From contig NC_012968.1 in assembly GCF_000023705.1 (NCBI RefSeq), positions 2,046,001-2,110,000 of the forward strand: a DNA stretch of 64,000 nt, written 5' to 3'. The notes under the pieces were generated by a model, which saw only the letters and a program-made list of their open reading frames with translations, searched no databases and had not been told where the DNA came from. Below, piece after piece: positions 1-64,000 of this stretch. Each line of letters opens with the position of its first letter. Position 1 is the stretch's first letter. This stretch comes from Methylotenera mobilis JLW8 (GTDB lineage: Bacteria; Pseudomonadota; Gammaproteobacteria; Burkholderiales; Methylophilaceae). Both the position numbers and the translations under genes were made by a program.

Positions 1-1652
1 CTTACCAGCTAGCTGATGGCTGGAGCAGTGTTAACTTTGTGCGCCCAGCGCATGGCTTGATCGCCCTGCATGGTAGCGATATTGTTGCGACCAGCGCGCT
101 AGGCTTAAGCGCAGGCAATCAAACACAAGGCCACCGCTTTGAGGCGAAAAGTGCGACTGTGGTGATTAAAAACGCTGACAGCTATGCGGAGCAACTAGAA
201 ACAGAAGGCGCGGTAATTGCCAGCTTTGCAGAACGCCGTGCTGAGATCGTGCGCCAGCTTACTGCCGCAGCCGCAAAAGAAGGCTTAAAACCGATTGACG
301 ACGACGCCTTACTGGACGAAGTAACCGCCTTGGTGGAGCGTCCAAATGTAGTATTAGGTCAATTTGAAGCTGAGTTTTTGGAAGTGCCGCAAGAGTGCTT
401 GATTCTGACCATGAAGGCGAATCAAAAGTACTTCCCATTGCTAGACAGCAACAACAAACTGACCAATAAGTTTTTAATCGTGTCTAACATTTGCCCAGCC
501 GACCCATCGGCGGTCATTGGTGGTAACGAACGTGTGGTACGCCCACGCTTAGCCGATGCTAAATTTTTCTTCGACCAAGACCGCAAGAAAACGCTGGAAT
601 CACGCACTAGCAGCCTAGAAAAAGTGGTTTACCACAACAAGCTAGGCTCACAAGGCCAGCGTAGCCAACGTGTAGTGGCTATTGCCAACGCCATTGGTAA
701 ACAATTGGGCGGTGCTGAATTAGCAGCAAAAGCGGCCCTCGCTGCGCAACTATCAAAAACTGACCTGATTACCGATATGGTAGGCGAGTTCCCAGAGCTG
801 CAAGGCATCATGGGCCGTTACTATGCACAGCACGAAGGCTTGGATAACGACGTTGCATTTGCGATTGAAGATCACTACAAGCCACGCTTTGCGGGCGACG
901 ACTTGCCGCGCAACCAAGTGGGCATTACCGTAGCATTGGCAGATAAGCTGGAAACGCTAGTGGGCTTATTCAGCATAGGCGAGAAACCTACCGGTGATAA
1001 AGACCCGTTTGCCTTACGCAGACAAGCACTGGGCATTATCCGCATGCTGATTGAAAGCAAACTGCCATTGGCGTTTGAACAGCTGATACATGATGTACTG
1101 GCAGCATTCGAGCACGATGCAGCTAATACTGCGGCTACCGTGCAGGCGATCAAAGAGTTCTGCTTTGATCGCTTGAGCGTTAACTTGCGTGAAAATGGCG
1201 CGACTGCACAAGAAGTAGATGCAGTGCTGTCACTTGACCCAGCGCTACTGAGTGAAGTCCCGCAGCGTCTGGCTGCTGTACGCACGTTCGCTGAGCTTGC
1301 TGAGGCCCCTGCTTTAGCCGCGGCTAACAAACGCGTCAGCAATATCCTGAAAAAAGTAGAAGACGAAATTCAAGCACAAGTGAATGTAAGCTTACTGCAA
1401 GAGGCTGCTGAAGTTGCGCTGAATAATGCACTAATCGCAGTAAAACCAGAAGCAGATAAACAGTTTGAAAACGGGGACTACACCAGCTCGCTGAAGGCGC
1501 TAGCTGCATTAAAGGCGCCGGTGGACGACTTCTTCGACAATGTGATGGTCAATGCAGAGGATGCAGCACTGAAGGCAAACCGTCTGGGCTTGCTGGCAAC
1601 ACTGCACCAAACCATGAACCGTGTCGCTGATTTATCAAAACTGGCTGGTTAA
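1..1652 (+). CDS. glyS: Glycyl-tRNA synthetase beta subunit, 5' end missing
   Basis: This is the C-terminal 549 residues of the beta subunit of the heterotetrameric bacterial glycyl-tRNA synthetase, which charges tRNA-Gly in the cytoplasm together with GlyQ. The frame is open from base 3; full-length GlyS is about 690-700 residues, so roughly the first 140 lie outside the window. A GTG at 39 is internal (FVRPAHGLIALHG is conserved family sequence), not a start. The HD-like region with the family motif KTDLITDMVGEFPELQG lies around 754-804, and the C-terminal DALR-type anticodon-binding helices follow (about 1300-1640). glyS followed by gmhB and plsC is a familiar betaproteobacterial order. 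Identity is certain; only the missing start limits confidence. Confidence 0.97.
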   Translation, partial: YQLADGWSSVNFVRPAHGLIALHGSDIVATSALGLSAGNQTQGHRFEAKSATVVIKNADSYAEQLETEGAVIASFAERRAEIVRQLTAAAAKEGLKPIDDDALLDEVTALVERPNVVLGQFEAEFLEVPQECLILTMKANQKYFPLLDSNNKLTNKFLIVSNICPADPSAVIGGNERVVRPRLADAKFFFDQDRKKTLESRTSSLEKVVYHNKLGSQGQRSQRVVAIANAIGKQLGGAELAAKAALAAQLSKTDLITDMVGEFPELQGIMGRYYAQHEGLDNDVAFAIEDHYKPRFAGDDLPRNQVGITVALADKLETLVGLFSIGEKPTGDKDPFALRRQALGIIRMLIESKLPLAFEQLIHDVLAAFEHDAANTAATVQAIKEFCFDRLSVNLRENGATAQEVDAVLSLDPALLSEVPQRLAAVRTFAELAEAPALAAANKRVSNILKKVEDEIQAQVNVSLLQEAAEVALNNALIAVKPEADKQFENGDYTSSLKALAALKAPVDDFFDNVMVNAEDAALKANRLGLLATLHQTMNRVADLSKLAG

Positions 1653-1686
1653 CTACTATACCTTTCCGATTATCTGCTCTTCCGAC

Positions 1687-1812
1687 CGTCATTCCCACTC
1701 AGGTGGGAATACAGTCCGGGAACCCAGTAAAGGTGAAGTACAGGCATGATATTTTACTGTAACAATACTAGATGTTTGAATTACCTAGATTCCCGCCTAC
1801 GCGGGAATGACG
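1687..1812. repeat. Paired 24-bp REP-like palindromes in inverted orientation
   Basis: Two 24-base units, 1687-1710 (CGTCATTCCC...) and 1789-1812 (...GGGAATGACG), are imperfect reverse complements of each other and each is itself a short hairpin (ATTCCC...GGGAAT). They bracket about 78 bases of AT-rich sequence in the glyS-gmhB gap. Units of this type (ATTCCCGC...GCGGGAAT) are extragenic palindromes common in proteobacteria. The paired layout resembles a BIME or MITE. No terminal target duplication was obvious. Confidence 0.7.
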
Positions 1813-1822
1813 GAGTGTAAAT

Positions 1823-2365
1823 ATGAAACTTGTCATCCTTGATCGCGACGGTGTTATTAATCAAGACTCCGCTAACTTCATTAAAAACCCTAATGAATGG
1901 ATTGCCATTCCCGGCAGCCTTGAGGCCATCGCCCTCTTGAATCAATCAGGATTCCGTGTAGTGGTTGCCACTAATCAATCGGGCGTAAGCCGTGGCTTGT
2001 TTGATATGGCTACCCTCAACAGCATTCATGACAAAATGCACCGCGAGCTGGCACTAGTTGGCGGGCGTATTGATGCCGTGTTTTACTGCCCACATTCAGC
2101 AGACGACAATTGCAACTGTCGTAAACCAAAAACCGGCATGATTAAAGAGATTGGCAAGCGTTTCTCTGTAGATTTAAATCAGGTATGCGGTGTGGGTGAT
2201 GCCCTGCGCGATTTACAAGCGTTTGCTAACGCAGGTTGCCAACCTATTTTAGTACGCACCGGCAAAGGTGAAACCACGCTAGGCGCTGGCGAGTTACCGG
2301 AAAATACCATCGTGTTTGCTGATTTAAGTGAAGCCGCGCAATACATCATTGCCGAAAACAACTAA
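1823..2365 (+). CDS. gmhB: D-glycero-beta-D-manno-heptose 1,7-bisphosphate 7-phosphatase
   Basis: This HAD-superfamily phosphatase removes the C7 phosphate of heptose 1,7-bisphosphate in the ADP-heptose pathway that supplies the LPS inner core. The 180-residue length is normal. HAD motif I is DRDGV at residues 7-11 with nucleophile D7 and acid D9; motif II is in VVVATNQSGV near 46-55; the zinc-binding insert CPH...CNCRKP has C89, H91, C97 and C99; motif IV is GDALRD at 125-130. The zinc loop separates GmhB from histidinol phosphatase relatives. It follows glyS after the paired palindromes and precedes plsC. Confidence 0.95.
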   Translation: MKLVILDRDGVINQDSANFIKNPNEWIAIPGSLEAIALLNQSGFRVVVATNQSGVSRGLFDMATLNSIHDKMHRELALVGGRIDAVFYCPHSADDNCNCRKPKTGMIKEIGKRFSVDLNQVCGVGDALRDLQAFANAGCQPILVRTGKGETTLGAGELPENTIVFADLSEAAQYIIAENN

Positions 2366-2383
2366 CTCAGAATACGACTCGAA

Positions 2384-2434
2384 CTTCAGAAACAATCCAG
2401 ATTTCAGAAAACAACTCATATCTCAGAAAACAAT
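2384..2434 (+). repeat. Three imperfect TCAGAAAACAA repeats before plsC
   Basis: The 69-base gap between gmhB and plsC is largely three copies of a TCAGAAA(A)CAA unit, starting near 2385, 2403 and 2422, so about 18-19 bases apart. There is no clear Shine-Dalgarno sequence among them. The repeats may be simple slippage products. Confidence 0.45.
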
Positions 2435-2440
2435 TTGGCC

Positions 2441-3145
2441 ATGCTACTGTTACGCTCTACCTTATTTTTACTCGGGCAGGTGATTACCGCGCCGATTTTC
2501 ACATTGGTTGCCTTGCTCTCGCTGCCACTGCCTCCAGTGACCCGTAATGTATTAATTTCCGGCTGGGCGCGCAGCATGATTTGGTGGCTGCGCATTACCT
2601 GCAACATCCGCCACGAGATTCAAGGCTTAGAGAACATTCCAGCCACACCCAGCATCATTCTGGCAAAGCATCAATCCGCATGGGAAACCTTAGCGTTTCA
2701 GGCCATTTTCCCTACGCAAGTTTATGTGCTTAAACGTGAGTTATTGTGGATTCCAATATTTGGCTGGGGTTTGGCTATGTCATCCCCAATTGCGATTGAC
2801 CGCAGTGCAGGGCGTGAGGCGCTGAAAAAGCTGGTAGCAAAAGGTAAAGCACGCTTAGCTAAAGGCTTATGGGTAGTGATTTTCCCTGAAGGTACACGCA
2901 AAGCACCGGGTGAACGTGGCAAATATCACATTGGCGGCGCATGGCTGGCAACCCATACCGAAACACAAGTCGTGCCTGTGGCTCATAACGCAGGCAAGTT
3001 TTGGGCTAAAAACTCATTCATCAAAAAACCTGGTGTAATTCAGATTCATATTGGCAAACCAATACCAACCGTGAACGTAAAGACTGATGCATTAAACAGC
3101 CAAGTTGAGGATTGGATAGAATCTGAAATGGCAACGCTAAACTAA
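2441..3145 (+). CDS. plsC: 1-acyl-sn-glycerol-3-phosphate acyltransferase (PlsC family)
   Basis: This membrane-bound acyltransferase acylates lysophosphatidate to phosphatidate in phospholipid synthesis. An N-terminal hydrophobic segment covers about residues 8-32. The acyltransferase signature has the catalytic His in KHQSAWET with Glu at the usual Asp position (HX4E, a known variant), and motif III is FPEGTR. ATG at 2441 is chosen; an in-frame TTG at 2435 would add two residues, and neither has a convincing Shine-Dalgarno. The stop overlaps the next start as TAATG, so the following metallopeptidase is probably translationally coupled. Confidence 0.92.
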   Translation: MLLLRSTLFLLGQVITAPIFTLVALLSLPLPPVTRNVLISGWARSMIWWLRITCNIRHEIQGLENIPATPSIILAKHQSAWETLAFQAIFPTQVYVLKRELLWIPIFGWGLAMSSPIAIDRSAGREALKKLVAKGKARLAKGLWVVIFPEGTRKAPGERGKYHIGGAWLATHTETQVVPVAHNAGKFWAKNSFIKKPGVIQIHIGKPIPTVNVKTDALNSQVEDWIESEMATLN

Positions 3146-3852
3146 TGAGTCATAGCATCCAACTCCCTTCTGGTGAGCAAATTCAGTACACTTTGGAGCG
3201 TAGGCAGCGCCGTACCGTTGGCCTGAAAATTACGCAAGAAGGCTTAGTCATACATGCCCCTCTACGCATCGGGCAAGCCTATCTGGAAAGCCTGATAGTA
3301 CTAAAAGCGGATTGGATACTGAAAAAGTTAGAAACTCGCAGCGCCAACCAACTACCGCCTATGCAATGGCAAGACGGCGACCAGTTGTTATTACTGGGCA
3401 ACCCCATCACGTTAGTGACCAAGCAGGATATACGCTCCAGAGCAGTGGAGTACACGCCAGGTTATCTGCAGTTGGCCATGCCTAACCATCATGAGTCAAG
3501 TGCAGTAGCCAGGAAAGTGCTGCAATGGTATAAAAAACAGGCGTTGACCGACTTCTCCAGACGCCTAGCTCTATTTGCTACCAAATTGGGCGTACCTACC
3601 CCCGAGTTATTTTTATCTAACGCCCGTTCACGCTGGGGCAGCTGTAACTCAAGAAAAGAAATCCGGCTTAATTGGCGCCTATTACAAGCACCGCCGCACA
3701 TTATCAACTACGTGGTATGCCATGAATTGGCGCATCTAAAAGAAATGAATCATTCGGCAAAATTCTGGGCGACAGTTGCCACTATCTTTCCGGATTACAA
3801 GGCGGCGGAAAAAGAACTTAAGGCGTGGTCGCCCAAGCTACACGTCATTTAG
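3145..3852 (+). CDS. YgjP-like (DUF45/M48) zinc metallopeptidase
   Basis: A 235-residue protein of the YgjP/DUF45 family of predicted cytosolic metal-dependent hydrolases. The zinc site is HELAH (H193, E194, H197) with a further His at 203 in MNHSAKFW; the upstream block RSRWGSC (161-167) is the other family signature. No signal peptide or membrane segment is visible. The start codon overlaps the plsC stop (TAATG). Family members are often annotated as UTP pyrophosphatase or simply as M48-like; the substrate is not established from sequence. Confidence 0.9.
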   Translation: MSHSIQLPSGEQIQYTLERRQRRTVGLKITQEGLVIHAPLRIGQAYLESLIVLKADWILKKLETRSANQLPPMQWQDGDQLLLLGNPITLVTKQDIRSRAVEYTPGYLQLAMPNHHESSAVARKVLQWYKKQALTDFSRRLALFATKLGVPTPELFLSNARSRWGSCNSRKEIRLNWRLLQAPPHIINYVVCHELAHLKEMNHSAKFWATVATIFPDYKAAEKELKAWSPKLHVI

Positions 3853-3897
3853 CCAAATTGGCTGGTTAACTCTACTTAATGTAAGGTAGCTTTTGAG

Positions 3898-4485
3898 TTA
3901 CAGCAGCTTTTGAATGTCAGCTGCAATCATATCCGGCTTAGTGCCATAATCCACGTATAGGCGAATCTTGCCAGTTTTATCAAACACGTACACGCCCGCG
4001 CTATGGTCTATGGTGTAACCGCTGCGCCCTTTATTTTCAACTTTTGCCGCAAAAATCTTAAAATCTTTAAGCACAGTAGCCGTTTGCTCCTTAGTCCCAT
4101 ACAGGCCGATAAAACTAGGGTCAAAAGCAGGCACAAACTGCGCCAGTAAGGGTTGCGTATCACGCTCAGGGTCTAAAGTGACAAACAGAACTTGCATCTC
4201 ATTTGCATGTGCACCTAGCAGCTTCATGCTTTGCTTCATATCATTCAGCGTGGTCGGGCACACATCAGGGCAATGCGTATAGCCAAAAAACAAGGCGACG
4301 ACTTTACCCTTAAAATCGCTTAACGAGCGTGGCTTACCTGTGTGATCGGTCAGGCTAAGCGTATTACCAAAATCCACCCCGGTAATATCTGTGCTATTAA
4401 ATTTTTGTGCATTATTTGCCTGGCCACAAGCCACCAGCAATGGCAGCAACAGCCCTAGCAATACCAATCTCATGAATTTATTCAC
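3898..4485 (-). CDS. SCO1/SenC copper chaperone lipoprotein
   Basis: A thioredoxin-fold protein of the SCO1/SenC/PrrC family, which helps assemble the CuA centre of cytochrome oxidases. The GTG start at 4485 is preferred because AAGG lies nine bases upstream; ATG codons at 4506 and 4473 are alternatives. Counting from the GTG, a lipoprotein signal ends LVAC with lipid-bearing C20, the copper-binding CPDVC has C72 and C76, and the conserved distal His is H161 in TIDHSAG. It should be anchored in the membrane facing the periplasm. No oxidase genes are nearby, so its partner is elsewhere. Confidence 0.92.
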   Translation of the reverse strand: MNKFMRLVLLGLLLPLLVACGQANNAQKFNSTDITGVDFGNTLSLTDHTGKPRSLSDFKGKVVALFFGYTHCPDVCPTTLNDMKQSMKLLGAHANEMQVLFVTLDPERDTQPLLAQFVPAFDPSFIGLYGTKEQTATVLKDFKIFAAKVENKGRSGYTIDHSAGVYVFDKTGKIRLYVDYGTKPDMIAADIQKLL

Positions 4486-4655
4486 CGAATCACACCTTAG
4501 TAGCATCGTTAATAGATAAAGATTCTACCATGCACAATAAATTCAACATGTTGCATGATAAATTTATCTACAAATCAGAGAAATTACTGCAAACCAAGTG
4601 CGCACTCGTTTACAATATTACTTTTGCAAAACTTCAAGCATTTTAAGGACTCAGC

Positions 4656-5600
4656 ATGGCTAACCCTGCAGCAACTTCTGGCGGTATGGCAGACCGCGAC
4701 GGCGTAATTTGGTATGACGGTAAAATGGTGAACTGGCGTGATGCCACCACTCACGTTTTAACACACACATTGCACTACGGCATGGGCGTGTTTGAAGGTG
4801 TACGCGCCTACAAAACAGACAAAGGTACTGCAATTTTCCGCTTGAAAGAGCATACCGACAGATTATTCCGCTCTGCGCATATCTTAGGTATGAAAATGCC
4901 TTACAGCAAAGAAGAGCTGATCGAAGCGCAAAAAGCAGCAGTGCGCGATAACAACTTGGAATCTGCTTACATGCGCCCAATGGCGTTTTATGGTGCAGAA
5001 GCCATGGGTATCTCCGCTAAAACACTATCAACACACGTGATTGTTGCCGCATGGAAATGGGGTGCTTACATGGGTCAAGATGCGTTAGATAATGGTATTC
5101 GCGTAAAAACATCATCGTTCTCACGTCATCACGTGAATATCACCATGTGTAAAGCCAAAGCAAACGGCAACTACATGAACAGCATTTTGGCACACCAAGA
5201 AGCAGCACAAGATGGCTATCAAGAAGCATTGTTGCTAGACGTAGACGGTTTTGTTGCTGAAGGTTCAGGCGAAAACATTTTTATCGTGCGTAACGGTAAG
5301 TTATACACCCCAGACCTGACCAGCGCTTTGGAAGGCATCACACGCGACACTATCGTGCAATTAGCCACTGAATTAGGTATTCCAGTGATTGAAAAACGCA
5401 TCACCCGCGACGAAGTGTATGGCGCTGACGAAGCGTTCTTCACTGGCACAGCTGCTGAAGTAACCCCAATCCGTGAGTTGGATAACCGTGCGATCGGTAC
5501 AGGTACCGCCGGCCCAATCACTAAGCAATTGCAAAAATTATACTTTGATGTAGTAACTGGCAAATCTGCAAAACACGCAGACTGGTTAACATTGGTATAA
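4656..5600 (+). CDS. ilvE: Branched-chain amino acid aminotransferase
   Basis: A fold-type IV PLP enzyme that makes the last step of isoleucine, valine and leucine synthesis from the 2-oxo acids and glutamate. The 314-residue length fits. The PLP lysine is K168 in KAKANGNYMNS, aligned with the E. coli IlvE lysine in AAKAGGNYL; EGSGENIF (202-209) and the FFTGTAAEVTPI block bind cofactor and substrate. AAGGA about seven bases before ATG 4656 supports the start. A hairpin repeat separates it from the small zinc protein downstream, which is on the same strand. Confidence 0.97.
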   Translation: MANPAATSGGMADRDGVIWYDGKMVNWRDATTHVLTHTLHYGMGVFEGVRAYKTDKGTAIFRLKEHTDRLFRSAHILGMKMPYSKEELIEAQKAAVRDNNLESAYMRPMAFYGAEAMGISAKTLSTHVIVAAWKWGAYMGQDALDNGIRVKTSSFSRHHVNITMCKAKANGNYMNSILAHQEAAQDGYQEALLLDVDGFVAEGSGENIFIVRNGKLYTPDLTSALEGITRDTIVQLATELGIPVIEKRITRDEVYGADEAFFTGTAAEVTPIRELDNRAIGTGTAGPITKQLQKLYFDVVTGKSAKHADWLTLV

Positions 5601-5637
5601 ATACTTTGGTGTAAATACTAGCGTATAAACATAAGCA

Positions 5638-5667
5638 TCACCATTCCCGCACGAGTGGGAATGGTGA
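5638..5667. repeat. REP-like perfect palindrome
   Basis: TCACCATTCCCGC, a four-base loop (ACGA) and GTGGGAATGGTGA form a 13-bp stem with one G-T wobble in the ilvE to zinc-finger gap. The ATTCCC/GGGAAT core is shared with the pair at 1687-1812. There is no U-tract, so it is more likely an extragenic palindrome, perhaps an mRNA processing or stabilising site, than a terminator. Confidence 0.65.
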
Positions 5668-5682
5668 AATAAGGAAATTTTA

Positions 5683-5874
5683 ATGTCTGATATAAAAGAA
5701 ATCGAAGTTTCAGCCAAAGACCTACCGTTACATTGCCCTACCCCTGAAGTGGCATTATGGTCATCTCACCCACGCGTCTTTTTAGATGTAGCAAAAACAG
5801 GCCATGTTGCCTGTCCTTACTGCGGCACAAAATACAAATTAAAAGCTGGCGAAGTTGTTGGCCACCATCACTAG
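5683..5874 (+). CDS. Small zinc-finger (zf-CHCC) protein
   Basis: A 63-residue protein with the CHCC zinc-finger pattern C18, H29, C44, C47 (HCP...SHPR...CPYCG), related to the C-terminal domain of the mitochondrial complex I NDUFS6 subunit. The function in bacteria is not established; in proteobacteria such genes often sit next to ilvE. AAGGAAA lies just upstream of ATG 5683. It ends GHHH. Confidence 0.85.
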   Translation: MSDIKEIEVSAKDLPLHCPTPEVALWSSHPRVFLDVAKTGHVACPYCGTKYKLKAGEVVGHHH

Positions 5875-6061
5875 TTGCTTAAGATAACAGCGTGTGGCGG
5901 TCGTTAAGTGTTGACGTAATCGCCATCTGCACCATCGCTGAAGCATCCACGCACTGATGGCTGATTCGCGCTCTACTGGATAGTTATCGAAAACAACGTT
6001 GCAGCAAGAAACACATACCCCAAGCTGCCATGGAAACCAAATAGCCAACTACAACATTAAG

Positions 6062-6874
6062 CTATAGCAGACCAACCTGCGCTGGCTTCTTCCACAAATT
6101 CTCCACCACCTGCTTTGCATTCTCTGCGGCACTATTTGTCCAAAACTGTACGCGCCCCCGTTGCTGATTGTTGGTGAGTAAATCAAGCGCAGACAGCCGT
6201 TTTTGCAACTGTTTAGCTACCGCAGCGCCAGTATCAATCAGGCTTACTTGCGCCCCCACCACCTGTTCTATCAGTGGTCGCACAAAGGGGTAATGCGTAC
6301 AGCCTAGCACGATGGTATCCGCACCTTCATCCAGTAATGGCTGGCAATATTTTTGAACCAACTGCAAAGTAGCATCCGCTTGCAACTCTCCGCGCTCCAC
6401 GCACTCCACCAAACCGACACACGCTTGAGTGACGACTTTGACATTACGACCATAACTTTCGAGCAAGCCTGCAAATTGGGCACTCTTTAAGGTGCCAGTG
6501 GTTGCCAGCACGCCAATAATGCCATTTCTAGAGGCAGTTGCCGCCGGCTTTACTGCCGGCTCCATACCAATAATAGGCAGCGTATATTTCTCACGCATCA
6601 TATCAATGGCGGCAGCTGTCGCTGTATTGCACGCCACTACAATCGCTTTGGCATGATTAGCGATTAGAAAGTCTGTAATCTCTGTGCAACGCGCCTGAAT
6701 TTCCGCTGGGCTTTTATTGCCGTAAGGCGCATATTTGCTGTCAGCCACGTACAGCAACTGCTCATTAGGCAGTAAAGTATGAATATGCTGCAACACTGAG
6801 ATTCCGCCTACGCCAGAATCAAAAACAGCGATTGGCCTTTGCTGGAGATCATGCGTGGTGGATTGTGCGGTCAT
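6062..6874 (-). CDS. murI: Glutamate racemase
   Basis: A cofactor-independent racemase that provides D-glutamate for peptidoglycan. The two catalytic cysteines are C82 in VACNTATAAA and C192 in GCTHYPFV; the N-terminal FDSGVGG (18-24) and ADSKYAPYG (44-52) blocks are the other family signatures. Length 270 is normal. It is transcribed against its neighbours. The 187-base gap to the zinc-finger gene shows no supported feature. Confidence 0.96.
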   Translation of the reverse strand: MTAQSTTHDLQQRPIAVFDSGVGGISVLQHIHTLLPNEQLLYVADSKYAPYGNKSPAEIQARCTEITDFLIANHAKAIVVACNTATAAAIDMMREKYTLPIIGMEPAVKPAATASRNGIIGVLATTGTLKSAQFAGLLESYGRNVKVVTQACVGLVECVERGELQADATLQLVQKYCQPLLDEGADTIVLGCTHYPFVRPLIEQVVGAQVSLIDTGAAVAKQLQKRLSALDLLTNNQQRGRVQFWTNSAAENAKQVVENLWKKPAQVGLL

Positions 6875-7034
6875 GTTTGATCAGTGTAAGTTACAGTGTT
6901 GGCTAAGCAGCTATGGTTAATTGATTCAGTTACAATGCACGCATTATAAACTGTTGAGATGATTACATGCTCAACGTCATCGTGCAACACAGGCTGGTAT
7001 CAACGCACAATTGCATGTGTTAAAGGAATAAATT

Positions 7035-7583
7035 ATGGGTAACCGCTTAAGTAAAATTTACACACGTACTGGCGACAATGGCACCACTGGCTTGGGCGAT
7101 GGCAGCCGCATCGGTAAGGACAGCGTCCGTGTAGAGGCCATGGGCGATGTGGATGAACTCAATTCCGTAATAGGTTTAATCTTGGCAGAGGGTGCCTCCC
7201 CACGCTTGCAAGTAACACTCACCAAGATTCAGCACGATTTATTTAATCTGGGCGGCGAAATTTGCATTCCAGGTTATGTGATGCTAACGGCAGCGTGCGT
7301 GGATGAGCTAGAACATCACATAGATGCCTTGAATAGTGAGCTAAGCCCACTAAAAGAGTTTATCTTGCCCGGCGGCAGCAAAAGCGCAGCTTTTTGCCAT
7401 TTAGCCCGCACCGTATGCCGCCGCGCAGAGCGCAAATTAATTGAATTACACCATCATGAAAAAGTAACTGAAATCTCCCTGCAATATTTAAACCGTCTTT
7501 CTGATTTATTATTTGTGATGTGCCGCATTATGAATAAAGAGGCGGGCGTGAGCGACGTATTGTGGAAAAACGAACAAACATGA
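7035..7583 (+). CDS. PduO-type ATP:cob(I)alamin adenosyltransferase
   Basis: This enzyme transfers the 5'-deoxyadenosyl group of ATP to cob(I)alamin, making adenosylcobalamin. The N-terminal ATP loop YTRTGDNGTTGLGDG (9-23), the helix RTVCRRAER (125-133) and the C-terminal NRLSDLLF (153-160) are the PduO-family signatures. AAAGGA precedes ATG 7035 by about eight bases. Its presence implies the cell uses adenosylcobalamin, which fits the B12 riboswitch ahead of nrdA in this window. No riboswitch is visible in its own 160-base leader. Confidence 0.93.
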   Translation: MGNRLSKIYTRTGDNGTTGLGDGSRIGKDSVRVEAMGDVDELNSVIGLILAEGASPRLQVTLTKIQHDLFNLGGEICIPGYVMLTAACVDELEHHIDALNSELSPLKEFILPGGSKSAAFCHLARTVCRRAERKLIELHHHEKVTEISLQYLNRLSDLLFVMCRIMNKEAGVSDVLWKNEQT

Positions 7584-7697
7584 ACACTGACAAACACGAC
7601 CACATACTGTCAAATACTTACGGGGCTTTAAACAAAGCCAGCCTCAGGCATCATTCTGATTTTAGAATCAATATAGGTTAAGAATATTAGGTTAAGC

Positions 7698-7703
7698 TAT
7701 AAT
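7698..7703 (+). promoter_or_regulatory. TATAAT -10 box placing the start at the pcnB ATG
   Basis: A consensus TATAAT ends six bases before the pcnB ATG at 7710, so transcription would begin at or next to the A of the start codon. No good -35 is seen; two copies of TAGGTTAAG, 14 bases apart, lie just upstream (7675-7697). The message may be leaderless. Confidence 0.5.
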
Positions 7704-7709
7704 TTCGAC

Positions 7710-9152
7710 ATGATAAGAAAACTGTTCAATAAAATCTTTAAGCCTAGACTAGCTAAAAACGAGCACGAAGCATCCGCACGAACCAAGCCAGAACATGCCA
7801 AACCGCACCAAGCCACGCGCCCTGTCCTAGGGACAAAGAAGTCTGCCAAAAGAAAGGACAGCAACTCGGATGGCGCTACCAGCATCCCGCTAAAAAAGCA
7901 CCAAATTGACCGCAGACTGTTAAGCAACGCTGCCATTAAAACCATTGAAGGCCTGCAAAAAGCCGGGTTTGAAGCTTACATCGTAGGCGGTGCAGTGCGC
8001 GACTTGCTGTTGCAACGAGAACCCAAAGATTTTGACGTAGCCACAGATGCCACCCCGGAAGAAGTTAACCGCGTATTTAGACGTTCGCGCATTATCGGCA
8101 GACGCTTTAGGTTAGTACATGTGTTATTTGGTGATGAAACTATCGAGGTTTCCACATTTCGCGGCCACCATGAAGCAAAAGGTGACGCCCACACCAATGA
8201 AAGCGGCCGTATTATTCGCGACAACGTATTTGGCAGCTTGGAAGAAGACGCCACACGCCGTGACTTTACTGCCAACGCCCTGTATTACGATCCAACCAGC
8301 GAGATCGTACTAGACTTTCATCAAGGCTTTGCAGACATTCAGGCCGGCATACTGCGCATGATAGGCAAACCGGAAACGCGCTATGCCGAAGACCCTGTGC
8401 GCATGCTACGCGTGGTGCGGTTATCCGCAAAACTGGGGTTGAAAATCGACCCAGCCACCATGGCGCCTATCGCAAAGATGGCGGATTTATTGCAAGACGT
8501 ACCGCCCAGCCGCCTATTTGATGAAATGCTCAAGCTATTTTTATCCGGCCACGCCATTGAAAGCGTAAGCGCACTGCGTGAGCAGCACCTGCATCACGGC
8601 TTGCTACCTATGTTGGATGTAGTGTTAGAGCAGCCTATGGGTGAGCGTTTTGTCATGCTTGCGCTCAAAAATACGGATGAGCGCATTTTGTCAGGCAAGT
8701 CTGCCAACCCTAGCTTCTTATTCGCCACCTTACTGTGGCATGAAGTATTAGCCGCGTGGGAAGTCTATAAAAAAGATGGCAACCCGCCTATCCCCGCACT
8801 ACATATGGCCATGACTGAGGTGCTTGCCTCACAGGCCGAGAAGCTGGCGATTCATAACCGCTATACCGCCACCATGAAAGAAATTTGGGGCCTACAGCCG
8901 CGTTTCGAACAACGTTCAGGTAAACGTCCATTTGGTTTGCTGATTCACCCGCGCTACCGTGCCGGTTACGACTTCCTGCTGTTGCGCTGTGAGTCAGGCG
9001 AGTTACCAGCCGAACTAGGCACATGGTGGACGACATTTGCCGAAGCCGATAACGAAACACGCCAAGCAATGCTGGAAGCAGACACCGCTCCGAAAAAACG
9101 TAGAAAAAGAAATCGCAAAAAACCAAGCAGCACCGCATCGTCTGAATCATGA
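7710..9152 (+). CDS. pcnB: Poly(A) polymerase I
   Basis: A class II nucleotidyltransferase that adds 3' poly(A) tails to RNA and so promotes decay. GGAVRD (93-98), the catalytic DFDV with D107 and D109, RRDFTANAL (183-191) and DPVRMLR (228-234) match PcnB rather than a CCA-adding enzyme, as does the long lysine-rich N-terminal extension (about 65 residues). The C-terminus is also very basic (KKRRKRNRKK), typical of PcnB RNA binding. It overlaps folK by four bases (ATGA). No Shine-Dalgarno is seen before ATG 7710, consistent with the promoter position noted above. Confidence 0.93.
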   Translation: MIRKLFNKIFKPRLAKNEHEASARTKPEHAKPHQATRPVLGTKKSAKRKDSNSDGATSIPLKKHQIDRRLLSNAAIKTIEGLQKAGFEAYIVGGAVRDLLLQREPKDFDVATDATPEEVNRVFRRSRIIGRRFRLVHVLFGDETIEVSTFRGHHEAKGDAHTNESGRIIRDNVFGSLEEDATRRDFTANALYYDPTSEIVLDFHQGFADIQAGILRMIGKPETRYAEDPVRMLRVVRLSAKLGLKIDPATMAPIAKMADLLQDVPPSRLFDEMLKLFLSGHAIESVSALREQHLHHGLLPMLDVVLEQPMGERFVMLALKNTDERILSGKSANPSFLFATLLWHEVLAAWEVYKKDGNPPIPALHMAMTEVLASQAEKLAIHNRYTATMKEIWGLQPRFEQRSGKRPFGLLIHPRYRAGYDFLLLRCESGELPAELGTWWTTFAEADNETRQAMLEADTAPKKRRKRNRKKPSSTASSES

Positions 9153-9655
9153 TGAAGCGCGCATTTGTTGCATTGGGGAGCAACCTAGAGAACCCCAAAG
9201 CGCAGGTAGAGCGCGCACTTGCAGCATTAAAACAGTTGCCAGAAACGCGCTTGCTCAAGCAATCATCGCTTTACCAAACAGCACCGATTGACTGCATAGA
9301 TACAGCACCAGACTTTATTAACGCGGTGGCCGAGGTGGAAACCGCACTCCCGCCTGAAGCCTTGCTAGACGCGATTCTCAACATTGAAAATATTGCAGGA
9401 CGCGAGCGCCCTTATATCAATGCGCCGCGTGTATTGGACTGTGATTTGCTGTTATATGAAGATATCACACTGAACACGTCCAAACTGACCTTACCGCACC
9501 CACGCATGCATTTGCGTGGCTTTGTATTATTACCATTATTTGAAATCGCACCGGATATTTCTATCCCAAATCATGGCAAAATAGCTGCATATATGACGCC
9601 AGATTTATTATTAGGTATCAAAAAATTACCCTCTGCAGAAAGTTACCCTCAGTAA
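9149..9655 (+). CDS. folK: 2-amino-4-hydroxy-6-hydroxymethyldihydropteridine pyrophosphokinase
   Basis: HPPK transfers pyrophosphate from ATP to the pterin in folate synthesis. The signature NAPRVLDCDLLLYED (91-105) contains the two magnesium-binding aspartates D97 and D99. The 168-residue length is typical. The start overlaps the pcnB stop; the second codon is also ATG, so the exact start may be 9152. It heads a run with the deoxynucleoside kinase and panB, eight and seventeen bases apart, that is probably one operon. Confidence 0.95.
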   Translation: MMKRAFVALGSNLENPKAQVERALAALKQLPETRLLKQSSLYQTAPIDCIDTAPDFINAVAEVETALPPEALLDAILNIENIAGRERPYINAPRVLDCDLLLYEDITLNTSKLTLPHPRMHLRGFVLLPLFEIAPDISIPNHGKIAAYMTPDLLLGIKKLPSAESYPQ

Positions 9656-9663
9656 GTTAAAAC

Positions 9664-10311
9664 ATGAGCATTTTTAATAAATTTCCGTACATTGTTGTTG
9701 AAGGCCCGATTGGCTGTGGCAAAACCACGCTCTCTAAAATGCTAGCGGAGAAATTTCCGGTAGATTATCTCTCAGAAAAAGCAGAAGCCAACCCTTTCTT
9801 GCCGCGCTTTTATCAAGATGCACAACGCTACGGTTTACCGACACAGCTATTCTTTTTATTTCAGCGTGCTAATCAAATCAAAGAGTTAAGCCAGCGCGAC
9901 ATGTTTGCCAAGCCAATTGTTGCCGATTTCTTTTTAGAAAAAGACCCTATTTTTGCCAGACTCAATTTAGATGATGAAGAATATGCGCTATATCATCAGA
10001 TCTACCAGCATCTACAGCTAAAAGCGCCCAAGCCGGACTTGGTGATTTACCTGCAAACACCCATCGACTCTTTAATGGAGCGCATTGAAGAACGCAGCGT
10101 GAGCTACGAACAAGATATTCCTAGAGAATATATCGAGCGCTTGTCCAACGCCTACAGTGACTTCTTCCACAATTACGATACGTCTCCAGTGTTGATCGTC
10201 AACAACGAGAAGCTTAACATTGTTAAAAACGACAGCTCACTTAACTTGCTGCTCAACCGTATCATGCAGATTAAAGGCCAGCGCGAATTCTTTAATCCAA
10301 ACTTTGAATAA
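9664..10311 (+). CDS. Deoxynucleoside kinase (dNK family)
   Basis: A P-loop kinase of the deoxyadenosine/deoxyguanosine kinase group, phosphorylating deoxynucleosides for salvage. The Walker A is GPIGCGKTT at 14-22, and the LID-like arginines fall in MERIEERSVSYEQDI near 140-154. The base specificity cannot be read from sequence. It sits eight bases after folK and before panB, an arrangement known in several betaproteobacteria. Confidence 0.88.
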   Translation: MSIFNKFPYIVVEGPIGCGKTTLSKMLAEKFPVDYLSEKAEANPFLPRFYQDAQRYGLPTQLFFLFQRANQIKELSQRDMFAKPIVADFFLEKDPIFARLNLDDEEYALYHQIYQHLQLKAPKPDLVIYLQTPIDSLMERIEERSVSYEQDIPREYIERLSNAYSDFFHNYDTSPVLIVNNEKLNIVKNDSSLNLLLNRIMQIKGQREFFNPNFE

Positions 10312-10328
10312 CCTTTGGGTATACGTAC

Positions 10329-11141
10329 ATGACATTACCTAAGCTACATGAAATGGCAGCCAGTGGTGAAAAAATCGCCATGCTTACATGCTATGACGCC
10401 ACTTTCGCTAAGCTAATGGCAGATGCCGGCGTAGATATCTTACTTGTGGGCGACTCACTGGGTATGGTGCTACAAGGTGCAGAAAATACACTCAATGTAA
10501 GCATGCATCACATGACTTACCACACCAAAAGCGTAGCCGCCGGCGCACCTGATACACTGATTATTGCGGATATGCCGGTAGGCAGTTACGAACACGATAA
10601 CGAAGCTGCTTACAAGAATGCAGAGTGGTTAATCCGCTCCGGGGCACACATGGTGAAGTTTGAAGGCGGCGGCGAACGAGTAGAAACCGCACGCTACCTC
10701 ATTGAGCGCGGCATTCCAGTGTGTGCGCACCTTGGATTTACGCCGCAATCCGTCAACCAACTTGGCGGCTATAAGATTCAAGGCAAAACCGAAGAAAGCG
10801 CCCACCAAATCATGCAAGATGCCATCGACATGAGCAACGCTGGTGTGAGCATGATGGTACTGGAAATGGTGCCGGCAGCATTAGCCAAACAGATTACAGA
10901 TAACATTAAAGCCCTCACTATCGGCATCGGTGCCGGTGTAGATTGCGATGGGCAAGTGTTGGTAATCCACGATGTGCTAGGCATATACAACGGACCAGCC
11001 AGCAAGCCGGCCAGCGAGTTTAAAGCGCCTAGATTTGTGAAAAATTTCTTAGCTGATACCAACAGCGTGCAACAAGCGGTGGGCAACTATGTTCAAGCCG
11101 TGAAAGATAAAAGCTTTCCCGCCCCTGAACATAGCTACTAA
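10329..11141 (+). CDS. panB: 3-methyl-2-oxobutanoate hydroxymethyltransferase
   Basis: First committed enzyme of pantothenate synthesis: it adds a hydroxymethyl group from methylenetetrahydrofolate to 2-oxoisovalerate. Metal and substrate residues D42 (VGDSLGM), D81 (IADMPVGSY) and E112, and the catalytic E179 (VLEMVPA), are all in place. Length 270 is standard. It depends on folate (folK upstream) and on the same 2-oxo acid used by IlvE. It is followed by panC after 34 bases. Confidence 0.97.
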   Translation: MTLPKLHEMAASGEKIAMLTCYDATFAKLMADAGVDILLVGDSLGMVLQGAENTLNVSMHHMTYHTKSVAAGAPDTLIIADMPVGSYEHDNEAAYKNAEWLIRSGAHMVKFEGGGERVETARYLIERGIPVCAHLGFTPQSVNQLGGYKIQGKTEESAHQIMQDAIDMSNAGVSMMVLEMVPAALAKQITDNIKALTIGIGAGVDCDGQVLVIHDVLGIYNGPASKPASEFKAPRFVKNFLADTNSVQQAVGNYVQAVKDKSFPAPEHSY

Positions 11142-11175
11142 CACCATAGTTACTAAATCAGATAGTCGCCCATCT

Positions 11176-12027
11176 ATGCAACGCATCTACACCGCTGACC
11201 AACTCAGAAACACCCTCAAAGCACAACATAGCATTGCTTTTGTACCCACTATGGGTAACCTGCATGACGGCCATATCGCACTGGTGAGCCTAGCTAAACA
11301 ACACGCAAAATGCGTAGTCGCCAGCATTTTTGTCAATCCCTTACAGTTCGGCCCCAATGAAGACTTTGCCAGCTACCCACGCACGTTAGAGGCTGATTGC
11401 AAACGTTTGGAAGAGGCTGGCGCCGATATCGTGTTTATCCCCAGCGTCACAGAAATGTACCCGGATTTTGATGGCCAGCAGCTAAACCAAAGCATGACCA
11501 TCTCCGCGCCGCCCATTGCCACAGAGCTATGTGGTGCCTCGCGCCCCGGTCATTTCTCCGGCGTAGCCACCGTGGTGATGAAGCTATTTAATTTAGTCAT
11601 GCCGCAAGTAGCCGTCTTTGGCAAAAAAGACTTTCAGCAAGTATTTGTGATTAAAGAGCTGGTGCGGCAATTTAACTTACCGATACAGATCATTGCCGGC
11701 GATACCGTGCGTGAGACCAGCGGCCTTGCCATGAGCTCACGCAACGGCTACCTGACTCCAGCCCAAAAAGCAGAGGCGGCGCAACTGCACCAGTGTTTAG
11801 TCAGCATCGTGAATCAGATTCAGCAAGGTAATATCAACTTTGCCGGTTTAACCCAGTCTGCAGCGCAAACACTCACGCAAAAAGGCTGGCTAGTGGACTA
11901 TATCTCCGTGCGCGCTGCCGACACCTTACTGCCTGCAACGAACCAAGATAAGCAACTGGTTGTCTTAATAGCTGCAAAGCTGGGCAATACCAGATTGATT
12001 GATAATATTGATTTTTGCGCTAAGTGA
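11176..12027 (+). CDS. panC: Pantothenate synthetase
   Basis: Condenses pantoate with beta-alanine using ATP. The N-terminal adenylate-forming motif is PTMGNLHDGHIALV (24-37); FGKKDFQQ (149-156) and SSRNGYL (187-193) are the other nucleotide-binding blocks, the latter in the KMSKS position. Length 283 is normal. A promoter for panD is embedded in its last bases. Confidence 0.97.
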   Translation: MQRIYTADQLRNTLKAQHSIAFVPTMGNLHDGHIALVSLAKQHAKCVVASIFVNPLQFGPNEDFASYPRTLEADCKRLEEAGADIVFIPSVTEMYPDFDGQQLNQSMTISAPPIATELCGASRPGHFSGVATVVMKLFNLVMPQVAVFGKKDFQQVFVIKELVRQFNLPIQIIAGDTVRETSGLAMSSRNGYLTPAQKAEAAQLHQCLVSIVNQIQQGNINFAGLTQSAAQTLTQKGWLVDYISVRAADTLLPATNQDKQLVVLIAAKLGNTRLIDNIDFCAK

Positions 12028-12043
12028 TTGAAAAGACTATAAT
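12015..12043 (+). promoter_or_regulatory. Sigma-70-type promoter for panD-rsfS-rlmH
   Basis: TTGCGC (12015-12020) and TATAAT (12038-12043) are 17 bases apart and overlap the 3' end of panC. Transcription would start near 12050, giving panD a leader of about 23 bases. This suggests panD and the ribosome genes after it can be transcribed separately from panBC. Confidence 0.55.
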
Positions 12044-12072
12044 GCAATCCCTTTTGAAAAACGGTTAAGCAC

Positions 12073-12453
12073 ATGCAAAGAACCATGCTTAAATCTAAGT
12101 TGCACCGCGTACACGTCACGCACTCGGAATTACACTACGAAGGTAGCTGTGCAATAGACGAAGAGTTACTCGAAGCAGCGAATATTCACGAATACGAGCA
12201 AATCAGTATTTATAACGTCACCAATGGTGAGCGTTTCTCTACTTATGCGATTCGCGCTGAACGCCATTCCGGCATTATTTCGGTCAACGGTGCTGCCGCA
12301 CACAAGGCAGACCCGAAAGACATCATTATTATCGCCAGTTACGCGACCTATCATGAAGCCGAATTAGAGAACTTCGCACCGCAACTTATTTATGTGGATA
12401 ACGAAAACCGCATAAAATCCCAACGTAATGCAATACCAGCACAGGCCGCTTAA
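12073..12453 (+). CDS. panD: Aspartate 1-decarboxylase proenzyme
   Basis: Decarboxylates aspartate to beta-alanine for PanC. The self-processing site YEGSCAID has G24-S25; cleavage there yields the pyruvoyl group. The start [17 protein letters not shown] aligns with E. coli PanD residue for residue, fixing ATG 12073. Length 126. Its stop abuts the rsfS ATG directly (TAAATG). Confidence 0.97.
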
Positions 12454-12843
12454 ATGACACAAGACACACAGAAAGTAGCTTCTAACAATTTAGATTTAGA
12501 AGCCATGAAAAACGCAGTAGTAGATGCAATTGAAGATATTAAAGGTTTTGATATCAGCGTGATGGATGTGCGTAAGCTCACCAGCATGACCAATTACATG
12601 ATCGTAGCATCCGCCAACTCTAGCCGCCAAGCGAAAGCCGTCGCAGATAACGTAAGAGAAAAAATCAAAGAAAAAGGCTTTGCAATTCGCGGTACTGAAG
12701 GCGAAAAAGAAGGCGAATGGGTGTTAGTAGACCTAGACGATATCGTGGTGCATATCATGGTACCGGCCACACGCGCCTACTACAACCTTGAGCAACTGTG
12801 GGGCGAAGCAGAAGCACGCCGCGGCCACATTACGCCAGTTTAG
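12454..12843 (+). CDS. rsfS: Ribosomal silencing factor RsfS
   Basis: A small RsfS/Iojap (DUF143) protein that binds ribosomal protein L14 and blocks joining of the subunits under starvation. The family core SMTNYMIVASANSSRQAKA and the later GEWVLVDLDDIVVHIM are clear. Length 129 is typical. It starts on the base after the panD stop and is followed by rlmH, its usual partner. Confidence 0.95.
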   Translation: MTQDTQKVASNNLDLEAMKNAVVDAIEDIKGFDISVMDVRKLTSMTNYMIVASANSSRQAKAVADNVREKIKEKGFAIRGTEGEKEGEWVLVDLDDIVVHIMVPATRAYYNLEQLWGEAEARRGHITPV

Positions 12844-12924
12844 TGACGACGATTCCCCTGCGCCGCTAGGCAGCAGGGTTAATTTCCGCATCACACTATC
12901 CTCATTACCTCACCCTAAAACCAC

Positions 12925-13392
12925 TTGAAACTCCGGATTATCTCTGTCGGTCACAAAATGCCAGGCTGGGTAGAAACCGCCTGCGCTGAATATATCAAGC
13001 GCATGCCGCGTGAGCTCAGTGTTGAAATCATTGAAATCAAACCAGATAAACGTGCAGACGGCAAAAATAGCACCGTCGTACAAGAAGCTGAAGCCAAGCG
13101 CATTCTGGAAGCAGCAGGCCGAGATTTTTTAGTGGTTTGTGATGAGCGAGGACAAGAAGTCACCACCCTACAACTGGCCGAAAAAATGCAATTCTGGCAA
13201 TCACTGGGCAAAGATATCAGTATTGTAGTCGGTGGCGCCGATGGCATCCATACCAGCCTTAAACAGCAAGCCAATTGGCTGTGGGGCTTATCTAAACTTA
13301 CCCTGCCGCATGCTTTTGTGCGCGTACTGCTGTGTGAGCAGCTCTACCGCGCCCATACCGTGATTCAAAACCACCCTTACCACCGCGAGTAG
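12925..13392 (+). CDS. rlmH: 23S rRNA pseudouridine(1915)-N3-methyltransferase
   Basis: A SPOUT methyltransferase that methylates pseudouridine 1915 in helix 69 of 23S rRNA. The SAM-binding GGADG is at 103-107 and the C-terminal LPHAFVRVLLCEQLYRA and NHPYHRE are diagnostic. The start is TTG at 12925: it gives the invariant N-terminus MKL and no in-frame ATG would keep it. No Shine-Dalgarno is visible before it, so translation may be weak or depend on upstream ribosomes. Confidence 0.95.
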   Translation: MKLRIISVGHKMPGWVETACAEYIKRMPRELSVEIIEIKPDKRADGKNSTVVQEAEAKRILEAAGRDFLVVCDERGQEVTTLQLAEKMQFWQSLGKDISIVVGGADGIHTSLKQQANWLWGLSKLTLPHAFVRVLLCEQLYRAHTVIQNHPYHRE

Positions 13393-13530
13393 TACTTATT
13401 CTTCTGGCATGCTTAATGCTTAGCTTAGAGACATCAACAAGATAAGTGCCAAAATTAACTAACCTATGCACCATTAAATTGCATTTCTAGCTAATTAGCA
13501 CTTTTTTAGAAAAATTCTCTGGGAGTCATT

Positions 13531-13788
13531 ATGGATAATCAATGCTTAGTTGTATTGTCAAAATTCTCTGTAGCAGCTAGAAAAGTAGTAGGTGCAGTTA
13601 ACCCAGCCAAACTGATTAAAGACCGCCAATATGCCACTGAAGTCTTTGAGCGCGTAGATGCACTAGGCGATGAAGAACTGATTCTATTATCGCTGGACTT
13701 ACAACTACTCCTAGGCTTACTAACTCCCTCCAGCAACGAAACAAGCTCCGTTCCACCGCAAAAATACATGATGGGAGCCAGAAGTTGA
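13531..13788 (+). CDS. Small hypothetical protein
   Basis: An 85-residue protein I do not recognise. A good ribosome-binding site (CTGGGAGTC) precedes ATG 13531, and codon use resembles the neighbours, so the gene is probably real. It is mostly helical in appearance, with a leucine-rich stretch (ELILLSLDLQLLLGLL, 50-65) that could be an amphipathic helix, and no signal peptide. It stands alone between rlmH and the photolyase gene. Confidence 0.6.
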   Translation: MDNQCLVVLSKFSVAARKVVGAVNPAKLIKDRQYATEVFERVDALGDEELILLSLDLQLLLGLLTPSSNETSSVPPQKYMMGARS

Positions 13789-13936
13789 ATCTGGCCCAGG
13801 AACAAAACAGGCCATAGGCGCCAAGCAAGGCTAAAACTAGGTAAATCTGGGGGTTAACCACACGCACTCGCTTTCATGAGAACGAATCAACTAACTGGAG
13901 TAAAATCACCACACTCTCATTAACAACAGATAGCGC

Positions 13937-15358
13937 ATGCAATACTCCACCTCACTAGTCTGGTTTCGTCGTGATCTGCGCGACTACGACCATGCAGCAC
14001 TCTATTACGCGCTCAAGGCATCACAGCAGGTGTATTGTGTGTTTGTATTTGATACTGACATCCTCAATCAGCTGTCAGACAAGGCTGACCGTCGCGTAGA
14101 GTTTATTTGGGAAAGTGTGCAGGAGCTCAAAACCGCACTACAGCAACGCGGCAGCGACTTAATCGTTCTGCATGGCAGCGCCCAGCATGAAGTACCGCAG
14201 TTAGCGCAAACATTGCAGGCACAAGCAGTGTTTGCCAATCACGACTACGAACCTAGCGCCATTGCACGTGATGCTCAAGTGGCTCAGCAGTTGCAAGCGC
14301 ATGACATTGATTTCCATCATTACAAAGACCAAGCTATCTTTGAAAAAGATGAAGTATTAACCATGGCACACAAGCCATATAGCGTGTTCACACCTTACAA
14401 AAACGCATGGCTTAAAACCGTTAATGACTTTTACCTCAAGGCTTATCCCGTTGAGCACTATTTAAACAAGCTTGCCAAAATCCAGCCGCAGCCCCTGGCC
14501 AGCTTGGAATCATTTGGGTTTCAACGTACCAACTTATCCAGCTTACGCCTACCGACAGGGATGAGTGGCTCGGCCACATTATTTGACGACTTTATCGAGC
14601 GCATCAAGCATTACAAAGAAGCACGCGACTTTCCTGCGGTCAAAGGCGTGTCTTACCTATCCGTACATTTGCGCTTTGGCACAATTTCCATCCGCCAACT
14701 GGCAAGAACTGCCATGCAGATAGGTGGCTTTGGTGCAGAGACATGGTTATCAGAACTGATCTGGCGTGATTTCTACTTCCAGATATTGCACCACAATCCA
14801 CAGCTAGAAGCCGGCAAAGCATTCAAGACCGAGTTCGAAGCGATTGCCTTCCCTAACTCAGCCACACTGTTTACCGCATGGTGCGAGGGCAAAACCGGTT
14901 ATCCGCTGGTCGATGCCGCCATGCGCCAACTCAACACTACCGGCTTTATGCACAACCGCTTACGCATGGTCGCAGCAAGCTTCTTGGTGAAAGATTTATT
15001 AATCGACTGGCGCTGGGGTGAGCGCTACTTTGCAGAAAATCTAATTGATTTTGACTTTAGTGCCAACAATGGCGGCTGGCAATGGGCGGCCTCTACCGGT
15101 TGCGACGCACAGCCTTGGTTTAGAATTTTCAATCCCATCACTCAAAGCGAGCGCTTTGATGGGCATGGCAAGTTTATCCGTAAATATGTCGCCGAACTGG
15201 CACAGTGCAACGACAAAGAAATCCACGCACCATGGCTGATGTCGGCACAGCGTCAGTCTAGCATCAACACTGTGATTGGGCAGAACTACCCGAAACCGAT
15301 TGTAGACCACGCCACACAACGTGAGCGTGTACTTAGTCTGTACAAGAACACGGTTTGA
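13937..15358 (+). CDS. phrB: Deoxyribodipyrimidine photolyase, class I CPD type
   Basis: Repairs cyclobutane pyrimidine dimers with light and FADH-. The N-terminal antenna domain opens SLVWFRRDLRDYDHAAL; the C-terminal FAD domain contains NRLRMVAASFLVKDLL, DWRWGERYF and the strongly conserved block from about 15065 to 15150 (NGGWQWAASTGCDAQPWFR). Length 473 matches class I enzymes. It lies alone on the plus strand. A cryptochrome role is less likely given the intact repair-site residues. Confidence 0.95.
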   Translation: MQYSTSLVWFRRDLRDYDHAALYYALKASQQVYCVFVFDTDILNQLSDKADRRVEFIWESVQELKTALQQRGSDLIVLHGSAQHEVPQLAQTLQAQAVFANHDYEPSAIARDAQVAQQLQAHDIDFHHYKDQAIFEKDEVLTMAHKPYSVFTPYKNAWLKTVNDFYLKAYPVEHYLNKLAKIQPQPLASLESFGFQRTNLSSLRLPTGMSGSATLFDDFIERIKHYKEARDFPAVKGVSYLSVHLRFGTISIRQLARTAMQIGGFGAETWLSELIWRDFYFQILHHNPQLEAGKAFKTEFEAIAFPNSATLFTAWCEGKTGYPLVDAAMRQLNTTGFMHNRLRMVAASFLVKDLLIDWRWGERYFAENLIDFDFSANNGGWQWAASTGCDAQPWFRIFNPITQSERFDGHGKFIRKYVAELAQCNDKEIHAPWLMSAQRQSSINTVIGQNYPKPIVDHATQRERVLSLYKNTV

Positions 15359-15522
15359 GTGCAGCGTTTGAGTTAAGCAATGCTGCCTATACTCTACCCA
15401 CCATACGAACACTTACGCAGAAACAGCACCCGATTTTTTGTTGCATAAATGTAACAAATGGTTTATTTTACAAACGTTAATTGCAGTCATGCATCGCTAT
15501 CAATAGTTAGTTATTAATAAGT

Positions 15523-15531
15523 TGGTATAAT
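15523..15531 (+). promoter_or_regulatory. Extended -10 promoter of mlaA
   Basis: TGGTATAAT is an extended -10 (TGnTATAAT), 44 bases before the mlaA ATG, which predicts a start near 15538. No matching -35 hexamer is evident, as is usual for extended -10 promoters. Confidence 0.55.
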
Positions 15532-15574
15532 GACCCATTACTTTTCGACAAGTCTTTAAATAAGAAACATAAAA

Positions 15575-16327
15575 ATGTATAAAAAAATATCCTATTTATT
15601 CACCTCTTGCCTCTTGGCTATGATGGTGACTGGCTGCGCGTCTCAAGCTAATAAAGACCCACTGGAAAGCGTCAATCGCGGCATTTACAAATTTAACGAT
15701 GTCGCCGACAAAGCGGTATTAAAACCTGTAGCTACCGCCTACAAAAATGTTGCGCCAACACCAGTTCGCCTTGGTGTAAACAACTTTTTCAGCAATCTAG
15801 GCACGCTCACCAACGTATTAAACAACTTGTTGCAATTTAAATTTGCTAATGCATTCAGCGAAGCTGGTCGCTTTGTGATTAACAGTACATTCGGCATCGC
15901 TGGCTTCATTGACGTTGCTGGTATGGATAAAGTTCCAGTGCATAAAGAAGATTTCGGTCAAACACTAGGTTACTGGGGCGTAGGCCCGGGCGCATACTTG
16001 GTGCTGCCAATTGCCGGCCCATCTAGCGTGCGCGATGCCACAGGCTGGTTTGTGGACCTATCGACCACCGACCCGATCACCTACACGCATAATATCGGTC
16101 AAGTTCGCTTGCATAATCAGCTACGTGCCGCGCAGTTTATAGACAAACGCACCGAGCTACTGGATGCAAAAGATTTAGTAGATGATGCATCACTAGACCC
16201 TTACGCCTTCATGCGCGATGCTTACCTGCAACGCCGTGCAAGCTTAGTACAAGACGGTTTGGTTCCAAGTGAACTCATCAAAGACGAGTTCTTTGAAGAT
16301 GAAAAAGAGAACAAAGACGCCAAGTAA
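15575..16327 (+). CDS. mlaA: MlaA/VacJ outer-membrane lipoprotein
   Basis: Outer-membrane component of the Mla system, which removes misplaced phospholipids from the outer leaflet. A lipoprotein signal ends VTG-C with C21; DPLESVNRGIYKFND opens the VacJ domain and the conserved EDFGQTLGYWGVGPG and LPIAGPSSVRDATG blocks follow. Length 250 is typical. No mlaBCDEF genes are in this window. A strong terminator follows. Confidence 0.95.
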   Translation: MYKKISYLFTSCLLAMMVTGCASQANKDPLESVNRGIYKFNDVADKAVLKPVATAYKNVAPTPVRLGVNNFFSNLGTLTNVLNNLLQFKFANAFSEAGRFVINSTFGIAGFIDVAGMDKVPVHKEDFGQTLGYWGVGPGAYLVLPIAGPSSVRDATGWFVDLSTTDPITYTHNIGQVRLHNQLRAAQFIDKRTELLDAKDLVDDASLDPYAFMRDAYLQRRASLVQDGLVPSELIKDEFFEDEKENKDAK

Positions 16328-16355
16328 GTTTTATCAAGCAAGCTCTAGTAAATAA

Positions 16356-16385
16356 AAAAGCCCACTCGCAAGTGGGCTTTTTTTT
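16356..16385 (+). terminator. Intrinsic terminator after mlaA
   Basis: GCCCACT, loop CGCA and AGTGGGC, preceded by A residues and followed by eight T residues: a standard rho-independent terminator 30 bases after the mlaA stop. Confidence 0.9.
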
Positions 16386-16541
16386 ATGGCAATAACTTAA
16401 ATCTTTTATTCGCCTTAGATGGGCTTAGTGAATTAGCGTGGCTAAATATAGGCACACATATCAAAGCAGACTACTCGCAAACCTAAAACCGTAAAGTTCT
16501 TGTCCGTGGAATATATCTGCTGTACCAGTATTTGGCATCAC

Positions 16542-16577
16542 CGCTCCGCTAAGGGGCTAAAGCCCTAAGTGGAAGCG
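16542..16577. repeat. 36-bp imperfect palindrome at the pmbA 3' end
   Basis: CGCTCCGCTAAGGGGCT and AGCCCTAAGTGGAAGCG face each other across two bases, pairing imperfectly. It lies ten bases past the pmbA stop. There is no T-tract on either side, so it is listed as an extragenic palindrome. The remainder of 16386-16587 shows nothing else. Confidence 0.5.
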
Positions 16578-16587
16578 CGAAAGCTGA

Positions 16588-17928
16588 TTATTCGCACGCC
16601 ACTGTCATGTGCTCAATCAGGATAGAGCCGACTTGCTTAGAGCCTTGCACTAGCACATCATTGCCAACGGCTACTATCATTTTCAACATATCAGCCATAT
16701 TGCTCGCAATGGTGATTTCCTCTACCGGATGCACAATCACACCATTTTCTACCCAATAACCTGCAGCACCGCGTGAATAATCACCGGTCACCATATTCAT
16801 ACCATGCCCGAGCAGCTCGGTCACCACTAATCCGGTGCCCATTTCTTTGAGCAAACCAGCAAAATCCAATGCGCCAGACTGCACGATTAAATTATGGTTA
16901 CCGCCAGCATTACCTGTGGTTTTCAACCCCAGCTTCCTAGCTGAGTAGCTGGAAAGCACATAGCCTTGCAACACGCCATCTTTAACAAGTTGGCGCGCGT
17001 TGGTGGCAACACCTTCATTATCAAATGGGCTGCTGGCTAGTCCTTTTTTCACAAAAGGGTCTTCATAGATATTTAACAGCGGCGAGGCAATTTGCTGACC
17101 TAAACTATCCAGCAAGAATGATGACTTACGGTATAAATTACCGCCAGAAATAGCGCTGATTAACGTAGAAATGAGGCCACTGGCTAACGACGCTTCAAAC
17201 AGTACCGGTACTTGGCATGTTTTGATTTTTCTGGAATTTAAGCGCTTCACAGTGCGCTCACCTGCGATGCGGCCAATCTCCGCTGGGGATTGCAAATCTG
17301 CTGCTGTGCGTGCTGTGGCATACCAATAGTCGCGCTGCATGCTATCATCTGACTCTGCAATCACTGAGCAGCTAATTCCATGACGCGAACTTGGGTAGCC
17401 GCCGGTAAACCCATGGCTATTGCTATACGCAAAAAATCCGGTGCCAGTTGAAACGCTGGCGCCTTCTGAGTTAATGATGCGTGCATCTACCGCCAGTGCT
17501 GCTTCCTCACATTGCTGAGCCAGCAACGCAGCCTCATCAACCGTGAGTTGCCAAGGATGATGCAGGTCTAAATCTGGGATTGCCTTCGCCATCAATTCAG
17601 CGTCTGCCAGCCCGCAAAAATCATCTTTAGCGGTATATTTGGCGATATTACAAGCAGCGGCCACCGTATCTTTCAGCGCCTGTGCTGATAAATCGGAAGT
17701 ACTAGCGTGGCCTTTTTGCTTACCAAAATAAACCGTGACCGACATACCTTTATCACGGTTATACTCAATGTGCTCCACTTCCTGCATGCGCACGGAAACA
17801 TTTTGCCCGATACTTAAGCTCAACTCCGCCTCAGCCTGACTAGCGCCCAGGCTTTTAGCCACTTTCAGCACGTCTTCCGACATCTGCTTAATTTCATCTA
17901 ATGTATAACTAAACCCAGAATCTGACAT
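16588..17928 (-). CDS. pmbA: Metalloprotease PmbA/TldE subunit
   Basis: PmbA (TldE) forms a heterodimeric protease with TldD, which carries the zinc; it matures microcin-like peptides and acts on CcdA in E. coli. The protein aligns throughout with E. coli PmbA, for example STPFDxEGV-like LASSPFDNEGVATNARQL, YSARKLGLK and LKEMGTGLVVTELLG. ATG at 17928 gives 446 residues and the expected N-terminus; a GTG at 17964 would add 12 residues overlapping the promoter region. It is divergent from darP, a common pairing. TldD is not in the window. Confidence 0.94.
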   Translation of the reverse strand: MSDSGFSYTLDEIKQMSEDVLKVAKSLGASQAEAELSLSIGQNVSVRMQEVEHIEYNRDKGMSVTVYFGKQKGHASTSDLSAQALKDTVAAACNIAKYTAKDDFCGLADAELMAKAIPDLDLHHPWQLTVDEAALLAQQCEEAALAVDARIINSEGASVSTGTGFFAYSNSHGFTGGYPSSRHGISCSVIAESDDSMQRDYWYATARTAADLQSPAEIGRIAGERTVKRLNSRKIKTCQVPVLFEASLASGLISTLISAISGGNLYRKSSFLLDSLGQQIASPLLNIYEDPFVKKGLASSPFDNEGVATNARQLVKDGVLQGYVLSSYSARKLGLKTTGNAGGNHNLIVQSGALDFAGLLKEMGTGLVVTELLGHGMNMVTGDYSRGAAGYWVENGVIVHPVEEITIASNMADMLKMIVAVGNDVLVQGSKQVGSILIEHMTVACE

Positions 17929-17957
17929 AACGCTTTCTACTATAAAAAAATGTACTT

Positions 17958-17986
17958 TTATCACGCAACTGCATAACTGATATAAT
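17958..17986 (+). promoter_or_regulatory. Promoter of darP, possibly giving a leaderless mRNA
   Basis: TTATCA (17958-17963) and a consensus TATAAT (17981-17986) are 17 bases apart. The -10 ends eight bases before the darP ATG, so the predicted start is within two or three bases of the start codon. No Shine-Dalgarno would then be on the message. Confidence 0.6.
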
Positions 17987-17994
17987 ACCTCAGC

Positions 17995-18576
17995 ATGAAA
18001 CCTAAAAAGACAACTAAAGATACAGAATTAAGTAACGATGCAAATCTAGATGCAGACTTACCTACGAGTAAAACCAAATTAAAAGCGGAAGCGGATGCTC
18101 AGCAAGCGCTTGGCGTAAAACTGTCTGCGCTGTCAAAAGACAAGCTCAACAAACTTAACCTGCCAGAAGACTTACTCACAGCCGTACTTGAGACCAAGAA
18201 AATTACCGCCAATGGCGCCATTCGACGCCATCGGCAATATTTGGGTCGTCTCATGCGTGAAATTGACACCGCGCCAATTATTGAACAATTATCGCGCTGG
18301 GAAGGTAAGAACACTGCCGAAAACGCCTATTTCCACGGGCTTGAACGCTGGCGTGACAGGATGATTAACGACCCCAATGCATTATCTGAGTTCATAGCGC
18401 TACATCCGTCTACGGATAGCCAGCAACTGCGCACTTTGATACGTAATGCGCAAAAAGAACATTTAGCCAACAAACCGCCAAAAAGCAGTAGAGAGATTTT
18501 TAAACTACTGCGTGAAATCACCAGCAGCGGAACCTCTGCTGCTACAGAAGAGTCAGACCTTCCAGAAGAAGAGTAA
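17995..18576 (+). CDS. darP: Ribosome-associated protein DarP (YjgA, DUF615)
   Basis: DarP/YjgA binds pre-50S particles and assists late 50S assembly. The family core is visible as IRRHRQYLGRLMREID (near 77-92) and the later LERWRDRMI. Length 193 is slightly long because of an acidic, lysine-rich N-terminal extension of about 25 residues and an acidic tail ending DLPEEE. It is divergent from pmbA, as in many proteobacteria. Confidence 0.93.
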   Translation: MKPKKTTKDTELSNDANLDADLPTSKTKLKAEADAQQALGVKLSALSKDKLNKLNLPEDLLTAVLETKKITANGAIRRHRQYLGRLMREIDTAPIIEQLSRWEGKNTAENAYFHGLERWRDRMINDPNALSEFIALHPSTDSQQLRTLIRNAQKEHLANKPPKSSREIFKLLREITSSGTSAATEESDLPEEE

Positions 18577-18695
18577 ACCTTCTGCACTCAGTGCCTGTAT
18601 TAACGCCATATCCGGCAGTCTTCAGCACTAAAACCAATCGCATCCGAGGCTGACACACCGGCCTCGGCTTGCCCCAAATTAAGGCCGCAAAAATA

Positions 18696-18926
18696 ATGAC
18701 GATAAATTTCGATTCTGTACTTGATGTACGCCATGAAGATAGCCCAATTCCAACCATTCGTACCAAAGAAGCACTGGACACCCTAGCGCCAGGCAGTGTT
18801 TTGAAAGTCATTACCAGCCAAGAAAGTACGGTTAAAAATATACGCACCTTGGTTACCAACAATCCATTTACCTTAGTGCAAGAGCAAAAGACTGCCGAAG
18901 AGTTTATCTTTTTTATTCAAAAATAA
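18696..18926 (+). CDS. TusA-like protein lacking the active cysteine
   Basis: A 76-residue protein with the fold pattern of TusA/SirA sulfurtransferases: an N-terminal strand, LDVRHEDSPIPTIRTKEAL where TusA has LDxxGxxCPxP, then APGSVLKVITSQES. The invariant sulfur-carrying Cys of CPxP is Ser (S16 in SPIP) and the protein has no cysteine at all, so it cannot carry a persulfide in the known way. ATG 18696 is chosen because AAGG lies 11 bases upstream; a TTG at 18669 would add nine residues. It lies between darP and the minus-strand PDZ gene. Confidence 0.75.
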   Translation: MTINFDSVLDVRHEDSPIPTIRTKEALDTLAPGSVLKVITSQESTVKNIRTLVTNNPFTLVQEQKTAEEFIFFIQK

Positions 18927-19052
18927 CTGCAAGAAAACTGGCTGTTAATCAGCCAGTCGCCGCGCCAGCTAAAATCTCCGAAAATTTCGCCCCCACATAT
19001 TCACTTGGCAGTAAGGTAGCGTGCGGCAACGCAGCAAACCAACTAAACCAGC

Positions 19053-19835
19053 CTATTTGCGCGCGTTTAACTGTACCATCTGCGTCATAACGGCATCTTC
19101 GCGCTGCAATTCTACCGCGACCTTTTGCCCGGCGTAACGCTTTACCGCTGCAAATAAATCATCCGCTGTATTCAATGTCACGTCACCTAACTTCAAGAGC
19201 GTGTCTGCTCGCAGTAAGCCGGTATTATTCGCTGGCGATGCTTTAATCACGGCAATCACTTTCAAGCCAGGCAGCTCCTTTGGAGCAGCCTCACTGGCAC
19301 TTTCTTGTTTTAGCTTAATCACGTGCACACCAAACAAAGGCATAGGCAACTTTGCCCAATAGCTCGCATGATACTGGTATTGCGTAGGCCCTTCTTCCAA
19401 ATCATTCGGGTCAATCTCTGCGCCTTTTTTTGCAGCTTCTTTGATTAACTGTAACTTTGAGCTAGCCGTTTGAGCTGACTCATATTTCTGATACACCATC
19501 ACGATATCGGCCTTAAGCGACTTTGCATGCTGCAACGCTAACCCGGAAGAAACCTCTCGCCCAGAGAAACCAGAGGTACCCATCAAATCATAACCATCCT
19601 CCAGCATGGTAATGTTGTCCTCATTTTTATGATTGCCAACAAACATCTTGGTATCTGGTACTGTTTGCAGTGAGTGCAAGTCACCGGCACTCTGTTTTTT
19701 ATAATTCTGTGCATAGGGGTTGAGGTCGGCCGCATAAAGCTGGTGGGCGAACAGCACCAACCCTATACTTGCCAGTGAAAACAGCATGTATTTTATTAAA
19801 CTGATAGATGAATTATTGCTGCGAATAGCTGGCAT
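19053..19835 (-). CDS. Secreted PDZ-domain protein without protease domain
   Basis: A 260-residue protein with an N-terminal signal peptide (hydrophobic about 14-30, likely cut after LYA near 35). The C-terminal part, about 185-258, reads as a PDZ domain (GLKVIAVIKASPANNTGLLRADTLLKLGD). The middle holds no trypsin-like catalytic triad, so it is not a DegP-type protease. It should be periplasmic and may bind C-termini of partner proteins. It is transcribed away from mog. Function unknown. Confidence 0.75.
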   Translation of the reverse strand: MPAIRSNNSSISLIKYMLFSLASIGLVLFAHQLYAADLNPYAQNYKKQSAGDLHSLQTVPDTKMFVGNHKNEDNITMLEDGYDLMGTSGFSGREVSSGLALQHAKSLKADIVMVYQKYESAQTASSKLQLIKEAAKKGAEIDPNDLEEGPTQYQYHASYWAKLPMPLFGVHVIKLKQESASEAAPKELPGLKVIAVIKASPANNTGLLRADTLLKLGDVTLNTADDLFAAVKRYAGQKVAVELQREDAVMTQMVQLNARK

Positions 19836-19898
19836 AAAATATCCTTTGCGCGCGGTAATGGTATGATTTAGTCTTGCTTAAGTACTAGTGACTCAGAA

Positions 19899-20498
19899 AT
19901 GACCAAAGAATTCATTAAAATCGGATTAGTTTCAATTAGCGACCGTGCAAGCAGCGGTGAGTATGAAGACAAAGGCATTCCTAGCCTGCGTGCATGGCTA
20001 ACGCAAACCCTGACCTCACCCTTTAGTCTGGAAGCGCGCTTGATTCCGGATGAACAAGACGAAATTGAATCTACCCTGATTGATCTCGTTGATTTTCAAG
20101 GCTGCCATCTGATCTTGACCACTGGCGGCACTGGCCCATCTTTACGGGATGTAACACCAGAGGCGACCCTAGCAGTTGCCGATAGGGAAATGCCAGGCTT
20201 TGGTGAGCAAATGCGCCAGATTAGCCTCAATTTTGTTCCTACTGCTATTCTATCCAGACAAGTTGCAGTCACACGTAAGCAATGCCTCATTATCAATTTA
20301 CCAGGTCAACCCAAAGCAATAGCGCAGACTCTGGAAGGCCTAAAAGATGAAGCGGGAAACACGCTGGTGCATGGCATTTTTGCTGCGGTGCCATACTGTA
20401 TAGACCTGCTTGCCACGCCAGAAAGCCCCATGCCGAGAATCGAAACCAATGAAGCGATTGTTAAAGCATTCAGACCAAAATCTGCACCTGCAGCCTAA
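19899..20498 (+). CDS. mog: Molybdopterin adenylyltransferase
   Basis: Adenylates molybdopterin before molybdenum insertion. The MogA/MoaB fold signature TTGGTGPSLRDVTPEA (74-89) and the later LIINLPGQPKAI are clear. The length, 199 residues, and the KIGLVSISDRASSGEYEDKG N-terminus favour MogA over MoaB. Twelve bases separate it from thiL, so co-transcription is likely. Confidence 0.93.
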   Translation: MTKEFIKIGLVSISDRASSGEYEDKGIPSLRAWLTQTLTSPFSLEARLIPDEQDEIESTLIDLVDFQGCHLILTTGGTGPSLRDVTPEATLAVADREMPGFGEQMRQISLNFVPTAILSRQVAVTRKQCLIINLPGQPKAIAQTLEGLKDEAGNTLVHGIFAAVPYCIDLLATPESPMPRIETNEAIVKAFRPKSAPAA

Positions 20499-20509
20499 TT
20501 GATTAGCAC

Positions 20510-21460
20510 ATGTCTGAGTTTAATTTAATTGCCAAATATTTTACCCGCCCTAGCCAACATGCTGACTTAGGGGTGGGCGATGATGCAGCCTTGCTGCGTG
20601 TGAGGTCAGGGCAACAATTAGCAATTTCGACCGACATGCTGGTAGCAGGCACTCACTTCTTTCATGATGCTGCACCCTATAGCATAGGCTGGAAATCCCT
20701 AGCCGTGAACGTATCAGACATGGCAGCGATGGGTGCGAACCCCAGATGGGCAACCCTCGCAATTGCTTTACCTGAAGTAAACGAGCCTTGGCTGGCTGAG
20801 TTCTCCAAAGGCTTCTTTGCATGCGCAGATGCATTCAACGTAGAATTGATTGGCGGCGACACCACCAGAGGCCCACTCACCCTTAGCGTGCAAATCATGG
20901 GTGAAGTACCATTGGGTCTAGCCATTCAGCGTAGTGGCGCAAAAGCCGGCGATGATATTTGGGTGTCAGGGACGATAGGCAGCGCCGCACTTGGTCTGGC
21001 CCACCTGCAAGGTAAAGTTGCCCTTGCCGAACCAACCACAACACACTGCCTGACCGCGTTAACGATGCCGACACCTCGTGTGGCACTAGGCTTGGCACTG
21101 CGCGGTATCGCCAATAGCTGCATTGATATTTCCGATGGCTTAACGGCAGACCTCAGTCACATCCTAAAAGCCTCAAATCTAGGTGCAGAGCTTGCACTAG
21201 AAAATATCCACTGTGACGATTATTTACGTAGCCACTTAAATGACCGCGCTATTCAGCAATGCATACTGGCCGGGGGCGACGATTATGAACTGCTGTTCAC
21301 TGCGCCTAAATCGCAGCGTCAGCACATTCAGCAACTAAGTCAGCAGTTACAGTTATCTCTCAGCTTAATTGGTGAAACTACCGCACAATCCACTTTGGTG
21401 GTTAAGCACCATCAACAAACGGTAGACCTCTCCAGCAAAGGGTTTGATCATTTTGGCTAA
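20510..21460 (+). CDS. thiL: Thiamine-monophosphate kinase
   Basis: Phosphorylates thiamine monophosphate to the pyrophosphate cofactor. The AIR-synthase-like fold starts with LGVGDDAALL (metal-binding aspartates near 24-25), followed by STDMLVAGTHF, VNVSDMAAMGA and the central ISDGLTADL. Length 316 is standard. Its last 17 bases overlap the non-ATG start of pgpA. Confidence 0.96.
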   Translation: MSEFNLIAKYFTRPSQHADLGVGDDAALLRVRSGQQLAISTDMLVAGTHFFHDAAPYSIGWKSLAVNVSDMAAMGANPRWATLAIALPEVNEPWLAEFSKGFFACADAFNVELIGGDTTRGPLTLSVQIMGEVPLGLAIQRSGAKAGDDIWVSGTIGSAALGLAHLQGKVALAEPTTTHCLTALTMPTPRVALGLALRGIANSCIDISDGLTADLSHILKASNLGAELALENIHCDDYLRSHLNDRAIQQCILAGGDDYELLFTAPKSQRQHIQQLSQQLQLSLSLIGETTAQSTLVVKHHQQTVDLSSKGFDHFG

Positions 21461-21944
21461 CACGCATCCCACCTGTAAATTATTATTCTCACACCCAGCG
21501 CATTTTTTAGCGCTGGGCGCGGGTAGTGGATTGGCTAAAAAAGCCCCTGGCACCTTTGGTACAGCCGTGGGACTACCACTATTCTGGCTCATCCACGCCC
21601 ACACACTCACCACACAACTAGCCATCATTGGCCTGCTGTTTTTGGCTGGTATTTACTTCTGCGATAAGACTGGCAAAGCGCTAGGGGTATCCGACCATGG
21701 CAGTATTGTCTGGGATGAAATCGTCGCCATAATGTTAGTGCTCACTTTCACCAGCTACCAATGGCAATGGTGGTTAGCCGCATTCTTACTATTCCGGCTA
21801 TTTGATATCTGGAAACCATTCCCCATCCGCCAATGCGATGCCAAAGTGAAAGGCGGCTTAGGCGTAATGTTAGATGATCTGCTAGCAGCGATTTACGCCA
21901 TATTTAGTCTAAAGGCTTTAGCATGGATCATCACGCAAGTTTAG
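21444..21944 (+). CDS. pgpA: Phosphatidylglycerophosphatase A
   Basis: Inner-membrane phosphatase that converts phosphatidylglycerophosphate to phosphatidylglycerol. KKAPGTFGT, SDHGSIVWDE (metal-binding region), FRLFDIWKPFPI and GGLGVMLDD match E. coli PgpA. Several hydrophobic segments are present. There is no in-frame ATG at the expected place; TTG at 21444 or TTG at 21453 is the start, inside thiL. It overlaps pncC by 22 bases. thiL-pgpA-pncC is a conserved string. Confidence 0.94.
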   Translation: MIILANTHPTCKLLFSHPAHFLALGAGSGLAKKAPGTFGTAVGLPLFWLIHAHTLTTQLAIIGLLFLAGIYFCDKTGKALGVSDHGSIVWDEIVAIMLVLTFTSYQWQWWLAAFLLFRLFDIWKPFPIRQCDAKVKGGLGVMLDDLLAAIYAIFSLKALAWIITQV

Positions 21945-22405
21945 CAAGCACGCTCGGCCTAGCACTCAAGCAACGCGGTTATATGCTCACATTGGCAGAG
22001 TCATGCACCGGCGGCATGGCGGCACAAGCCATTACCAGCGTAGCCGGTAGCTCAGATTGGTTTGATCGTGGATTTGTGACTTACAGCAATGCCGCTAAAA
22101 TTGAAATGCTTAACGTCTCTGCCGCCACCTTAGAAACCTATGGCGCAGTAAGCGAACAGACTGCAGCCGAAATGGCAATTGGCGCGTTGAAAAATAGCCA
22201 CGCACAGATAGCCGGTAGCATCACTGGCATTGCCGGCCCTAGTGGCGGTAGCGCAGAGAAACCCGTAGGCACAGTATGCTTCGCATGGCTAAGCACAAAC
22301 CTACCCATGTCCACATGCACCCAAGTATTCACCGGCGATCGTACGGCAATCAGACAACAGGCTACGTCTTTTCTGTTAAAGGCACTTGCTGAACAGCTAG
22401 CCTGA
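21923..22405 (+). CDS. pncC: Nicotinamide-nucleotide amidohydrolase (CinA C-terminal family)
   Basis: Hydrolyses NMN to nicotinate mononucleotide in pyridine nucleotide recycling. It is the stand-alone C-terminal CinA domain, 160 residues. AESCTGG (25-31) contains the catalytic Ser27; VAGSSDWFDRGFVTYSNAAK and TGIAGPSGG are the other signatures. It starts within the end of pgpA. Confidence 0.93.
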   Translation: MDHHASLASTLGLALKQRGYMLTLAESCTGGMAAQAITSVAGSSDWFDRGFVTYSNAAKIEMLNVSAATLETYGAVSEQTAAEMAIGALKNSHAQIAGSITGIAGPSGGSAEKPVGTVCFAWLSTNLPMSTCTQVFTGDRTAIRQQATSFLLKALAEQLA

Positions 22406-22485
22406 TTGAGCGGCTAATTTAGCTTACCCAACTTTAAGCGAGGCTAACTTTAGGCTGGGCTGATTTCGGCTCGCCTAACAGAGGA

Positions 22486-22806
22486 CTATCTGCGATAACC
22501 ACCGTGGCGACCATCTCCATGATGGTGGTGACGCCCAGAGTAATAGTTTCCATAGAAACCGTAACCGCCACGATACACAGTTGCAGGGTAATAATATTGG
22601 TAGGCATATGGTGCTGTATCGTAATAAACGCTATAGCCAGGATAATAAGCCACTGGCGGAGCTACATACTGCACCGCGGCTGGATAAGCATAATAGCCAG
22701 GGCCACCAATATTAAGTGCGAAACTTACAGAATCCCGCGCTTGTGCACTAGATAAAGTGGCAGCGCCTAGCGCCAATACCACCAATAGTGAACGAAGTAC
22801 TTTCAT
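22486..22806 (-). CDS. Small secreted Tyr/Gly-rich protein with His-rich tail
   Basis: ATG at 22806 follows a strong AAGGAG, giving 106 residues. Residues 1-23 are a signal peptide ending AQA. The mature part is rich in Tyr, Pro and Gly with repeated YY/YPxxYxYY stretches, and ends with a GRHHHHGDGRHGG metal-binding-like tail. I do not recognise a family; low-complexity secreted proteins like this are often annotated as hypothetical. It faces pncC and is divergent from recA. Confidence 0.7.
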   Translation of the reverse strand: MKVLRSLLVVLALGAATLSSAQARDSVSFALNIGGPGYYAYPAAVQYVAPPVAYYPGYSVYYDTAPYAYQYYYPATVYRGGYGFYGNYYSGRHHHHGDGRHGGYRR

Positions 22807-23009
22807 TGTTGCTCTCCTTAACATTACACAACTACGCTTGTACTTAACGAATCGCAACCAATCCCGTTGACTTCAAACACAAGATTATTATTTTCAGCAT
22901 GGTTGCCATAAATACCCGTGCTTAAACGCCTATGAGACTTACGCTAAACTGTAAAATATGGAATAATTGAAAGCTAATTTAAGCACTTCAAAATAAAGGT
23001 AAAAACCCA

Positions 23010-24038
23010 ATGGATGACAATAAAGCCAAAGCCCTCTCTGCCGCACTTTCACAAATTGAAAAACAATTTGGCAAAGGGTCTATCATGCGCATGGGTGACA
23101 GTGATATCGGCGAAGATATTCAAGCCGTTTCCACTGGTTCACTAGGTCTTGATATTGCTTTAGGCATCGGCGGTTTACCGCGTGGCCGTATCATCGAAAT
23201 CTACGGTCCAGAATCTTCAGGTAAAACCACACTGACACTGTCTGTCATTGCAGAAATGCAAAAACTAGGTGGCGTAGCGGCGTTTATTGATGCAGAACAT
23301 GCACTAGACCCACAATACGCAGCTAAATTAGGCGTAAACGTGCCTGATTTATTAATTTCACAGCCAGACACCGGCGAACAAGCACTTGAAATTGCCGACA
23401 TGTTGGTACGCTCAGGTTCTGTAGATATCGTAGTGGTTGACTCGGTGGCAGCACTAACCCCACGTGCAGAGATTGAAGGCGAAATGGGCGACTCACACAT
23501 GGGCTTGCAAGCTCGCCTCATGAGCCAAGCGTTACGTAAGCTAACCGGCAACATCAAACGTACCAATACTTTGGTGATTTTCATCAACCAGATCCGTATG
23601 AAAATCGGCGTGATGTTCGGTAACCCAGAAACCACCACCGGTGGTAACGCGCTTAAATTCTACGCTTCTGTACGTTTAGATATTCGCCGTACTGGCGCAA
23701 TCAAAAAAGGTGATGAAATCACTGGCTCAGAAACACGCGTAAAAGTGATTAAAAACAAAGTAGCGCCTCCGTTCAAACAAGCTGAGTTCGACATCATGTA
23801 CGGCGAAGGCATCTCACGATTTGGCGAAATCATCGAACTCGGCGCCAATATCAAACTGATTGAAAAAGCAGGTGCTTGGTATAGCTATAACGGCGAGAAA
23901 ATTGGCCAAGGTAAAGAAAATGCAAAAGAGTTCTTGCGCGAGCATCCGGAAATTGCAGCCGAGCTTGAAGCTAAAATCCGTGCCAATGCCAAGTCTCTAA
24001 ACGAAGGAATGGCTGCACCGCGCGGTGAGGATGACTAA
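23010..24038 (+). CDS. recA: Recombinase RecA
   Basis: Central strand-exchange protein and LexA coprotease. Walker A is GPESSGKTT (66-74); the MAW region, the L1/L2 loop blocks and [21 protein letters not shown] are conserved. Length 342 is typical, with an acidic end (RGEDD). The 200-base leader has no CTG-N10-CAG SOS box that I can find. recX overlaps its last eight bases. Confidence 0.99.
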
Positions 24039-24486
24039 AGAGCTTGCCGCTAAGTCACTGCGGCAGCGCGCTTTAGACTATTTAGCCAAGCGCGAGTACT
24101 CATATACCGAGCTTGGCAAAAAATTAAAAGCTTACGCAGATGAGAATGATGACATTGCGGCACTGCTGGATGACTTTAAAGCAAGAGGTTGGCTTTCTGA
24201 CCAGCGGTTTACTGAGCAAATTGTTCACGCGAGAAAAGCCAAGTTTGGCACAGCCAAGATAGCGCATGAGTTACGTGAAAAAGGTATTTCAGACCAATTA
24301 ATTACGGATGCGGTAGCAACATTAAAAGCAACAGAGTTAGATAACGCCACAGAAGTGTGGCGTAAGAAATTCAAGGCCTATCCACAAAATCGCGAAGAGT
24401 GGGCAAAGCAGGCGAGGTTTTTACAAAGCCGTGGCTTTGGCTTTGAATTGATAAAAAAAATACTAACCGTTAATGATAACGATTAA
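24031..24486 (+). CDS. recX: Regulatory protein RecX
   Basis: RecX binds along RecA filaments and limits their activity. The three-helix repeats are seen as [40 protein letters not shown] and [21 protein letters not shown] 24031 lies within the recA end (ATGACTAA); an in-frame GTG at 24025 is an alternative. The 151-residue length fits. Confidence 0.93.
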
Positions 24487-24509
24487 ACCAGCAATTAAAA
24501 CTAAACTTT

Positions 24510-27146
24510 ATGACCATACAACTTAGCAGCACCCCTAGCAGCAACGAAATCCGTCAGGCCTTTCTTGATTTCTTTGCATCTAAAGGCCACGAAATTGTCA
24601 GCTCAAGCTCACTAGTACCGCACGGCGACCCTACCCTACTGTTCACCAATGCAGGGATGAACCAATTCAAGGACGTATTTTTAGGCTTTGATAAACGCCC
24701 ATATACACGCGCCACTTCCAGCCAAAAATGTGTACGTGCTGGCGGCAAACATAATGATCTTGAGAACGTAGGCTATACCGCACGTCACCATACATTCTTT
24801 GAAATGTTAGGCAACTTTAGCTTTGGCGACTACTTTAAAGAAGATGCCATTAAATACGCATGGGAATTGCTCACAGAAGTATTTAAACTGCCTAAAGACA
24901 AGTTAACCGTCACGGTATACGCTGAAGATGACGAAGCCTATGCCATATGGAATAACATCATTGGCGTACCCGCCGAACGCATTATTCGCATCGGCGACAA
25001 CAAAGGCGCACGTTACGCATCAGATAACTTCTGGATGATGGGCGACACTGGCCCTTGTGGTCCATGTACCGAAATTTTCTATGACCACGGTGCACACCAT
25101 TTTGGCGGCCCTCCAGGCAGCCCAGATGAAGACGGTGACCGTTACATCGAAATCTGGAACAACGTGTTCATGCAATTTAACCGCGATGAAGCCGGCGTGA
25201 TGCACCCGCTACCGAAACCATCCGTAGATACCGGCATGGGCTTGGAGCGTATATCAGCCGTACTGCAACACGTGCACGCTAACTACGAAATCGATTTATT
25301 CCAAACTTTAATCGCAGCAGCAGCACGCGAAACCAAAACGGCAGATTTGAGTATCCCGTCACTTAAAGTGCTGGCTGACCATATCCGTGCTTGCAGTTTT
25401 TTAATCGCAGACGGCGTGATTGCAGGTAACGAAGGCCGCGGTTATGTGCTACGCCGTATTATCCGCCGCGCGATTCGCCACGGCTACAAACTAGGTGTAC
25501 GCAGTGCATTCTTCCACAAAATCGTACCGGATTTAGTGGCGGAAATGGGCGACGCTTACCCTGAGTTGGTAAGCAACCAAGCACGCATCACTGAAATTCT
25601 AAAACAAGAAGAAGACCGCTTCTTTGAAACCATTGAAAACGGCATGGCGATTTTAGAATCTGAGCTTGCCAGCACCAAAGATGTGTTCAATGGTGAGACT
25701 GCATTCAAACTGCACGATACTTACGGCTTCCCGCTGGATTTAACCGCGGATATTTGCCGTGAGCGCAATGTAGCAGTTGATACCGATGCATTCAATGCAG
25801 CAATGGCTCGCCAAAAAGAGCAAGCACGTGCTGCAGGCAAGTTCAAGATGACTGCCAATTTGGAATACGACGGTGTCGCCACCAACTTCCACGGTTATGA
25901 CAAGCTGGAAACCAGCGCCACTGTGACCGCCTTATATAAAGATGGCGTAGCCGTAACTAAACTGACTGAAGGTGAAGTCGGTGTAGTGGTACTCGACAAC
26001 ACCCCGTTCTATGCAGAATCTGGCGGTCAAATTGGCGACTGCGGTGAACTGCGCGGCACCAACGGTATTTTTGAAGCAGAAGATACGCAAAAAATACAGG
26101 CCACCGTATTTGGCCATCACGGCGTACTAAAAACCGGCACATTGAGCGTAGGTGAGCAAGTGAGCGCACGCGTAAACACGCAAGCGCGTACCAACACTAT
26201 GCGCAACCACTCCGCCACGCACTTGATGCACAAAGCATTGCGCGAAGTGCTAGGTGAGCATGTGCAACAAAAAGGCTCATTAGTCGATACAGACAAAACC
26301 CGTTTTGACTTTGTACATACGGCACCGATGACCGATGACGAGATTGCAAAAGTTGAGCAAATCGTCAATGCAGAAATTTTAGCCAATGCTGCATGCCAAG
26401 CGCGCGTGATGGATATTGAGTCAGCACAGAACACTGGCGCCATGATGTTGTTTGGCGAAAAGTACGGCGATGAAGTACGTGTGCTGGATATCGGTAGCAG
26501 CCGCGAACTATGTGGCGGCACTCATGTCAACCGTACCGGTGACATTGGCCTATTCAAAATCACGTCTGAAAGTGGCGTTGCCGCTGGTGTGCGCCGTGTT
26601 GAGGCAACCACAGGCGAAGGCGCATTAAAGCTGATTAACGCACAACAAACATTGATTTCGGCGTTAGCTAATGATTTAAAAGCACCGGTTAATGAGTTAG
26701 CTTCTAAAGTAGCGCAACTTAGCGACCATGCCAAATCACTGGAAAAAGAGCTAGCGCGCTTAAAATCAAAACTAGCCTCTTCACAGGGCGATGACTTAGC
26801 AACACAAGCCGTTGAAATTGCAGGCGTTAAGGTATTGGCCGCCACATTAGACGGCGCAGATGCCAACGCCCTGCGTGAGACGATGGACAAGCTAAAAGAC
26901 AAGTTAAAATCTGCAGCGATTGTGCTAGCTAGCGTAAGCGATGGCAAGGTAAGCCTGGCTGCTGGTGTTACTGCGGACTTAACCAGCAAGGTTAAAGCTG
27001 GTGAGCTAGTTAACTTTGTTGCTGGCCAAGTTGGCGGCAAAGGCGGCGGCAAGCCAGATATGGCAATGGCAGGTGGCAGCGACGCCAGCCAACTACCGCA
27101 AGCACTAGCTAGCGTAAATGACTGGGTGGCTAGCAAACTAAATTAA
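24510..27146 (+). CDS. alaS: Alanyl-tRNA synthetase
   Basis: Charges tRNA-Ala and edits mischarged Ser and Gly. The class II catalytic domain opens [14 protein letters not shown] and carries [18 protein letters not shown]; the editing-site zinc ligands are H567, H571, C668 and H672 (HSATH and CGGTH). A coiled-coil and C-Ala domain rich in Gly ends the 878-residue protein. It lies 23 bases after recX; recA-recX-alaS is a conserved order. Confidence 0.99.
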
Positions 27147-27239
27147 ATATCTAGTATCTGAGTTAGCAGCATCAAGCTAGCCCAATACTAGAAAATGTAC
27201 GACAGGCTTCACTTAACAGCACTTGCTGTTGGTAAACTT

Positions 27240-27290
27240 GAACAGTTAAATAAATTAAACACAGTTAAAACAGTTAATAAGGTTAAAAGA
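27240..27290 (+). repeat. AGTTAAA-type repeats in the lysC leader
   Basis: Between alaS and lysC the sequence contains repeated (C/A)AGTTAA(A/T) units (near 27243, 27263, 27271 and a diverged GGTTAAA at 27281). They resemble simple slippage repeats or a small tandem operator. No leader peptide or lysine riboswitch is visible. Confidence 0.4.
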
Positions 27291-27296
27291 ACTTTT

Positions 27297-28523
27297 ATGG
27301 CACTTATTGTACAAAAATACGGCGGCACCTCTGTTGCTAACCCTGAGCGTATTAAAAGCCTTGCTGCGCGCGTTGCCCGCTACAAGGCGCTAGGCCACCA
27401 AATTGTCGTCGTTGTTTCCGCCATGTCAGGTGAAACCAACCGTCTGATTTCATTAGCTAAAGAAATCATGCCGGATCCGGACCCACGCGAACTGGATGTG
27501 ATGGTCGCCACAGGCGAGCAAGTAACGATAGGCATGACTGCACTCGCATTGATGGAACTTGGCATCAAGGCGAAAAGCTACACAGGCTCACAAGTCAAAA
27601 TCCTGACCGACAACGCTCACACCAAAGCACGTATCTTGAGCATTGATGAGCACAACATTAAACAAGACCTAGATGACGGCTATGTAGTGGTGGTTGCGGG
27701 CTTCCAAGGCGTAGACGCTGATGGCAATATCACCACGCTCGGCCGTGGCGGCTCTGATACCACAGGCGTAGCGCTGGCTGCTGCATTAAAGGCGGATGAG
27801 TGCCAAATCTACACCGACGTAGATGGTGTTTACACCACTGACCCACGCGTAGTGCCTGAAGCGCGCCGCCTGGAAAAAATCACGTTTGAAGAAATGCTAG
27901 AGCTAGCCTCACAAGGCAGCAAAGTACTGCAAATCCGCTCAGTTGAATTTGCAGGCAAATATAAAGTTAAATTACGCGTGCTATCCAGCTTTGAAGAAGA
28001 AGGCGAAGGCACACTAATCACATTTGAGGAAGAAAATACAATGGAACAACCCGTTATTTCTGGCATTGCCTTTAACCGCGACGAAGCCAAAATCACTGTA
28101 TTAGGGGTGCCTGACAAACCTGGTATTGCTTACCAGATTCTAGGCCCAGTGGCTGAAGCAAATGTTGATGTGGACATGATCATCCAAAACACAGGCGCAG
28201 ATGGCACTACCGACTTCACATTCACTGTGCATAAAAATGAAATGAACAAAGCCCTCAGTATCTTGCGCGACAAAGTGCAAGGTCACATCGGTGCACGTGA
28301 AATTAATGGCGATGACAAAATTGCTAAAGTATCTATCGTAGGCGTTGGCATGCGCTCACACGTAGGCATCGCAAGCCTGATGTTCCGCACCTTGGCAGAA
28401 GAAGGCATCAACATTCAAATGATCTCTACTTCTGAAATTAAGATTGCGGTAGTAGTCGATGAGAAGTATTTAGAGCTGGCTGTACGCGTTCTACACAAAG
28501 CTTTTGAATTAGAAGCAGCATAA
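27297..28523 (+). CDS. lysC: Aspartate kinase
   Basis: First enzyme of lysine, threonine and methionine synthesis. The N-terminal [15 protein letters not shown] fixes the start at ATG 27297; an upstream in-frame ATG at 27195 would add an unconserved 34 residues. The kinase domain ends near 250 and two ACT domains follow (about 265-335 and 345-405), the usual site of lysine/threonine feedback. Length 408 is typical for the monofunctional alpha form. Confidence 0.96.
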
Positions 28524-28536
28524 TTACAAGTTAACG

Positions 28537-28565
28537 TTGATTTTTAGAAGCGTTTAGCGTAGTAT
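28537..28565 (+). promoter_or_regulatory. Likely promoter of tRNA-Ser
   Basis: TTGATT (28537-28542) and TAGTAT (28560-28565) are 17 bases apart, four of six matches each, about 36 bases before the tRNA. Confidence 0.4.
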
Positions 28566-28600
28566 CACGCCCTCGTAACAAGCGTAGTTAAGAAGTAAAC

Positions 28601-28694
28601 GGAGAGCTGGCCGAGTGGTCGAAGGCACTTCCCTGCTAAGGAAGCATACGGGCTTAAATCTGTATCGAGGGTTCGAATCCCTCGCTCTCCGCCA
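28601..28694 (+). tRNA. tRNA-Ser (GCT anticodon)
   Basis: A 94-base class II tRNA with encoded CCA. The acceptor arms GGAGAGC and GCTCTCC pair fully; the anticodon stem CTTCC/GGAAG presents GCT at 28635-28637, reading AGC and AGU. A long variable arm (about CATACGGGCTTAAATCTGTAT) and T-loop GGTTCGAATCC are present. Confidence 0.97.
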
Positions 28695-28750
28695 AGTTTT
28701 ATCAGTTTAAAATATTTTATTTTTTTACTGGTAAAAATTAAAACTTCTAG

Positions 28751-28756
28751 TATAAT
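28751..28756 (+). promoter_or_regulatory. TATAAT -10 box of tRNA-Arg
   Basis: A consensus TATAAT ends ten bases before the tRNA-Arg 5' end. No convincing -35 is seen at the standard distance. It suggests the tRNA has its own promoter and is not simply read through from tRNA-Ser. Confidence 0.6.
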
Positions 28757-28766
28757 GCACGCTTTC

Positions 28767-28843
28767 GCGCCCGTAGCTCAGCTGGATAGAGTACTCGGCT
28801 ACGAACCGAGCGGTCAGGAGTTCGAATCTCTTCGGGCGCACCA
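28767..28843 (+). tRNA. tRNA-Arg (ACG anticodon)
   Basis: A 77-base tRNA with encoded CCA; acceptor GCGCCCG pairs with the 3' strand CGGGCGC. The anticodon stem CTCGG/CCGAG presents ACG at 28801-28803, read as ICG for CGU, CGC and CGA codons. Its 3' end appears to have served as an integration site (see the island finding). Confidence 0.97.
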
Positions 28844-28850
28844 TAAAAGA

Positions 28851-28883
28851 AAAAGGGTTAGCTTAACGGCTAACCCTTTTTTT
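28851..28883 (+). terminator. Intrinsic terminator after tRNA-Arg
   Basis: AAAAGGGTTAGC, loop TTAACG and GCTAACCCTTTT form a 12-bp stem followed by further T residues, eight bases after the tRNA. Confidence 0.9.
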
Positions 28884-29217
28884 CATTGCCTATTGTTAGC
28901 CATATGCTAACGCACCATGACTTCCTGTTTAAGCAGCAGTCTTACCTTTCTCTACAATTCATCCACTAATCAATTTAAGTAGCTTTTTGCTATAGCAGAA
29001 CCTTCAGCAAGTAACTTAGCTTTGGGTCTCTGCAAACGTTTCTACTTTATTTGCTGGCTATTCTATTTATGATTTATCAGCTAGTATTTAGGTCATGTAT
29101 TTATAGCACCCCCCGTGTTACATAGACGGGGAAGAATCTGTTGCTAAATAAGTAGCTAATTTCTTAGCCAATTTTATGGGGTTTTATTACCTTCCAAGCT
29201 TTTAATTTTGGGTCATA
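28884..29217. other. AT-rich gap at the left end of the putative island
   Basis: No gene is supported here. The stretch is visibly AT-rich and contains one hairpin, CCCCGT...ACGGGG at 29111-29131, about 87 bases before the next ATG. That hairpin has no U-tract and could be an operator or a leader structure for the island gene. Confidence 0.5.
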
Positions 29218-30948
29218 ATGTCGAATAAAAAAACTCGCTTAAGTGAGCTCGAAAAAATACATCCAATAGCAGGGATGGATCATCGGCGCTTCATGAGTGA
29301 AAAGGGAAACCACTCGTTAATTGCAAGCCTACCTCGTAAAGAAAGAAGAAAGTTAGCTGCGAATAGCAAGCGATTAGCACAGGAATATTATCGAGTATTA
29401 AGGCAACTATCTCAGTCTGGAGCAAAATTCCCAACAGATAAGATTCTTCACCAAATGGCGATTGAATATACCAATAGGTACGCATCATCTGGCATATACA
29501 CACAACCAATCAGTTTTAATTACTTTGAACCTTTTCTTCATATCAAGCTATTTGAACAAGTAGCTCCATATGTGGAAATAGAACAAGAATTCAATCATCT
29601 TTTTCAGGCTGAAGATTATTTTGAGTACATCACTTCAGACGATAGCGATGGTTTTGATGTTTCTTCGCTTTTAGACCTACCACAAGATCAGATATTCCAC
29701 TTCGCCACTAGCGGAATGGTCACGGACATTTCGTTCTTGAACGGAGAAGGAAGAGAGTTCGTAATTGCTGGTTTTTCTATTATTAGGCGAAGAAATTCGC
29801 TTCATTGGTACCTTATAGGAGGCGAAGCATTTAGCGACTATGAATGGGAAGTTAAATGTTCAGACGAGTCTGAAATTAAGCTGAATGAAATACCTTTGGC
29901 AAAGCGAGCGTTTATAGCTGAAATTTTATCAAAAAATGAATCTCACCTAGGAAAACCAATACCTTTGGAGGGAACTGAGACGCATTTAAGAACAATTATT
30001 GCTGGCGAATTTGACATAAGGGAAAACAAGCATCTATCTCGGTGTTATCTCGCTGAATATCAGAACTCATTTGATGTGATTTGCGATGACCCAGAGGTTT
30101 TTGAAACCATTAGTAACGCTAATACTAGAGAGAATATTCTCTCAATTATGGCCGAGCGGTTTAATCGTTCAGCAGTTTTATTTTCGTTGGCTGAAGGTCT
30201 GTTACAACTGCCAAGGTACTTCAATACAAGATTAGCGATAAACAAAGAAGCTACAAACAAGTCTAATAGACGGGTTACAAAGAAAAAAGGAGGAAAAGGC
30301 TTAAGTGGTTACTATACTGTGATACCAGCTTTAGAAACCAATAGTAGCGCGCCAACCTCAACCATTACGATGGTAAATTTGCCTCAGTACGAAATAGAAA
30401 CGGAAGGACATTGGCGAAAGCTGACAGACAATCAGCTTGGTGTTGATAGGCATGGCAACAGTGTACTTGGAAGAACATGGGTTGCCTCCTCTAGTAAATG
30501 GAAGCCCATCGGACCTACCGCAACAACGATATTTTTAAAAGACTCGTTGGGTGCAGCCAAACTTAAAATTGCCCAGTATTTAGAAGCATCAGATAGGGTC
30601 GAAGAAAAGGCTAGAGCTGAACGCGCTGAACCTCAATCAGATATGGGCGAGTTATATGTGATGCGTTGCCCTGCCATGAAGGAACAAATATTTAAGGTTG
30701 GTTTTACAACTGGTGACTCTAACGAGCGAGCTCAACAGCTCTCTTCAGCGACAGGCGTACCATTGGCGTTTGTCGTCATAAAAAAATGGCGACATGCAAA
30801 TGCAAAGAAATTGGAAACGGATGTTCATATGATGCTTACTCCATATCGTTTAAGCGACAGTCGCGAGTTTTTTATGGTAACGTATGATGTAATAGAAAAA
30901 ATAATTGAGTCAGTGATTACACGAACGGCAGATGAAACAAAAACATAA
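29218..30948 (+). CDS. Island protein with C-terminal GIY-YIG/T5orf172-type domain
   Basis: A 576-residue protein. Only the C-terminus is recognisable: residues 477-552 have the layout of the T5orf172/MUG113 group of GIY-YIG-like nucleases, with GELYVM (477-482), KVGFTT (493-498), R504 and QL at 507-508, the helix with E533 and H537, and SREFF (548-552). The region between about 60 and 450 matches nothing I know; it starts basic (RKERRKLAANSKR), is mixed alpha/beta in look and has a K/R-rich linker (RRVTKKKGGKG) near 352-362. Base composition is more AT-rich than the neighbours. It stands alone beside tRNA-Arg. A phage-defence or selfish-nuclease role is possible but is inference. Confidence 0.7.
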   Translation: MSNKKTRLSELEKIHPIAGMDHRRFMSEKGNHSLIASLPRKERRKLAANSKRLAQEYYRVLRQLSQSGAKFPTDKILHQMAIEYTNRYASSGIYTQPISFNYFEPFLHIKLFEQVAPYVEIEQEFNHLFQAEDYFEYITSDDSDGFDVSSLLDLPQDQIFHFATSGMVTDISFLNGEGREFVIAGFSIIRRRNSLHWYLIGGEAFSDYEWEVKCSDESEIKLNEIPLAKRAFIAEILSKNESHLGKPIPLEGTETHLRTIIAGEFDIRENKHLSRCYLAEYQNSFDVICDDPEVFETISNANTRENILSIMAERFNRSAVLFSLAEGLLQLPRYFNTRLAINKEATNKSNRRVTKKKGGKGLSGYYTVIPALETNSSAPTSTITMVNLPQYEIETEGHWRKLTDNQLGVDRHGNSVLGRTWVASSSKWKPIGPTATTIFLKDSLGAAKLKIAQYLEASDRVEEKARAERAEPQSDMGELYVMRCPAMKEQIFKVGFTTGDSNERAQQLSSATGVPLAFVVIKKWRHANAKKLETDVHMMLTPYRLSDSREFFMVTYDVIEKIIESVITRTADETKT

Positions 30949-31207
30949 CGTTGTCATTTACTATAAAGCCAACTTAGAATTCCTGATAGGCAGTTTAAAA
31001 TGTCTGCAACGAGTAAGATAAATATCTTTCAGAACATCATAACAAGCTAAATCCAGTTACCAAATTCATCCGAACCAGTGAGTCAATCAAGAAAATAACA
31101 ACTCTGCTTCCCAATGCCCAGTTTCATCATCTCGGGCGCGCCAAATAAGAAAACTAGTGCTTATCTAAAGCTGATCTATTGGTACATTTTAATTATAGCT
31201 CTCGCTG
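30949..31207. other. Gap with a degraded tRNA-Arg 3' end
   Basis: No gene is supported. At 31123-31154 the sequence CTCGGGCGCGCCA and its flanks resemble the tRNA-Arg 3' end CTTCGGGCGCACCA and the A-rich sequence following it, a candidate right attachment site. The rest is AT-rich with no recognisable feature. Confidence 0.4.
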
Positions 31208-31245
31208 TAAAAAAATCGCGGCTGTGATTTAATCAGCAGCCGCGA
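31208..31245 (-). terminator. Terminator of the RcnR-linked TonB receptor
   Basis: Read on the minus strand, TCGCGGCTG and CAGCCGCGA form a 9-bp stem with a 12-base loop followed by a run of T residues (plus-strand A-run at 31209-31215). It lies 47 bases past the receptor stop. Confidence 0.85.
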
Positions 31246-31291
31246 AATAGAATTTGTTGCTTTACCCCATCACTGATGGGCGTGATATTAA

Positions 31292-33445
31292 TTAAAGACT
31301 AAGACGTAGCCCCAGCCTTACACTACGTGGCTCTAAAGGATGTATTAGACGCCCATCTATACCTGCTCCACCGCCGCAACCGGCACCCTCTACACGGCTA
31401 CAGCTTGCACCGAAGTACTCAATATCGTTCGCGGTGCTATTAAATATATTCAACACATCTATGCTGAACTGAATATGTTTATCGTATCGATAACCTAACT
31501 TCATATTAGTTGACCAAAAGGCCTTGGATTTAAGTGTGCCGGTTTCTTCTAATGGATAGGCACCCAAATAACGGGCACGCACACCACCAAACCACTTGCC
31601 ACCAGTATCGTGAGTAACAGCTAACGATGCTGTAACAGGAATGGCATTGGGGACTCTATTGCCGCCATTGCTACTGGTATCAAAACGAGCATGCGAAACT
31701 GCGACATCGGCATCTAAAATCAAACCATCATGACTGTAGTAGTTAGACCACTCAACCCCACGTCGCTTAGAGCCTCCTTTCGGCTCGGTAACACCTTCAT
31801 CACCGATATACACCAGCTCTGAGTCTAATGCCACCTGCCACAAGGTTAAACTGCTATGCCAGTTAGGCAGAAATTGAGTGCGAACACCAACCTCACTACC
31901 AACAACTTTTGCTATCAATGGGATGCGTTGTAATGATGAGCCATCAACCGCATTGGTCGTTGCCGTGCTGCCCCGGCCATCGTTACTATGGAAACCGTGC
32001 CCCCAATTGGCATAGAACTCTGTTTTATCAAATGGACCCAATACGACGCCAAGTTTAGGGCTCACCTGATGGTCACGCCCCGTGCCACCATTATTGATAT
32101 TAAACTCACCGCCCTTATTGTTAATTTCAGATTTTATGCCATCCCAACGCAAGCCGACATTGGTGCGCAACCAGTCAGTCCATTGCGTATTGAGATTAGT
32201 AAATAAGCCTAAACCGGTTTGATTAACTGCATCACTACGTGTTGTGCTATTGCGCACACGATTGCTAGTTTGATATAAGCCTAATTCAGACATACGATCA
32301 TGCCTAAGCTGTAAGCCTAAGTCCAAAATAGAATTTTTACCCGCCAAGCGAATATCTTGCTCACGCGCTACCTGACCGCCCCAGGTTAAACGTTTATCCG
32401 CCTGCTCATGCTGCCCATCTAGCAAGCCAGATGGCGTAGAAAAAAGATTTAGCTGGTAATCAATCAAATAGGCATTGGCCTTCCAGCGCCCCTTTTCATC
32501 GGACTTAACCATCTCACCGTTTAGGCTGTAACGATGCGTTTTACCGCCATCGGTTGGTGCCAAGGTACCGTACTTACCGATTTCTCCACTCTCAATCGCT
32601 CTTACTGGTACTTGCTCGGTAGCCGTCCAACTGTTCTCATAAGCCATAGCAGTTAACGAGTAACCTTCATAGGCATTGCCAGATGACAGCCTTAACACCC
32701 CATTACGTTTGACTAGATTTTCTGATTGATCCCATGGTCCATCATTGCCTACCAATTCCAATGCCGCCAACAAGTTAACATTGTCAAATTTATGACTGCC
32801 TGCGCCTAAGAAACGTTTGTATCCATATTGCCCCAAACTAAAATCGACAAATGGCGTATCCAAGGTTTTCACATAGTCTATACGTGCAGAGCCCGCCACG
32901 GCAAAGTCACCATCTTCCGCGGCATAAACGCCTTTTCTGTAACGTAAAGTACCAATCAATTCAGGGATTAAAAAATTCAAATCCATATAGCCCTGCCCAT
33001 GCGCATGCGTCACATTATTAACTGGCATGCCATTGACATGGGTTGCGAAGTCGCTGCCATGGTCAAGATTAAATCCTCGTAGAAAATACTGATTCGCTTT
33101 TCCGCCACCTGAATGCTGTGTCACGATCATGCCAGGCACAGTCTCCATCACTTCTGCTGGACGCAGCAAAGGCCGTGCTTTAAGTTGCTGAGCAGTCACC
33201 GTGCCTTCACTAGCACTATCTGCGATACCGATTAACGCTTGGCTTTGTTGCTTTACCACAATCTCTTCTAAGATTATCTCATCAGTAGCGGGCAGACCTG
33301 CTGCTTGCGCCATAGGCACCGGTAACGTGCTTAATACCATGACATTGAGTAAATTGATAAGGCGATGATTTTGCTTAGACGACTTTGTGATACTTAACTT
33401 TTTCTGAAATGCCATACTTTCACTCTTGATATTCGTTACGCTCAT
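31292..33445 (-). CDS. TonB-dependent receptor, putative nickel/cobalt-linked
   Basis: A 717-residue outer-membrane receptor. The signal peptide ends AQA near residue 48; the plug domain runs about 75-185 with YFLRGFNLDHGSDF and the His-containing block THAHGQGYMDLNFLIPE; the beta-barrel follows to a C-terminal LGLRLSL. ATG 33445 is the 5'-most start; ATG 33415, with AAGAG upstream, is also plausible. An RcnR-type regulator is encoded 336 bases upstream on the same strand, and an ATA-G5-TAT site sits 18 bases before the start. That suggests a role in nickel or cobalt uptake, by inference only. Confidence 0.85.
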   Translation of the reverse strand: MSVTNIKSESMAFQKKLSITKSSKQNHRLINLLNVMVLSTLPVPMAQAAGLPATDEIILEEIVVKQQSQALIGIADSASEGTVTAQQLKARPLLRPAEVMETVPGMIVTQHSGGGKANQYFLRGFNLDHGSDFATHVNGMPVNNVTHAHGQGYMDLNFLIPELIGTLRYRKGVYAAEDGDFAVAGSARIDYVKTLDTPFVDFSLGQYGYKRFLGAGSHKFDNVNLLAALELVGNDGPWDQSENLVKRNGVLRLSSGNAYEGYSLTAMAYENSWTATEQVPVRAIESGEIGKYGTLAPTDGGKTHRYSLNGEMVKSDEKGRWKANAYLIDYQLNLFSTPSGLLDGQHEQADKRLTWGGQVAREQDIRLAGKNSILDLGLQLRHDRMSELGLYQTSNRVRNSTTRSDAVNQTGLGLFTNLNTQWTDWLRTNVGLRWDGIKSEINNKGGEFNINNGGTGRDHQVSPKLGVVLGPFDKTEFYANWGHGFHSNDGRGSTATTNAVDGSSLQRIPLIAKVVGSEVGVRTQFLPNWHSSLTLWQVALDSELVYIGDEGVTEPKGGSKRRGVEWSNYYSHDGLILDADVAVSHARFDTSSNGGNRVPNAIPVTASLAVTHDTGGKWFGGVRARYLGAYPLEETGTLKSKAFWSTNMKLGYRYDKHIQFSIDVLNIFNSTANDIEYFGASCSRVEGAGCGGGAGIDGRLIHPLEPRSVRLGLRLSL

Positions 33446-33462
33446 ACAGCCCCAATAAAGAC

Positions 33463-33473
33463 ATAGGGGGTAT
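33463..33473. promoter_or_regulatory. Possible RcnR/CsoR-type operator
   Basis: ATA-GGGGG-TAT is a five-G tract with inverted AT arms, like the TACT-G6-N-AGTA sites bound by E. coli RcnR. It overlaps a TATACC that could be the -10 of the receptor gene. Adjacent, TTTACAG/CTGTAAA arms (33487-33511) form a second inverted repeat. Nothing else is seen in 33446-33781. Confidence 0.45.
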
Positions 33474-33781
33474 ACCTATATGAGAGTTTACAGTATTTTT
33501 CGTGCTGTAAAGAAATCACATATATTTCAAGTGGTTAGAATTGATGAATTTAGCCTACAGTTTAGCGAGCAATATTTTTATGATAGGTTGCTGCCAATAC
33601 AGCAAACCTGATGGCGGGAATTTATAAGTGTTTTACAAACTTGTAAACGATTGATAAGTAAAAAAAGTCTTATTGCCGTTAAGTTATACCTAAAATAAAA
33701 CTTAATTCTAAGTAGAATTTAATCTAGGTAAAGATCAACCAAGAGAGACTGGATATAAGTAAGGCAGAATCTAAGTAAAGC

Positions 33782-34057
33782 TTATTTAAGATACGTTTTT
33801 AACACATTAATCACTTCATCTAAATCTTGTTGGCGCTCTTCAGAAGTATGACTATTCTCACCTAAATGCTCACGAATATGCCCTTCAAGCGCCTCTGACA
33901 TTAAGCCATCGATAGCCCCCCTCACCGAAGCAACTTGATGCAAGAATGCAGAACAAGCCACACCATTTTTAAGTGCGTGATCAAGCGCCTCGACTTGCCC
34001 TTTAATGCGATTTAAACGAGCGAATAGTTTCGGGGAGTTTTGATTCACGTGAGACAT
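33782..34057 (-). CDS. rcnR: RcnR-type nickel/cobalt-responsive repressor
   Basis: A 91-residue CsoR/RcnR-family DNA-binding protein. It aligns without gaps over the first 64 residues with E. coli RcnR and keeps its metal ligands H3, C35, H60 and H64, the set that defines nickel/cobalt sensing and that differs from formaldehyde-sensing FrmR and copper-sensing CsoR. RIKGQVEAL and VRGAIDGLM are family blocks. It lies upstream of the TonB receptor on the same strand, but no efflux gene of the RcnA kind is adjacent, which is unusual. Confidence 0.88.
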   Translation of the reverse strand: MSHVNQNSPKLFARLNRIKGQVEALDHALKNGVACSAFLHQVASVRGAIDGLMSEALEGHIREHLGENSHTSEERQQDLDEVINVLKTYLK

Positions 34058-34091
34058 AACATACCTTTTAAATGAGTAGGCTTTAATTGAG

Positions 34092-34126
34092 ATAGAGGCT
34101 TAATCCGGTACGAATTAAGCCTCTAT
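34092..34126. repeat. 13-bp perfect inverted repeat in the rcnR leader
   Basis: ATAGAGGCTTAAT and ATTAAGCCTCTAT face each other across nine bases, 35 bases upstream of the rcnR ATG. No U-tract follows on either strand. It may be an operator or a leader hairpin. The rest of the gap 34127-34366 shows nothing. Confidence 0.6.
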
Positions 34127-34366
34127 TATAAAACCAATGCCTAAAAAAATTAATGCTGAAAGGTATTAATTATCCTAAGTATGCCATCTAGTAACCGTCA
34201 GGATGGTTGCTGGTGATTGATACTTGGGGTTGATTTGAGTTGGGTATTTTTTGTTAATGCGGCTCAAGAGAGCAAGCCCAAAGTAATGTGCTCCCACCAC
34301 ACTCCAATCCCTACCTTGGGCCCAACGCGATTTGTAGATTTTTTCAATAACAGGCTGTTAAAATGC

Positions 34367-34879
34367 TTAATCGCCACAACTCACAAATGTTTTTGAGAGA
34401 TCATTGCCATTAATATATACAGTCATTTTTTCTATATTATTGGTTGTATCTTTCACACCAATATCTGAGTAACGCACTTCAGATAGCGTAACGGTTTGAC
34501 CAGGGCAATCCAGTGCGTCACCTGATGGCGGCTCTATCCTTAGGCAGGCATTAATTGCACCGTTTTTAGCGGAAGAAAACGAACCTGATTTGGATACAGG
34601 GCCTGTGAAATTAACTTTATTAGCCGCTGCAGGGCAGTTACCGCCGTTGTTGACACAGACGTAGGTGGCGGTTGCACTTTGCGCGCTTGCCAGATAGCTG
34701 ATTGATTGATTATTACCGACCCCAGCTTCTTTCCAGCACACGTCAACGCTGCCTTGGTTAGCTGGGGGTGCTGCAAATTTAGCAGTAACTGGCCCAATAA
34801 AATGGGGATTACCGCCGGCAAGAACAATATTTGGAATTAATGCGGCAGAAAAAATGGCCGCAACGACCAACTTTTTCAT
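34367..34879 (-). CDS. Secreted six-cysteine protein of unknown function
   Basis: ATG 34879 follows AAGGAG, giving 170 residues with a signal peptide (MKKLVVAAIFSAALIPNIVLA). The mature part has six cysteines in loops such as DVCWKEAG, YVCVNNGGNC, ACLRIEPP, LDCPGQ and SCGD, suggesting up to three disulfides in the periplasm or outside. I do not recognise a family. It is the only gene on its message as far as can be seen. Confidence 0.7.
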   Translation of the reverse strand: MKKLVVAAIFSAALIPNIVLAGGNPHFIGPVTAKFAAPPANQGSVDVCWKEAGVGNNQSISYLASAQSATATYVCVNNGGNCPAAANKVNFTGPVSKSGSFSSAKNGAINACLRIEPPSGDALDCPGQTVTLSEVRYSDIGVKDTTNNIEKMTVYINGNDLSKTFVSCGD

Positions 34880-35559
34880 TATGATTCTCCTTACATGGTA
34901 GACACGAATAACACGAGGCAATCCGCGCAAAAGAGTTTTAAATCAGATGTTGCCCACAACAGCGATAGTCTATGAAGGTCTACAATCTTTGTAAATCCGT
35001 GCGAGCACTTACTCAGGCAGCATCAGGCCAAATAATGCAATTTATTAGCCCACACAATGTCGAGTCCTGTGTGAGAGGGTTTGAATGCCTTCGTTACATG
35101 GTCATTTAACACTAAGCTCTGCCGATACTGTTACGTGGCAGTTTTACCTCTGTTGAAAAGGTGTTTCGGCACCAGATAAAGATAAAAAAGACTGTAAATT
35201 CCTATCGTTTTCTGGGGTATCCCAAAAGGACGATTAACGCGCCGCACAACAACTGTGACCAGAACTTTGATAAGTAAATAGGGTCTGATTTCAATTGGCG
35301 TAGCTACCAACTTTTTAGCGTACAAGCGTGGTAATCAAGCAGTTATCTGGCTAAAGGGTTTTCGTTAGAGATAGTCTTGATAGACAAGGCACTTAGCCAA
35401 AAAGCAGATTTATCAAAAGGTAAGTTAATAAAGTATTGCAATCAGTGCAAGCAGTTGTTTGAAAGCGGTAGATGATTATGTGTAGATGACTAAGCTTGTT
35501 AATATTGAGTTTGGTTAAGCGACGCTAAACGCCAACTGCGAGGCACATAGGAGAACGCG
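34880..35559. other. 680-base gap without a supported gene
   Basis: Nothing convincing is present. A very small reading frame at 35377-35475 (TTG start) ends with a CxxC zinc-ribbon-like YCNQCKQLFESGR but has no ribosome-binding site. A short palindrome TGGGGTATCCCA lies near 35213. The stretch may be decayed accessory DNA. Confidence 0.4.
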
Positions 35560-36075
35560 ATGAGACGTAGACTTTATTTCGTGTTACCAGACATTAAAAG
35601 TGCGCAAGTGATGATGAATGAATTATTGCTGGCGCGCATTGGCGCTAATCATATTCATTTTCTGGCTAGACCAGACAAGCCGTTAGGAGACTTGCCTGAG
35701 GCAAACGTACTGGAACGGTCAGAAGTCGTTTTCTGCGCAAGTGTGGGCATGCTGCTAGGTGCGGTATTGGGGGCACTGGCCGGGGTATTGGCAATCATGG
35801 TGCCATGGTGGTTCGGCCCGGTGTCAACGGCAATCATTCCCTACACCATGTTTATAGGTGGCGTGGCAAGCTCCATTTGGGCGGGCACCTTGGCGACAGG
35901 CGTGCCTAACCATAGGCTAGAGGCGTACAAACAGCAAATTTACGCTGGCAAAGTGTTGATGATTGTTTCTGTACCCCTACACAGGCTCATGGAGATTCGC
36001 GATATCTTGATTAAAAGACATCCCGAAGCCGTCTATGAAGGGACTTGGCCAACTGACCACGTATTGTTCCCTTAA
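35560..36075 (+). CDS. DUF1269-like membrane protein
   Basis: A 171-residue protein with two hydrophobic segments (about 58-78 and 82-106) rich in glycine, typical of the DUF1269 family of small membrane proteins. AGGAGA lies just before ATG 35560. The soluble ends contain a ferredoxin-like RRRLYFVLPDIKSAQVMMNE and a C-terminal block. Family function is unknown; some members respond to stress. Confidence 0.7.
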   Translation: MRRRLYFVLPDIKSAQVMMNELLLARIGANHIHFLARPDKPLGDLPEANVLERSEVVFCASVGMLLGAVLGALAGVLAIMVPWWFGPVSTAIIPYTMFIGGVASSIWAGTLATGVPNHRLEAYKQQIYAGKVLMIVSVPLHRLMEIRDILIKRHPEAVYEGTWPTDHVLFP

Positions 36076-36224
36076 TCACACAGCAGCATTCCTTATCAAG
36101 CTGCGTGGGTAAAGGAGTCGGTCTTTTTGAACGCTGCTTGTTATAAGTTTCTAGTAAGCAAAACTAGTGATGGAATGGCTAGAGACTAATGTGCGGAGCG
36201 CACCTGTGGTTCATGATTTCAGCT

Positions 36225-36260
36225 GCCTAGGGGAGGCGCGGAACTCTGCCTCCCCTAGGC
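36225..36260. repeat. Perfect 13-bp palindrome after the PepSY gene
   Basis: GCCTAGGGGAGGC and GCCTCCCCTAGGC are separated by ten bases, 21 bases past the PepSY gene stop. It would form a very stable hairpin. No U-tract follows on the minus strand, so it is more a processing or REP-like element than a standard terminator. Confidence 0.65.
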
Positions 36261-36280
36261 ACCAGATTAAAGTACAAACA

Positions 36281-36955
36281 CTACATCATCGCTAGCGTAA
36301 ACCATACCGTAAGCACTAAAGAGCCAGTCATCAGGCCTGTCATCACCAACCGTGAGCCACGCATCTTTGTCCACAACAGTACACCAGTGATTGATAATAT
36401 AATAATCGCTCCGGCAATGGAATCTGCCAGTAGCACCCATGCAGGGCTAGCGCCCACGCCTTTATGCATGCGCGTAATAAAGCCCCATACGTTAGCATCT
36501 TCGCGTTTGACGGTAGCATACTGGTTACCTGCAATGTATTCAGCTTGAATTTTGGCCTGTGGTAATTGAAACACGACTTGCCAGGCTTGCGGCTGCGGTA
36601 GCTCTGCATCCAAAAACTTTACACGCGCCACTTTGCCGCTACCCTTCTCAGAGCCTTTGCCGTTGGCTGGTTTTTCTGGAACCGGCTCATGCTGAATATT
36701 CAATGACTTTTGAATAAATAAAGCCAACTCCTCAGTGCTGCTAGGCTGAGGTTGCAACACCTTCAGCTGGATTTCAGAAGCTTCCAACTTAACAGCTGGA
36801 ATCTTAAGCACCGCACGATGATTGAGAATGAACCCACTAATCCCAAACAGCAAGCCGAGAATAGCGCCCCAAAGCCCCAGCCAGCCATGAATTTTGCGCA
36901 ATAAACGAATAAAGTTAGCGCGTTTGGTATGGTCTGAAATTGGTTTAGCTTGCAT
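36281..36955 (-). CDS. PepSY-associated membrane protein
   Basis: A 224-residue inner-membrane protein of the PepSY-TM type found next to TonB-dependent siderophore receptors. RKIHGWLGLWGAILGLLFGISG opens the first membrane helix (about 20-42); a periplasmic domain follows, and two more hydrophobic segments lie near the C-terminus. ATG 36955 is preferred; an upstream TTG falls inside a terminator hairpin. Last gene of the Fur-controlled set; members of this family may reduce ferric siderophores, but no haem ligands can be assigned with confidence. Confidence 0.8.
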   Translation of the reverse strand: MQAKPISDHTKRANFIRLLRKIHGWLGLWGAILGLLFGISGFILNHRAVLKIPAVKLEASEIQLKVLQPQPSSTEELALFIQKSLNIQHEPVPEKPANGKGSEKGSGKVARVKFLDAELPQPQAWQVVFQLPQAKIQAEYIAGNQYATVKREDANVWGFITRMHKGVGASPAWVLLADSIAGAIIILSITGVLLWTKMRGSRLVMTGLMTGSLVLTVWFTLAMM

Positions 36956-36971
36956 AGTCTGTCCGTAAAAT

Positions 36972-37000
36972 AAAAACACCTGCAACCAACGGTTGCAGGT
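36972..37000 (-). terminator. Terminator between the DUF4198 and PepSY genes
   Basis: ACCTGCAACC, a three-base loop and GGTTGCAGGT form a perfect 10-bp stem; on the minus strand it is followed by GTTTTTATTTT. It should reduce expression of the PepSY gene relative to the receptor and DUF4198 gene. Confidence 0.8.
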
Positions 37001-37103
37001 TTTGATAACTTATCTTTATAAGGCTTATTTTAATCGCCAAAAAGTTAGGTGTTTACTAAATAATCAGATCAGCACCTAACAATCCGCCTAGGTTAATAAG
37101 CGC

Positions 37104-37760
37104 TTACTGCTTGATAAAACTCAGGGTACCCACATGGCGGATACCTTCATACGCCGTGCCACCATACTCTCCTTGCACTGGCTCCACATAAACCACATGA
37201 ACAACGTACAAACCAGTCCACGGAGTTTTTACTGTGACTTCACCTACATCATTGCTCTGCAGTTCTTGCATCCATTGATTGGGCGCAATGATTTCCAGTT
37301 TGGCTTTTGCTAAAGGCTTGCCATGCAGGCTCACCCTTACCTTACCTGCACCTAATGGCTGAATATCAAAATCTAAACCAGAAGCCGCCTCATTATCGGC
37401 CGCTGCAAAGCGCGCATAATACATCGGCTTAACCACACCAATATTGTTTTTACGCAAATCCTTCACCTGCATTTTCACTTCTTGGATTACCACTGGCTGC
37501 TTGCCGGAATCGGCCAATGCCAAATGATTTGCCTCACGTGTGTACGTAATAGGTACCAGCTTATTGCCTTTCACTACACTGGCTTCTGGCATCGCGATAT
37601 TATCCAACTTGCCACCTGTCACTTCACGTAAATCTTCACCATACTCGCCAAAATACATGTGCATTTGTTTACCACTAGGCTCCAGCCAAATATAGTGTGC
37701 ATATGCTGGTAGCGTGGTCAGTAATAGACCTGCAATCATTAGTTGTTTCAATAATTTCAT
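37104..37760 (-). CDS. DUF4198 periplasmic protein
   Basis: A 218-residue protein with a signal peptide ending AYA (about 22) and a DUF4198-type sequence (AHYIWLEPSGKQMHMYFGEYGED). DUF4198 relatives include NikM-like metal uptake proteins and partners of TonB receptors. His and Glu near the mature N-terminus (HYIWLE) could bind metal. It lies 15 bases after the receptor gene, so it is surely in the same message. Confidence 0.85.
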   Translation of the reverse strand: MKLLKQLMIAGLLLTTLPAYAHYIWLEPSGKQMHMYFGEYGEDLREVTGGKLDNIAMPEASVVKGNKLVPITYTREANHLALADSGKQPVVIQEVKMQVKDLRKNNIGVVKPMYYARFAAADNEAASGLDFDIQPLGAGKVRVSLHGKPLAKAKLEIIAPNQWMQELQSNDVGEVTVKTPWTGLYVVHVVYVEPVQGEYGGTAYEGIRHVGTLSFIKQ

Positions 37761-37775
37761 GGTTGACTCCTAATC

Positions 37776-39983
37776 TTAGTTCAAATCAAATCGTACGGTT
37801 GCCATCACGCTACGTGCATCACCAGGCAAGGCACCAATAAATGTAGGCACTGAGTAATAGGTTTTATCAGTTAAGTTTTTGAAGTTAACCGTTAAGTCCC
37901 ATTTTTTCTGGCGTAAAAAGATAGACGCATCATAAACAACATAAGAAGGCACTTTTAATAGGTTTAGTGAATCTGCGTATGACTCACCTTTATACGTAGC
38001 GCCGATACCGGCACCTAAACCATGCCATGTTGCAGAAGTTGGCTGCCAAGTTAGCCATACCCGGCCTGAATCTTTCGATGTACCTGTAGGCAAATTGCCT
38101 TTTACTGGCGTTGCCACTGGTTGCACTAAAGCCAAGGTTGCCAAGTTGTCAGACATATTCTTAGGGTTGAGATGCGTATAGTTGGCCACCAGTTTCAGTT
38201 CAGAGTTAATAGCGCCAATTGCATCGATTTCGATACCTGAGGTCTCGTCTTTGCCATCTGGCGTGGCGATAGAGGTGCCTGGTAGCGTCACATAGTAATT
38301 ACTACGCTCAGCTCTGAATAACGCAAGATTTAAATCTAAACGACCATCAAATAGCACACTTTTCACACCAATTTCTTTGCTTTGCGATTTTTCAGGATTC
38401 GTACTTAACGCTGCAGATTCCGTAGCGATATTAATAAACGCACCGCGTGACACCCCTGCATAGAAAGACAGCTCTGGGATAGGTTGGTAAACCGCACCTA
38501 ACTGATGGCTGGTCAGGTTTTGTTCATCGGCAATACGACGATAGGCGGTTGTGCCTTGGGCGCCTTTATCGCTAAAGTCCACATTGTCATGACGAAGACC
38601 TGCACGCAGTTTCACCTGCTCTGTCACTTTTACTTGGTCCTGCACGTAAATGCTCTTTGTGGTCGAATCTAATTGGCGGTTAAACCCTTGTGAGGCTACC
38701 GATGCAATACCATTAAGCGTTTTTTCTGGCACAACAGGGTTATTGGCATTGGCGATATTAGGCAGGTTGTAACCTACACGCACACTGTCGATTTGCGTAT
38801 TTTGCCACTCAACCCCAGCAAGAAAAGTATGCCCCAAGCTACCGGTATTAAACTTCATCGTAGCCTCACTGGTAAAGTCTAGGTATTCAGCATCATCAAC
38901 CTGGCTACGAATGCTTCTACCGGTAATCACGTTGGTGTTGTTTACAACGTTTGCACCTCCGTTACGTAAGAAACTAATATCTCGATTATCGTAAACCAGT
39001 GAAGTTTTTAACTTAAAGTCATCACTAGGTTTCCAGTCATGTGTGGTGGCAAAGCGGTTAATCTCTTGCTTTACATAATTCATCGGGCTATAAAGGCGCT
39101 CTTTGCGGCCAGGTGCGGTTACTAAATCACCTTTGCTATTAAAGCTTACGCCGTAATTATCTGGCGTTAATTTAATGTCTCGGTAATCATAATCCAGCGT
39201 AAGCGTTTGCGTATCGCTCAGATTAAAGCGCACTGAAGGCAAGATTTCAGTAATCTCACGCCCTAAACCACGGAAGCCGTCACTACGCTCATATCCTACG
39301 TTTAAGCGCGTTGCTACGCCATTCACTGCACCACCAAAATCGCCAGACACGCGTTGCGTATCAAAACTACCGGCACCCATTTCAATCTTAGCGATGGTTT
39401 TATCTGTCGGCTGTTTGGTAATTACATTTACGCTACCACCAGGTTGGCTTGAGCCATACAATGCTGAGCCTGGGCCTTTAAGCACCTCAATAGACTCAAT
39501 ATCCGTCATGGTGCGGTAATAACCATTTTGGGTACTGCCATCCACAACACCATCTCGCAGCCAACGCATATTCAAACCGCGAATATTGAAGTTATCGGCA
39601 AATCCATAGCCACCCGCATAGTTTTGCTGTACACCACTTACATTCATTAGCGCATCATTCATACCCTTGGAGCCTTGGTCTTCTAACACTGCTTTCGGTA
39701 TGCTGATAATACTGGCTGGAATATCAATGGCTGGTGTTTCTGTTTTACTGCCAGTGGTTGTACGCACAGACTGGTAATCACGCGTAATAGATTTAGTTTC
39801 AGTCACACTAACTTCTGGCAGTGTTTCAGCCTGCTTGGCGCTGGTGCCATCTTGATTTAAATTCAACACTGGAGTGGCTGGCGTGTCAGTGGCTGTTTCG
39901 GCAAAAACCGATACTGGCATGACACTTAATGCGGTGAGTACTGCGCAGTGCAGTGGCGTAAAGCGGAAGATAGAGCGCTGCAT
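37776..39983 (-). CDS. TonB-dependent siderophore receptor, Fur-controlled
   Basis: A 735-residue outer-membrane receptor of the FhuA/FpvA type. A signal peptide ends VFA near 28; a TonB-box-like LPEVSVTET lies near 53-61; the plug has NFNIRGLNMRWLRDG and VLKGPGSALYGSSQPGG; a 22-strand barrel follows. AAAGGA precedes ATG 39983. The Fur box upstream and the DUF4198 and PepSY genes downstream make iron-siderophore uptake the likely role; the ligand is unknown. Confidence 0.93.
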   Translation of the reverse strand: MQRSIFRFTPLHCAVLTALSVMPVSVFAETATDTPATPVLNLNQDGTSAKQAETLPEVSVTETKSITRDYQSVRTTTGSKTETPAIDIPASIISIPKAVLEDQGSKGMNDALMNVSGVQQNYAGGYGFADNFNIRGLNMRWLRDGVVDGSTQNGYYRTMTDIESIEVLKGPGSALYGSSQPGGSVNVITKQPTDKTIAKIEMGAGSFDTQRVSGDFGGAVNGVATRLNVGYERSDGFRGLGREITEILPSVRFNLSDTQTLTLDYDYRDIKLTPDNYGVSFNSKGDLVTAPGRKERLYSPMNYVKQEINRFATTHDWKPSDDFKLKTSLVYDNRDISFLRNGGANVVNNTNVITGRSIRSQVDDAEYLDFTSEATMKFNTGSLGHTFLAGVEWQNTQIDSVRVGYNLPNIANANNPVVPEKTLNGIASVASQGFNRQLDSTTKSIYVQDQVKVTEQVKLRAGLRHDNVDFSDKGAQGTTAYRRIADEQNLTSHQLGAVYQPIPELSFYAGVSRGAFINIATESAALSTNPEKSQSKEIGVKSVLFDGRLDLNLALFRAERSNYYVTLPGTSIATPDGKDETSGIEIDAIGAINSELKLVANYTHLNPKNMSDNLATLALVQPVATPVKGNLPTGTSKDSGRVWLTWQPTSATWHGLGAGIGATYKGESYADSLNLLKVPSYVVYDASIFLRQKKWDLTVNFKNLTDKTYYSVPTFIGALPGDARSVMATVRFDLN

Positions 39984-40022
39984 AACATATCCTTTAGAAT
40001 CCCATTAAAACTTATTAACAGA

Positions 40023-40047
40023 AATGATAATGAGAACGATTATCATT
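40023..40047. promoter_or_regulatory. Fur box
   Basis: AATGATAATGAGAACGATTATCATT is a nearly perfect palindrome matching the GATAATGATAATCATTATC Fur consensus, 39 bases upstream of the siderophore receptor start. It predicts repression by iron-loaded Fur. Confidence 0.92.
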
Positions 40048-40122
40048 AATTAAAAATGGCATTCTACATAAATAAATATTAAATCGCTACTTATTTGATT
40101 AGATTAAGGTATGCCGCAAAAC

Positions 40123-40156
40123 AAAAAAGCTAAACCTCAAGGAGGTTTAGCTTTTT
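40123..40156 (-). terminator. Terminator of the Gdx/SugE gene
   Basis: GCTAAACCTC and GAGGTTTAGC with a three-base loop, flanked by an A-run and a T-run, form a bidirectional terminator. It ends the minus-strand sugE message and also shields the receptor promoter. Confidence 0.88.
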
Positions 40157-40238
40157 ATTGAACTGCTCAGAAATAAAATCCCACTCACTTGTATGGCGCA
40201 ATTTATATCGCACCATACACGGAGTTAGACCATTAAGA

Positions 40239-40559
40239 TTATATGGTAGTGCTTAACTTCAGCCCTACAATGCCAGCAAAGATAAGTGACAGACTAAGTA
40301 ACCTACCTAAGTTTGCGGACTCACCAAATAGCAAAATACCGAAAATTGCCGTGCCAATAGCGCCAATTCCCACCCAAACTGCATACGCAGTCCCTACGGG
40401 TAATGATTTCATTGCCATTCCCAGTAGCCAAACGCTCAGTATCATGGCCAACACTGTGACCACCGTTGGCCATAATCGCGTAAAACCTTCGGTATACTTT
40501 AGGCCTATTGCCCATACTACTTCTAACAACCCTGCCGCAACAAGAATCGCCCAACTCAT
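40239..40559 (-). CDS. sugE: SMR-family guanidinium exporter (Gdx/SugE type)
   Basis: A 106-residue four-helix small multidrug resistance protein. [23 protein letters not shown] has the essential Glu (E13) of the SMR family, and [25 protein letters not shown] and [18 protein letters not shown] are Gdx/SugE blocks. ATG 40559 has GAGGT eight bases upstream. The leader carries a guanidine-II riboswitch, which supports guanidinium rather than quaternary ammonium as the physiological substrate. Confidence 0.93.
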
Positions 40560-40583
40560 CACTAATACCTCACAAAAAATATT

Positions 40584-40628
40584 GGGTCGTCCCGAAATCA
40601 ATCAAATGAGTAAGGTCGTCCTTACTTA
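40584..40628 (-). promoter_or_regulatory. Guanidine-II (mini-ykkC) riboswitch
   Basis: Read on the minus strand: GTAAGG-ACGA-CCTTAC, a 16-base linker, then GGG-ACGA-CCC. Two hairpins with ACGA (ACGR) loops are the defining feature of guanidine-II riboswitches, in which the loops kiss and each binds a guanidinium ion. The second hairpin ends 24 bases before the sugE ATG, close to its Shine-Dalgarno GAGGT, so control of translation is likely. Confidence 0.9.
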
Positions 40629-40916
40629 CCGCGTACAGAATCAAGTTTAGCACTAGAATTGAGTAACTGCGCGCCTTCTAGGTGCCCATTAACGCTATCA
40701 CTCAACCTTATCTACACACACGCTAACGCTAACAAGCATCAATAAATAGCCTACAATTTATGCAGTGCCAGATTGATGTATTTTAGTAATTCACGCAATT
40801 ATTGCATCAAGCGCTAGCCGCAACCAACTATTTCCCATATAAATCAATAGAGTAGATATTTGGCACATTAACTGCATTTACCTTAAAAAATATTATAAGC
40901 CAAGGTATACCATACT
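40629..40916. other. Intergenic region between the guanidine riboswitch and eptA
   Basis: No gene is supported. It must hold the sugE promoter (minus strand) and the eptA promoter (plus strand); a TATTAT near 40893 is a weak -10 candidate for eptA. Confidence 0.4.
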
Positions 40917-42599
40917 ATGCAGTCAACGCATCCAGAAATTACTAATCAGGCAGTATTGCCAAAATTTCTGAATCAAACACAAGCAATATTGTTAGTTGCT
41001 GCGTTCATCATGCTGACAGGCAACTTCGCTCTGTTTCACGGCATTGTGCACATATACCCACTGACGGTTGCCAACGTGCCATTTTTAACTTCATTAGCTT
41101 TATTCTTTAGCGCACTTACCGCGATTTTTTTCCTAGCTATATGCCACGGGAGATTTACACGCTGGATCTTGGCATTGTTTGTCGTCATTGCATCGCAAGC
41201 CGCTTACTATATGGATCACTTAGGTATCATTATTGATACAGTCATGATTGATAACATCATGCAAACCAGTGTAAATGAGTTTGCTGGCTTAATCACCATG
41301 AGTTTAATCGTCAGAACTTTGGCATTGGGTGTGCTACCGGCATGGTTAATCGTTAAGTACTTCCCCTCCCCTAGCAACTTCAAATCAGAATTAAAATCCA
41401 GATTAAAAACCATCTTCTTCTGCTTGGCAGGCATTATTCTGCTCGTGCTGCCGTTCACCGCCGATTACAGCTCGTTTATACGTGAACATAAAATCGTCAG
41501 GTTCTACGCAAACCCAACCTATGCAGTGTACTCGGCCATTAAATACTTAACAGACCAAGCCAAAGCGCCAAGTAACCCAACTCTCAATAAAACAGCGGAA
41601 GATGCAGTATTAATTGACTCAAGCACCAGCAAGAAGGAACTTATTATATTAGTGGTGGGTGAAACAGCGCGTGCCGATAGATTCTCATTAAACGGCTATC
41701 AGCGCGAGACCAATCCATTACTCGCCAAACAGAATGTTGTCAGCTTTAGCAACGTCAGTTCATGCGGCACCTCAACTTCGGTATCGGTTCCCTGCATGTT
41801 TTCGTCATTAGGGCGCAGCAAATACGATAAAGAAAAAGCACTGGAACAAGAGAACTTGTTAGACGTACTAAAGAAAAATGGTATCGAAGTGTTATGGCGC
41901 GACAACAACTCAGACTCTAAAGGCGTGGCTACCAGGGTGAGATATGAGGACTTCAAATCGCCTACCCTTAACCCGGTTTGCGAGGGTGAGTGCAGAGATA
42001 TCGGCATGTTAAGCGGGCTGGATAAATATATAGAGGCGCACAAATCTCAGGACATGATGATTGTATTGCACCAAATGGGCAACCACGGCCCTGAATACTA
42101 CCGCAGATACCCCAAAGCATTTGAGCGCTTTAAACCTGCTTGCCAAACCGGTGAGCTCAGAGATTGCTCTAAACAGGAAATTGATAATGCCTACGACAAT
42201 GCAATTTTATATACAGATTACTTCTTGTCCGAGGTAATTAATTTCCTCAAAAAATATGACAGTACGCACGAAACGGCCATGCTCTACGTTTCAGATCATG
42301 GCGAGTCCTTAGGTGAGCATGGCATTTACTTACATGCTGCACCATACATGATGGCGCCTAAAGAGCAAACGCATGTGCCAGTAATCGTATGGGCGGGCCA
42401 AAACTTTGATTATCGTTTAGATGATATTAAATCGTATCAAAACCATGCACTGAGCCACGACGATTTATTTTGTACGATATTAGCCTCGTATGAATTAGAT
42501 TCACATATATGTGCAGCCAAGAAAGGTATTTTCTCTAAAAATACCGTGCTCAAATCAGCCGCCCTAGCTAATCAGAATCAGGACCTGAAGGTGGATTAA
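40917..42599 (+). CDS. eptA: Lipid A phosphoethanolamine transferase (EptA family)
   Basis: An inner-membrane enzyme that transfers phosphoethanolamine to lipid A, changing surface charge and polymyxin resistance. Five hydrophobic segments fill about residues 22-190. The periplasmic sulfatase-like domain has VGETARADRFSLNGY with the metal-binding Glu, the nucleophile T285 in SCGTSTSVSVPC, and SDHGESLGEHG with further metal ligands. Length 560 is typical. It is followed at five bases by the small EamA gene, so an operon is likely. No two-component genes are adjacent. Confidence 0.93.
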   Translation: MQSTHPEITNQAVLPKFLNQTQAILLVAAFIMLTGNFALFHGIVHIYPLTVANVPFLTSLALFFSALTAIFFLAICHGRFTRWILALFVVIASQAAYYMDHLGIIIDTVMIDNIMQTSVNEFAGLITMSLIVRTLALGVLPAWLIVKYFPSPSNFKSELKSRLKTIFFCLAGIILLVLPFTADYSSFIREHKIVRFYANPTYAVYSAIKYLTDQAKAPSNPTLNKTAEDAVLIDSSTSKKELIILVVGETARADRFSLNGYQRETNPLLAKQNVVSFSNVSSCGTSTSVSVPCMFSSLGRSKYDKEKALEQENLLDVLKKNGIEVLWRDNNSDSKGVATRVRYEDFKSPTLNPVCEGECRDIGMLSGLDKYIEAHKSQDMMIVLHQMGNHGPEYYRRYPKAFERFKPACQTGELRDCSKQEIDNAYDNAILYTDYFLSEVINFLKKYDSTHETAMLYVSDHGESLGEHGIYLHAAPYMMAPKEQTHVPVIVWAGQNFDYRLDDIKSYQNHALSHDDLFCTILASYELDSHICAAKKGIFSKNTVLKSAALANQNQDLKVD

Positions 42600-42604
42600 C
42601 GCAC

Positions 42605-43027
42605 ATGGAACGCTGGGTTGCATACGCGATTATCTCCATGCTATTTGCAGGCTTTACTGCCGTCATTGCCAAACAAGGGTTAACTGACATTTCTGCTGAA
42701 TTAGGCTTAACGGTAAGAACGCTGTTTGTTTGTGCATTTATTATTTTCTTTGGCTTGCTCAGCATAGCCCCCGCCGAAATTAAAAACCTGCAAAAACATC
42801 ACTATATTTGGCTAGCACTCTCTGCGCTCACTACCGCCGGTTCTTGGATTTTTTATTACAAAGCGCTAAAAATGGGAGATGTAGCAACCGTAGCATTGAT
42901 TGATAAGGGCAGCGTTGTAGTCACCGTGCTATTGGCATGGTTGTTATTTAAAGAAGCCATCACCTTGCGCATGATGATAGGTGCTATTTTGATAGTAGCT
43001 GGCGTTATCGTACTCTCAAGAAAATAG
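42605..43027 (+). CDS. Half-size EamA (COG2510-like) membrane protein
   Basis: A 140-residue protein with a single EamA domain of about five membrane helices, half the size of ordinary DMT transporters, so it probably dimerises. WVAYAIISMLFAGFTAVIAKQGL and the terminal GAILIVAGVIVLSRK are typical. It is tightly spaced with eptA upstream and the DUF347 gene four bases downstream. Substrate unknown. Confidence 0.88.
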   Translation: MERWVAYAIISMLFAGFTAVIAKQGLTDISAELGLTVRTLFVCAFIIFFGLLSIAPAEIKNLQKHHYIWLALSALTTAGSWIFYYKALKMGDVATVALIDKGSVVVTVLLAWLLFKEAITLRMMIGAILIVAGVIVLSRK

Positions 43028-43031
43028 CAGC

Positions 43032-43790
43032 ATGAATGCCACCATAAAAAACACACTGATAAAAGTACCGGAAGTCACACTGATATTTTGGATAATTAAA
43101 ATTGCGGCAACCACACTAGGTGAAACTGGGGGCGATGCCGTTTCAATGTCCATGAATCTTGGGTACCTCGTTGCGACTATCGCTTTTACCGCGGCATTCC
43201 TATTAGCTGTCTTTACACAGATTACCGTGAAGCATTTTAACCCTTGGCTTTATTGGACCACCATTATCGCCACCACTACCGTAGGCACTACTTTAGCTGA
43301 TTACGCAGACCGCTCGCTGGGTATTGGCTATGCGGGCGGTACGTTACTTCTATTTACGCTGCTTATGTCATCCCTCTTTATTTGGTATCGTACACTGGGC
43401 TCGGTGTCTATTACGGTGATTACCTCTAAAAAAGCGGAAATGTTTTACTGGTTAACCATCATGTTTTCTCAAACACTGGGTACAGCACTAGGTGATTGGG
43501 CTGCAGATAGTGCAGGACTTGGATATATCGGTGCAGCAATCATCTTTGGCGCCATGCTTGCTTTGATTGTTGTGGCTTATTATAAGTCTAATATCTCCAA
43601 CACTATTTTGTTCTGGGCGGCATTTATTCTAACGCGCCCACTGGGTGCGGTTGTTGGCGACTTTCTTGATAAACCTTTAGCCGCAGGTGGCTTAGCACTT
43701 AGCCGCTATTCCGCCTCTATGGTCTTAATGGTGCTGATTATCGGCTGTATCACTATATTCAAACAATCCGCAGCCAAACGCACGCATTAA
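43032..43790 (+). CDS. Four-repeat DUF347 (COG4705) membrane protein
   Basis: A 252-residue membrane protein built of four repeats with the pattern TLGxxxxD...GxGYxGG: TTLGETGGDAVSMSMNLGY (near 27), TTVGTTLADYADRSLGIGY (near 82), QTLGTALGDWAADSAGLGY (near 147) and RPLGAVVGDFLDKPLAAGG (near 205). This is the DUF347 architecture. Family function is unknown. It follows the half-size EamA gene and may be co-transcribed with eptA. Confidence 0.88.
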   Translation: MNATIKNTLIKVPEVTLIFWIIKIAATTLGETGGDAVSMSMNLGYLVATIAFTAAFLLAVFTQITVKHFNPWLYWTTIIATTTVGTTLADYADRSLGIGYAGGTLLLFTLLMSSLFIWYRTLGSVSITVITSKKAEMFYWLTIMFSQTLGTALGDWAADSAGLGYIGAAIIFGAMLALIVVAYYKSNISNTILFWAAFILTRPLGAVVGDFLDKPLAAGGLALSRYSASMVLMVLIIGCITIFKQSAAKRTH

Positions 43791-43886
43791 TGTAAACCCG
43801 CCTCATATTTTTAAGATGTATCGCGCTAAAGCATTAGCAGCTATCCGTACTCATCGCCTTTTTACCTACTCAAAAAAATAACGCTC

Positions 43887-44918
43887 ATGATTTTTTTCTC
43901 CATTTTTATTGCCGCTCTATTGGCATTTTCTATTAGTGTGATTTGTGGCGGTGGTGCAGGCTTATTGCTTATCCCCATCTTAGGTTACGCTTTGCCGGCA
44001 TCGCAAATACCGGCCGCATTATCTATCGGCACCTCGGTAAACTCGGTGACCAAACTTTCCTTGTTCTACTCAAAAATAAACTGGCATATCGTTAGACTTT
44101 TTTTACCGGCGGCACTGCCAGGTGTGGCGTTAGGCGCTTGGCTGTTAAGCTATTTAGACCCAACTTACGTTGAGCTATGCATGGCAATATTTTTAGTTTC
44201 CAACTTGCCTTATTTGTTTAGAAAAGAAACTGTGGCTAATGCAAAACCCAATTATTCCAATCAGTTTTTACGTGCCATTGGCTTGTTGGCTGGGTTTATT
44301 TCTGGGCTAACTGGCGCAGTGGGCGTGTTATTTAATGGCGTATATTTACGCTATGGCTTAGTTAAAACTGAAATCGTTGCCACCCGCGCCGCTAATGAAA
44401 TTTTGCTACATATCATCAAGCTCTTTTTATATGCTTACCTATGCTTATTTACGCTTAAAGTGTTAGAAATTGGCCTGATCGTCGCGGCAGCTGCCGTGCT
44501 TGCAACTTATCTAATGAAATTTATTCTGCCCAGAATATCCACTGCTAGGTTCAGTAAGTTTGGCTACGGCGCAATGGTGGTATCAGGTGCGCTACTGTTT
44601 AACAGTGCAATTTTACGCGTGCAAGAAATGCATAACCCAAGCATACACGTCATGCGTATGGCAAAAGGTTATGACGCATCATTCAGTTGGAATGATTTAC
44701 TGTACAGCGTTGAGTTTAAGTATAGCGAAGGCTTTGAACTTGAACGTATTATCCCAGTGAGCTCATTAACACTCGCCAAGCAAACCTTGGTACAGGCTCA
44801 CAAAGGCGATGCGTCTAAAATCGTGATTGAAAAGGTATATTCGATCAAAAAAATTTCTTATGAGGCTTATTACTACGATGCCAACGACCAACTGCTGAAC
44901 AAAATTAAATTTAATTGA
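43887..44918 (+). CDS. TauE/SafE-family membrane protein with soluble C-terminal extension
   Basis: Residues 1-245 are a TauE/SafE (TSUP) permease: ICGGGAGLLLIPIL (19-32), GTSVNSVTKLSLFY (48-61) and LLAGFISGLTGAVG (132-145). Family members export sulfite, sulfoacetate or other small organic anions. Unusually, a hydrophilic tail of about 90 residues follows (from about 253), ending KISYEAYYYDANDQLLNKIKFN; its pattern recalls PepSY-like or other small sensor folds but I cannot name it. It is 96 bases after the DUF347 gene. Confidence 0.8.
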   Translation: MIFFSIFIAALLAFSISVICGGGAGLLLIPILGYALPASQIPAALSIGTSVNSVTKLSLFYSKINWHIVRLFLPAALPGVALGAWLLSYLDPTYVELCMAIFLVSNLPYLFRKETVANAKPNYSNQFLRAIGLLAGFISGLTGAVGVLFNGVYLRYGLVKTEIVATRAANEILLHIIKLFLYAYLCLFTLKVLEIGLIVAAAAVLATYLMKFILPRISTARFSKFGYGAMVVSGALLFNSAILRVQEMHNPSIHVMRMAKGYDASFSWNDLLYSVEFKYSEGFELERIIPVSSLTLAKQTLVQAHKGDASKIVIEKVYSIKKISYEAYYYDANDQLLNKIKFN

Positions 44919-45077
44919 TGCATGTATCAGCACTAGCCTCAACAACGCGTGATCAAGGCTGGTTAGCCAAGTAATATCGTAAAACCAAAGCTTATTCTGA
45001 AGGACTAGAGGCAAGCGCACCATGCCTGATTTCTGCTTTTAACACACAAAAATAAATTAATTAAAAAATCCTTATAA

Positions 45078-45124
45078 AACATATATATGGAATTTTAAAT
45101 CAGACCAATATCAATATATTGTGT
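45078..45124. promoter_or_regulatory. Tandem NrdR boxes upstream of nrdA
   Basis: The site TATCAATATATTGTGT (45109-45124) matches the NrdR consensus acaCwATATATwGtGT at 13 of 16 positions. A weaker copy (45078-45093, about 10 of 16) lies exactly 31 bases upstream, the three-turn spacing at which NrdR boxes normally occur in pairs. They lie just upstream of the promoter. Confidence 0.7.
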
Positions 45125-45132
45125 TTTTTATA

Positions 45133-45162
45133 TTGCAACCACCCGTTATATTGCGTTATATT
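45133..45162 (+). promoter_or_regulatory. nrdA promoter
   Basis: TTGCAA (45133-45138) and TATATT (45157-45162) are 18 bases apart. The predicted start near 45169 coincides with the 5' end of the riboswitch. Confidence 0.6.
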
Positions 45163-45169
45163 TCTCGCA

Positions 45170-45378
45170 TACGGTTCTTATTTTTCAGTCGAAATTTAAG
45201 ATAATAGGGAATCCGGTGCGAAGTTTGGCGTAACGCAAACATCAATACCGGGGCTGCCCCCGCAACTGTAATCAGAGAGTTATTTTGTATTTCTCGCCAC
45301 TGAATTTTAGTGAATTAAAATTTGGGAAGGCTAGCAAAATAATGATGACCTGAAAGCCAGGAGACCTGCCGTAGACAT
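45170..45378 (+). promoter_or_regulatory. Cobalamin riboswitch
   Basis: The conserved elements appear in order: GGGAATCCGGTGCGAAG (45208-45224), CCGGGGCTGCCCCCGCAACTG (near 45248-45268) and the B12 box AGCCAGGAGACCTGCC (45355-45370). Together they define an adenosylcobalamin-class aptamer. After it, about 170 bases of leader precede nrdA, including CGGCAG (45433-45438), which can pair with CTGCCG at the end of the B12 box, and a GGATAGATT hairpin (45441-45459); these may be the expression platform. Confidence 0.95.
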
Positions 45379-45550
45379 TTTTCACACCGCACTGGGGTGA
45401 ATACTTTTATAACGTTTGAGGCGGGGTGTCCTCGGCAGATGGATAGATTTAATCTATCCGCCATGCTGGTCTTTGTTTGGCGCATTTTTCTATTGCAGAA
45501 GATGCTCGCTGTCCAAAGCGTACCTGCCCTTTATTAAAAAGGGAAAACAA

Positions 45551-48367
45551 ATGGATGATATAAAACCATCTTCAAGTACTGATTCAGTACAAGCTACAAT
45601 GTTACCTATGTTGCAAGTGATTCGCCGTAATGGTGCCGCTGTAACATTTAATTTAGACAAAATTTCTATCGCTATTACCAAGGCGTTCTTGGCAGTTGAA
45701 GGCAATCACAGTGCCGCTTCACAGCGCGTACGCGACCAGGTCACTTCGCTCAGTCAAATCGTTAATCATGCCCTAATTCGCCGTTTGCCAACCGGCGGCT
45801 CCATTCATATTGAGGATATCCAAGACCAGGTTGAATTAGCGCTCATGCGCAATGGTAACCACGACGTAGCACGTGCATACGTGCTTTACCGTGAAAAACG
45901 CAACGCGGAGCGTGCTGCCGAAAAAGCGACCACCAGCGAACCAAGCCATGCTTTGAACGTAAATATCGACGGCAAACTAGTGCCGCTTAATATCAAACAA
46001 TTGAATGAGATGGTGGCTGAAGCCTGCTTAAATTTAGGTAATGAAGTTGATGTGAACCTAGTGGTTGAGCAAGCTGTACGCGATTTATACGATGGAATTC
46101 CATTCACTGAAGTGTACAAAGCGCTGATTCTTTCTGCGCGTAGCTTGATTGAAACCGAACCAGCTTACAACTATGTAACAGCGCGTCTGCAACTGGATTT
46201 AGTACGTGCAGAGGTGCTGGGCGAACGTGTAAGCCATGCTGAGATGGACGCACACTATGCAGAATATTTCCCACGCTATATCAAAATCGGTATCGATGCA
46301 GATTTGCTGGATCCACGTTTGGCGCAGTTCGATTTAGATAAACTCGCAAATGCTTTGGTAAAAGAGCGCGACTTCCAATTTGGTTACTTAGGTATTCAAA
46401 CCCTGTATGACCGTTATTTCTTGCATATCGAAGAGCGTCGTATTGAACTACCGCAAATCTTCTTTATGCGCGTGGCGATGGGCTTGGCGATTAATGAAAT
46501 TGACCGCGAAGCGCGAGCAATTGAGTTCTATAACGTATTGAGTACGTTCGACTTTATGAGCTCAACACCTACCTTATTCAACGCCGGCACATTGCATTCA
46601 CAGCTTTCTTCATGCTACCTCACTACCGTGAGCGATGACTTGGATGGCATCTACCAAGGCATTAAAGAAAACGCGCTACTGCAAAAATATGCAGGCGGTT
46701 TAGGTAACGACTGGACACCGGTGCGCTCATTAGGCGCACGTATCAAAGGTACTAATGGCAAGAGCCAAGGCGTGATTCCATTCTTAAAAGTGGTGAATGA
46801 CACCGCAGTGGCTGTGAACCAAGGTGGTAAGCGTAAAGGTGCGGTGTGTGGTTACCTGGAAACCTGGCACTTGGACATCGAAGAGTTTTTAGACTTGCGT
46901 AAAAACACCGGTGATGACCGTCGCCGTACGCATGACATGAATACCGCGCACTGGATTCCAGACCTGTTCATGCGCCGTGTGACGGAGCAGGGCGAGTGGA
47001 CATTGTTCTCTCCATCCGACGTACCTGATTTGCATGACAAATACGGTAAAGCTTTTGAAAAAGCTTATGTAGAGTATGAGCGCCGTGCTGACACCGGTGA
47101 AATCAAGCTATTCAAACGTGTTCCTGCAATTCAAATGTGGCGCAAGATGTTGTCCATGTTGTTTGAAACAGGCCATCCTTGGATCACCTTTAAAGACCCA
47201 TGCAACATTCGCTCACCACAGCAGCACGTAGGTGTGGTGCATAGCTCAAACCTGTGTACAGAAATCACATTGAATACTTCTGATACTGAAATTGCTGTGT
47301 GCAACCTGGGCTCTGTGAACTTATTGCAACATTTAAAAGAAGTTAACGGAAATTTAGAGTTAGATAACGACAAATTGCAGGCGACGATCAAAGTCGGTAT
47401 GCGCATGTTAGATAACGTGGTGGATATCAATTTCTATCCTGTAGGCAAGGCGCGTAATTCCAATACCCGTCATCGCCCGGTGGGCATGGGTATCATGGGT
47501 TTCCAAAATTGCTTACACGCAATGCGTATTCCTTACGCAAGTATGGATGCAGTGGAGTTTGCCGACCGTGCAATGGAAATGGTGTGTTACAACGCGTATT
47601 GGGCTTCAACCGTGCTGGCAGAAGAACGCGGCCCATACTCTAGCTTTAAAGGCAGCTTATGGGATCAAGGCATTTTGCCGTTGGATACATTGAATCTGCT
47701 GGAAGCAGAACGTGGCGGCAATGTAGAAGTAGATAGAAGCAAAACGTTGGATTGGGATGCCTTGCGCAACCGTATCCAAAAAGTTGGTATGCGTAACTCC
47801 AACTGCGTGGCCATTGCGCCTACTGCAACGATTTCTAATATCGTAGGAGTATCAGCCAGTATTGAGCCTGAATACCAAAACCTATATGTGAAATCTAATT
47901 TATCAGGCGAGTTCACCATCGTAAACGAGCAGTTGGTTAATGACCTGAAAGCACGCGGCTTGTGGGATACCGTAATGGTATCTGACTTGAAATATTTTGA
48001 TGGCTCATTGGCGCCAATTGAGCGTGTGCCTGCTGACTTGAAGCAGCTCTATGCAACTGCCTTTGACGTAGACCCAAGCTGGTTGATTGAAGCGGCAGCA
48101 CGTCGCCAGAAATGGATAGACCAGGCGCAATCACTCAACCTGTACTTTGCGGTGCCATCAGGCAAGAAGCTGAACGATACGTATCTACTAGCATGGCAAC
48201 GTGGTTTGAAAACGACCTATTACCTACGCTCTTTGGGTGCAACTGCGGCGGAGAAATCTACTGGCAGCGGTGGTGAGTTGAACGCGGTGTCTGCACATAC
48301 AACGGCACCAGAACCTGCGCCGAAAATGTGCAGTATCGACAACCCAGACTGCGAATCTTGCCAATAA
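45551..48367 (+). CDS. nrdA: Ribonucleoside-diphosphate reductase, class Ia large subunit
   Basis: Reduces ribonucleotides to deoxyribonucleotides with the radical supplied by NrdB. ATG 45551 follows AGGGAAAAC; earlier in-frame codons lie in the riboswitch leader. Residues about 15-115 are an ATP-cone and about 130-220 look like a second cone, as in Pseudomonas NrdA, so dATP inhibition is expected. Catalytic residues are N567, C569 and E571 (NLCTE), with redox cysteines C355 and C584; the C-terminal CSIDNPDCESCQ is the swinging dithiol tail. Length 938. The B12 riboswitch and NrdR boxes control it. Confidence 0.95.
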   Translation: MDDIKPSSSTDSVQATMLPMLQVIRRNGAAVTFNLDKISIAITKAFLAVEGNHSAASQRVRDQVTSLSQIVNHALIRRLPTGGSIHIEDIQDQVELALMRNGNHDVARAYVLYREKRNAERAAEKATTSEPSHALNVNIDGKLVPLNIKQLNEMVAEACLNLGNEVDVNLVVEQAVRDLYDGIPFTEVYKALILSARSLIETEPAYNYVTARLQLDLVRAEVLGERVSHAEMDAHYAEYFPRYIKIGIDADLLDPRLAQFDLDKLANALVKERDFQFGYLGIQTLYDRYFLHIEERRIELPQIFFMRVAMGLAINEIDREARAIEFYNVLSTFDFMSSTPTLFNAGTLHSQLSSCYLTTVSDDLDGIYQGIKENALLQKYAGGLGNDWTPVRSLGARIKGTNGKSQGVIPFLKVVNDTAVAVNQGGKRKGAVCGYLETWHLDIEEFLDLRKNTGDDRRRTHDMNTAHWIPDLFMRRVTEQGEWTLFSPSDVPDLHDKYGKAFEKAYVEYERRADTGEIKLFKRVPAIQMWRKMLSMLFETGHPWITFKDPCNIRSPQQHVGVVHSSNLCTEITLNTSDTEIAVCNLGSVNLLQHLKEVNGNLELDNDKLQATIKVGMRMLDNVVDINFYPVGKARNSNTRHRPVGMGIMGFQNCLHAMRIPYASMDAVEFADRAMEMVCYNAYWASTVLAEERGPYSSFKGSLWDQGILPLDTLNLLEAERGGNVEVDRSKTLDWDALRNRIQKVGMRNSNCVAIAPTATISNIVGVSASIEPEYQNLYVKSNLSGEFTIVNEQLVNDLKARGLWDTVMVSDLKYFDGSLAPIERVPADLKQLYATAFDVDPSWLIEAAARRQKWIDQAQSLNLYFAVPSGKKLNDTYLLAWQRGLKTTYYLRSLGATAAEKSTGSGGELNAVSAHTTAPEPAPKMCSIDNPDCESCQ

Positions 48368-48391
48368 GCAAGCCCCTGTGAGCCGCTCATT

Positions 48392-48409
48392 GCATTGTTG
48401 CAACAATGC
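48392..48409. repeat. Perfect 18-bp palindrome between nrdA and nrdB
   Basis: GCATTGTTGCAACAATGC is a perfect dyad with no spacer, 25 bases after the nrdA stop. It could be an operator or an RNA hairpin influencing the nrdA to nrdB ratio. It does not match the NrdR consensus. The rest of the 161-base gap is unremarkable. Confidence 0.6.
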
Positions 48410-48528
48410 TCAAAGACTGCGCCGTACTACTGGTACCGTCTTGTCTTTTGTGCTTGTTGCGCCTCGCACTGAATGACTCTCGCCAACTTGCTAACGCAAA
48501 GTAAAGAATAAAGAACAAAGGAAAAAAC

Positions 48529-49662
48529 ATGCTTTCATTTGAAGATGAAGTAATTACAGAGCCATCAGCACCTAAGTTAGCGGCAGTGCCGGCCCCAGCT
48601 GTGCAAACCGCAACGCCAGTAGCAGCAAACCAGCCATCTATCTCAGGCCGTGTGAACGCCTCTGACAAACGCATGATTAACGGCCAGACTGATGTAAACC
48701 AACTGGTGCCGTTTAAATATCACTGGGCTTGGGACAAATACCTTGCAGGCTGCGCCAATCACTGGATGCCGCAAGAGGTTTCCATGAGCCGAGATATTGC
48801 ACAATGGAAAGACAGCACAGCACTTACAGACGATGAGCGTCTGATTGTGAAGCGTAATTTGGGCTTTTTCACTACGGCCGACTCGCTGGCTGCGAACAAC
48901 ATCGTGCTCGGTACCTATCGCCACATTACGGCGCCAGAAGCACGCCAATACTTGCTGCGCCAGGGTTTTGAAGAGGCAATCCATACCCATGCGTATCAAT
49001 ACATCGTCGAGAGTCTGGGCTTAGACGAATCGGAAGTGTTTAATGCTTACCAAGAAGTGGCGAGCATTAAAGATAAAGATGACTTCTTGATTCCGTTCAT
49101 CAACACGCTGACGAATCCGGAATTCAAAACTGGTACAGCAGAAGCGGACCAGCAACTGCTGCGTTCACTCATCGTGTTTGCCTGCATCATGGAAGGCCTG
49201 TTTTTCTATGTCGGGTTCGTACAGATTCTTGCACTGGGTCGCCAGAACAAGATGCAGGGCGCTGCCGAGCAATACCAATACATCTTGCGTGACGAGTCTA
49301 TGCACTGCAATTTTGGTATCGATGTGATCAATACGATTAAATTGGAAAATCCGCACTTGTGGACTGCAGAATTCCGCGATGAGATCAAAGGTTTAATCCA
49401 GCACGGTGTTGAGCTTGAGTACCGCTATGCCGAAGCCACCATGCCACGTGGCGTGTTGGGCTTGAATGCTACGATGTTTAAGGAATATTTACGTTTTATT
49501 GCCAACCGTCGCTGCCAGCAAATCGGTTTGGATGTGTTATATCAAGGTGCGACCAATCCATTCCCATGGATGAGTGAAATGATTGACTTGAAGAAAGAGA
49601 AAAACTTCTTTGAAACGCGTGTAACGGAATATCAAACTGGTGGTGCATTAAGCTGGGATTAA
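48529..49662 (+). CDS. nrdB: Ribonucleoside-diphosphate reductase, class Ia small subunit
   Basis: Houses the diiron-tyrosyl radical cofactor. By alignment with E. coli NrdB the iron ligands are D118, E149, H152, E222, E256 and H259, and Y156 (EAIHTHAY) is the radical tyrosine; an Fe-Y cofactor is therefore expected. AAGGA precedes ATG 48529. The 377-residue length includes an Ala/Pro-rich N-terminal extension of about 40 residues. Confidence 0.96.
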
Positions 49663-49730
49663 GCACTGAATATAATCCGAAAGCAGATTCAGTAGCAGAG
49701 CAAAAAAAACAGACAGGAAGAAACTGGCAA

Positions 49731-49759
49731 GAATAGCGTAATCTTTACGGCTATTTTTT
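49731..49759 (+). terminator. Terminator after nrdB
   Basis: AATAGCGTAA and TTACGGCTATT pair with one bulged base and are followed by T residues, about 70 bases past the nrdB stop. Confidence 0.75.
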
Positions 49760-49779
49760 CCAGCTATTAATGTCTGTAA

Positions 49780-50559
49780 TTAATAGGTTGCGCCCTTGTC
49801 TTGTAATAGCGCTATGATTTTAGCGTTGCCAGAGGCTTCAGCTAAGGCTAGCGTAGATTTGCCATTTTTACCGCGCGCCATTACATCCGCACCTCGCTCA
49901 ATCAGCAGTTCGGCCACCTCAAACTGACCAGAGGTGAGGCTCAGTAGTAAAGGGGTGAAACCCTGGCTATCTCTATCATTGATATAAGCCCCTCGTTTAA
50001 TCAGCATCTCTGCAACCATTTTATAGCCCGGCAACTGCTGACCACATACCAACAACAGCGGCGTCATGGTCTTGCGGTCATAAGCGTTCACATCCGCGCC
50101 CTTTTTAATCAGTATGCTCGCAATCACCGTGTAACCTTTTTTCAAAGCCACTAGCAGCGCCGGTGTACCCTCTGAGTCTGAAATGTGGATATTAAAATTA
50201 CTACGCACAAAGAGGTCAACAACCGCCTGATTTCCCGTTTGAATTGCCTGTAGAAATTGCTCATCATTGCGCGCAATTCCGCGCTGCTCGAACTCTTTAA
50301 GCGCATTATCTACACCTTCTGCCTCGCGGATATGCTGAGACTGCCGTACTTGCCGCAGCCTGAGAATATCCTCCATCACATCTTGAGGGAATCCTTGGCG
50401 TCCACCGCGAGAGTCGATAATCAAATCACTGAAATAATCATGTATTTGCGGTGTAGACCAAAGCTTCTCAATACGAGTCAGTATGCGATCAAACTTACTC
50501 TCTAACGCATATGGGTAGTTTTCGCCAAGGTATTCAAAAAAAGGATGTTTAACAGACAT
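49780..50559 (-). CDS. Ankyrin-repeat protein
   Basis: A 259-residue cytosolic-looking protein. About four ankyrin repeats fill residues 100-257, for example GTPALLVALKKGYTVIASILIKKGADVNAYD, GFTPLLLSLTSGQFEVAELLIERGADV and GKSTLALAEASGNAKIIALL. The N-terminal 95 residues are unrelated and unrecognised. No signal peptide. It is divergent from the first diguanylate cyclase gene. Partner unknown. Confidence 0.88.
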   Translation of the reverse strand: MSVKHPFFEYLGENYPYALESKFDRILTRIEKLWSTPQIHDYFSDLIIDSRGGRQGFPQDVMEDILRLRQVRQSQHIREAEGVDNALKEFEQRGIARNDEQFLQAIQTGNQAVVDLFVRSNFNIHISDSEGTPALLVALKKGYTVIASILIKKGADVNAYDRKTMTPLLLVCGQQLPGYKMVAEMLIKRGAYINDRDSQGFTPLLLSLTSGQFEVAELLIERGADVMARGKNGKSTLALAEASGNAKIIALLQDKGATY

Positions 50560-50722
50560 AACAAATACGATGACCTAATCTAGTGATATAAACAGTGTGA
50601 GCTAGTAATGACCAACAACAACTCACTAAAATTCATTATAATAAATTTTTAATATGCTAAGCTAATAGTGACGCATAGTTTACTCACAGATGAACGTGTA
50701 AGTAAACGAAAGGATTATTTTG

Positions 50723-52495
50723 TTGAATTTCGAAGAAATGCATACAAGATTACCACCTTCCTATCGTTACCTAATTGCGATAGCGCTGTTCCTCATCGCC
50801 TTTTTTCTGCGCTTCATGATGGCGCCTGCACAAGAAAATCTGGCATACATCTCCTTTTATTTACCAACGCTCATCAGCTTCTACCTACTGGGCACAGGCC
50901 CTGGCATATTGGTCACCATACTTTCTGGAATAGCCGGTGAATACTACTTCGTGAAACCATTTGAAGTATTATTTAGCGCGCAAAAAAACTATCTTCCTTT
51001 GATATTTTTCGCCTTAACATCCTGCCTGATTGGGTTAATTATTACCAGGCTCAGTCATTACAGCGACGAGCTCAAACACGCCGAGGTACGGGAGAAGTTC
51101 CGTAGCCATGTGCTAGAGCTGATTACCAAAAGCGCACCACTAACCAATACACTAAGAGCGATTATCTTGTGGGTGGAGCAAGAAAATCCAGCGACACGCG
51201 GTAGCATCATGCTACTGAACACCGACGGCAAGCGTCTACTCGCAACTGCAACGCCCAATCTGCCAGGATTTTATGTGGCTGCTATCAACAACCTAGATGT
51301 TGGTGAGGGCATCGGATCATGCGGAACGGCCGCATTTACAGGAAAAAGGGTCATTGTTGAAGACATCCAAAGCCACCCTTATTGGCACCATTTTAAGGAG
51401 CTTGCGGGCCAGGCTAGGCTAGGCTCTTGCTGGTCAGAACCAATACGCTCAACGCAAGGCAAGATACTAGGAACCGTTGCCATTTATCATCAGTACACAT
51501 ATCAGCCAACTGAAGCCAATATTATGCTGATTGAACAAGCCGCTTATTTGGCAAGTATTGCTATTGAAAAAAACCACAGCGAGGTTGCCTTAAAAAAGAA
51601 TGAAGAGCGCTGGAGATTTGCCTTAGAAGGTGCAGGAGATGGAGTTTGGGAATATGATTTTAAGACAGGAAAAACAGAAGCATCCCCTCGGTTAATGGAA
51701 ATTTTGGGATTAAATGCAAATTTACCAGAAGATATTGAAAGATTTCATCACTGGGCAGCACACACACACCCGGACAGCATTACCAACACCATGATGGCAA
51801 TACAAGCTATGAAAGATAACAACAGTGATCGGTATCAGATAGAACAGCAAAAGCTATGTGGCGATGGGACTTATAAGTGGCTGCTGAACAGAGGTATGGT
51901 AATTAGCCGTAGCAGTGACGGGAAACCGTTACGCATGATTGGCACCTCTACCGATATTACGGAACGAAAACAGCTTGAAGAGGAGCTCAAGCGCCAAGCT
52001 CGCATTGATTTTCTTACTGGAGTCAGCAATCGCCGCTACTTTATGGAGCAGGCCGAGCAAGAGATACAGCGAACCAGTCGGTATGACACCCCTCTTTCAT
52101 TCTTTATGTTAGACATTGACCTATTTAAACAAGTCAATGACACATACGGTCACAAATCGGGTGATATCGTGTTAAAAAGGATGGCCTCCGTATGCCGTGA
52201 AACCCTGCGCGAAATAGATATTATTGGTCGTGTGGGAGGTGAAGAGTTTGCCATATTGCTACCAGAAACAGATAAGGCTCAAGCAGCAGAAGTTGCCGAA
52301 CGGCTACGCTCTGTTCTTGCCGATGAAAAAGTACCAACGGAAGCTGGCGCCCCCATTCAGTTCACAGTCTCAATCGGTGTAGCTTCAAGAGTATCCAGTC
52401 AAGACAACATTGACATGCTACTGAATCTAGCTGACGAAGCACTATATCAAGCTAAAAAATACGGGCGCAATCGAGTCTATATAGCAATGCAATGA
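50723..52495 (+). CDS. Membrane GAF-PAS diguanylate cyclase
   Basis: Makes cyclic di-GMP. Domains in order: a DUF4118-like membrane region (about 15-115), GAF (about 130-285), PAS-PAC (about 295-415) and GGDEF (about 425-585). The active site is GGEEF with the RxxD inhibitory site (REID) five residues before it, so activity and product inhibition are expected. AAAGGA sits eight bases before TTG 50723 and five before TTG 50720, while the first ATG (50738) has no such site; a TTG start is preferred. It is closely related to the third gene of this cluster. Confidence 0.9.
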   Translation: MNFEEMHTRLPPSYRYLIAIALFLIAFFLRFMMAPAQENLAYISFYLPTLISFYLLGTGPGILVTILSGIAGEYYFVKPFEVLFSAQKNYLPLIFFALTSCLIGLIITRLSHYSDELKHAEVREKFRSHVLELITKSAPLTNTLRAIILWVEQENPATRGSIMLLNTDGKRLLATATPNLPGFYVAAINNLDVGEGIGSCGTAAFTGKRVIVEDIQSHPYWHHFKELAGQARLGSCWSEPIRSTQGKILGTVAIYHQYTYQPTEANIMLIEQAAYLASIAIEKNHSEVALKKNEERWRFALEGAGDGVWEYDFKTGKTEASPRLMEILGLNANLPEDIERFHHWAAHTHPDSITNTMMAIQAMKDNNSDRYQIEQQKLCGDGTYKWLLNRGMVISRSSDGKPLRMIGTSTDITERKQLEEELKRQARIDFLTGVSNRRYFMEQAEQEIQRTSRYDTPLSFFMLDIDLFKQVNDTYGHKSGDIVLKRMASVCRETLREIDIIGRVGGEEFAILLPETDKAQAAEVAERLRSVLADEKVPTEAGAPIQFTVSIGVASRVSSQDNIDMLLNLADEALYQAKKYGRNRVYIAMQ

Positions 52496-52530
52496 CTGAA
52501 TTAGTGTTGTGGATAGTAAGCAAGCCTCCA

Positions 52531-54411
52531 TTAAACCAAGTGCTCAATCCAGCTACTCGCAGGCACAGGCTTACTATACAAATATCCTTGGTGAATTACC
52601 TCTGCCCGGGCATTTAAAAAGTCTGCCTGTTCCTGTGTTTCCACACCTTCGGCCACCACGTTTAATTGCATATGTTTGGCAATTGCCAATACTGATTCAA
52701 CCAAAGCCGCATCATCTGGGTCATGCGGTGCATCCTGTACAAAGGTTTTATCTATCTTCAACTCATGAATCGGCAGCCGCTTGAGATGACTCAATGAGGA
52801 GTAACCTGTACCAAAATCATCCAGAGAAAAATGTATTCCTAGCAAAGTAAGTTCGGTCATTTTGGCAATCACCTCACTAATGTTATCAATCACCAACCCC
52901 TCTGTCACCTCCAGCGTCAAATGCGTCGGATCGGCGCCAGTATCTGCCAAAATTGTCTTAATGCTAGATACAAAACCACGCTGACGGAAGTGCCTTGGAC
53001 TGATATTAACTGATACACGAATCGGTAAACTGTAAACATCCTGTCTTGCAAGAACCCGACAAGTTTCAGTGAGCACCCAAACATCCACATCCACAATCAA
53101 ATCTGTTTCTTCAGCCACTGGAATAAATAAAGAAGGTGGAACCAAACCGCGCTCGGGATGTTGCCAGCGCACTAATGACTCTGCGCCGACCACCACACCG
53201 GCCGCATTGACTTGCGACTGCAGATAGAGCATCAACTCCCCGGCAGGAATTGCTAAGCGTAGCTCTCGTTCAATTTTGAAACGCTGCTCAGCCACGCTTG
53301 CCATCGACTGCTCGAACAAGATACTTTGGTTACCACCATTCTGCTTAGCGCGATGCATGGCGGTATCCGCTCGTCGAAACACATCACCCGCATCATCTTC
53401 GATATTAACTGGAAAGGTAGCAATGCCAATACTGCCTGAAGCGATGACCTCATCGTCTCCCAGCCTAATTGGAAGCTTAAGTTGCACTCTAATCTTATCC
53501 AGCAAATGGTTAACAAGAGAGCCAATCTCTGTTGCACTGCTTATATCTCTCTGTATCAGCAACGCAAACTCATCTGCAGACATTCTGGCCAACATACCGT
53601 CTGTTTCTACTAGTAACTTAAGCCTATCTGCGATAAAGCATAATAGTTGATCCCCCACAGCATGCCCGCGAGCTTCATTAAGTGTTTTAAAACGATCGAG
53701 ATTTAATAATATGAGCGCGCCTTTAGCGCCGGAGCTTTTGCACTCCAACAAAGCACGATTAAGACGATCAATCTGCAGTGATCGATTTGGCAAACCTGTC
53801 AATGAGTCGTAATACGCCAAACGATGCAATTCAATGCGGCCGTGCTCTTTTTCTTCATAATCTTGAAAAAGTAAGCAAATTAGCATCGTTGCCACTGGAT
53901 AAAACAAAATAATCGTGGGACCAAGCTGCTTATCAATCCAAATACCTATGCCACCAGGTAAATATAGAAAGAGAAACAGCATCACGACATGCACTAACAA
54001 TCCAGCGCCTAGTAGTTGTAGTGCGTTCAAAGAGCCGCCCACATTCTTACGATAATAATAAAACGCAACTCCGATTAAAGCGGCCACCACTGTGACAATA
54101 ACCCCAATATAAACTCCGGATCCGCCAATCCATATGCGGTATGCACTAATAATCGAGGCGCTCAACGCAGCTACAAAAGGGCCACCAAACATGCCTGCTA
54201 CAAACAAAATTATGGAGCGCCCATCAAAGATGACGCCATTACCGTACTGCACTGGCGTCATCATTCCAACAACACCGGCAATACCAAATAGAAACCCAAA
54301 AAACAATGCTTGCGATAATGGATTCTTTTTATTGCGTGAGGAGGCGACTTGGTAGATTGTTGTGAGCGCAACTAACAAAGCAGTATTGTGAATCAGCTCA
54401 ATAAAAAACAT
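52531..54411 (-). CDS. Membrane protein with degenerate GGDEF and intact EAL domain
   Basis: Likely a cyclic di-GMP phosphodiesterase. The N-terminus (about 1-190) has six hydrophobic segments of the 5TMR/LytS kind. The GGDEF domain (about 205-365) has SADEF in place of GGDEF, so it probably senses GTP or is structural. The EAL domain (about 380-625) has ESL in the signature (GAESLVRW) but keeps EVTEG, the DDFGTGYSS metal site, the KIDKTFV lysine and AEGVET. It faces the first cyclase gene, with the stops 35 bases apart. Confidence 0.9.
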   Translation of the reverse strand: MFFIELIHNTALLVALTTIYQVASSRNKKNPLSQALFFGFLFGIAGVVGMMTPVQYGNGVIFDGRSIILFVAGMFGGPFVAALSASIISAYRIWIGGSGVYIGVIVTVVAALIGVAFYYYRKNVGGSLNALQLLGAGLLVHVVMLFLFLYLPGGIGIWIDKQLGPTIILFYPVATMLICLLFQDYEEKEHGRIELHRLAYYDSLTGLPNRSLQIDRLNRALLECKSSGAKGALILLNLDRFKTLNEARGHAVGDQLLCFIADRLKLLVETDGMLARMSADEFALLIQRDISSATEIGSLVNHLLDKIRVQLKLPIRLGDDEVIASGSIGIATFPVNIEDDAGDVFRRADTAMHRAKQNGGNQSILFEQSMASVAEQRFKIERELRLAIPAGELMLYLQSQVNAAGVVVGAESLVRWQHPERGLVPPSLFIPVAEETDLIVDVDVWVLTETCRVLARQDVYSLPIRVSVNISPRHFRQRGFVSSIKTILADTGADPTHLTLEVTEGLVIDNISEVIAKMTELTLLGIHFSLDDFGTGYSSLSHLKRLPIHELKIDKTFVQDAPHDPDDAALVESVLAIAKHMQLNVVAEGVETQEQADFLNARAEVIHQGYLYSKPVPASSWIEHLV

Positions 54412-54560
54412 GACGCTCCCTTAAATTAGTCCTGAAAAACCAAGCCGAATATTAACTTATATGATCGCTAATTAATAAATAGAAAGAATAAAAATTAAGT
54501 CTTTCTTAGCTGCTCACCGCACCCAGCACACAAATAAACAATACATCCAGACAACAAATA

Positions 54561-56207
54561 CTAAATTGCCGCACAGACCCGGTTGCGCCCTGACTGCTTT
54601 GCCTGATAAAGTGCTTGATCTGCTCTGCTCAGTAGCATATCGATATTGTCATCAGCCGACGCCACTGAGGACACACCAATTGAAACCGTGTATTGCACGG
54701 GCAAGCCATCCTTCATTGGCACTTTAGAATCTGCAACAGCTAATCTTAAACGCTCCGCCACCTCCAGCGCCTCTGCGCGATTGGTTTCTGGCAACAAAAT
54801 AGCAAACTCCTCGCCACCGATACGCCCAATAATATCAACTTCACGCAAGGTTTGACGACAGACATCCGCTAATTTTTTTAGTACGATATCGCCAATTTTG
54901 TGACCATGACTATCATTAATTTTCTTGAAAAAATCGATATCCATCATAAACATGGCCATATCTTTCTGGTAACGCTGGCTTCTGCTTAACTCTTTCTCGG
55001 CCTGCTCCATAAAGTGACCACGATTATTCAACTCGGTCAGGTAGTCTATATGTGCTTTTTGGTTAAGCTCCAGCTCAAGCAACTTACGGCTATGAATGTT
55101 GGCATGTACCCCTATCATGCGGATGGGCTGATGCAGCGCGTTAAATTCGGCAATCTTGAACACGCTGTTCATCCATACCCAATCCCCACTTTTTGCACGC
55201 CGCCTATAATCAATCGAGGCTGAATCGCCGCCCGCCAAACACTCATTCAAAAGAGACATCACTCTGGCGCTATCTTCAGGGTGTAGCGCCGCCTGCCATT
55301 CCTGCAGGCTATGATCGAGCTCACCTGCGGCATAACCCAAAATCTGGGGATACTCATCGCTGGCTGTCATCTCCCCTGTTGCGATATCCAAATCAAACCA
55401 TGCCTGATTCGCAGCCACCAACGCTAGACGCATTCTATCTTCGCTCTTACGCAGCTGAGCCTCCGCATTTTTTAATTCAGTAATATCTCTGGCAATGCCA
55501 AACAAACCAATAATATGGCCATCTTTATCTTTCATCGCATATTTTCGGTTATCAACCCAGCCAGGCTTGCCATAGTAATTCAATAACGGCTGCACCTCTT
55601 GTGCCATAGGCAAGCAGCCATTAAAAATCTTTTTTTCTAGCGTGTAATAAATATCGGCATATTCTCTAGGCAAAACGTCATAATCTGTTTTCCCTACCAG
55701 CTCAGACCAATGGCTAATGCCATGTGTGATATCCACGATGGTTTGGCTGGCACTAGTAAACTGGTGATTTCTATTCTTAAAGTAAATATAGTCATCCGTA
55801 TTTTCCAGCATGGCCAGAAAGCTGTCATACATCATCCCGTGAGCAACCTCATGGTTAACCTCAGGTTGAGTCAGCGTGAGCGTGATATCCGTTTTTAGAT
55901 GATCCACATCCAGATACTTCTGATAAGTGGCCCGCAGAATCTTGGCCACTCCCTTCTTATCAACTATCCTGAAAGTCAGAGTAACTGGCTCGGTTTGAGA
56001 TGCGTGTGAAAAAATCACATCGTAAATATCCAGATCATCTGGATGAAATATCGTTTTGAGGGCAGGATTGGCTGATGACAACTGCGCAGGGCTCCATCCG
56101 GTCAGGCGCTTGGCATCCCCCTCCACTTGCTCGCAAAGCAGCGCATCTGGCGTCAATGCAAACTTAAACTTTATAGAGGATGTGTTTTCTTGTTGTTTGT
56201 TAGCCAT
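54561..56207 (-). CDS. PAS-domain diguanylate cyclase
   Basis: A 548-residue protein with no clear membrane segment. Three PAS domains are suggested (about 10-110, 120-245 and 255-375), the second with YFKNRNHQFTSAS, followed by GGDEF (about 385-548) with GGEEF and the RxxD inhibitory site (REVD). ATG 56207 is chosen; a TTG at 56258 would add 17 residues. Its GGDEF domain is very similar to that of the gene at 50723, pointing to a local duplication. Confidence 0.9.
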   Translation of the reverse strand: MANKQQENTSSIKFKFALTPDALLCEQVEGDAKRLTGWSPAQLSSANPALKTIFHPDDLDIYDVIFSHASQTEPVTLTFRIVDKKGVAKILRATYQKYLDVDHLKTDITLTLTQPEVNHEVAHGMMYDSFLAMLENTDDYIYFKNRNHQFTSASQTIVDITHGISHWSELVGKTDYDVLPREYADIYYTLEKKIFNGCLPMAQEVQPLLNYYGKPGWVDNRKYAMKDKDGHIIGLFGIARDITELKNAEAQLRKSEDRMRLALVAANQAWFDLDIATGEMTASDEYPQILGYAAGELDHSLQEWQAALHPEDSARVMSLLNECLAGGDSASIDYRRRAKSGDWVWMNSVFKIAEFNALHQPIRMIGVHANIHSRKLLELELNQKAHIDYLTELNNRGHFMEQAEKELSRSQRYQKDMAMFMMDIDFFKKINDSHGHKIGDIVLKKLADVCRQTLREVDIIGRIGGEEFAILLPETNRAEALEVAERLRLAVADSKVPMKDGLPVQYTVSIGVSSVASADDNIDMLLSRADQALYQAKQSGRNRVCAAI

Positions 56208-56361
56208 TATGTTGACTTTCAGTCGATTAAACACGCTGTCATCATTAACACCTACCAAGACCCACTGTGCTACCTAGGCTGGGGCTTGTCAAGAAATATA
56301 CATATGCATGCTAGTGACGGCCTCCAAGACACATATTTTCAATATCAATCGGCTAAAATAA

Positions 56362-56395
56362 AATAGCCCAATCGGGTATCGATTGGGCCATTTTA
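56362..56395 (-). terminator. Terminator after rlmF
   Basis: GCCCAATCG, loop and CGATTGGGC form a 9-bp stem followed on the minus strand by TATTTTATTTT, 35 bases past the rlmF stop. It has T-rich sequence on both sides and may work in both directions. Confidence 0.8.
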
Positions 56396-56423
56396 TATTG
56401 CATATTAAAGTATCAGATTGGCC

Positions 56424-57371
56424 TCAAGCCAACACGGCACGTCGCTGATTAACATCCAAAAATGTCCAAGCCACGATGCGGCTTTGCTTTTGTCCTTGCG
56501 TCATGGCGATAGTTTTCACCTCTCGCGCCTGCACGCTGTTGAGCGCACGGTACAAACTAGGCAGGTTAGTTGCTTTTGAGACTAGCGAGGTAAACCATAC
56601 GCACTGGGCAGCATACTGCTGACTCTCTTTCACCATAGCGGTCAGAAAACCTTCCTCACCACCGGCGCAGTACAACTCTGCCCCTTGCCCGCCAAAATTC
56701 AACGCGGCATGCTTGTTACCACTAGGCTTAGCCACGTGTTTACCCAGCCCACGCCATTTGCGCTGGGTACCGGCTTGCGCCTCGGCTAAAGAGCCATGAA
56801 ACGGCGGATTGCACATCGTTAACGCAAATAACTCATCCGGCTGAATCATGCCCTTGAAAATGGATGCAGGCCTCGCCTGCAATCGCAGCTCTATCACATC
56901 ACCTAGTGCATTTGCATCAATGATCTGTTGTGCATTACCTAGCGCTTTAGCATCGATATCAGCCCCGACAAAACGCCAACCATACTCACGTGTGCCAATC
57001 AGCGGATAGATCATGTTTGCACCTACCCCTATGTCCAGCACGCGCACAGATGATCCGCGAGGCACCTTGCCATGCGCCTCGCTCAATAGATCAGCAAGGT
57101 AATGCAAGTAGTCCGCGCGCCCCGGGATTGGCGGGCATAGGTAGTGCTTAGGAATATCCCACGCATCCACCGCATAAAACTGCTTAAGCAAAGCCTGATT
57201 AAGCGCCTTGACGCTTTGCGCATCTGCAAAATCGACAGAAGCATCACCGTAAGCGTTCAGCTTTACATATGGTGCTAATGCAGCACTGGTTTGAATCAAC
57301 GCCTCAAAGTCGTAGCGCTCGCGATGTCGATTACGCGGGTGCAACGCAGATTTAGTGTTTTCAGGTTTCAA
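56424..57371 (-). CDS. rlmF: 23S rRNA (adenine(1618)-N6)-methyltransferase
   Basis: Methylates A1618 in 23S rRNA. The Rossmann SAM-binding region [18 protein letters not shown] lies near 109-126 and the catalytic NPPF motif of N6-adenine methylases is in [13 protein letters not shown]; this pattern is specific for the RlmF (DUF890) family. Length 315 is typical. Confidence 0.93.
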
Positions 57372-57450
57372 AGTTTTTTGCGCGGCAGATTAAAAAGACG
57401 TTATCCACATGGATTAAATAATAGCGCTAACTAGAGTGATAGCACAAAAG

Positions 57451-57482
57451 AAAAAAGGCTTAATCATTTCTGATTAAGCCTT
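57451..57482 (-). terminator. Terminator after tRNA-Lys
   Basis: AAGGCTTAATCA, loop and TGATTAAGCCTT give a 12-bp stem followed on the minus strand by a T-run, eight bases past the tRNA. Confidence 0.88.
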
Positions 57483-57490
57483 ATATATCT

Positions 57491-57566
57491 TGGTAGGGTG
57501 TGCGGGGATCGAACCCACGACAAACGGATTAAAAGTCCGCTGCTCTACCAGCTGAGCTAACACCCC
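57491..57566 (-). tRNA. tRNA-Lys (TTT anticodon)
   Basis: A 76-base tRNA with encoded CCA. GGGGTGT pairs with ACACCCT (first pair G-U), the anticodon stem GCGGA/TCCGT-type arm presents TTT (plus-strand 57531-57533) and the T-loop reads GGTTCGATCC. It lies between rlmF and ffh. Confidence 0.97.
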
Positions 57567-57745
57567 ATTCGTTTCGCAATTAATTGTGTTGCTTACGAAA
57601 GGTCGCCATTATATAGAAACTATTAGGCTGGTCAATGAAAAAATCACAAATAACTTAATTATTTTGTAAAAAATTTTACGATTTTCCGTAAGAGATTGTT
57701 TTAACAAGACTTACTAAAATTACCTAATGCACTCAAACTGGCACA

Positions 57746-59110
57746 TTAACGCATTCCAGGTAGTTTACCGCCCATCAAGCCACCCATACTGCGCATCATT
57801 TTTGCCATGCCGCCTTTGCTAAACATCTTCATCATCTTCTGCGTTTCTTCAAATTGCTTCAACAAACGATTCACTTCTTGCACTTGTACCCCAGAACCAT
57901 CTGCAATACGTTTTTTACGCGTTGCTTTAATAAGCTCAGGTTTACGACGCTCCAGTGGCGTCATGCTATTGATAATGCCTTCAATTCGGCGAATGCTCTT
58001 GTCTGCATCTTCAGGGTTCACTTTGGCTGCCATGCCCGCAAGTTGTGACGGCATTTTATCCATCAGCGCACCCATGCCACCCATTTTGCGCATTTGCGAC
58101 ATTTGGGCTTTAAAGTCATCTAAATCAAAGTTCTTACCTGATTTAACTTTATCGGCCAGCTTTTGCGCTTCCGCCATATCCACATTTTTGTGCGCCTGCT
58201 CAATCAAGCCCAGTACATCACCCATACCCAGAATACGTGATGCCATACGGTCTGGATAGAATGGCTCTAGGCCATCTACTTTTTCGCTCACACCAATGTA
58301 TTTGATTGGCTTGCCTGTGACATGGCGCACGGACAAGGCAGCACCACCGCGCGAGTCACCATCCAGCTTAGTGAGGATAACACCCGTTAACGGTAAGGTA
58401 TCGCCGAAAGCCTTTGCGGTATTAATCGCATCCTGCCCCTGCATGGCATCCACCACAAACAAGGTTTCGATTGGGTTTAGGTAGGCGTGCAATGCTTTGA
58501 TTTCAGCCATCATCGCTTCATCAATACCTAAGCGACCTGCCGTATCGAAAATCACTACATCATAGTAACCGCGCTTGGCATAGTCTAACGTCGCAGTGGC
58601 AATATCCAACGGTGCTTGGCTGGCGTTACTATCAAAACATTCAATTTCCAACTGCTGGGCCAGTGTTTTCAGCTGTTCGATCGCAGCTGGGCGGTAAACA
58701 TCAGCACTCGCCAACAGCACCTTCTTTTTTTGCTCTTTTAATAACTTCGCCAGTTTTGCTGAGGTAGTGGTTTTACCAGACCCCTGTAAACCTGCCATTA
58801 AAATAATAGCCGGTGGCACTGCTGCTAAATTCAATCCCTCGTTGGCTTTGCCCATAAGAGCAATCAACTCATCATTCACCACTTCAATCACAGCCTGGCC
58901 TGGGGTCAAGCTCTGCAATACGTCTTTACCCTGCGCGCGCGCCTTTACCGCGGCAATAAAATCCTTCACCACCGGCAAGGCAACGTCAGCCTCCAGCAAG
59001 GCCATACGTACCTCACGCATGGCATCGGCAATATTTTCTTCTGTTAAGCGCGCTTGCCCACGTAAATTTTTAATGACGCCCTGTAAACGCCCAGTCAAAT
59101 TTTCTAGCAT
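57746..59110 (-). CDS. ffh: Signal recognition particle protein Ffh
   Basis: GTPase of the signal recognition particle that targets membrane proteins to FtsY and SecYEG. N domain about 1-90; G domain with GLQGSGKTT (107-115), DTAGR (189-193) and TKLDGDSRGG (247-256); methionine-rich M domain from about 295, ending GGLMGGKLPGMR. Length 454 is standard. It is divergent from a CcsA-like gene, as in many proteobacteria. The 4.5S RNA gene was not seen. Confidence 0.98.
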   Translation of the reverse strand: MLENLTGRLQGVIKNLRGQARLTEENIADAMREVRMALLEADVALPVVKDFIAAVKARAQGKDVLQSLTPGQAVIEVVNDELIALMGKANEGLNLAAVPPAIILMAGLQGSGKTTTSAKLAKLLKEQKKKVLLASADVYRPAAIEQLKTLAQQLEIECFDSNASQAPLDIATATLDYAKRGYYDVVIFDTAGRLGIDEAMMAEIKALHAYLNPIETLFVVDAMQGQDAINTAKAFGDTLPLTGVILTKLDGDSRGGAALSVRHVTGKPIKYIGVSEKVDGLEPFYPDRMASRILGMGDVLGLIEQAHKNVDMAEAQKLADKVKSGKNFDLDDFKAQMSQMRKMGGMGALMDKMPSQLAGMAAKVNPEDADKSIRRIEGIINSMTPLERRKPELIKATRKKRIADGSGVQVQEVNRLLKQFEETQKMMKMFSKGGMAKMMRSMGGLMGGKLPGMR

Positions 59111-59311
59111 TTTTATACTCGTACTAATAATATTAAGTTTAATTTTACATCAAGCGCCAGAGCTGTCCTATCAATAGATTTGTTAATCAATCCAATATAT
59201 TAAGCAAGTTTATTTCTGAGTGCTGACGGCCAAGACTGCACCGCGTGATAAATCTTATAATTATTAAGCGCAGCTATTATATTTACACGCTAATTGCGCC
59301 ATAATTGCACT

Positions 59312-60130
59312 ATGCAAAAATTAATCCCCTACTTTATTGTTGCGTTCATTTACATGGCAGTGGCTATAGATTTCTGGCGAGATGCCAAGGCACCAAGCCA
59401 TGCCAATATAAAACCGGATGCATTAAAACTGCACTCAGCAATGATCGCCTTAGGCTTGCTCATTCACGGCTGGTTATTACACCAAAGCATTTTCTCTGTT
59501 GGTTTTAATTTGGGTTTTTATCAGTCTATTTCGGCGATATTGTGGCTAACCGTTTTGGTGTATTGGGTAACAGACCGCAATCACCAGCTATATAGCCTGC
59601 AAGCTTTTGTACTGCCGCCTGCTGCGGTATTCTCGTTGCTACCAGCCTTTTTTACCGAAACGCACTTCTTGCCTGAGTCTGGCAATCCGCTGTTCATTGC
59701 GCATATCTGGGTCGCCATGATTGCTTACAGTCTGTTTACCTTTGCCGCATTACATGCATTGCTGATGACGATTGCCGAACGCAATCTGCATCATAAAACC
59801 ACACTGATTAAACTGCCTAGCTTCCCGCCACTCATGGTGATGGAAAGTCTGCTATTTAAAATGATAGGGTTCGGATTTATTTTGCTCACCGCGACGTTAG
59901 TGAGTGGTATGTGGTTCTCTGAGGCACTGTTCCATAAGCCAGTGCAATTCAACCATAAAACTATTTTCTCTATCGCTAGCTGGTTTATTTATGCAGCGCT
60001 ATTATTTGGCAGATACCAATATGGCTGGCGCGGATTAAAAGCTATACGCTGGACGCTGACCGGCTTTGCCTTACTAGTGCTGGCTTATATTGGCAGCAAG
60101 TTTGTGTCACAGATTTTACTAGGCCACTAG
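59312..60130 (+). CDS. CcsA/YpjD-like cytochrome c assembly membrane protein
   Basis: A 272-residue protein with about eight membrane helices of the CcsA (cytochrome c assembly) family, the group called YpjD in E. coli, where it also neighbours ffh. Conserved histidines are present (LLIHGWLLH, FIAHIWVAM, FNHKTIFS), possibly haem ligands, and the WxWD-like segment of true CcsA is not clear. The ATG at 59312 is preferred over TTG 59294. Role unproven. Confidence 0.88.
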   Translation: MQKLIPYFIVAFIYMAVAIDFWRDAKAPSHANIKPDALKLHSAMIALGLLIHGWLLHQSIFSVGFNLGFYQSISAILWLTVLVYWVTDRNHQLYSLQAFVLPPAAVFSLLPAFFTETHFLPESGNPLFIAHIWVAMIAYSLFTFAALHALLMTIAERNLHHKTTLIKLPSFPPLMVMESLLFKMIGFGFILLTATLVSGMWFSEALFHKPVQFNHKTIFSIASWFIYAALLFGRYQYGWRGLKAIRWTLTGFALLVLAYIGSKFVSQILLGH

Positions 60131-60153
60131 TATCAATCAGGCAACAAAAAGCG

Positions 60154-60182
60154 TTAAAAGCAGCACGAGGCTGCTTTTAATT
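60154..60182 (+). terminator. Terminator after the CcsA-like gene
   Basis: TTAAAAGCAGC, loop ACGAG and GCTGCTTTTAA form an 11-bp stem with a short T-rich tail, 24 bases past the stop. Confidence 0.7.
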
Positions 60183-60240
60183 TAAACGTAATGTGTTCCA
60201 TCATTGGTGAACTTTGAAAGTCACCAACCATACGCAACTA

Positions 60241-60930
60241 CTATGAGCGCAAACTAATACGCGGCCACTGGTGTTGCTCTGCGTATGTCGTCAGCGTAGG
60301 GTCCGCATCTACGGCGATAGGATTTGTCACTAACTTCATTAATGGCAAATCATTGTGTGAATCACTGTAAAAATAGCTTTTCGCAAAATCACCTAATCGC
60401 TGGCCACGGGCATCTAACCACGCGTTAATTCGCGTTACCTTACCCTCTTGAAAGCTAGGCACACCTTGCACGCCACCCGTGTATCTGCCATCAACCATTT
60501 CCGGGTCAGTGCCAATCAAATGCTCTATGCCGTAGGCAGTAGCAATCGGCTTAGTTACAAAGCTATTGGTCGCGGTAATCACCACGCACAAATCCCCTGC
60601 CGCTTTGTGTTGATTCACCAACGCTTGCGCCTTCACGGTCATCATCGGGCGAATCACTTGCTCCATATATTTCAAATGCAGTGCATCTAAAAACTCTTTA
60701 GAGTGTTCACTTAAAGGCTTTAACTGAAACTCCAGAAATTTATAAATATCTAGATTGCCGTTTTTATAATCTTGATAAAACTGGTCATTACGCTCTTGAT
60801 GCGTCTTGCCATCAAGCAAGCCTTCGCCAATCAAAAACATGCCCCAGTTGTAATCGCTATCACCAGCCAGCAAGGTATTATCTAGGTCAAACAACGCTAA
60901 ATTCTGCGTTGGAGTTACGTCTTGTTTCAT
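60241..60930 (-). CDS. HAD-IB family phosphatase (SerB-like)
   Basis: A 229-residue HAD hydrolase of subfamily IB. Motif I is FDLDNTLLAGDSD with D15 and D17; motif II lies in VVITATNSFV; the conserved lysine is in FQEGKVTRI; motif IV is SDSHNDLPLM. Family members hydrolyse phosphoserine, phosphatidyl substrates or histidinol phosphate; the substrate is open. Its ATG lies one base after the stop of the EamA gene, so the two are translated together. Confidence 0.88.
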   Translation of the reverse strand: MKQDVTPTQNLALFDLDNTLLAGDSDYNWGMFLIGEGLLDGKTHQERNDQFYQDYKNGNLDIYKFLEFQLKPLSEHSKEFLDALHLKYMEQVIRPMMTVKAQALVNQHKAAGDLCVVITATNSFVTKPIATAYGIEHLIGTDPEMVDGRYTGGVQGVPSFQEGKVTRINAWLDARGQRLGDFAKSYFYSDSHNDLPLMKLVTNPIAVDADPTLTTYAEQHQWPRISLRS

Positions 60931-60931
60931 A

Positions 60932-61816
60932 TTAAATATCTTTATTGTTCGTTACAGAAAGTACTAAAAACACACCTACCAAAATCACGCCTAGCGCAGC
61001 CATTTCCACCATGGTCACATGCTCACCGGCCCACCATATGCCTACCGCAAACGCCACAATCGGGTTTACAAAAGTATTACTACTCGCCACTAAAGGCCGC
61101 ACCGTCTTCAATAAGTATTGGTAAGCGCTGTATGCAATGAGCGAGCCCAATACAATCAGGAATAACAGCGCACCCCATGACTTATGTGAAACCTCCTGCG
61201 GCCACGACTCACCAGCGTAAGCACTTGCCAGCAGCAGCGCCAAGCCACCTACCAACATCTGACAGGCCGCGCCCATTAAGCCTTCCGGCATGGCTAAATG
61301 CTTACCCCATACGGAGCCGAACGACCAACTCGCGGCAGCAAATATCAGCAACAATGCGCTAGTAAAGTCCCCCTCAAAACTGCCGCCTAAGTTTAGCAAC
61401 ACGATCCCCACTAAGCCGATCGCAATACCCAGCCACTCTCTTAGCGTAATCTTATGCCCCCATATAGAGGAAAAAACCGCCATCCAAATCGGCGCGGTAG
61501 CAATCGATAGCGCAGCTACACTAGAGGAAATCGTTTGTTGCACATAACACACCGTGCCATTACCCAATGCTGGCAATAGCAAACCCACGGTGCCTGCCCC
61601 TAGCCACTCTCGGCCAGCAGGCATGGCTGCGCCCAAATAGCGCATCACCACAAACAAAATCGCACCAGCCACAGTAAAGCGTATACCACCCATTAAAAAT
61701 GGCGGAAAACTTTCTATGCCGAAGCGAATGGCTAAATAGGTTGAGCCCCAAATAAAATAGGTGCAGAACAATGCCAATACAATCCATAACGATTGCCGAC
61801 TCATATGTAGACGCAT
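60932..61816 (-). CDS. EamA-family drug/metabolite transporter
   Basis: A 294-residue inner-membrane protein with ten predicted helices in two EamA repeats, close to the YedA/RhtA group. It opens SLWIVLALFCTYFIWGSTYLAIRFGIESFPP; the second repeat starts near 150 (LLLIFAAASWSFGSVWGK). Substrate unknown, often amino acids or metabolites. It directly precedes the HAD gene. Confidence 0.92.
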   Translation of the reverse strand: MRLHMSRQSLWIVLALFCTYFIWGSTYLAIRFGIESFPPFLMGGIRFTVAGAILFVVMRYLGAAMPAGREWLGAGTVGLLLPALGNGTVCYVQQTISSSVAALSIATAPIWMAVFSSIWGHKITLREWLGIAIGLVGIVLLNLGGSFEGDFTSALLLIFAAASWSFGSVWGKHLAMPEGLMGAACQMLVGGLALLLASAYAGESWPQEVSHKSWGALLFLIVLGSLIAYSAYQYLLKTVRPLVASSNTFVNPIVAFAVGIWWAGEHVTMVEMAALGVILVGVFLVLSVTNNKDI

Positions 61817-61828
61817 ATTGTGATTCTG

Positions 61829-62485
61829 CTAGAACTTAGCCAGCTTCCAAAAAAAGTTGTCCTGCCCCAGCAGTAATTTAGATAGCTCGTCCAGAAATGT
61901 TGCATCTACCTGCTCGAATGGCATTTCCAGTTCCATCTCTCCCAGTTTGGCAATATTTTTTAATGAAAAGTGCAACGCCTCAGCATCAGACAATACCGTG
62001 ACCAAGATTGAACCTTTGACTTGCCAAGGAATATTGAACGAGACCGCCGCCACCCGTGCATGTTCATTCTTCACATCTTCTGCGGTATGCACGATGCCAT
62101 AACGCCACAACACGTCCTTAATGCGCTGTGCAATACCAAGCTCGCGTTCAAACTTAAAAACCTGCGGCGCTTTGTAAAAATAGAACAATGAAACATGGCT
62201 AATCTCATCCGAGAATGTCTCATTACTCAAGAGTCTATAGCGATATTCAGCAAAAGGCTCGGTCACTCTCAATCCAGATAAATCTCCGATACTAGGTAAT
62301 GAAATCACATGAGCAAACTCAGGCTCAATCACCCTGATTAACTCAGAGAACTCACGCCAATAATTGAATACTTCTTTCAGTTTTGCATTGCGTAAAGCGA
62401 GCGAATCAGCACTTAGTTTGCTTTGATTACTTTTCTCTTCCTGCGCTTGCTGCGCCTGAAGCTTCATCTGTCCTAACAAACTCAT
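61829..62485 (-). CDS. Conserved protein of unknown function
   Basis: A 218-residue cytosolic-looking protein I cannot place in a named family. The N-terminal 30 residues are Gln/Glu/Lys-rich and likely coiled coil (MKLQAQQAQEEKSNQSKLS); the rest is mixed alpha/beta with aromatic-rich SLFYFYKAPQVFKFERE. No signal peptide or membrane helix. It is 12 bases before the EamA gene on the same strand, so it may head that operon. Confidence 0.75.
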   Translation of the reverse strand: MSLLGQMKLQAQQAQEEKSNQSKLSADSLALRNAKLKEVFNYWREFSELIRVIEPEFAHVISLPSIGDLSGLRVTEPFAEYRYRLLSNETFSDEISHVSLFYFYKAPQVFKFERELGIAQRIKDVLWRYGIVHTAEDVKNEHARVAAVSFNIPWQVKGSILVTVLSDAEALHFSLKNIAKLGEMELEMPFEQVDATFLDELSKLLLGQDNFFWKLAKF

Positions 62486-62564
62486 TGATTCGCCCGACCT
62501 ACCTTTGTATTCATCTGGCTTATGTACTCACCAGATTAGTTTCAACAACACATCCCCACAAACA

Positions 62565-64000
62565 CTACACTTGAGGGTGTGCACGCTCTAATTTGCTGTG
62601 CAGTTTATTCAAACCATTTAAATAAGCTTTAGCAGAGGCCACTACGATATCCGTGTCCGCGCCTTGTCCATTCACAATACGGCCACCTTTAGAAAGACGC
62701 ACTGTCACTTCGCCTTGCGCATCAGTACCACTGGTAATGTTATTGACTGAGTAAAGTAACAATTCAGCACCACTATTAACAATGCGCTCAATCGCTTTGA
62801 ATGAAGCATCTACCGGACCACCGCCATCGGCTTCCGCTTTTTTCTCGCTGCCGTTATCACTCACTGTAATCAAGGCATGCGGCACTTCACCGGTTTGTGA
62901 TGCTACTTGCAAATACACCAACTTATAATTTTCGCTGGCCTCAGACACAAACTCATCGCTCACCAAAGCATGCAAGTCTTCATCAAAGATTTCAGATTTC
63001 TTATCAGCCAAGTCTTTAAAGCGCGCAAAAGCGGCGTTTAATAAATCCTCAGTTTCAAGCTCGATACCCAACTCCTTCAAGCGGGTTCTAAATGCATTGC
63101 GGCCGGACAATTTGCCCAAAGTTAATTTATTGGCGTTCCAACCCACATCTTCAGCACGCATAATTTCATAAGTTTCGCGATGCTTCAACACACCATCTTG
63201 GTGTATGCCTGACTCATGCGCGAACGCATTGGCGCCGACAATCGCCTTGTTAGGCTGCACTGGGTAACCGGTAATTGAAGATACCAATTTACTGGTTGGC
63301 ACGATTTGCGTCGCATCAATCGTGGTGGTTAAGTTAAAAATATCACCACGGGTTTTCACCGCCATCACCACCTCTTCCAAGCTGGCATTACCTGCACGTT
63401 CGCCCAAACCATTAATCGTACACTCAACCTGACGCGCGCCACCCATCACTGCAGCTAATGAGTTTGCCACCGCCATGCCAAGGTCATTATGGCAATGTGT
63501 TGACCACACCACCTTATTACTATTAGGCACACGTGCAATCAACTCACGCATACGCTCACCCCATGCCGCTGGGATAGAGTAGCCTACGGTATCCGGCACA
63601 TTAATAGTTTTAGCACCTGCCTGAATCACCGCATCAAAGACTCGAATCAAAAAGTCCATATCTGAGCGCACCGCATCTTCGGCAGAGAACTCAACGTCAT
63701 CGGTATATTCCAATGCCCATTTCACCGCCTGCACTGCGCGCTCCACCACCTGATCTTCTGTCATACGGAGTTTGTTCTCCATATGAATTTTGCTAGTGGC
63801 GATAAATGTGTGAATACGCCCTTTAGCTGCCGGCTTAATTGCCTCACCCGCACGACGCACGTCGTTCTCGCTGGCACGCGCTAACGAGCAAACGGTAGAG
63901 TTTTTAATAATTTTTGCAATTTCATGAATCGCATCAAAATCACCAGGACTCGCTGCCGCAAAACCCGCTTCAATCACGTTCACGCCCAATTTCTCAAGCT
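62565..64000 (-). CDS. leuA: 2-isopropylmalate synthase, 5' end missing
   Basis: Condenses acetyl-CoA with 2-oxoisovalerate, the first step of leucine synthesis, and is feedback inhibited by leucine. The 478 residues present run off the right edge; about 35 N-terminal residues with the first catalytic block are missing. [14 protein letters not shown] holds the metal-binding Hx[16 protein letters not shown] is a family signature, and the C-terminal regulatory LeuA dimer domain (from about 375) has [15 protein letters not shown]. Length suits a type 1 LeuA. It uses the same 2-oxo acid as panB and ilvE in this window. Confidence 0.97.

Follow-up and report, generated by a model that had tools for sequence, protein, structure and literature searches.

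A choice between ribonucleotide reductases that is governed by vitamin B12 has already been published for Streptomyces, Propionibacterium acnes and Bacillus methanolicus, and in these precedents B12 represses nrdAB. The Streptomyces coelicolor genes nrdABS were reportedly described with a B12 riboswitch by Borovok et al. in 2006. Their likeness to the locus described here lies in a cobalamin riboswitch 5' of class Ia nrdAB and in an adenosylcobalamin (AdoCbl)-dependent NrdJ as main enzyme, and S. coelicolor is unlike it in being an actinobacterium with nrdS in the operon (accessible part of PMC4991794); our locus, by contrast, is betaproteobacterial, has no nrdS directly after nrdB, and belongs to a genome in which NrdJab is split and B12 is probably not made. 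Propionibacterium (Cutibacterium) acnes likewise has an nrdAB cobalamin riboswitch, an nrd-box at the promoter and, in the portion of the report available, no riboswitch on nrdRJ, and most transcription there stops before nrdAB; it differs in that nrdDG is also riboswitch-controlled and B12 synthesis genes are expressed (PMC3848588), whereas our genome gave no class III match and its boxes form a pair. Bacillus methanolicus MGA3 is, again according to an excerpt, a methylotroph with cobalamin riboswitches before nrdAB and before transport/late-synthesis genes, but it is a Firmicute and its metE also has a riboswitch (PMC4342826); the arrangement, which the preliminary description of our DNA had rightly placed in some actinobacteria, therefore reaches beyond them. 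Pseudomonas aeruginosa resembles our organism in its two-chain class II enzyme (PMC5962746, PMC4520616), but it makes B12, and the sections of PMC5962746 at hand describe its nrdAB as free of B12-riboswitch control. In the literature on Methylophilaceae and Methylotenera the arrangement was not found, subscription work being largely outside reach, so that prior publication is possible; for an OM43 strain, the only riboswitch reported is that of btuB.

The locus lies in a window of 64,000 nucleotides (the whole stretch of DNA analysed) from Methylotenera mobilis JLW8, whose genome is one contig of 2,547,570 bases with a completeness of 100; all window features given here are on the + strand. 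A cmscan of the whole window against Rfam places a complete cobalamin riboswitch aptamer (RF00174) at 45155-45387, immediately 5' of nrdA and on the same strand, scoring 112 bits where the gathering score is 31.5 (E 3.1e-27); the match covers model positions 1-189 of 189 and is not cut off. This agrees with the preliminary description, which had reported a complete B12 aptamer 5' of nrdA within 45170-48367; aptamer and nrdA are indeed there, but the start of the aptamer is some 15 nt upstream of 45170. The downstream gene (45551-48367, 938 aa) matches the class Ia alpha subunit NrdA (NCBIfam NF005544, 1695 bits, cut-off 965; TIGR02506, 706 bits, cut-off 341; PF03477, PF00317 and PF02867), the nearest solved NrdA being PDB 5im3 (1339 bits), which we take to come from Pseudomonas aeruginosa. 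Its start is ATG 45551, with a Shine-Dalgarno-like AAGGGA at 45539-45544; TTG 45416, where the mechanically delimited ORF begins, was rejected as the start because it falls inside the leader. The beta subunit gene nrdB follows at 48529-49662 (377 aa; NF005550, 678 bits, cut-off 309). In an alignment with PDB 6y2n, the Glu (TAESL) and Phe (HTHTF) of that chain correspond in NrdB to Asp (TADSL) and Tyr (HTHAY), at two positions that we take to tell class Ia from class Ic, the latter presumably being a kind found among the solved chains close to NrdB; since Tyr and Asp are kept, a class Ic reading was rejected. Profile matches and residues together support the assignment of nrdAB to class Ia, B12-independent as had been proposed.

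That the same genome should also encode nrdJ had been predicted, and a search of the complete genome found it at C1:53356-55272 (TIGR02504, 567 bits, curated cut-off 399.95). Downstream of it lies an NrdJb-like ORF with a TSCPD domain, which matches PF12637 and the end of NF006417; to judge from these matches, the pair is a split class II reductase, NrdJab, made of the catalytic chain NrdJa and a separate C-terminal chain with the TSCPD domain and a cysteine-rich tail. Searches of the window's genome returned no class III reductase and no corrin-ring methylase. There are two cobalamin riboswitches in this genome, one upstream of nrdA and one upstream of a BtuB-like receptor gene (btuB), and none before nrdJ; a salvage gene set lies downstream of the btuB riboswitch, and the genome holds remodelling as well as salvage genes for corrinoids. 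The organism is probably a B12 salvager and not a maker, and probably unable to synthesise B12. The PduO-type cob(I)alamin adenosyltransferase pointed out earlier at 7035 is real (7035-7583; TIGR00636, 212 bits, cut-off 108), and a second adenosyltransferase, of CobA type, lies behind btuB; the PduO gene is 38 kb from nrdAB and linked to it by function only. Because NrdJ is present and B12 synthesis probably absent, the switch most likely turns on a spare class Ia enzyme in B12 shortage.

A sample of 150 Methylophilaceae genomes, in which the riboswitch was counted from the stretches upstream of nrdA, extends B12-controlled reductase choice to this methylotrophic family. NrdJ is present in 137 genomes and NrdA is accessory (54 genes in 53 genomes); in 86 genomes NrdJ is above the cut-off and NrdA was not found. 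A riboswitch lies 5' of 53 of the 54 nrdA genes, and all 52 switch-bearing genomes have NrdJ, 51 above the cut-off and one (G064) as a fragment where a contig ends, so that the co-occurrence of switch and nrdJ implied by the earlier reasoning holds throughout the sample. The sole nrdA genome without a detectable nrdJ, G043, has a decayed riboswitch as its leader, devoid of the aptamer but still with promoter and NrdR-like boxes; its five genus-mates retain both riboswitch and nrdJ. This natural loss is a single case, in an assembly of about 20 contigs. Among 80 further NrdA genomes from outside the family sample, searched by motif and not by covariance model, the switch occurs in 7, all of which have NrdJ (one in two contig pieces). 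NrdJ is clearly carried by 38 of the 73 switchless ones, so the NrdA/NrdJ pairing does not require the switch, and the idea that nrdJ alone brings it was rejected; for L153 and L178, whose upstream sequence is limited to about 150 and 340 nt, absence of the switch says little.

The nrdAB leader is very probably an OFF switch, through which B12 represses nrdAB and the class Ia enzyme replaces NrdJ when B12 is short; what we infer is its ligand (AdoCbl), which way it responds and, most of all, the switching step. AdoCbl, derived from uptake or salvage followed by adenosylation, would bind the aptamer when it is abundant; loop L5 would dock with L13, and the closing helix would hold the aptamer's 3' arm CUGCCG (45366-45371). 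CGGCAG (45433-45438), to which this arm is complementary, would thereby be free, so that the terminator-like hairpin at 45433-45469 (CGGCAGATGG...CCATGCTGG) could form and nrdAB expression fall; a hairpin before the start codon might also mask the ribosome site. The B12-replete cell would then depend on NrdJab, the AdoCbl-dependent enzyme whose genes lie elsewhere in the genome. With AdoCbl scarce, NrdJ would be without its cofactor, CUGCCG would pair with CGGCAG, and class Ia NrdAB, which requires oxygen but not B12, would take over, with NrdR as a second, promoter-level control. Kissing loops L5 and L13 of cobalamin riboswitches are described in the accessible part of PMC9600662, and here CCCCG in L5 (45258-45262) is complementary to the L13 loop, as are the two loops in 53/53 nrdA leaders; because the loops are invariant, the complementarity shows no covariation. 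The last 27 letters of the L13 element AACGTTTGAGGCGGGGTGTCCTCGGCAG (45411-45438) are exact in 40 of 53 nrdA leaders, with one mismatch in 11 and two in 2, and the stability of the L13 hairpin alone is not unusual in the window (z -1.13).

By what step would binding lower expression? The hairpin at 45433-45469 gave a folding z-score of -4.46 (-2.76 and -1.97 with slightly altered bounds) and is followed by a U-rich tail, TCTTTGTTT (45470-45478); a strict terminator scan found nothing. Among long-type leaders, 21 of the 29 delimited have a stable hairpin with at least 6 T among the 10 nt that follow it, and 17 of 29 have a hairpin z below -2, counts that leave 3 of the 32 leaders (L047-L049) undelimited and include the wrongly delimited L073 and L074; alignment A1 (27/32 long-type leaders) is too gappy in the hairpin for covariation counting. 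All six CUGCCG:CGGCAG pairs are possible in 29/32 long-type and 9/21 short-type leaders, and this antiterminator was rejected as a general device, since it fails in 12/21 of the latter. With the strict scan empty as well, one expression platform does not fit all leaders. A quite possible alternative, if somewhat short of an even chance, is that the same OFF switch acts on translation, B12 favouring a hairpin over the Shine-Dalgarno site, and that the hairpin at 45433-45469 is no terminator. This accords with the empty scan, with the short-type leaders, which are without a clear U tract and often without the antiterminator pairing, with the three Shine-Dalgarno letters, at least two of which are paired in 53/53 leaders (fold of the last 48 nt, without shuffle control), and with translational control of Chlorobi cobalamin riboswitches as given in the part of PMC8620254 available. 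Against it stand the U-rich tracts of the long-type leaders, the ordinary stability in the window of the CCCTTT/AAAGGG hairpin over the Shine-Dalgarno site (45527-45543; z -1.04), and P. acnes, where, in the excerpt at hand, nrdAB transcription largely ends before the gene (PMC3848588). On balance we lean slightly towards a terminator as the switching step, a translational step or both together having a little less than an even chance.

The sequence suggests a second layer of control at the nrdAB promoter, probably exerted by NrdR. Two putative boxes lie at 45109-45124 (13/16 to ACACWATATATWGTGT) and, 32 bp after the first, at 45141-45156 (12/16), with ACACWATATATWGTGT and a spacing of 31-32 bp presumably being the NrdR consensus; no other pair in the 64 kb window has both sites at 11/16 or better with a spacing of 31/32. 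The genome encodes nrdR, and this gene together with two such boxes at the promoter places nrdAB in a putative NrdR regulon. The promoter-like TTGCAA-18-TATATT (45133-45162; 9/12 consensus matches) overlaps the boxes and reaches the aptamer, but is a weak call on its own, because the scan found 3 such matches in the region, where shuffled sequence would be expected to give 1.8. Box-like pairs lie 5' of 45/53 aptamers and in 0/213 control stretches, and the aptamer-less leader of G043 kept promoter and boxes; all this would also suit NrdR, answering to dNTP level or oxygen, as the main physiological switch, with the riboswitch a minor or vestigial modifier. We consider that improbable, as a vestigial aptamer would not persist in 53/54 nrdA leaders with L13 exact in most of them, and decay is seen only in the nrdJ-less genome.

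A complete RF00174 architecture, as here, usually goes with AdoCbl, and this speaks against the unlikely reading of the aptamer as a sensor of other corrinoids (salvage intermediates, non-Cbl cobamides) that reports general uptake. Cobalamin riboswitches can answer several corrinoids, and the genome has the remodelling and salvage genes, but for metE/metH, the single isozyme pair tested, the riboswitch largely shared the preferences of the enzyme (both points from the accessible part of PMC9600662).

Behind the same leader stand two NrdAB types, Pseudomonas-like and E. coli-like, that are very different from each other (about 28% and 25% identical), which suggests that nrdAB has been exchanged while the switch stayed; the leaders are not sorted by the gene controlled. 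Short-type leaders as one clade gave a p-AU of 0.057 with 50 leaders and 0.005 once the removal of four long-branch leaders had reduced the set to 46; neither test included L089, which has an insert, L055, whose upstream stretch is short, or L048, a copy of L047, and a further leader-tree run omitted L089 alone. By plain identity, the g19 long-type leaders L052 and L070 are nearer to g1 long-type than to g19 short-type leaders, but L063, also g19 long-type, is not nearer to the g1 long-type ones. It is somewhat likelier than an even bet that the Methylophilaceae leader, made up of NrdR boxes, promoter, aptamer and L13, stays in place as a control unit while the class Ia genes beneath it are exchanged, and decays with the loss of nrdJ, the switch and not the enzyme being conserved, kept by dependence on the B12-requiring class II reductase. 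One leader that decays without nrdJ and another that seemingly outlasts gene replacement make riboswitch retention a testable question. If the 86 of 150 genomes with NrdJ and not NrdA also do without class III and corrin synthesis, both checked in the window's genome only, their DNA synthesis would hang on neighbours' B12, and a switched nrdAB would be a way out of that dependence. In two relatives of the window (G048 and G016), metE adjoins nrdAB, and the switch sits before nrdA.

In the window, nrdA (ATG at 45551, end at 48367) and, after it, nrdB lie directly downstream of a complete cobalamin riboswitch aptamer at 45155-45387, which scores 112 bits (gathering score 31.5). NrdA aligns over nearly its full length with PDB 5im3 (1339 bits), and NrdB retains Tyr and Asp at the aligned positions that are Phe and Glu in PDB 6y2n, residues that we take to mark class Ia, so that, judged from sequence, NrdAB is a class Ia enzyme, as the preliminary description had claimed of the gene behind this aptamer. 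By the proposed logic, B12 would repress nrdAB, and an adenosylcobalamin-dependent class II reductase, NrdJ, would serve when B12 is plentiful. The same logic is in print, in the portions consulted, for Streptomyces (PMC4991794), P. acnes (PMC3848588) and B. methanolicus (PMC4342826), and the window's arrangement fits it; P. aeruginosa, by contrast, is described in the consulted portion of PMC5962746 as lacking it, and for the Methylophilaceae OM43 strain H5P1 the excerpt of PMC9004378 reports one riboswitch, before btuB.

Does the same genome, then, encode the second enzyme, as had been predicted? A profile search of its single contig, C1 (2,547,570 bases), located NrdJ at C1:53356-55272 (567 bits; cut-off 399.95), a chain of 721 aa whose TSCPD partner (232 aa) is encoded separately downstream, a split form like the P. 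aeruginosa enzyme (PMC4520616). Class III NrdD had no match in this genome. Its two cobalamin riboswitches precede nrdA and a BtuB-like receptor (TIGR01779, 425 bits, below the cut-off of 599.7), and none in the genome precedes nrdJ. A single NrdR-box-like site does lie there (L006 8131-8146, plus strand; 15/16), and therefore both reductases may answer to NrdR, with the B12 switch acting on nrdAB only.

Among 150 genomes drawn from the Methylophilaceae, NrdJ exceeded its cut-off in 137 and NrdA was present in 53 (54 genes), while 86 had NrdJ without NrdA. When upstream stretches were taken for all 53 nrdA genes besides the window's, the riboswitch was found in three batches at 18/18, 17/18 and 17/17, that is, 53/54 including the window. 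NrdJ is encoded in all 52 riboswitch-bearing genomes: in 51 it scores above the cut-off, and in G064 it is a fragment where a contig ends. One genome (G149) carries two long-type nrdA genes (L045, L046), each with its own cobalamin riboswitch, and another nrdA aptamer (L089 of G010, 659-1069, minus strand) still reaches 61 bits with an insert of ~190 nt in one of its variable arms. Two genomes, G014 (99% complete) and G083 (92%), gave no match to any class I or class II reductase, which may reflect an assembly gap, a masked stretch or another enzyme.

The one nrdA genome of 53 without the switch, G043 (99% complete, about 20 contigs), is also the one without nrdJ: its nrdA locus gave no riboswitch match even with E up to 5, and NrdJ was found neither by HMM (only its own NrdA, below cut-off) nor by protein search. 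The five remaining members of its genus carry switch and nrdJ alike. Its leader can be aligned with those of these relatives at the promoter, boxes and ribosome site, with the conserved aptamer boxes unrecognisable and the L13 element altered; its metE frame is shortened (366 aa). This joint absence, a single case, is what the proposed B12-switch logic predicts.

Beyond the family, the best 80 of a longer list of named NrdA loci contained seven with the switch by motif search (Methylomicrobium, Methylobacillus, Methylovulum, Azospira, Azonexus and two further betaproteobacteria; L109, Methylobacillus flagellatus, belongs to the Methylophilaceae). NrdJ occurs in all seven, in one as two contig pieces; among the 73 switchless genomes it is, in our reading, clear (a second gene scoring above NrdA level) in 38, in pieces in two and not found in 33. 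Apart from Methylobacillus, the two methanotrophs among these (Methylococcaceae) have an L13 element that differs at no more than one of 27 positions, a likeness that hints at transfer of the leader cassette.

The leader itself offers candidates for the switching step. Its promoter-like site coincides in part with a pair of NrdR-box-like sites spaced by 32 bp, which is the window's only such pair at the threshold used; scored against the usual NrdR-box consensus, such pairs precede 45/53 nrdA aptamers and 0/213 control stretches, and nrdR is present in the genome. On the 3' side of the aptamer, L13 (45411-45438), whose loop is complementary to aptamer loop L5 in 53/53 leaders, has a 27-nt core that is exact in 40/53, with one mismatch in 11 and two in two. 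A hairpin with a U-rich tail follows (45433-45469). The hairpin has a median z of -2.17 among the 29/32 long-type leaders in which it could be delimited, and 21 of these 29 have at least 6 T in the next 10 nt. Its 5' arm, CGGCAG, can pair fully with the aptamer's CUGCCG in 29/32 long-type leaders, but in only 9/21 of the short type. Part of the Shine-Dalgarno site is paired in the predicted fold of 53/53 leaders, a count with no control set beside it. Antitermination would fit the window and the long-type leaders; control of nrdAB may instead be translational.

What stands behind this leader is of two kinds. The family's NrdAs divide into 32 long, resembling PDB 5im3 (tested with the window's), and 22 short, resembling E. 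coli R1 and R2 entries (one NrdA and two NrdBs tested), and in eight regions compared the identity between the types is 27-30% for NrdA and 23-27% for NrdB; the leader is common to all 53 switched genes. The order metR-metE-nrdAB occurs in long-type G048 and in short-type G016 and G043 (metE shortened), and is absent at the window, G081, G062 and G017. Between genera g10 and g19 the short NrdAs share 89-90% identity; the leaders before them are ~60% identical, no nearer to each other than to long-type leaders of genus g1 (62%). In leader trees the short type is not confined to one place, and a single origin is rejected without four long-branch leaders (p-AU 0.005) and not rejected with them (0.057). 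It is likely, but not certain, that nrdAB genes have been exchanged while the leader stayed in place. Neither such exchange nor riboswitch loss along with nrdJ appears in the consulted portions of the published accounts cited here.

As for B12 supply, the genome encodes near the BtuB-like receptor a CobA-type adenosyltransferase, CobB, CobT, CobS, CobD, CbiB, CobQ, CobU/CobP and BluB, each over its curated cut-off. Its TP_methylase matches are three proteins only (CysG, RsmI and an RsmI-like one), so no corrin-ring methylase was found in it; the cell probably depends on external corrinoids, and the switch would report their uptake and salvage. A CobN-like protein with the C-terminal part only (PF02514; L044 16243-18989, minus strand), in the salvage region near the receptor and flanked by an ExbB-like gene and a DUF2149 gene, may work in uptake instead of inserting cobalt, the corrin pathway not being found in this genome.

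Elsewhere in the window, a Guanidine-II (mini-ykkC) riboswitch (40582-40627, minus strand; 33.8 bits, just above the gathering score of 32) precedes a SugE-type gene of the small multidrug-resistance family (40239-40601, minus strand; NF008512, 158 bits; PF00893), the usual pairing, and an EptA/EptB-type phosphoethanolamine transferase (40917-42599, plus strand; PF08019, PF00884) lies upstream of the reductase genes.
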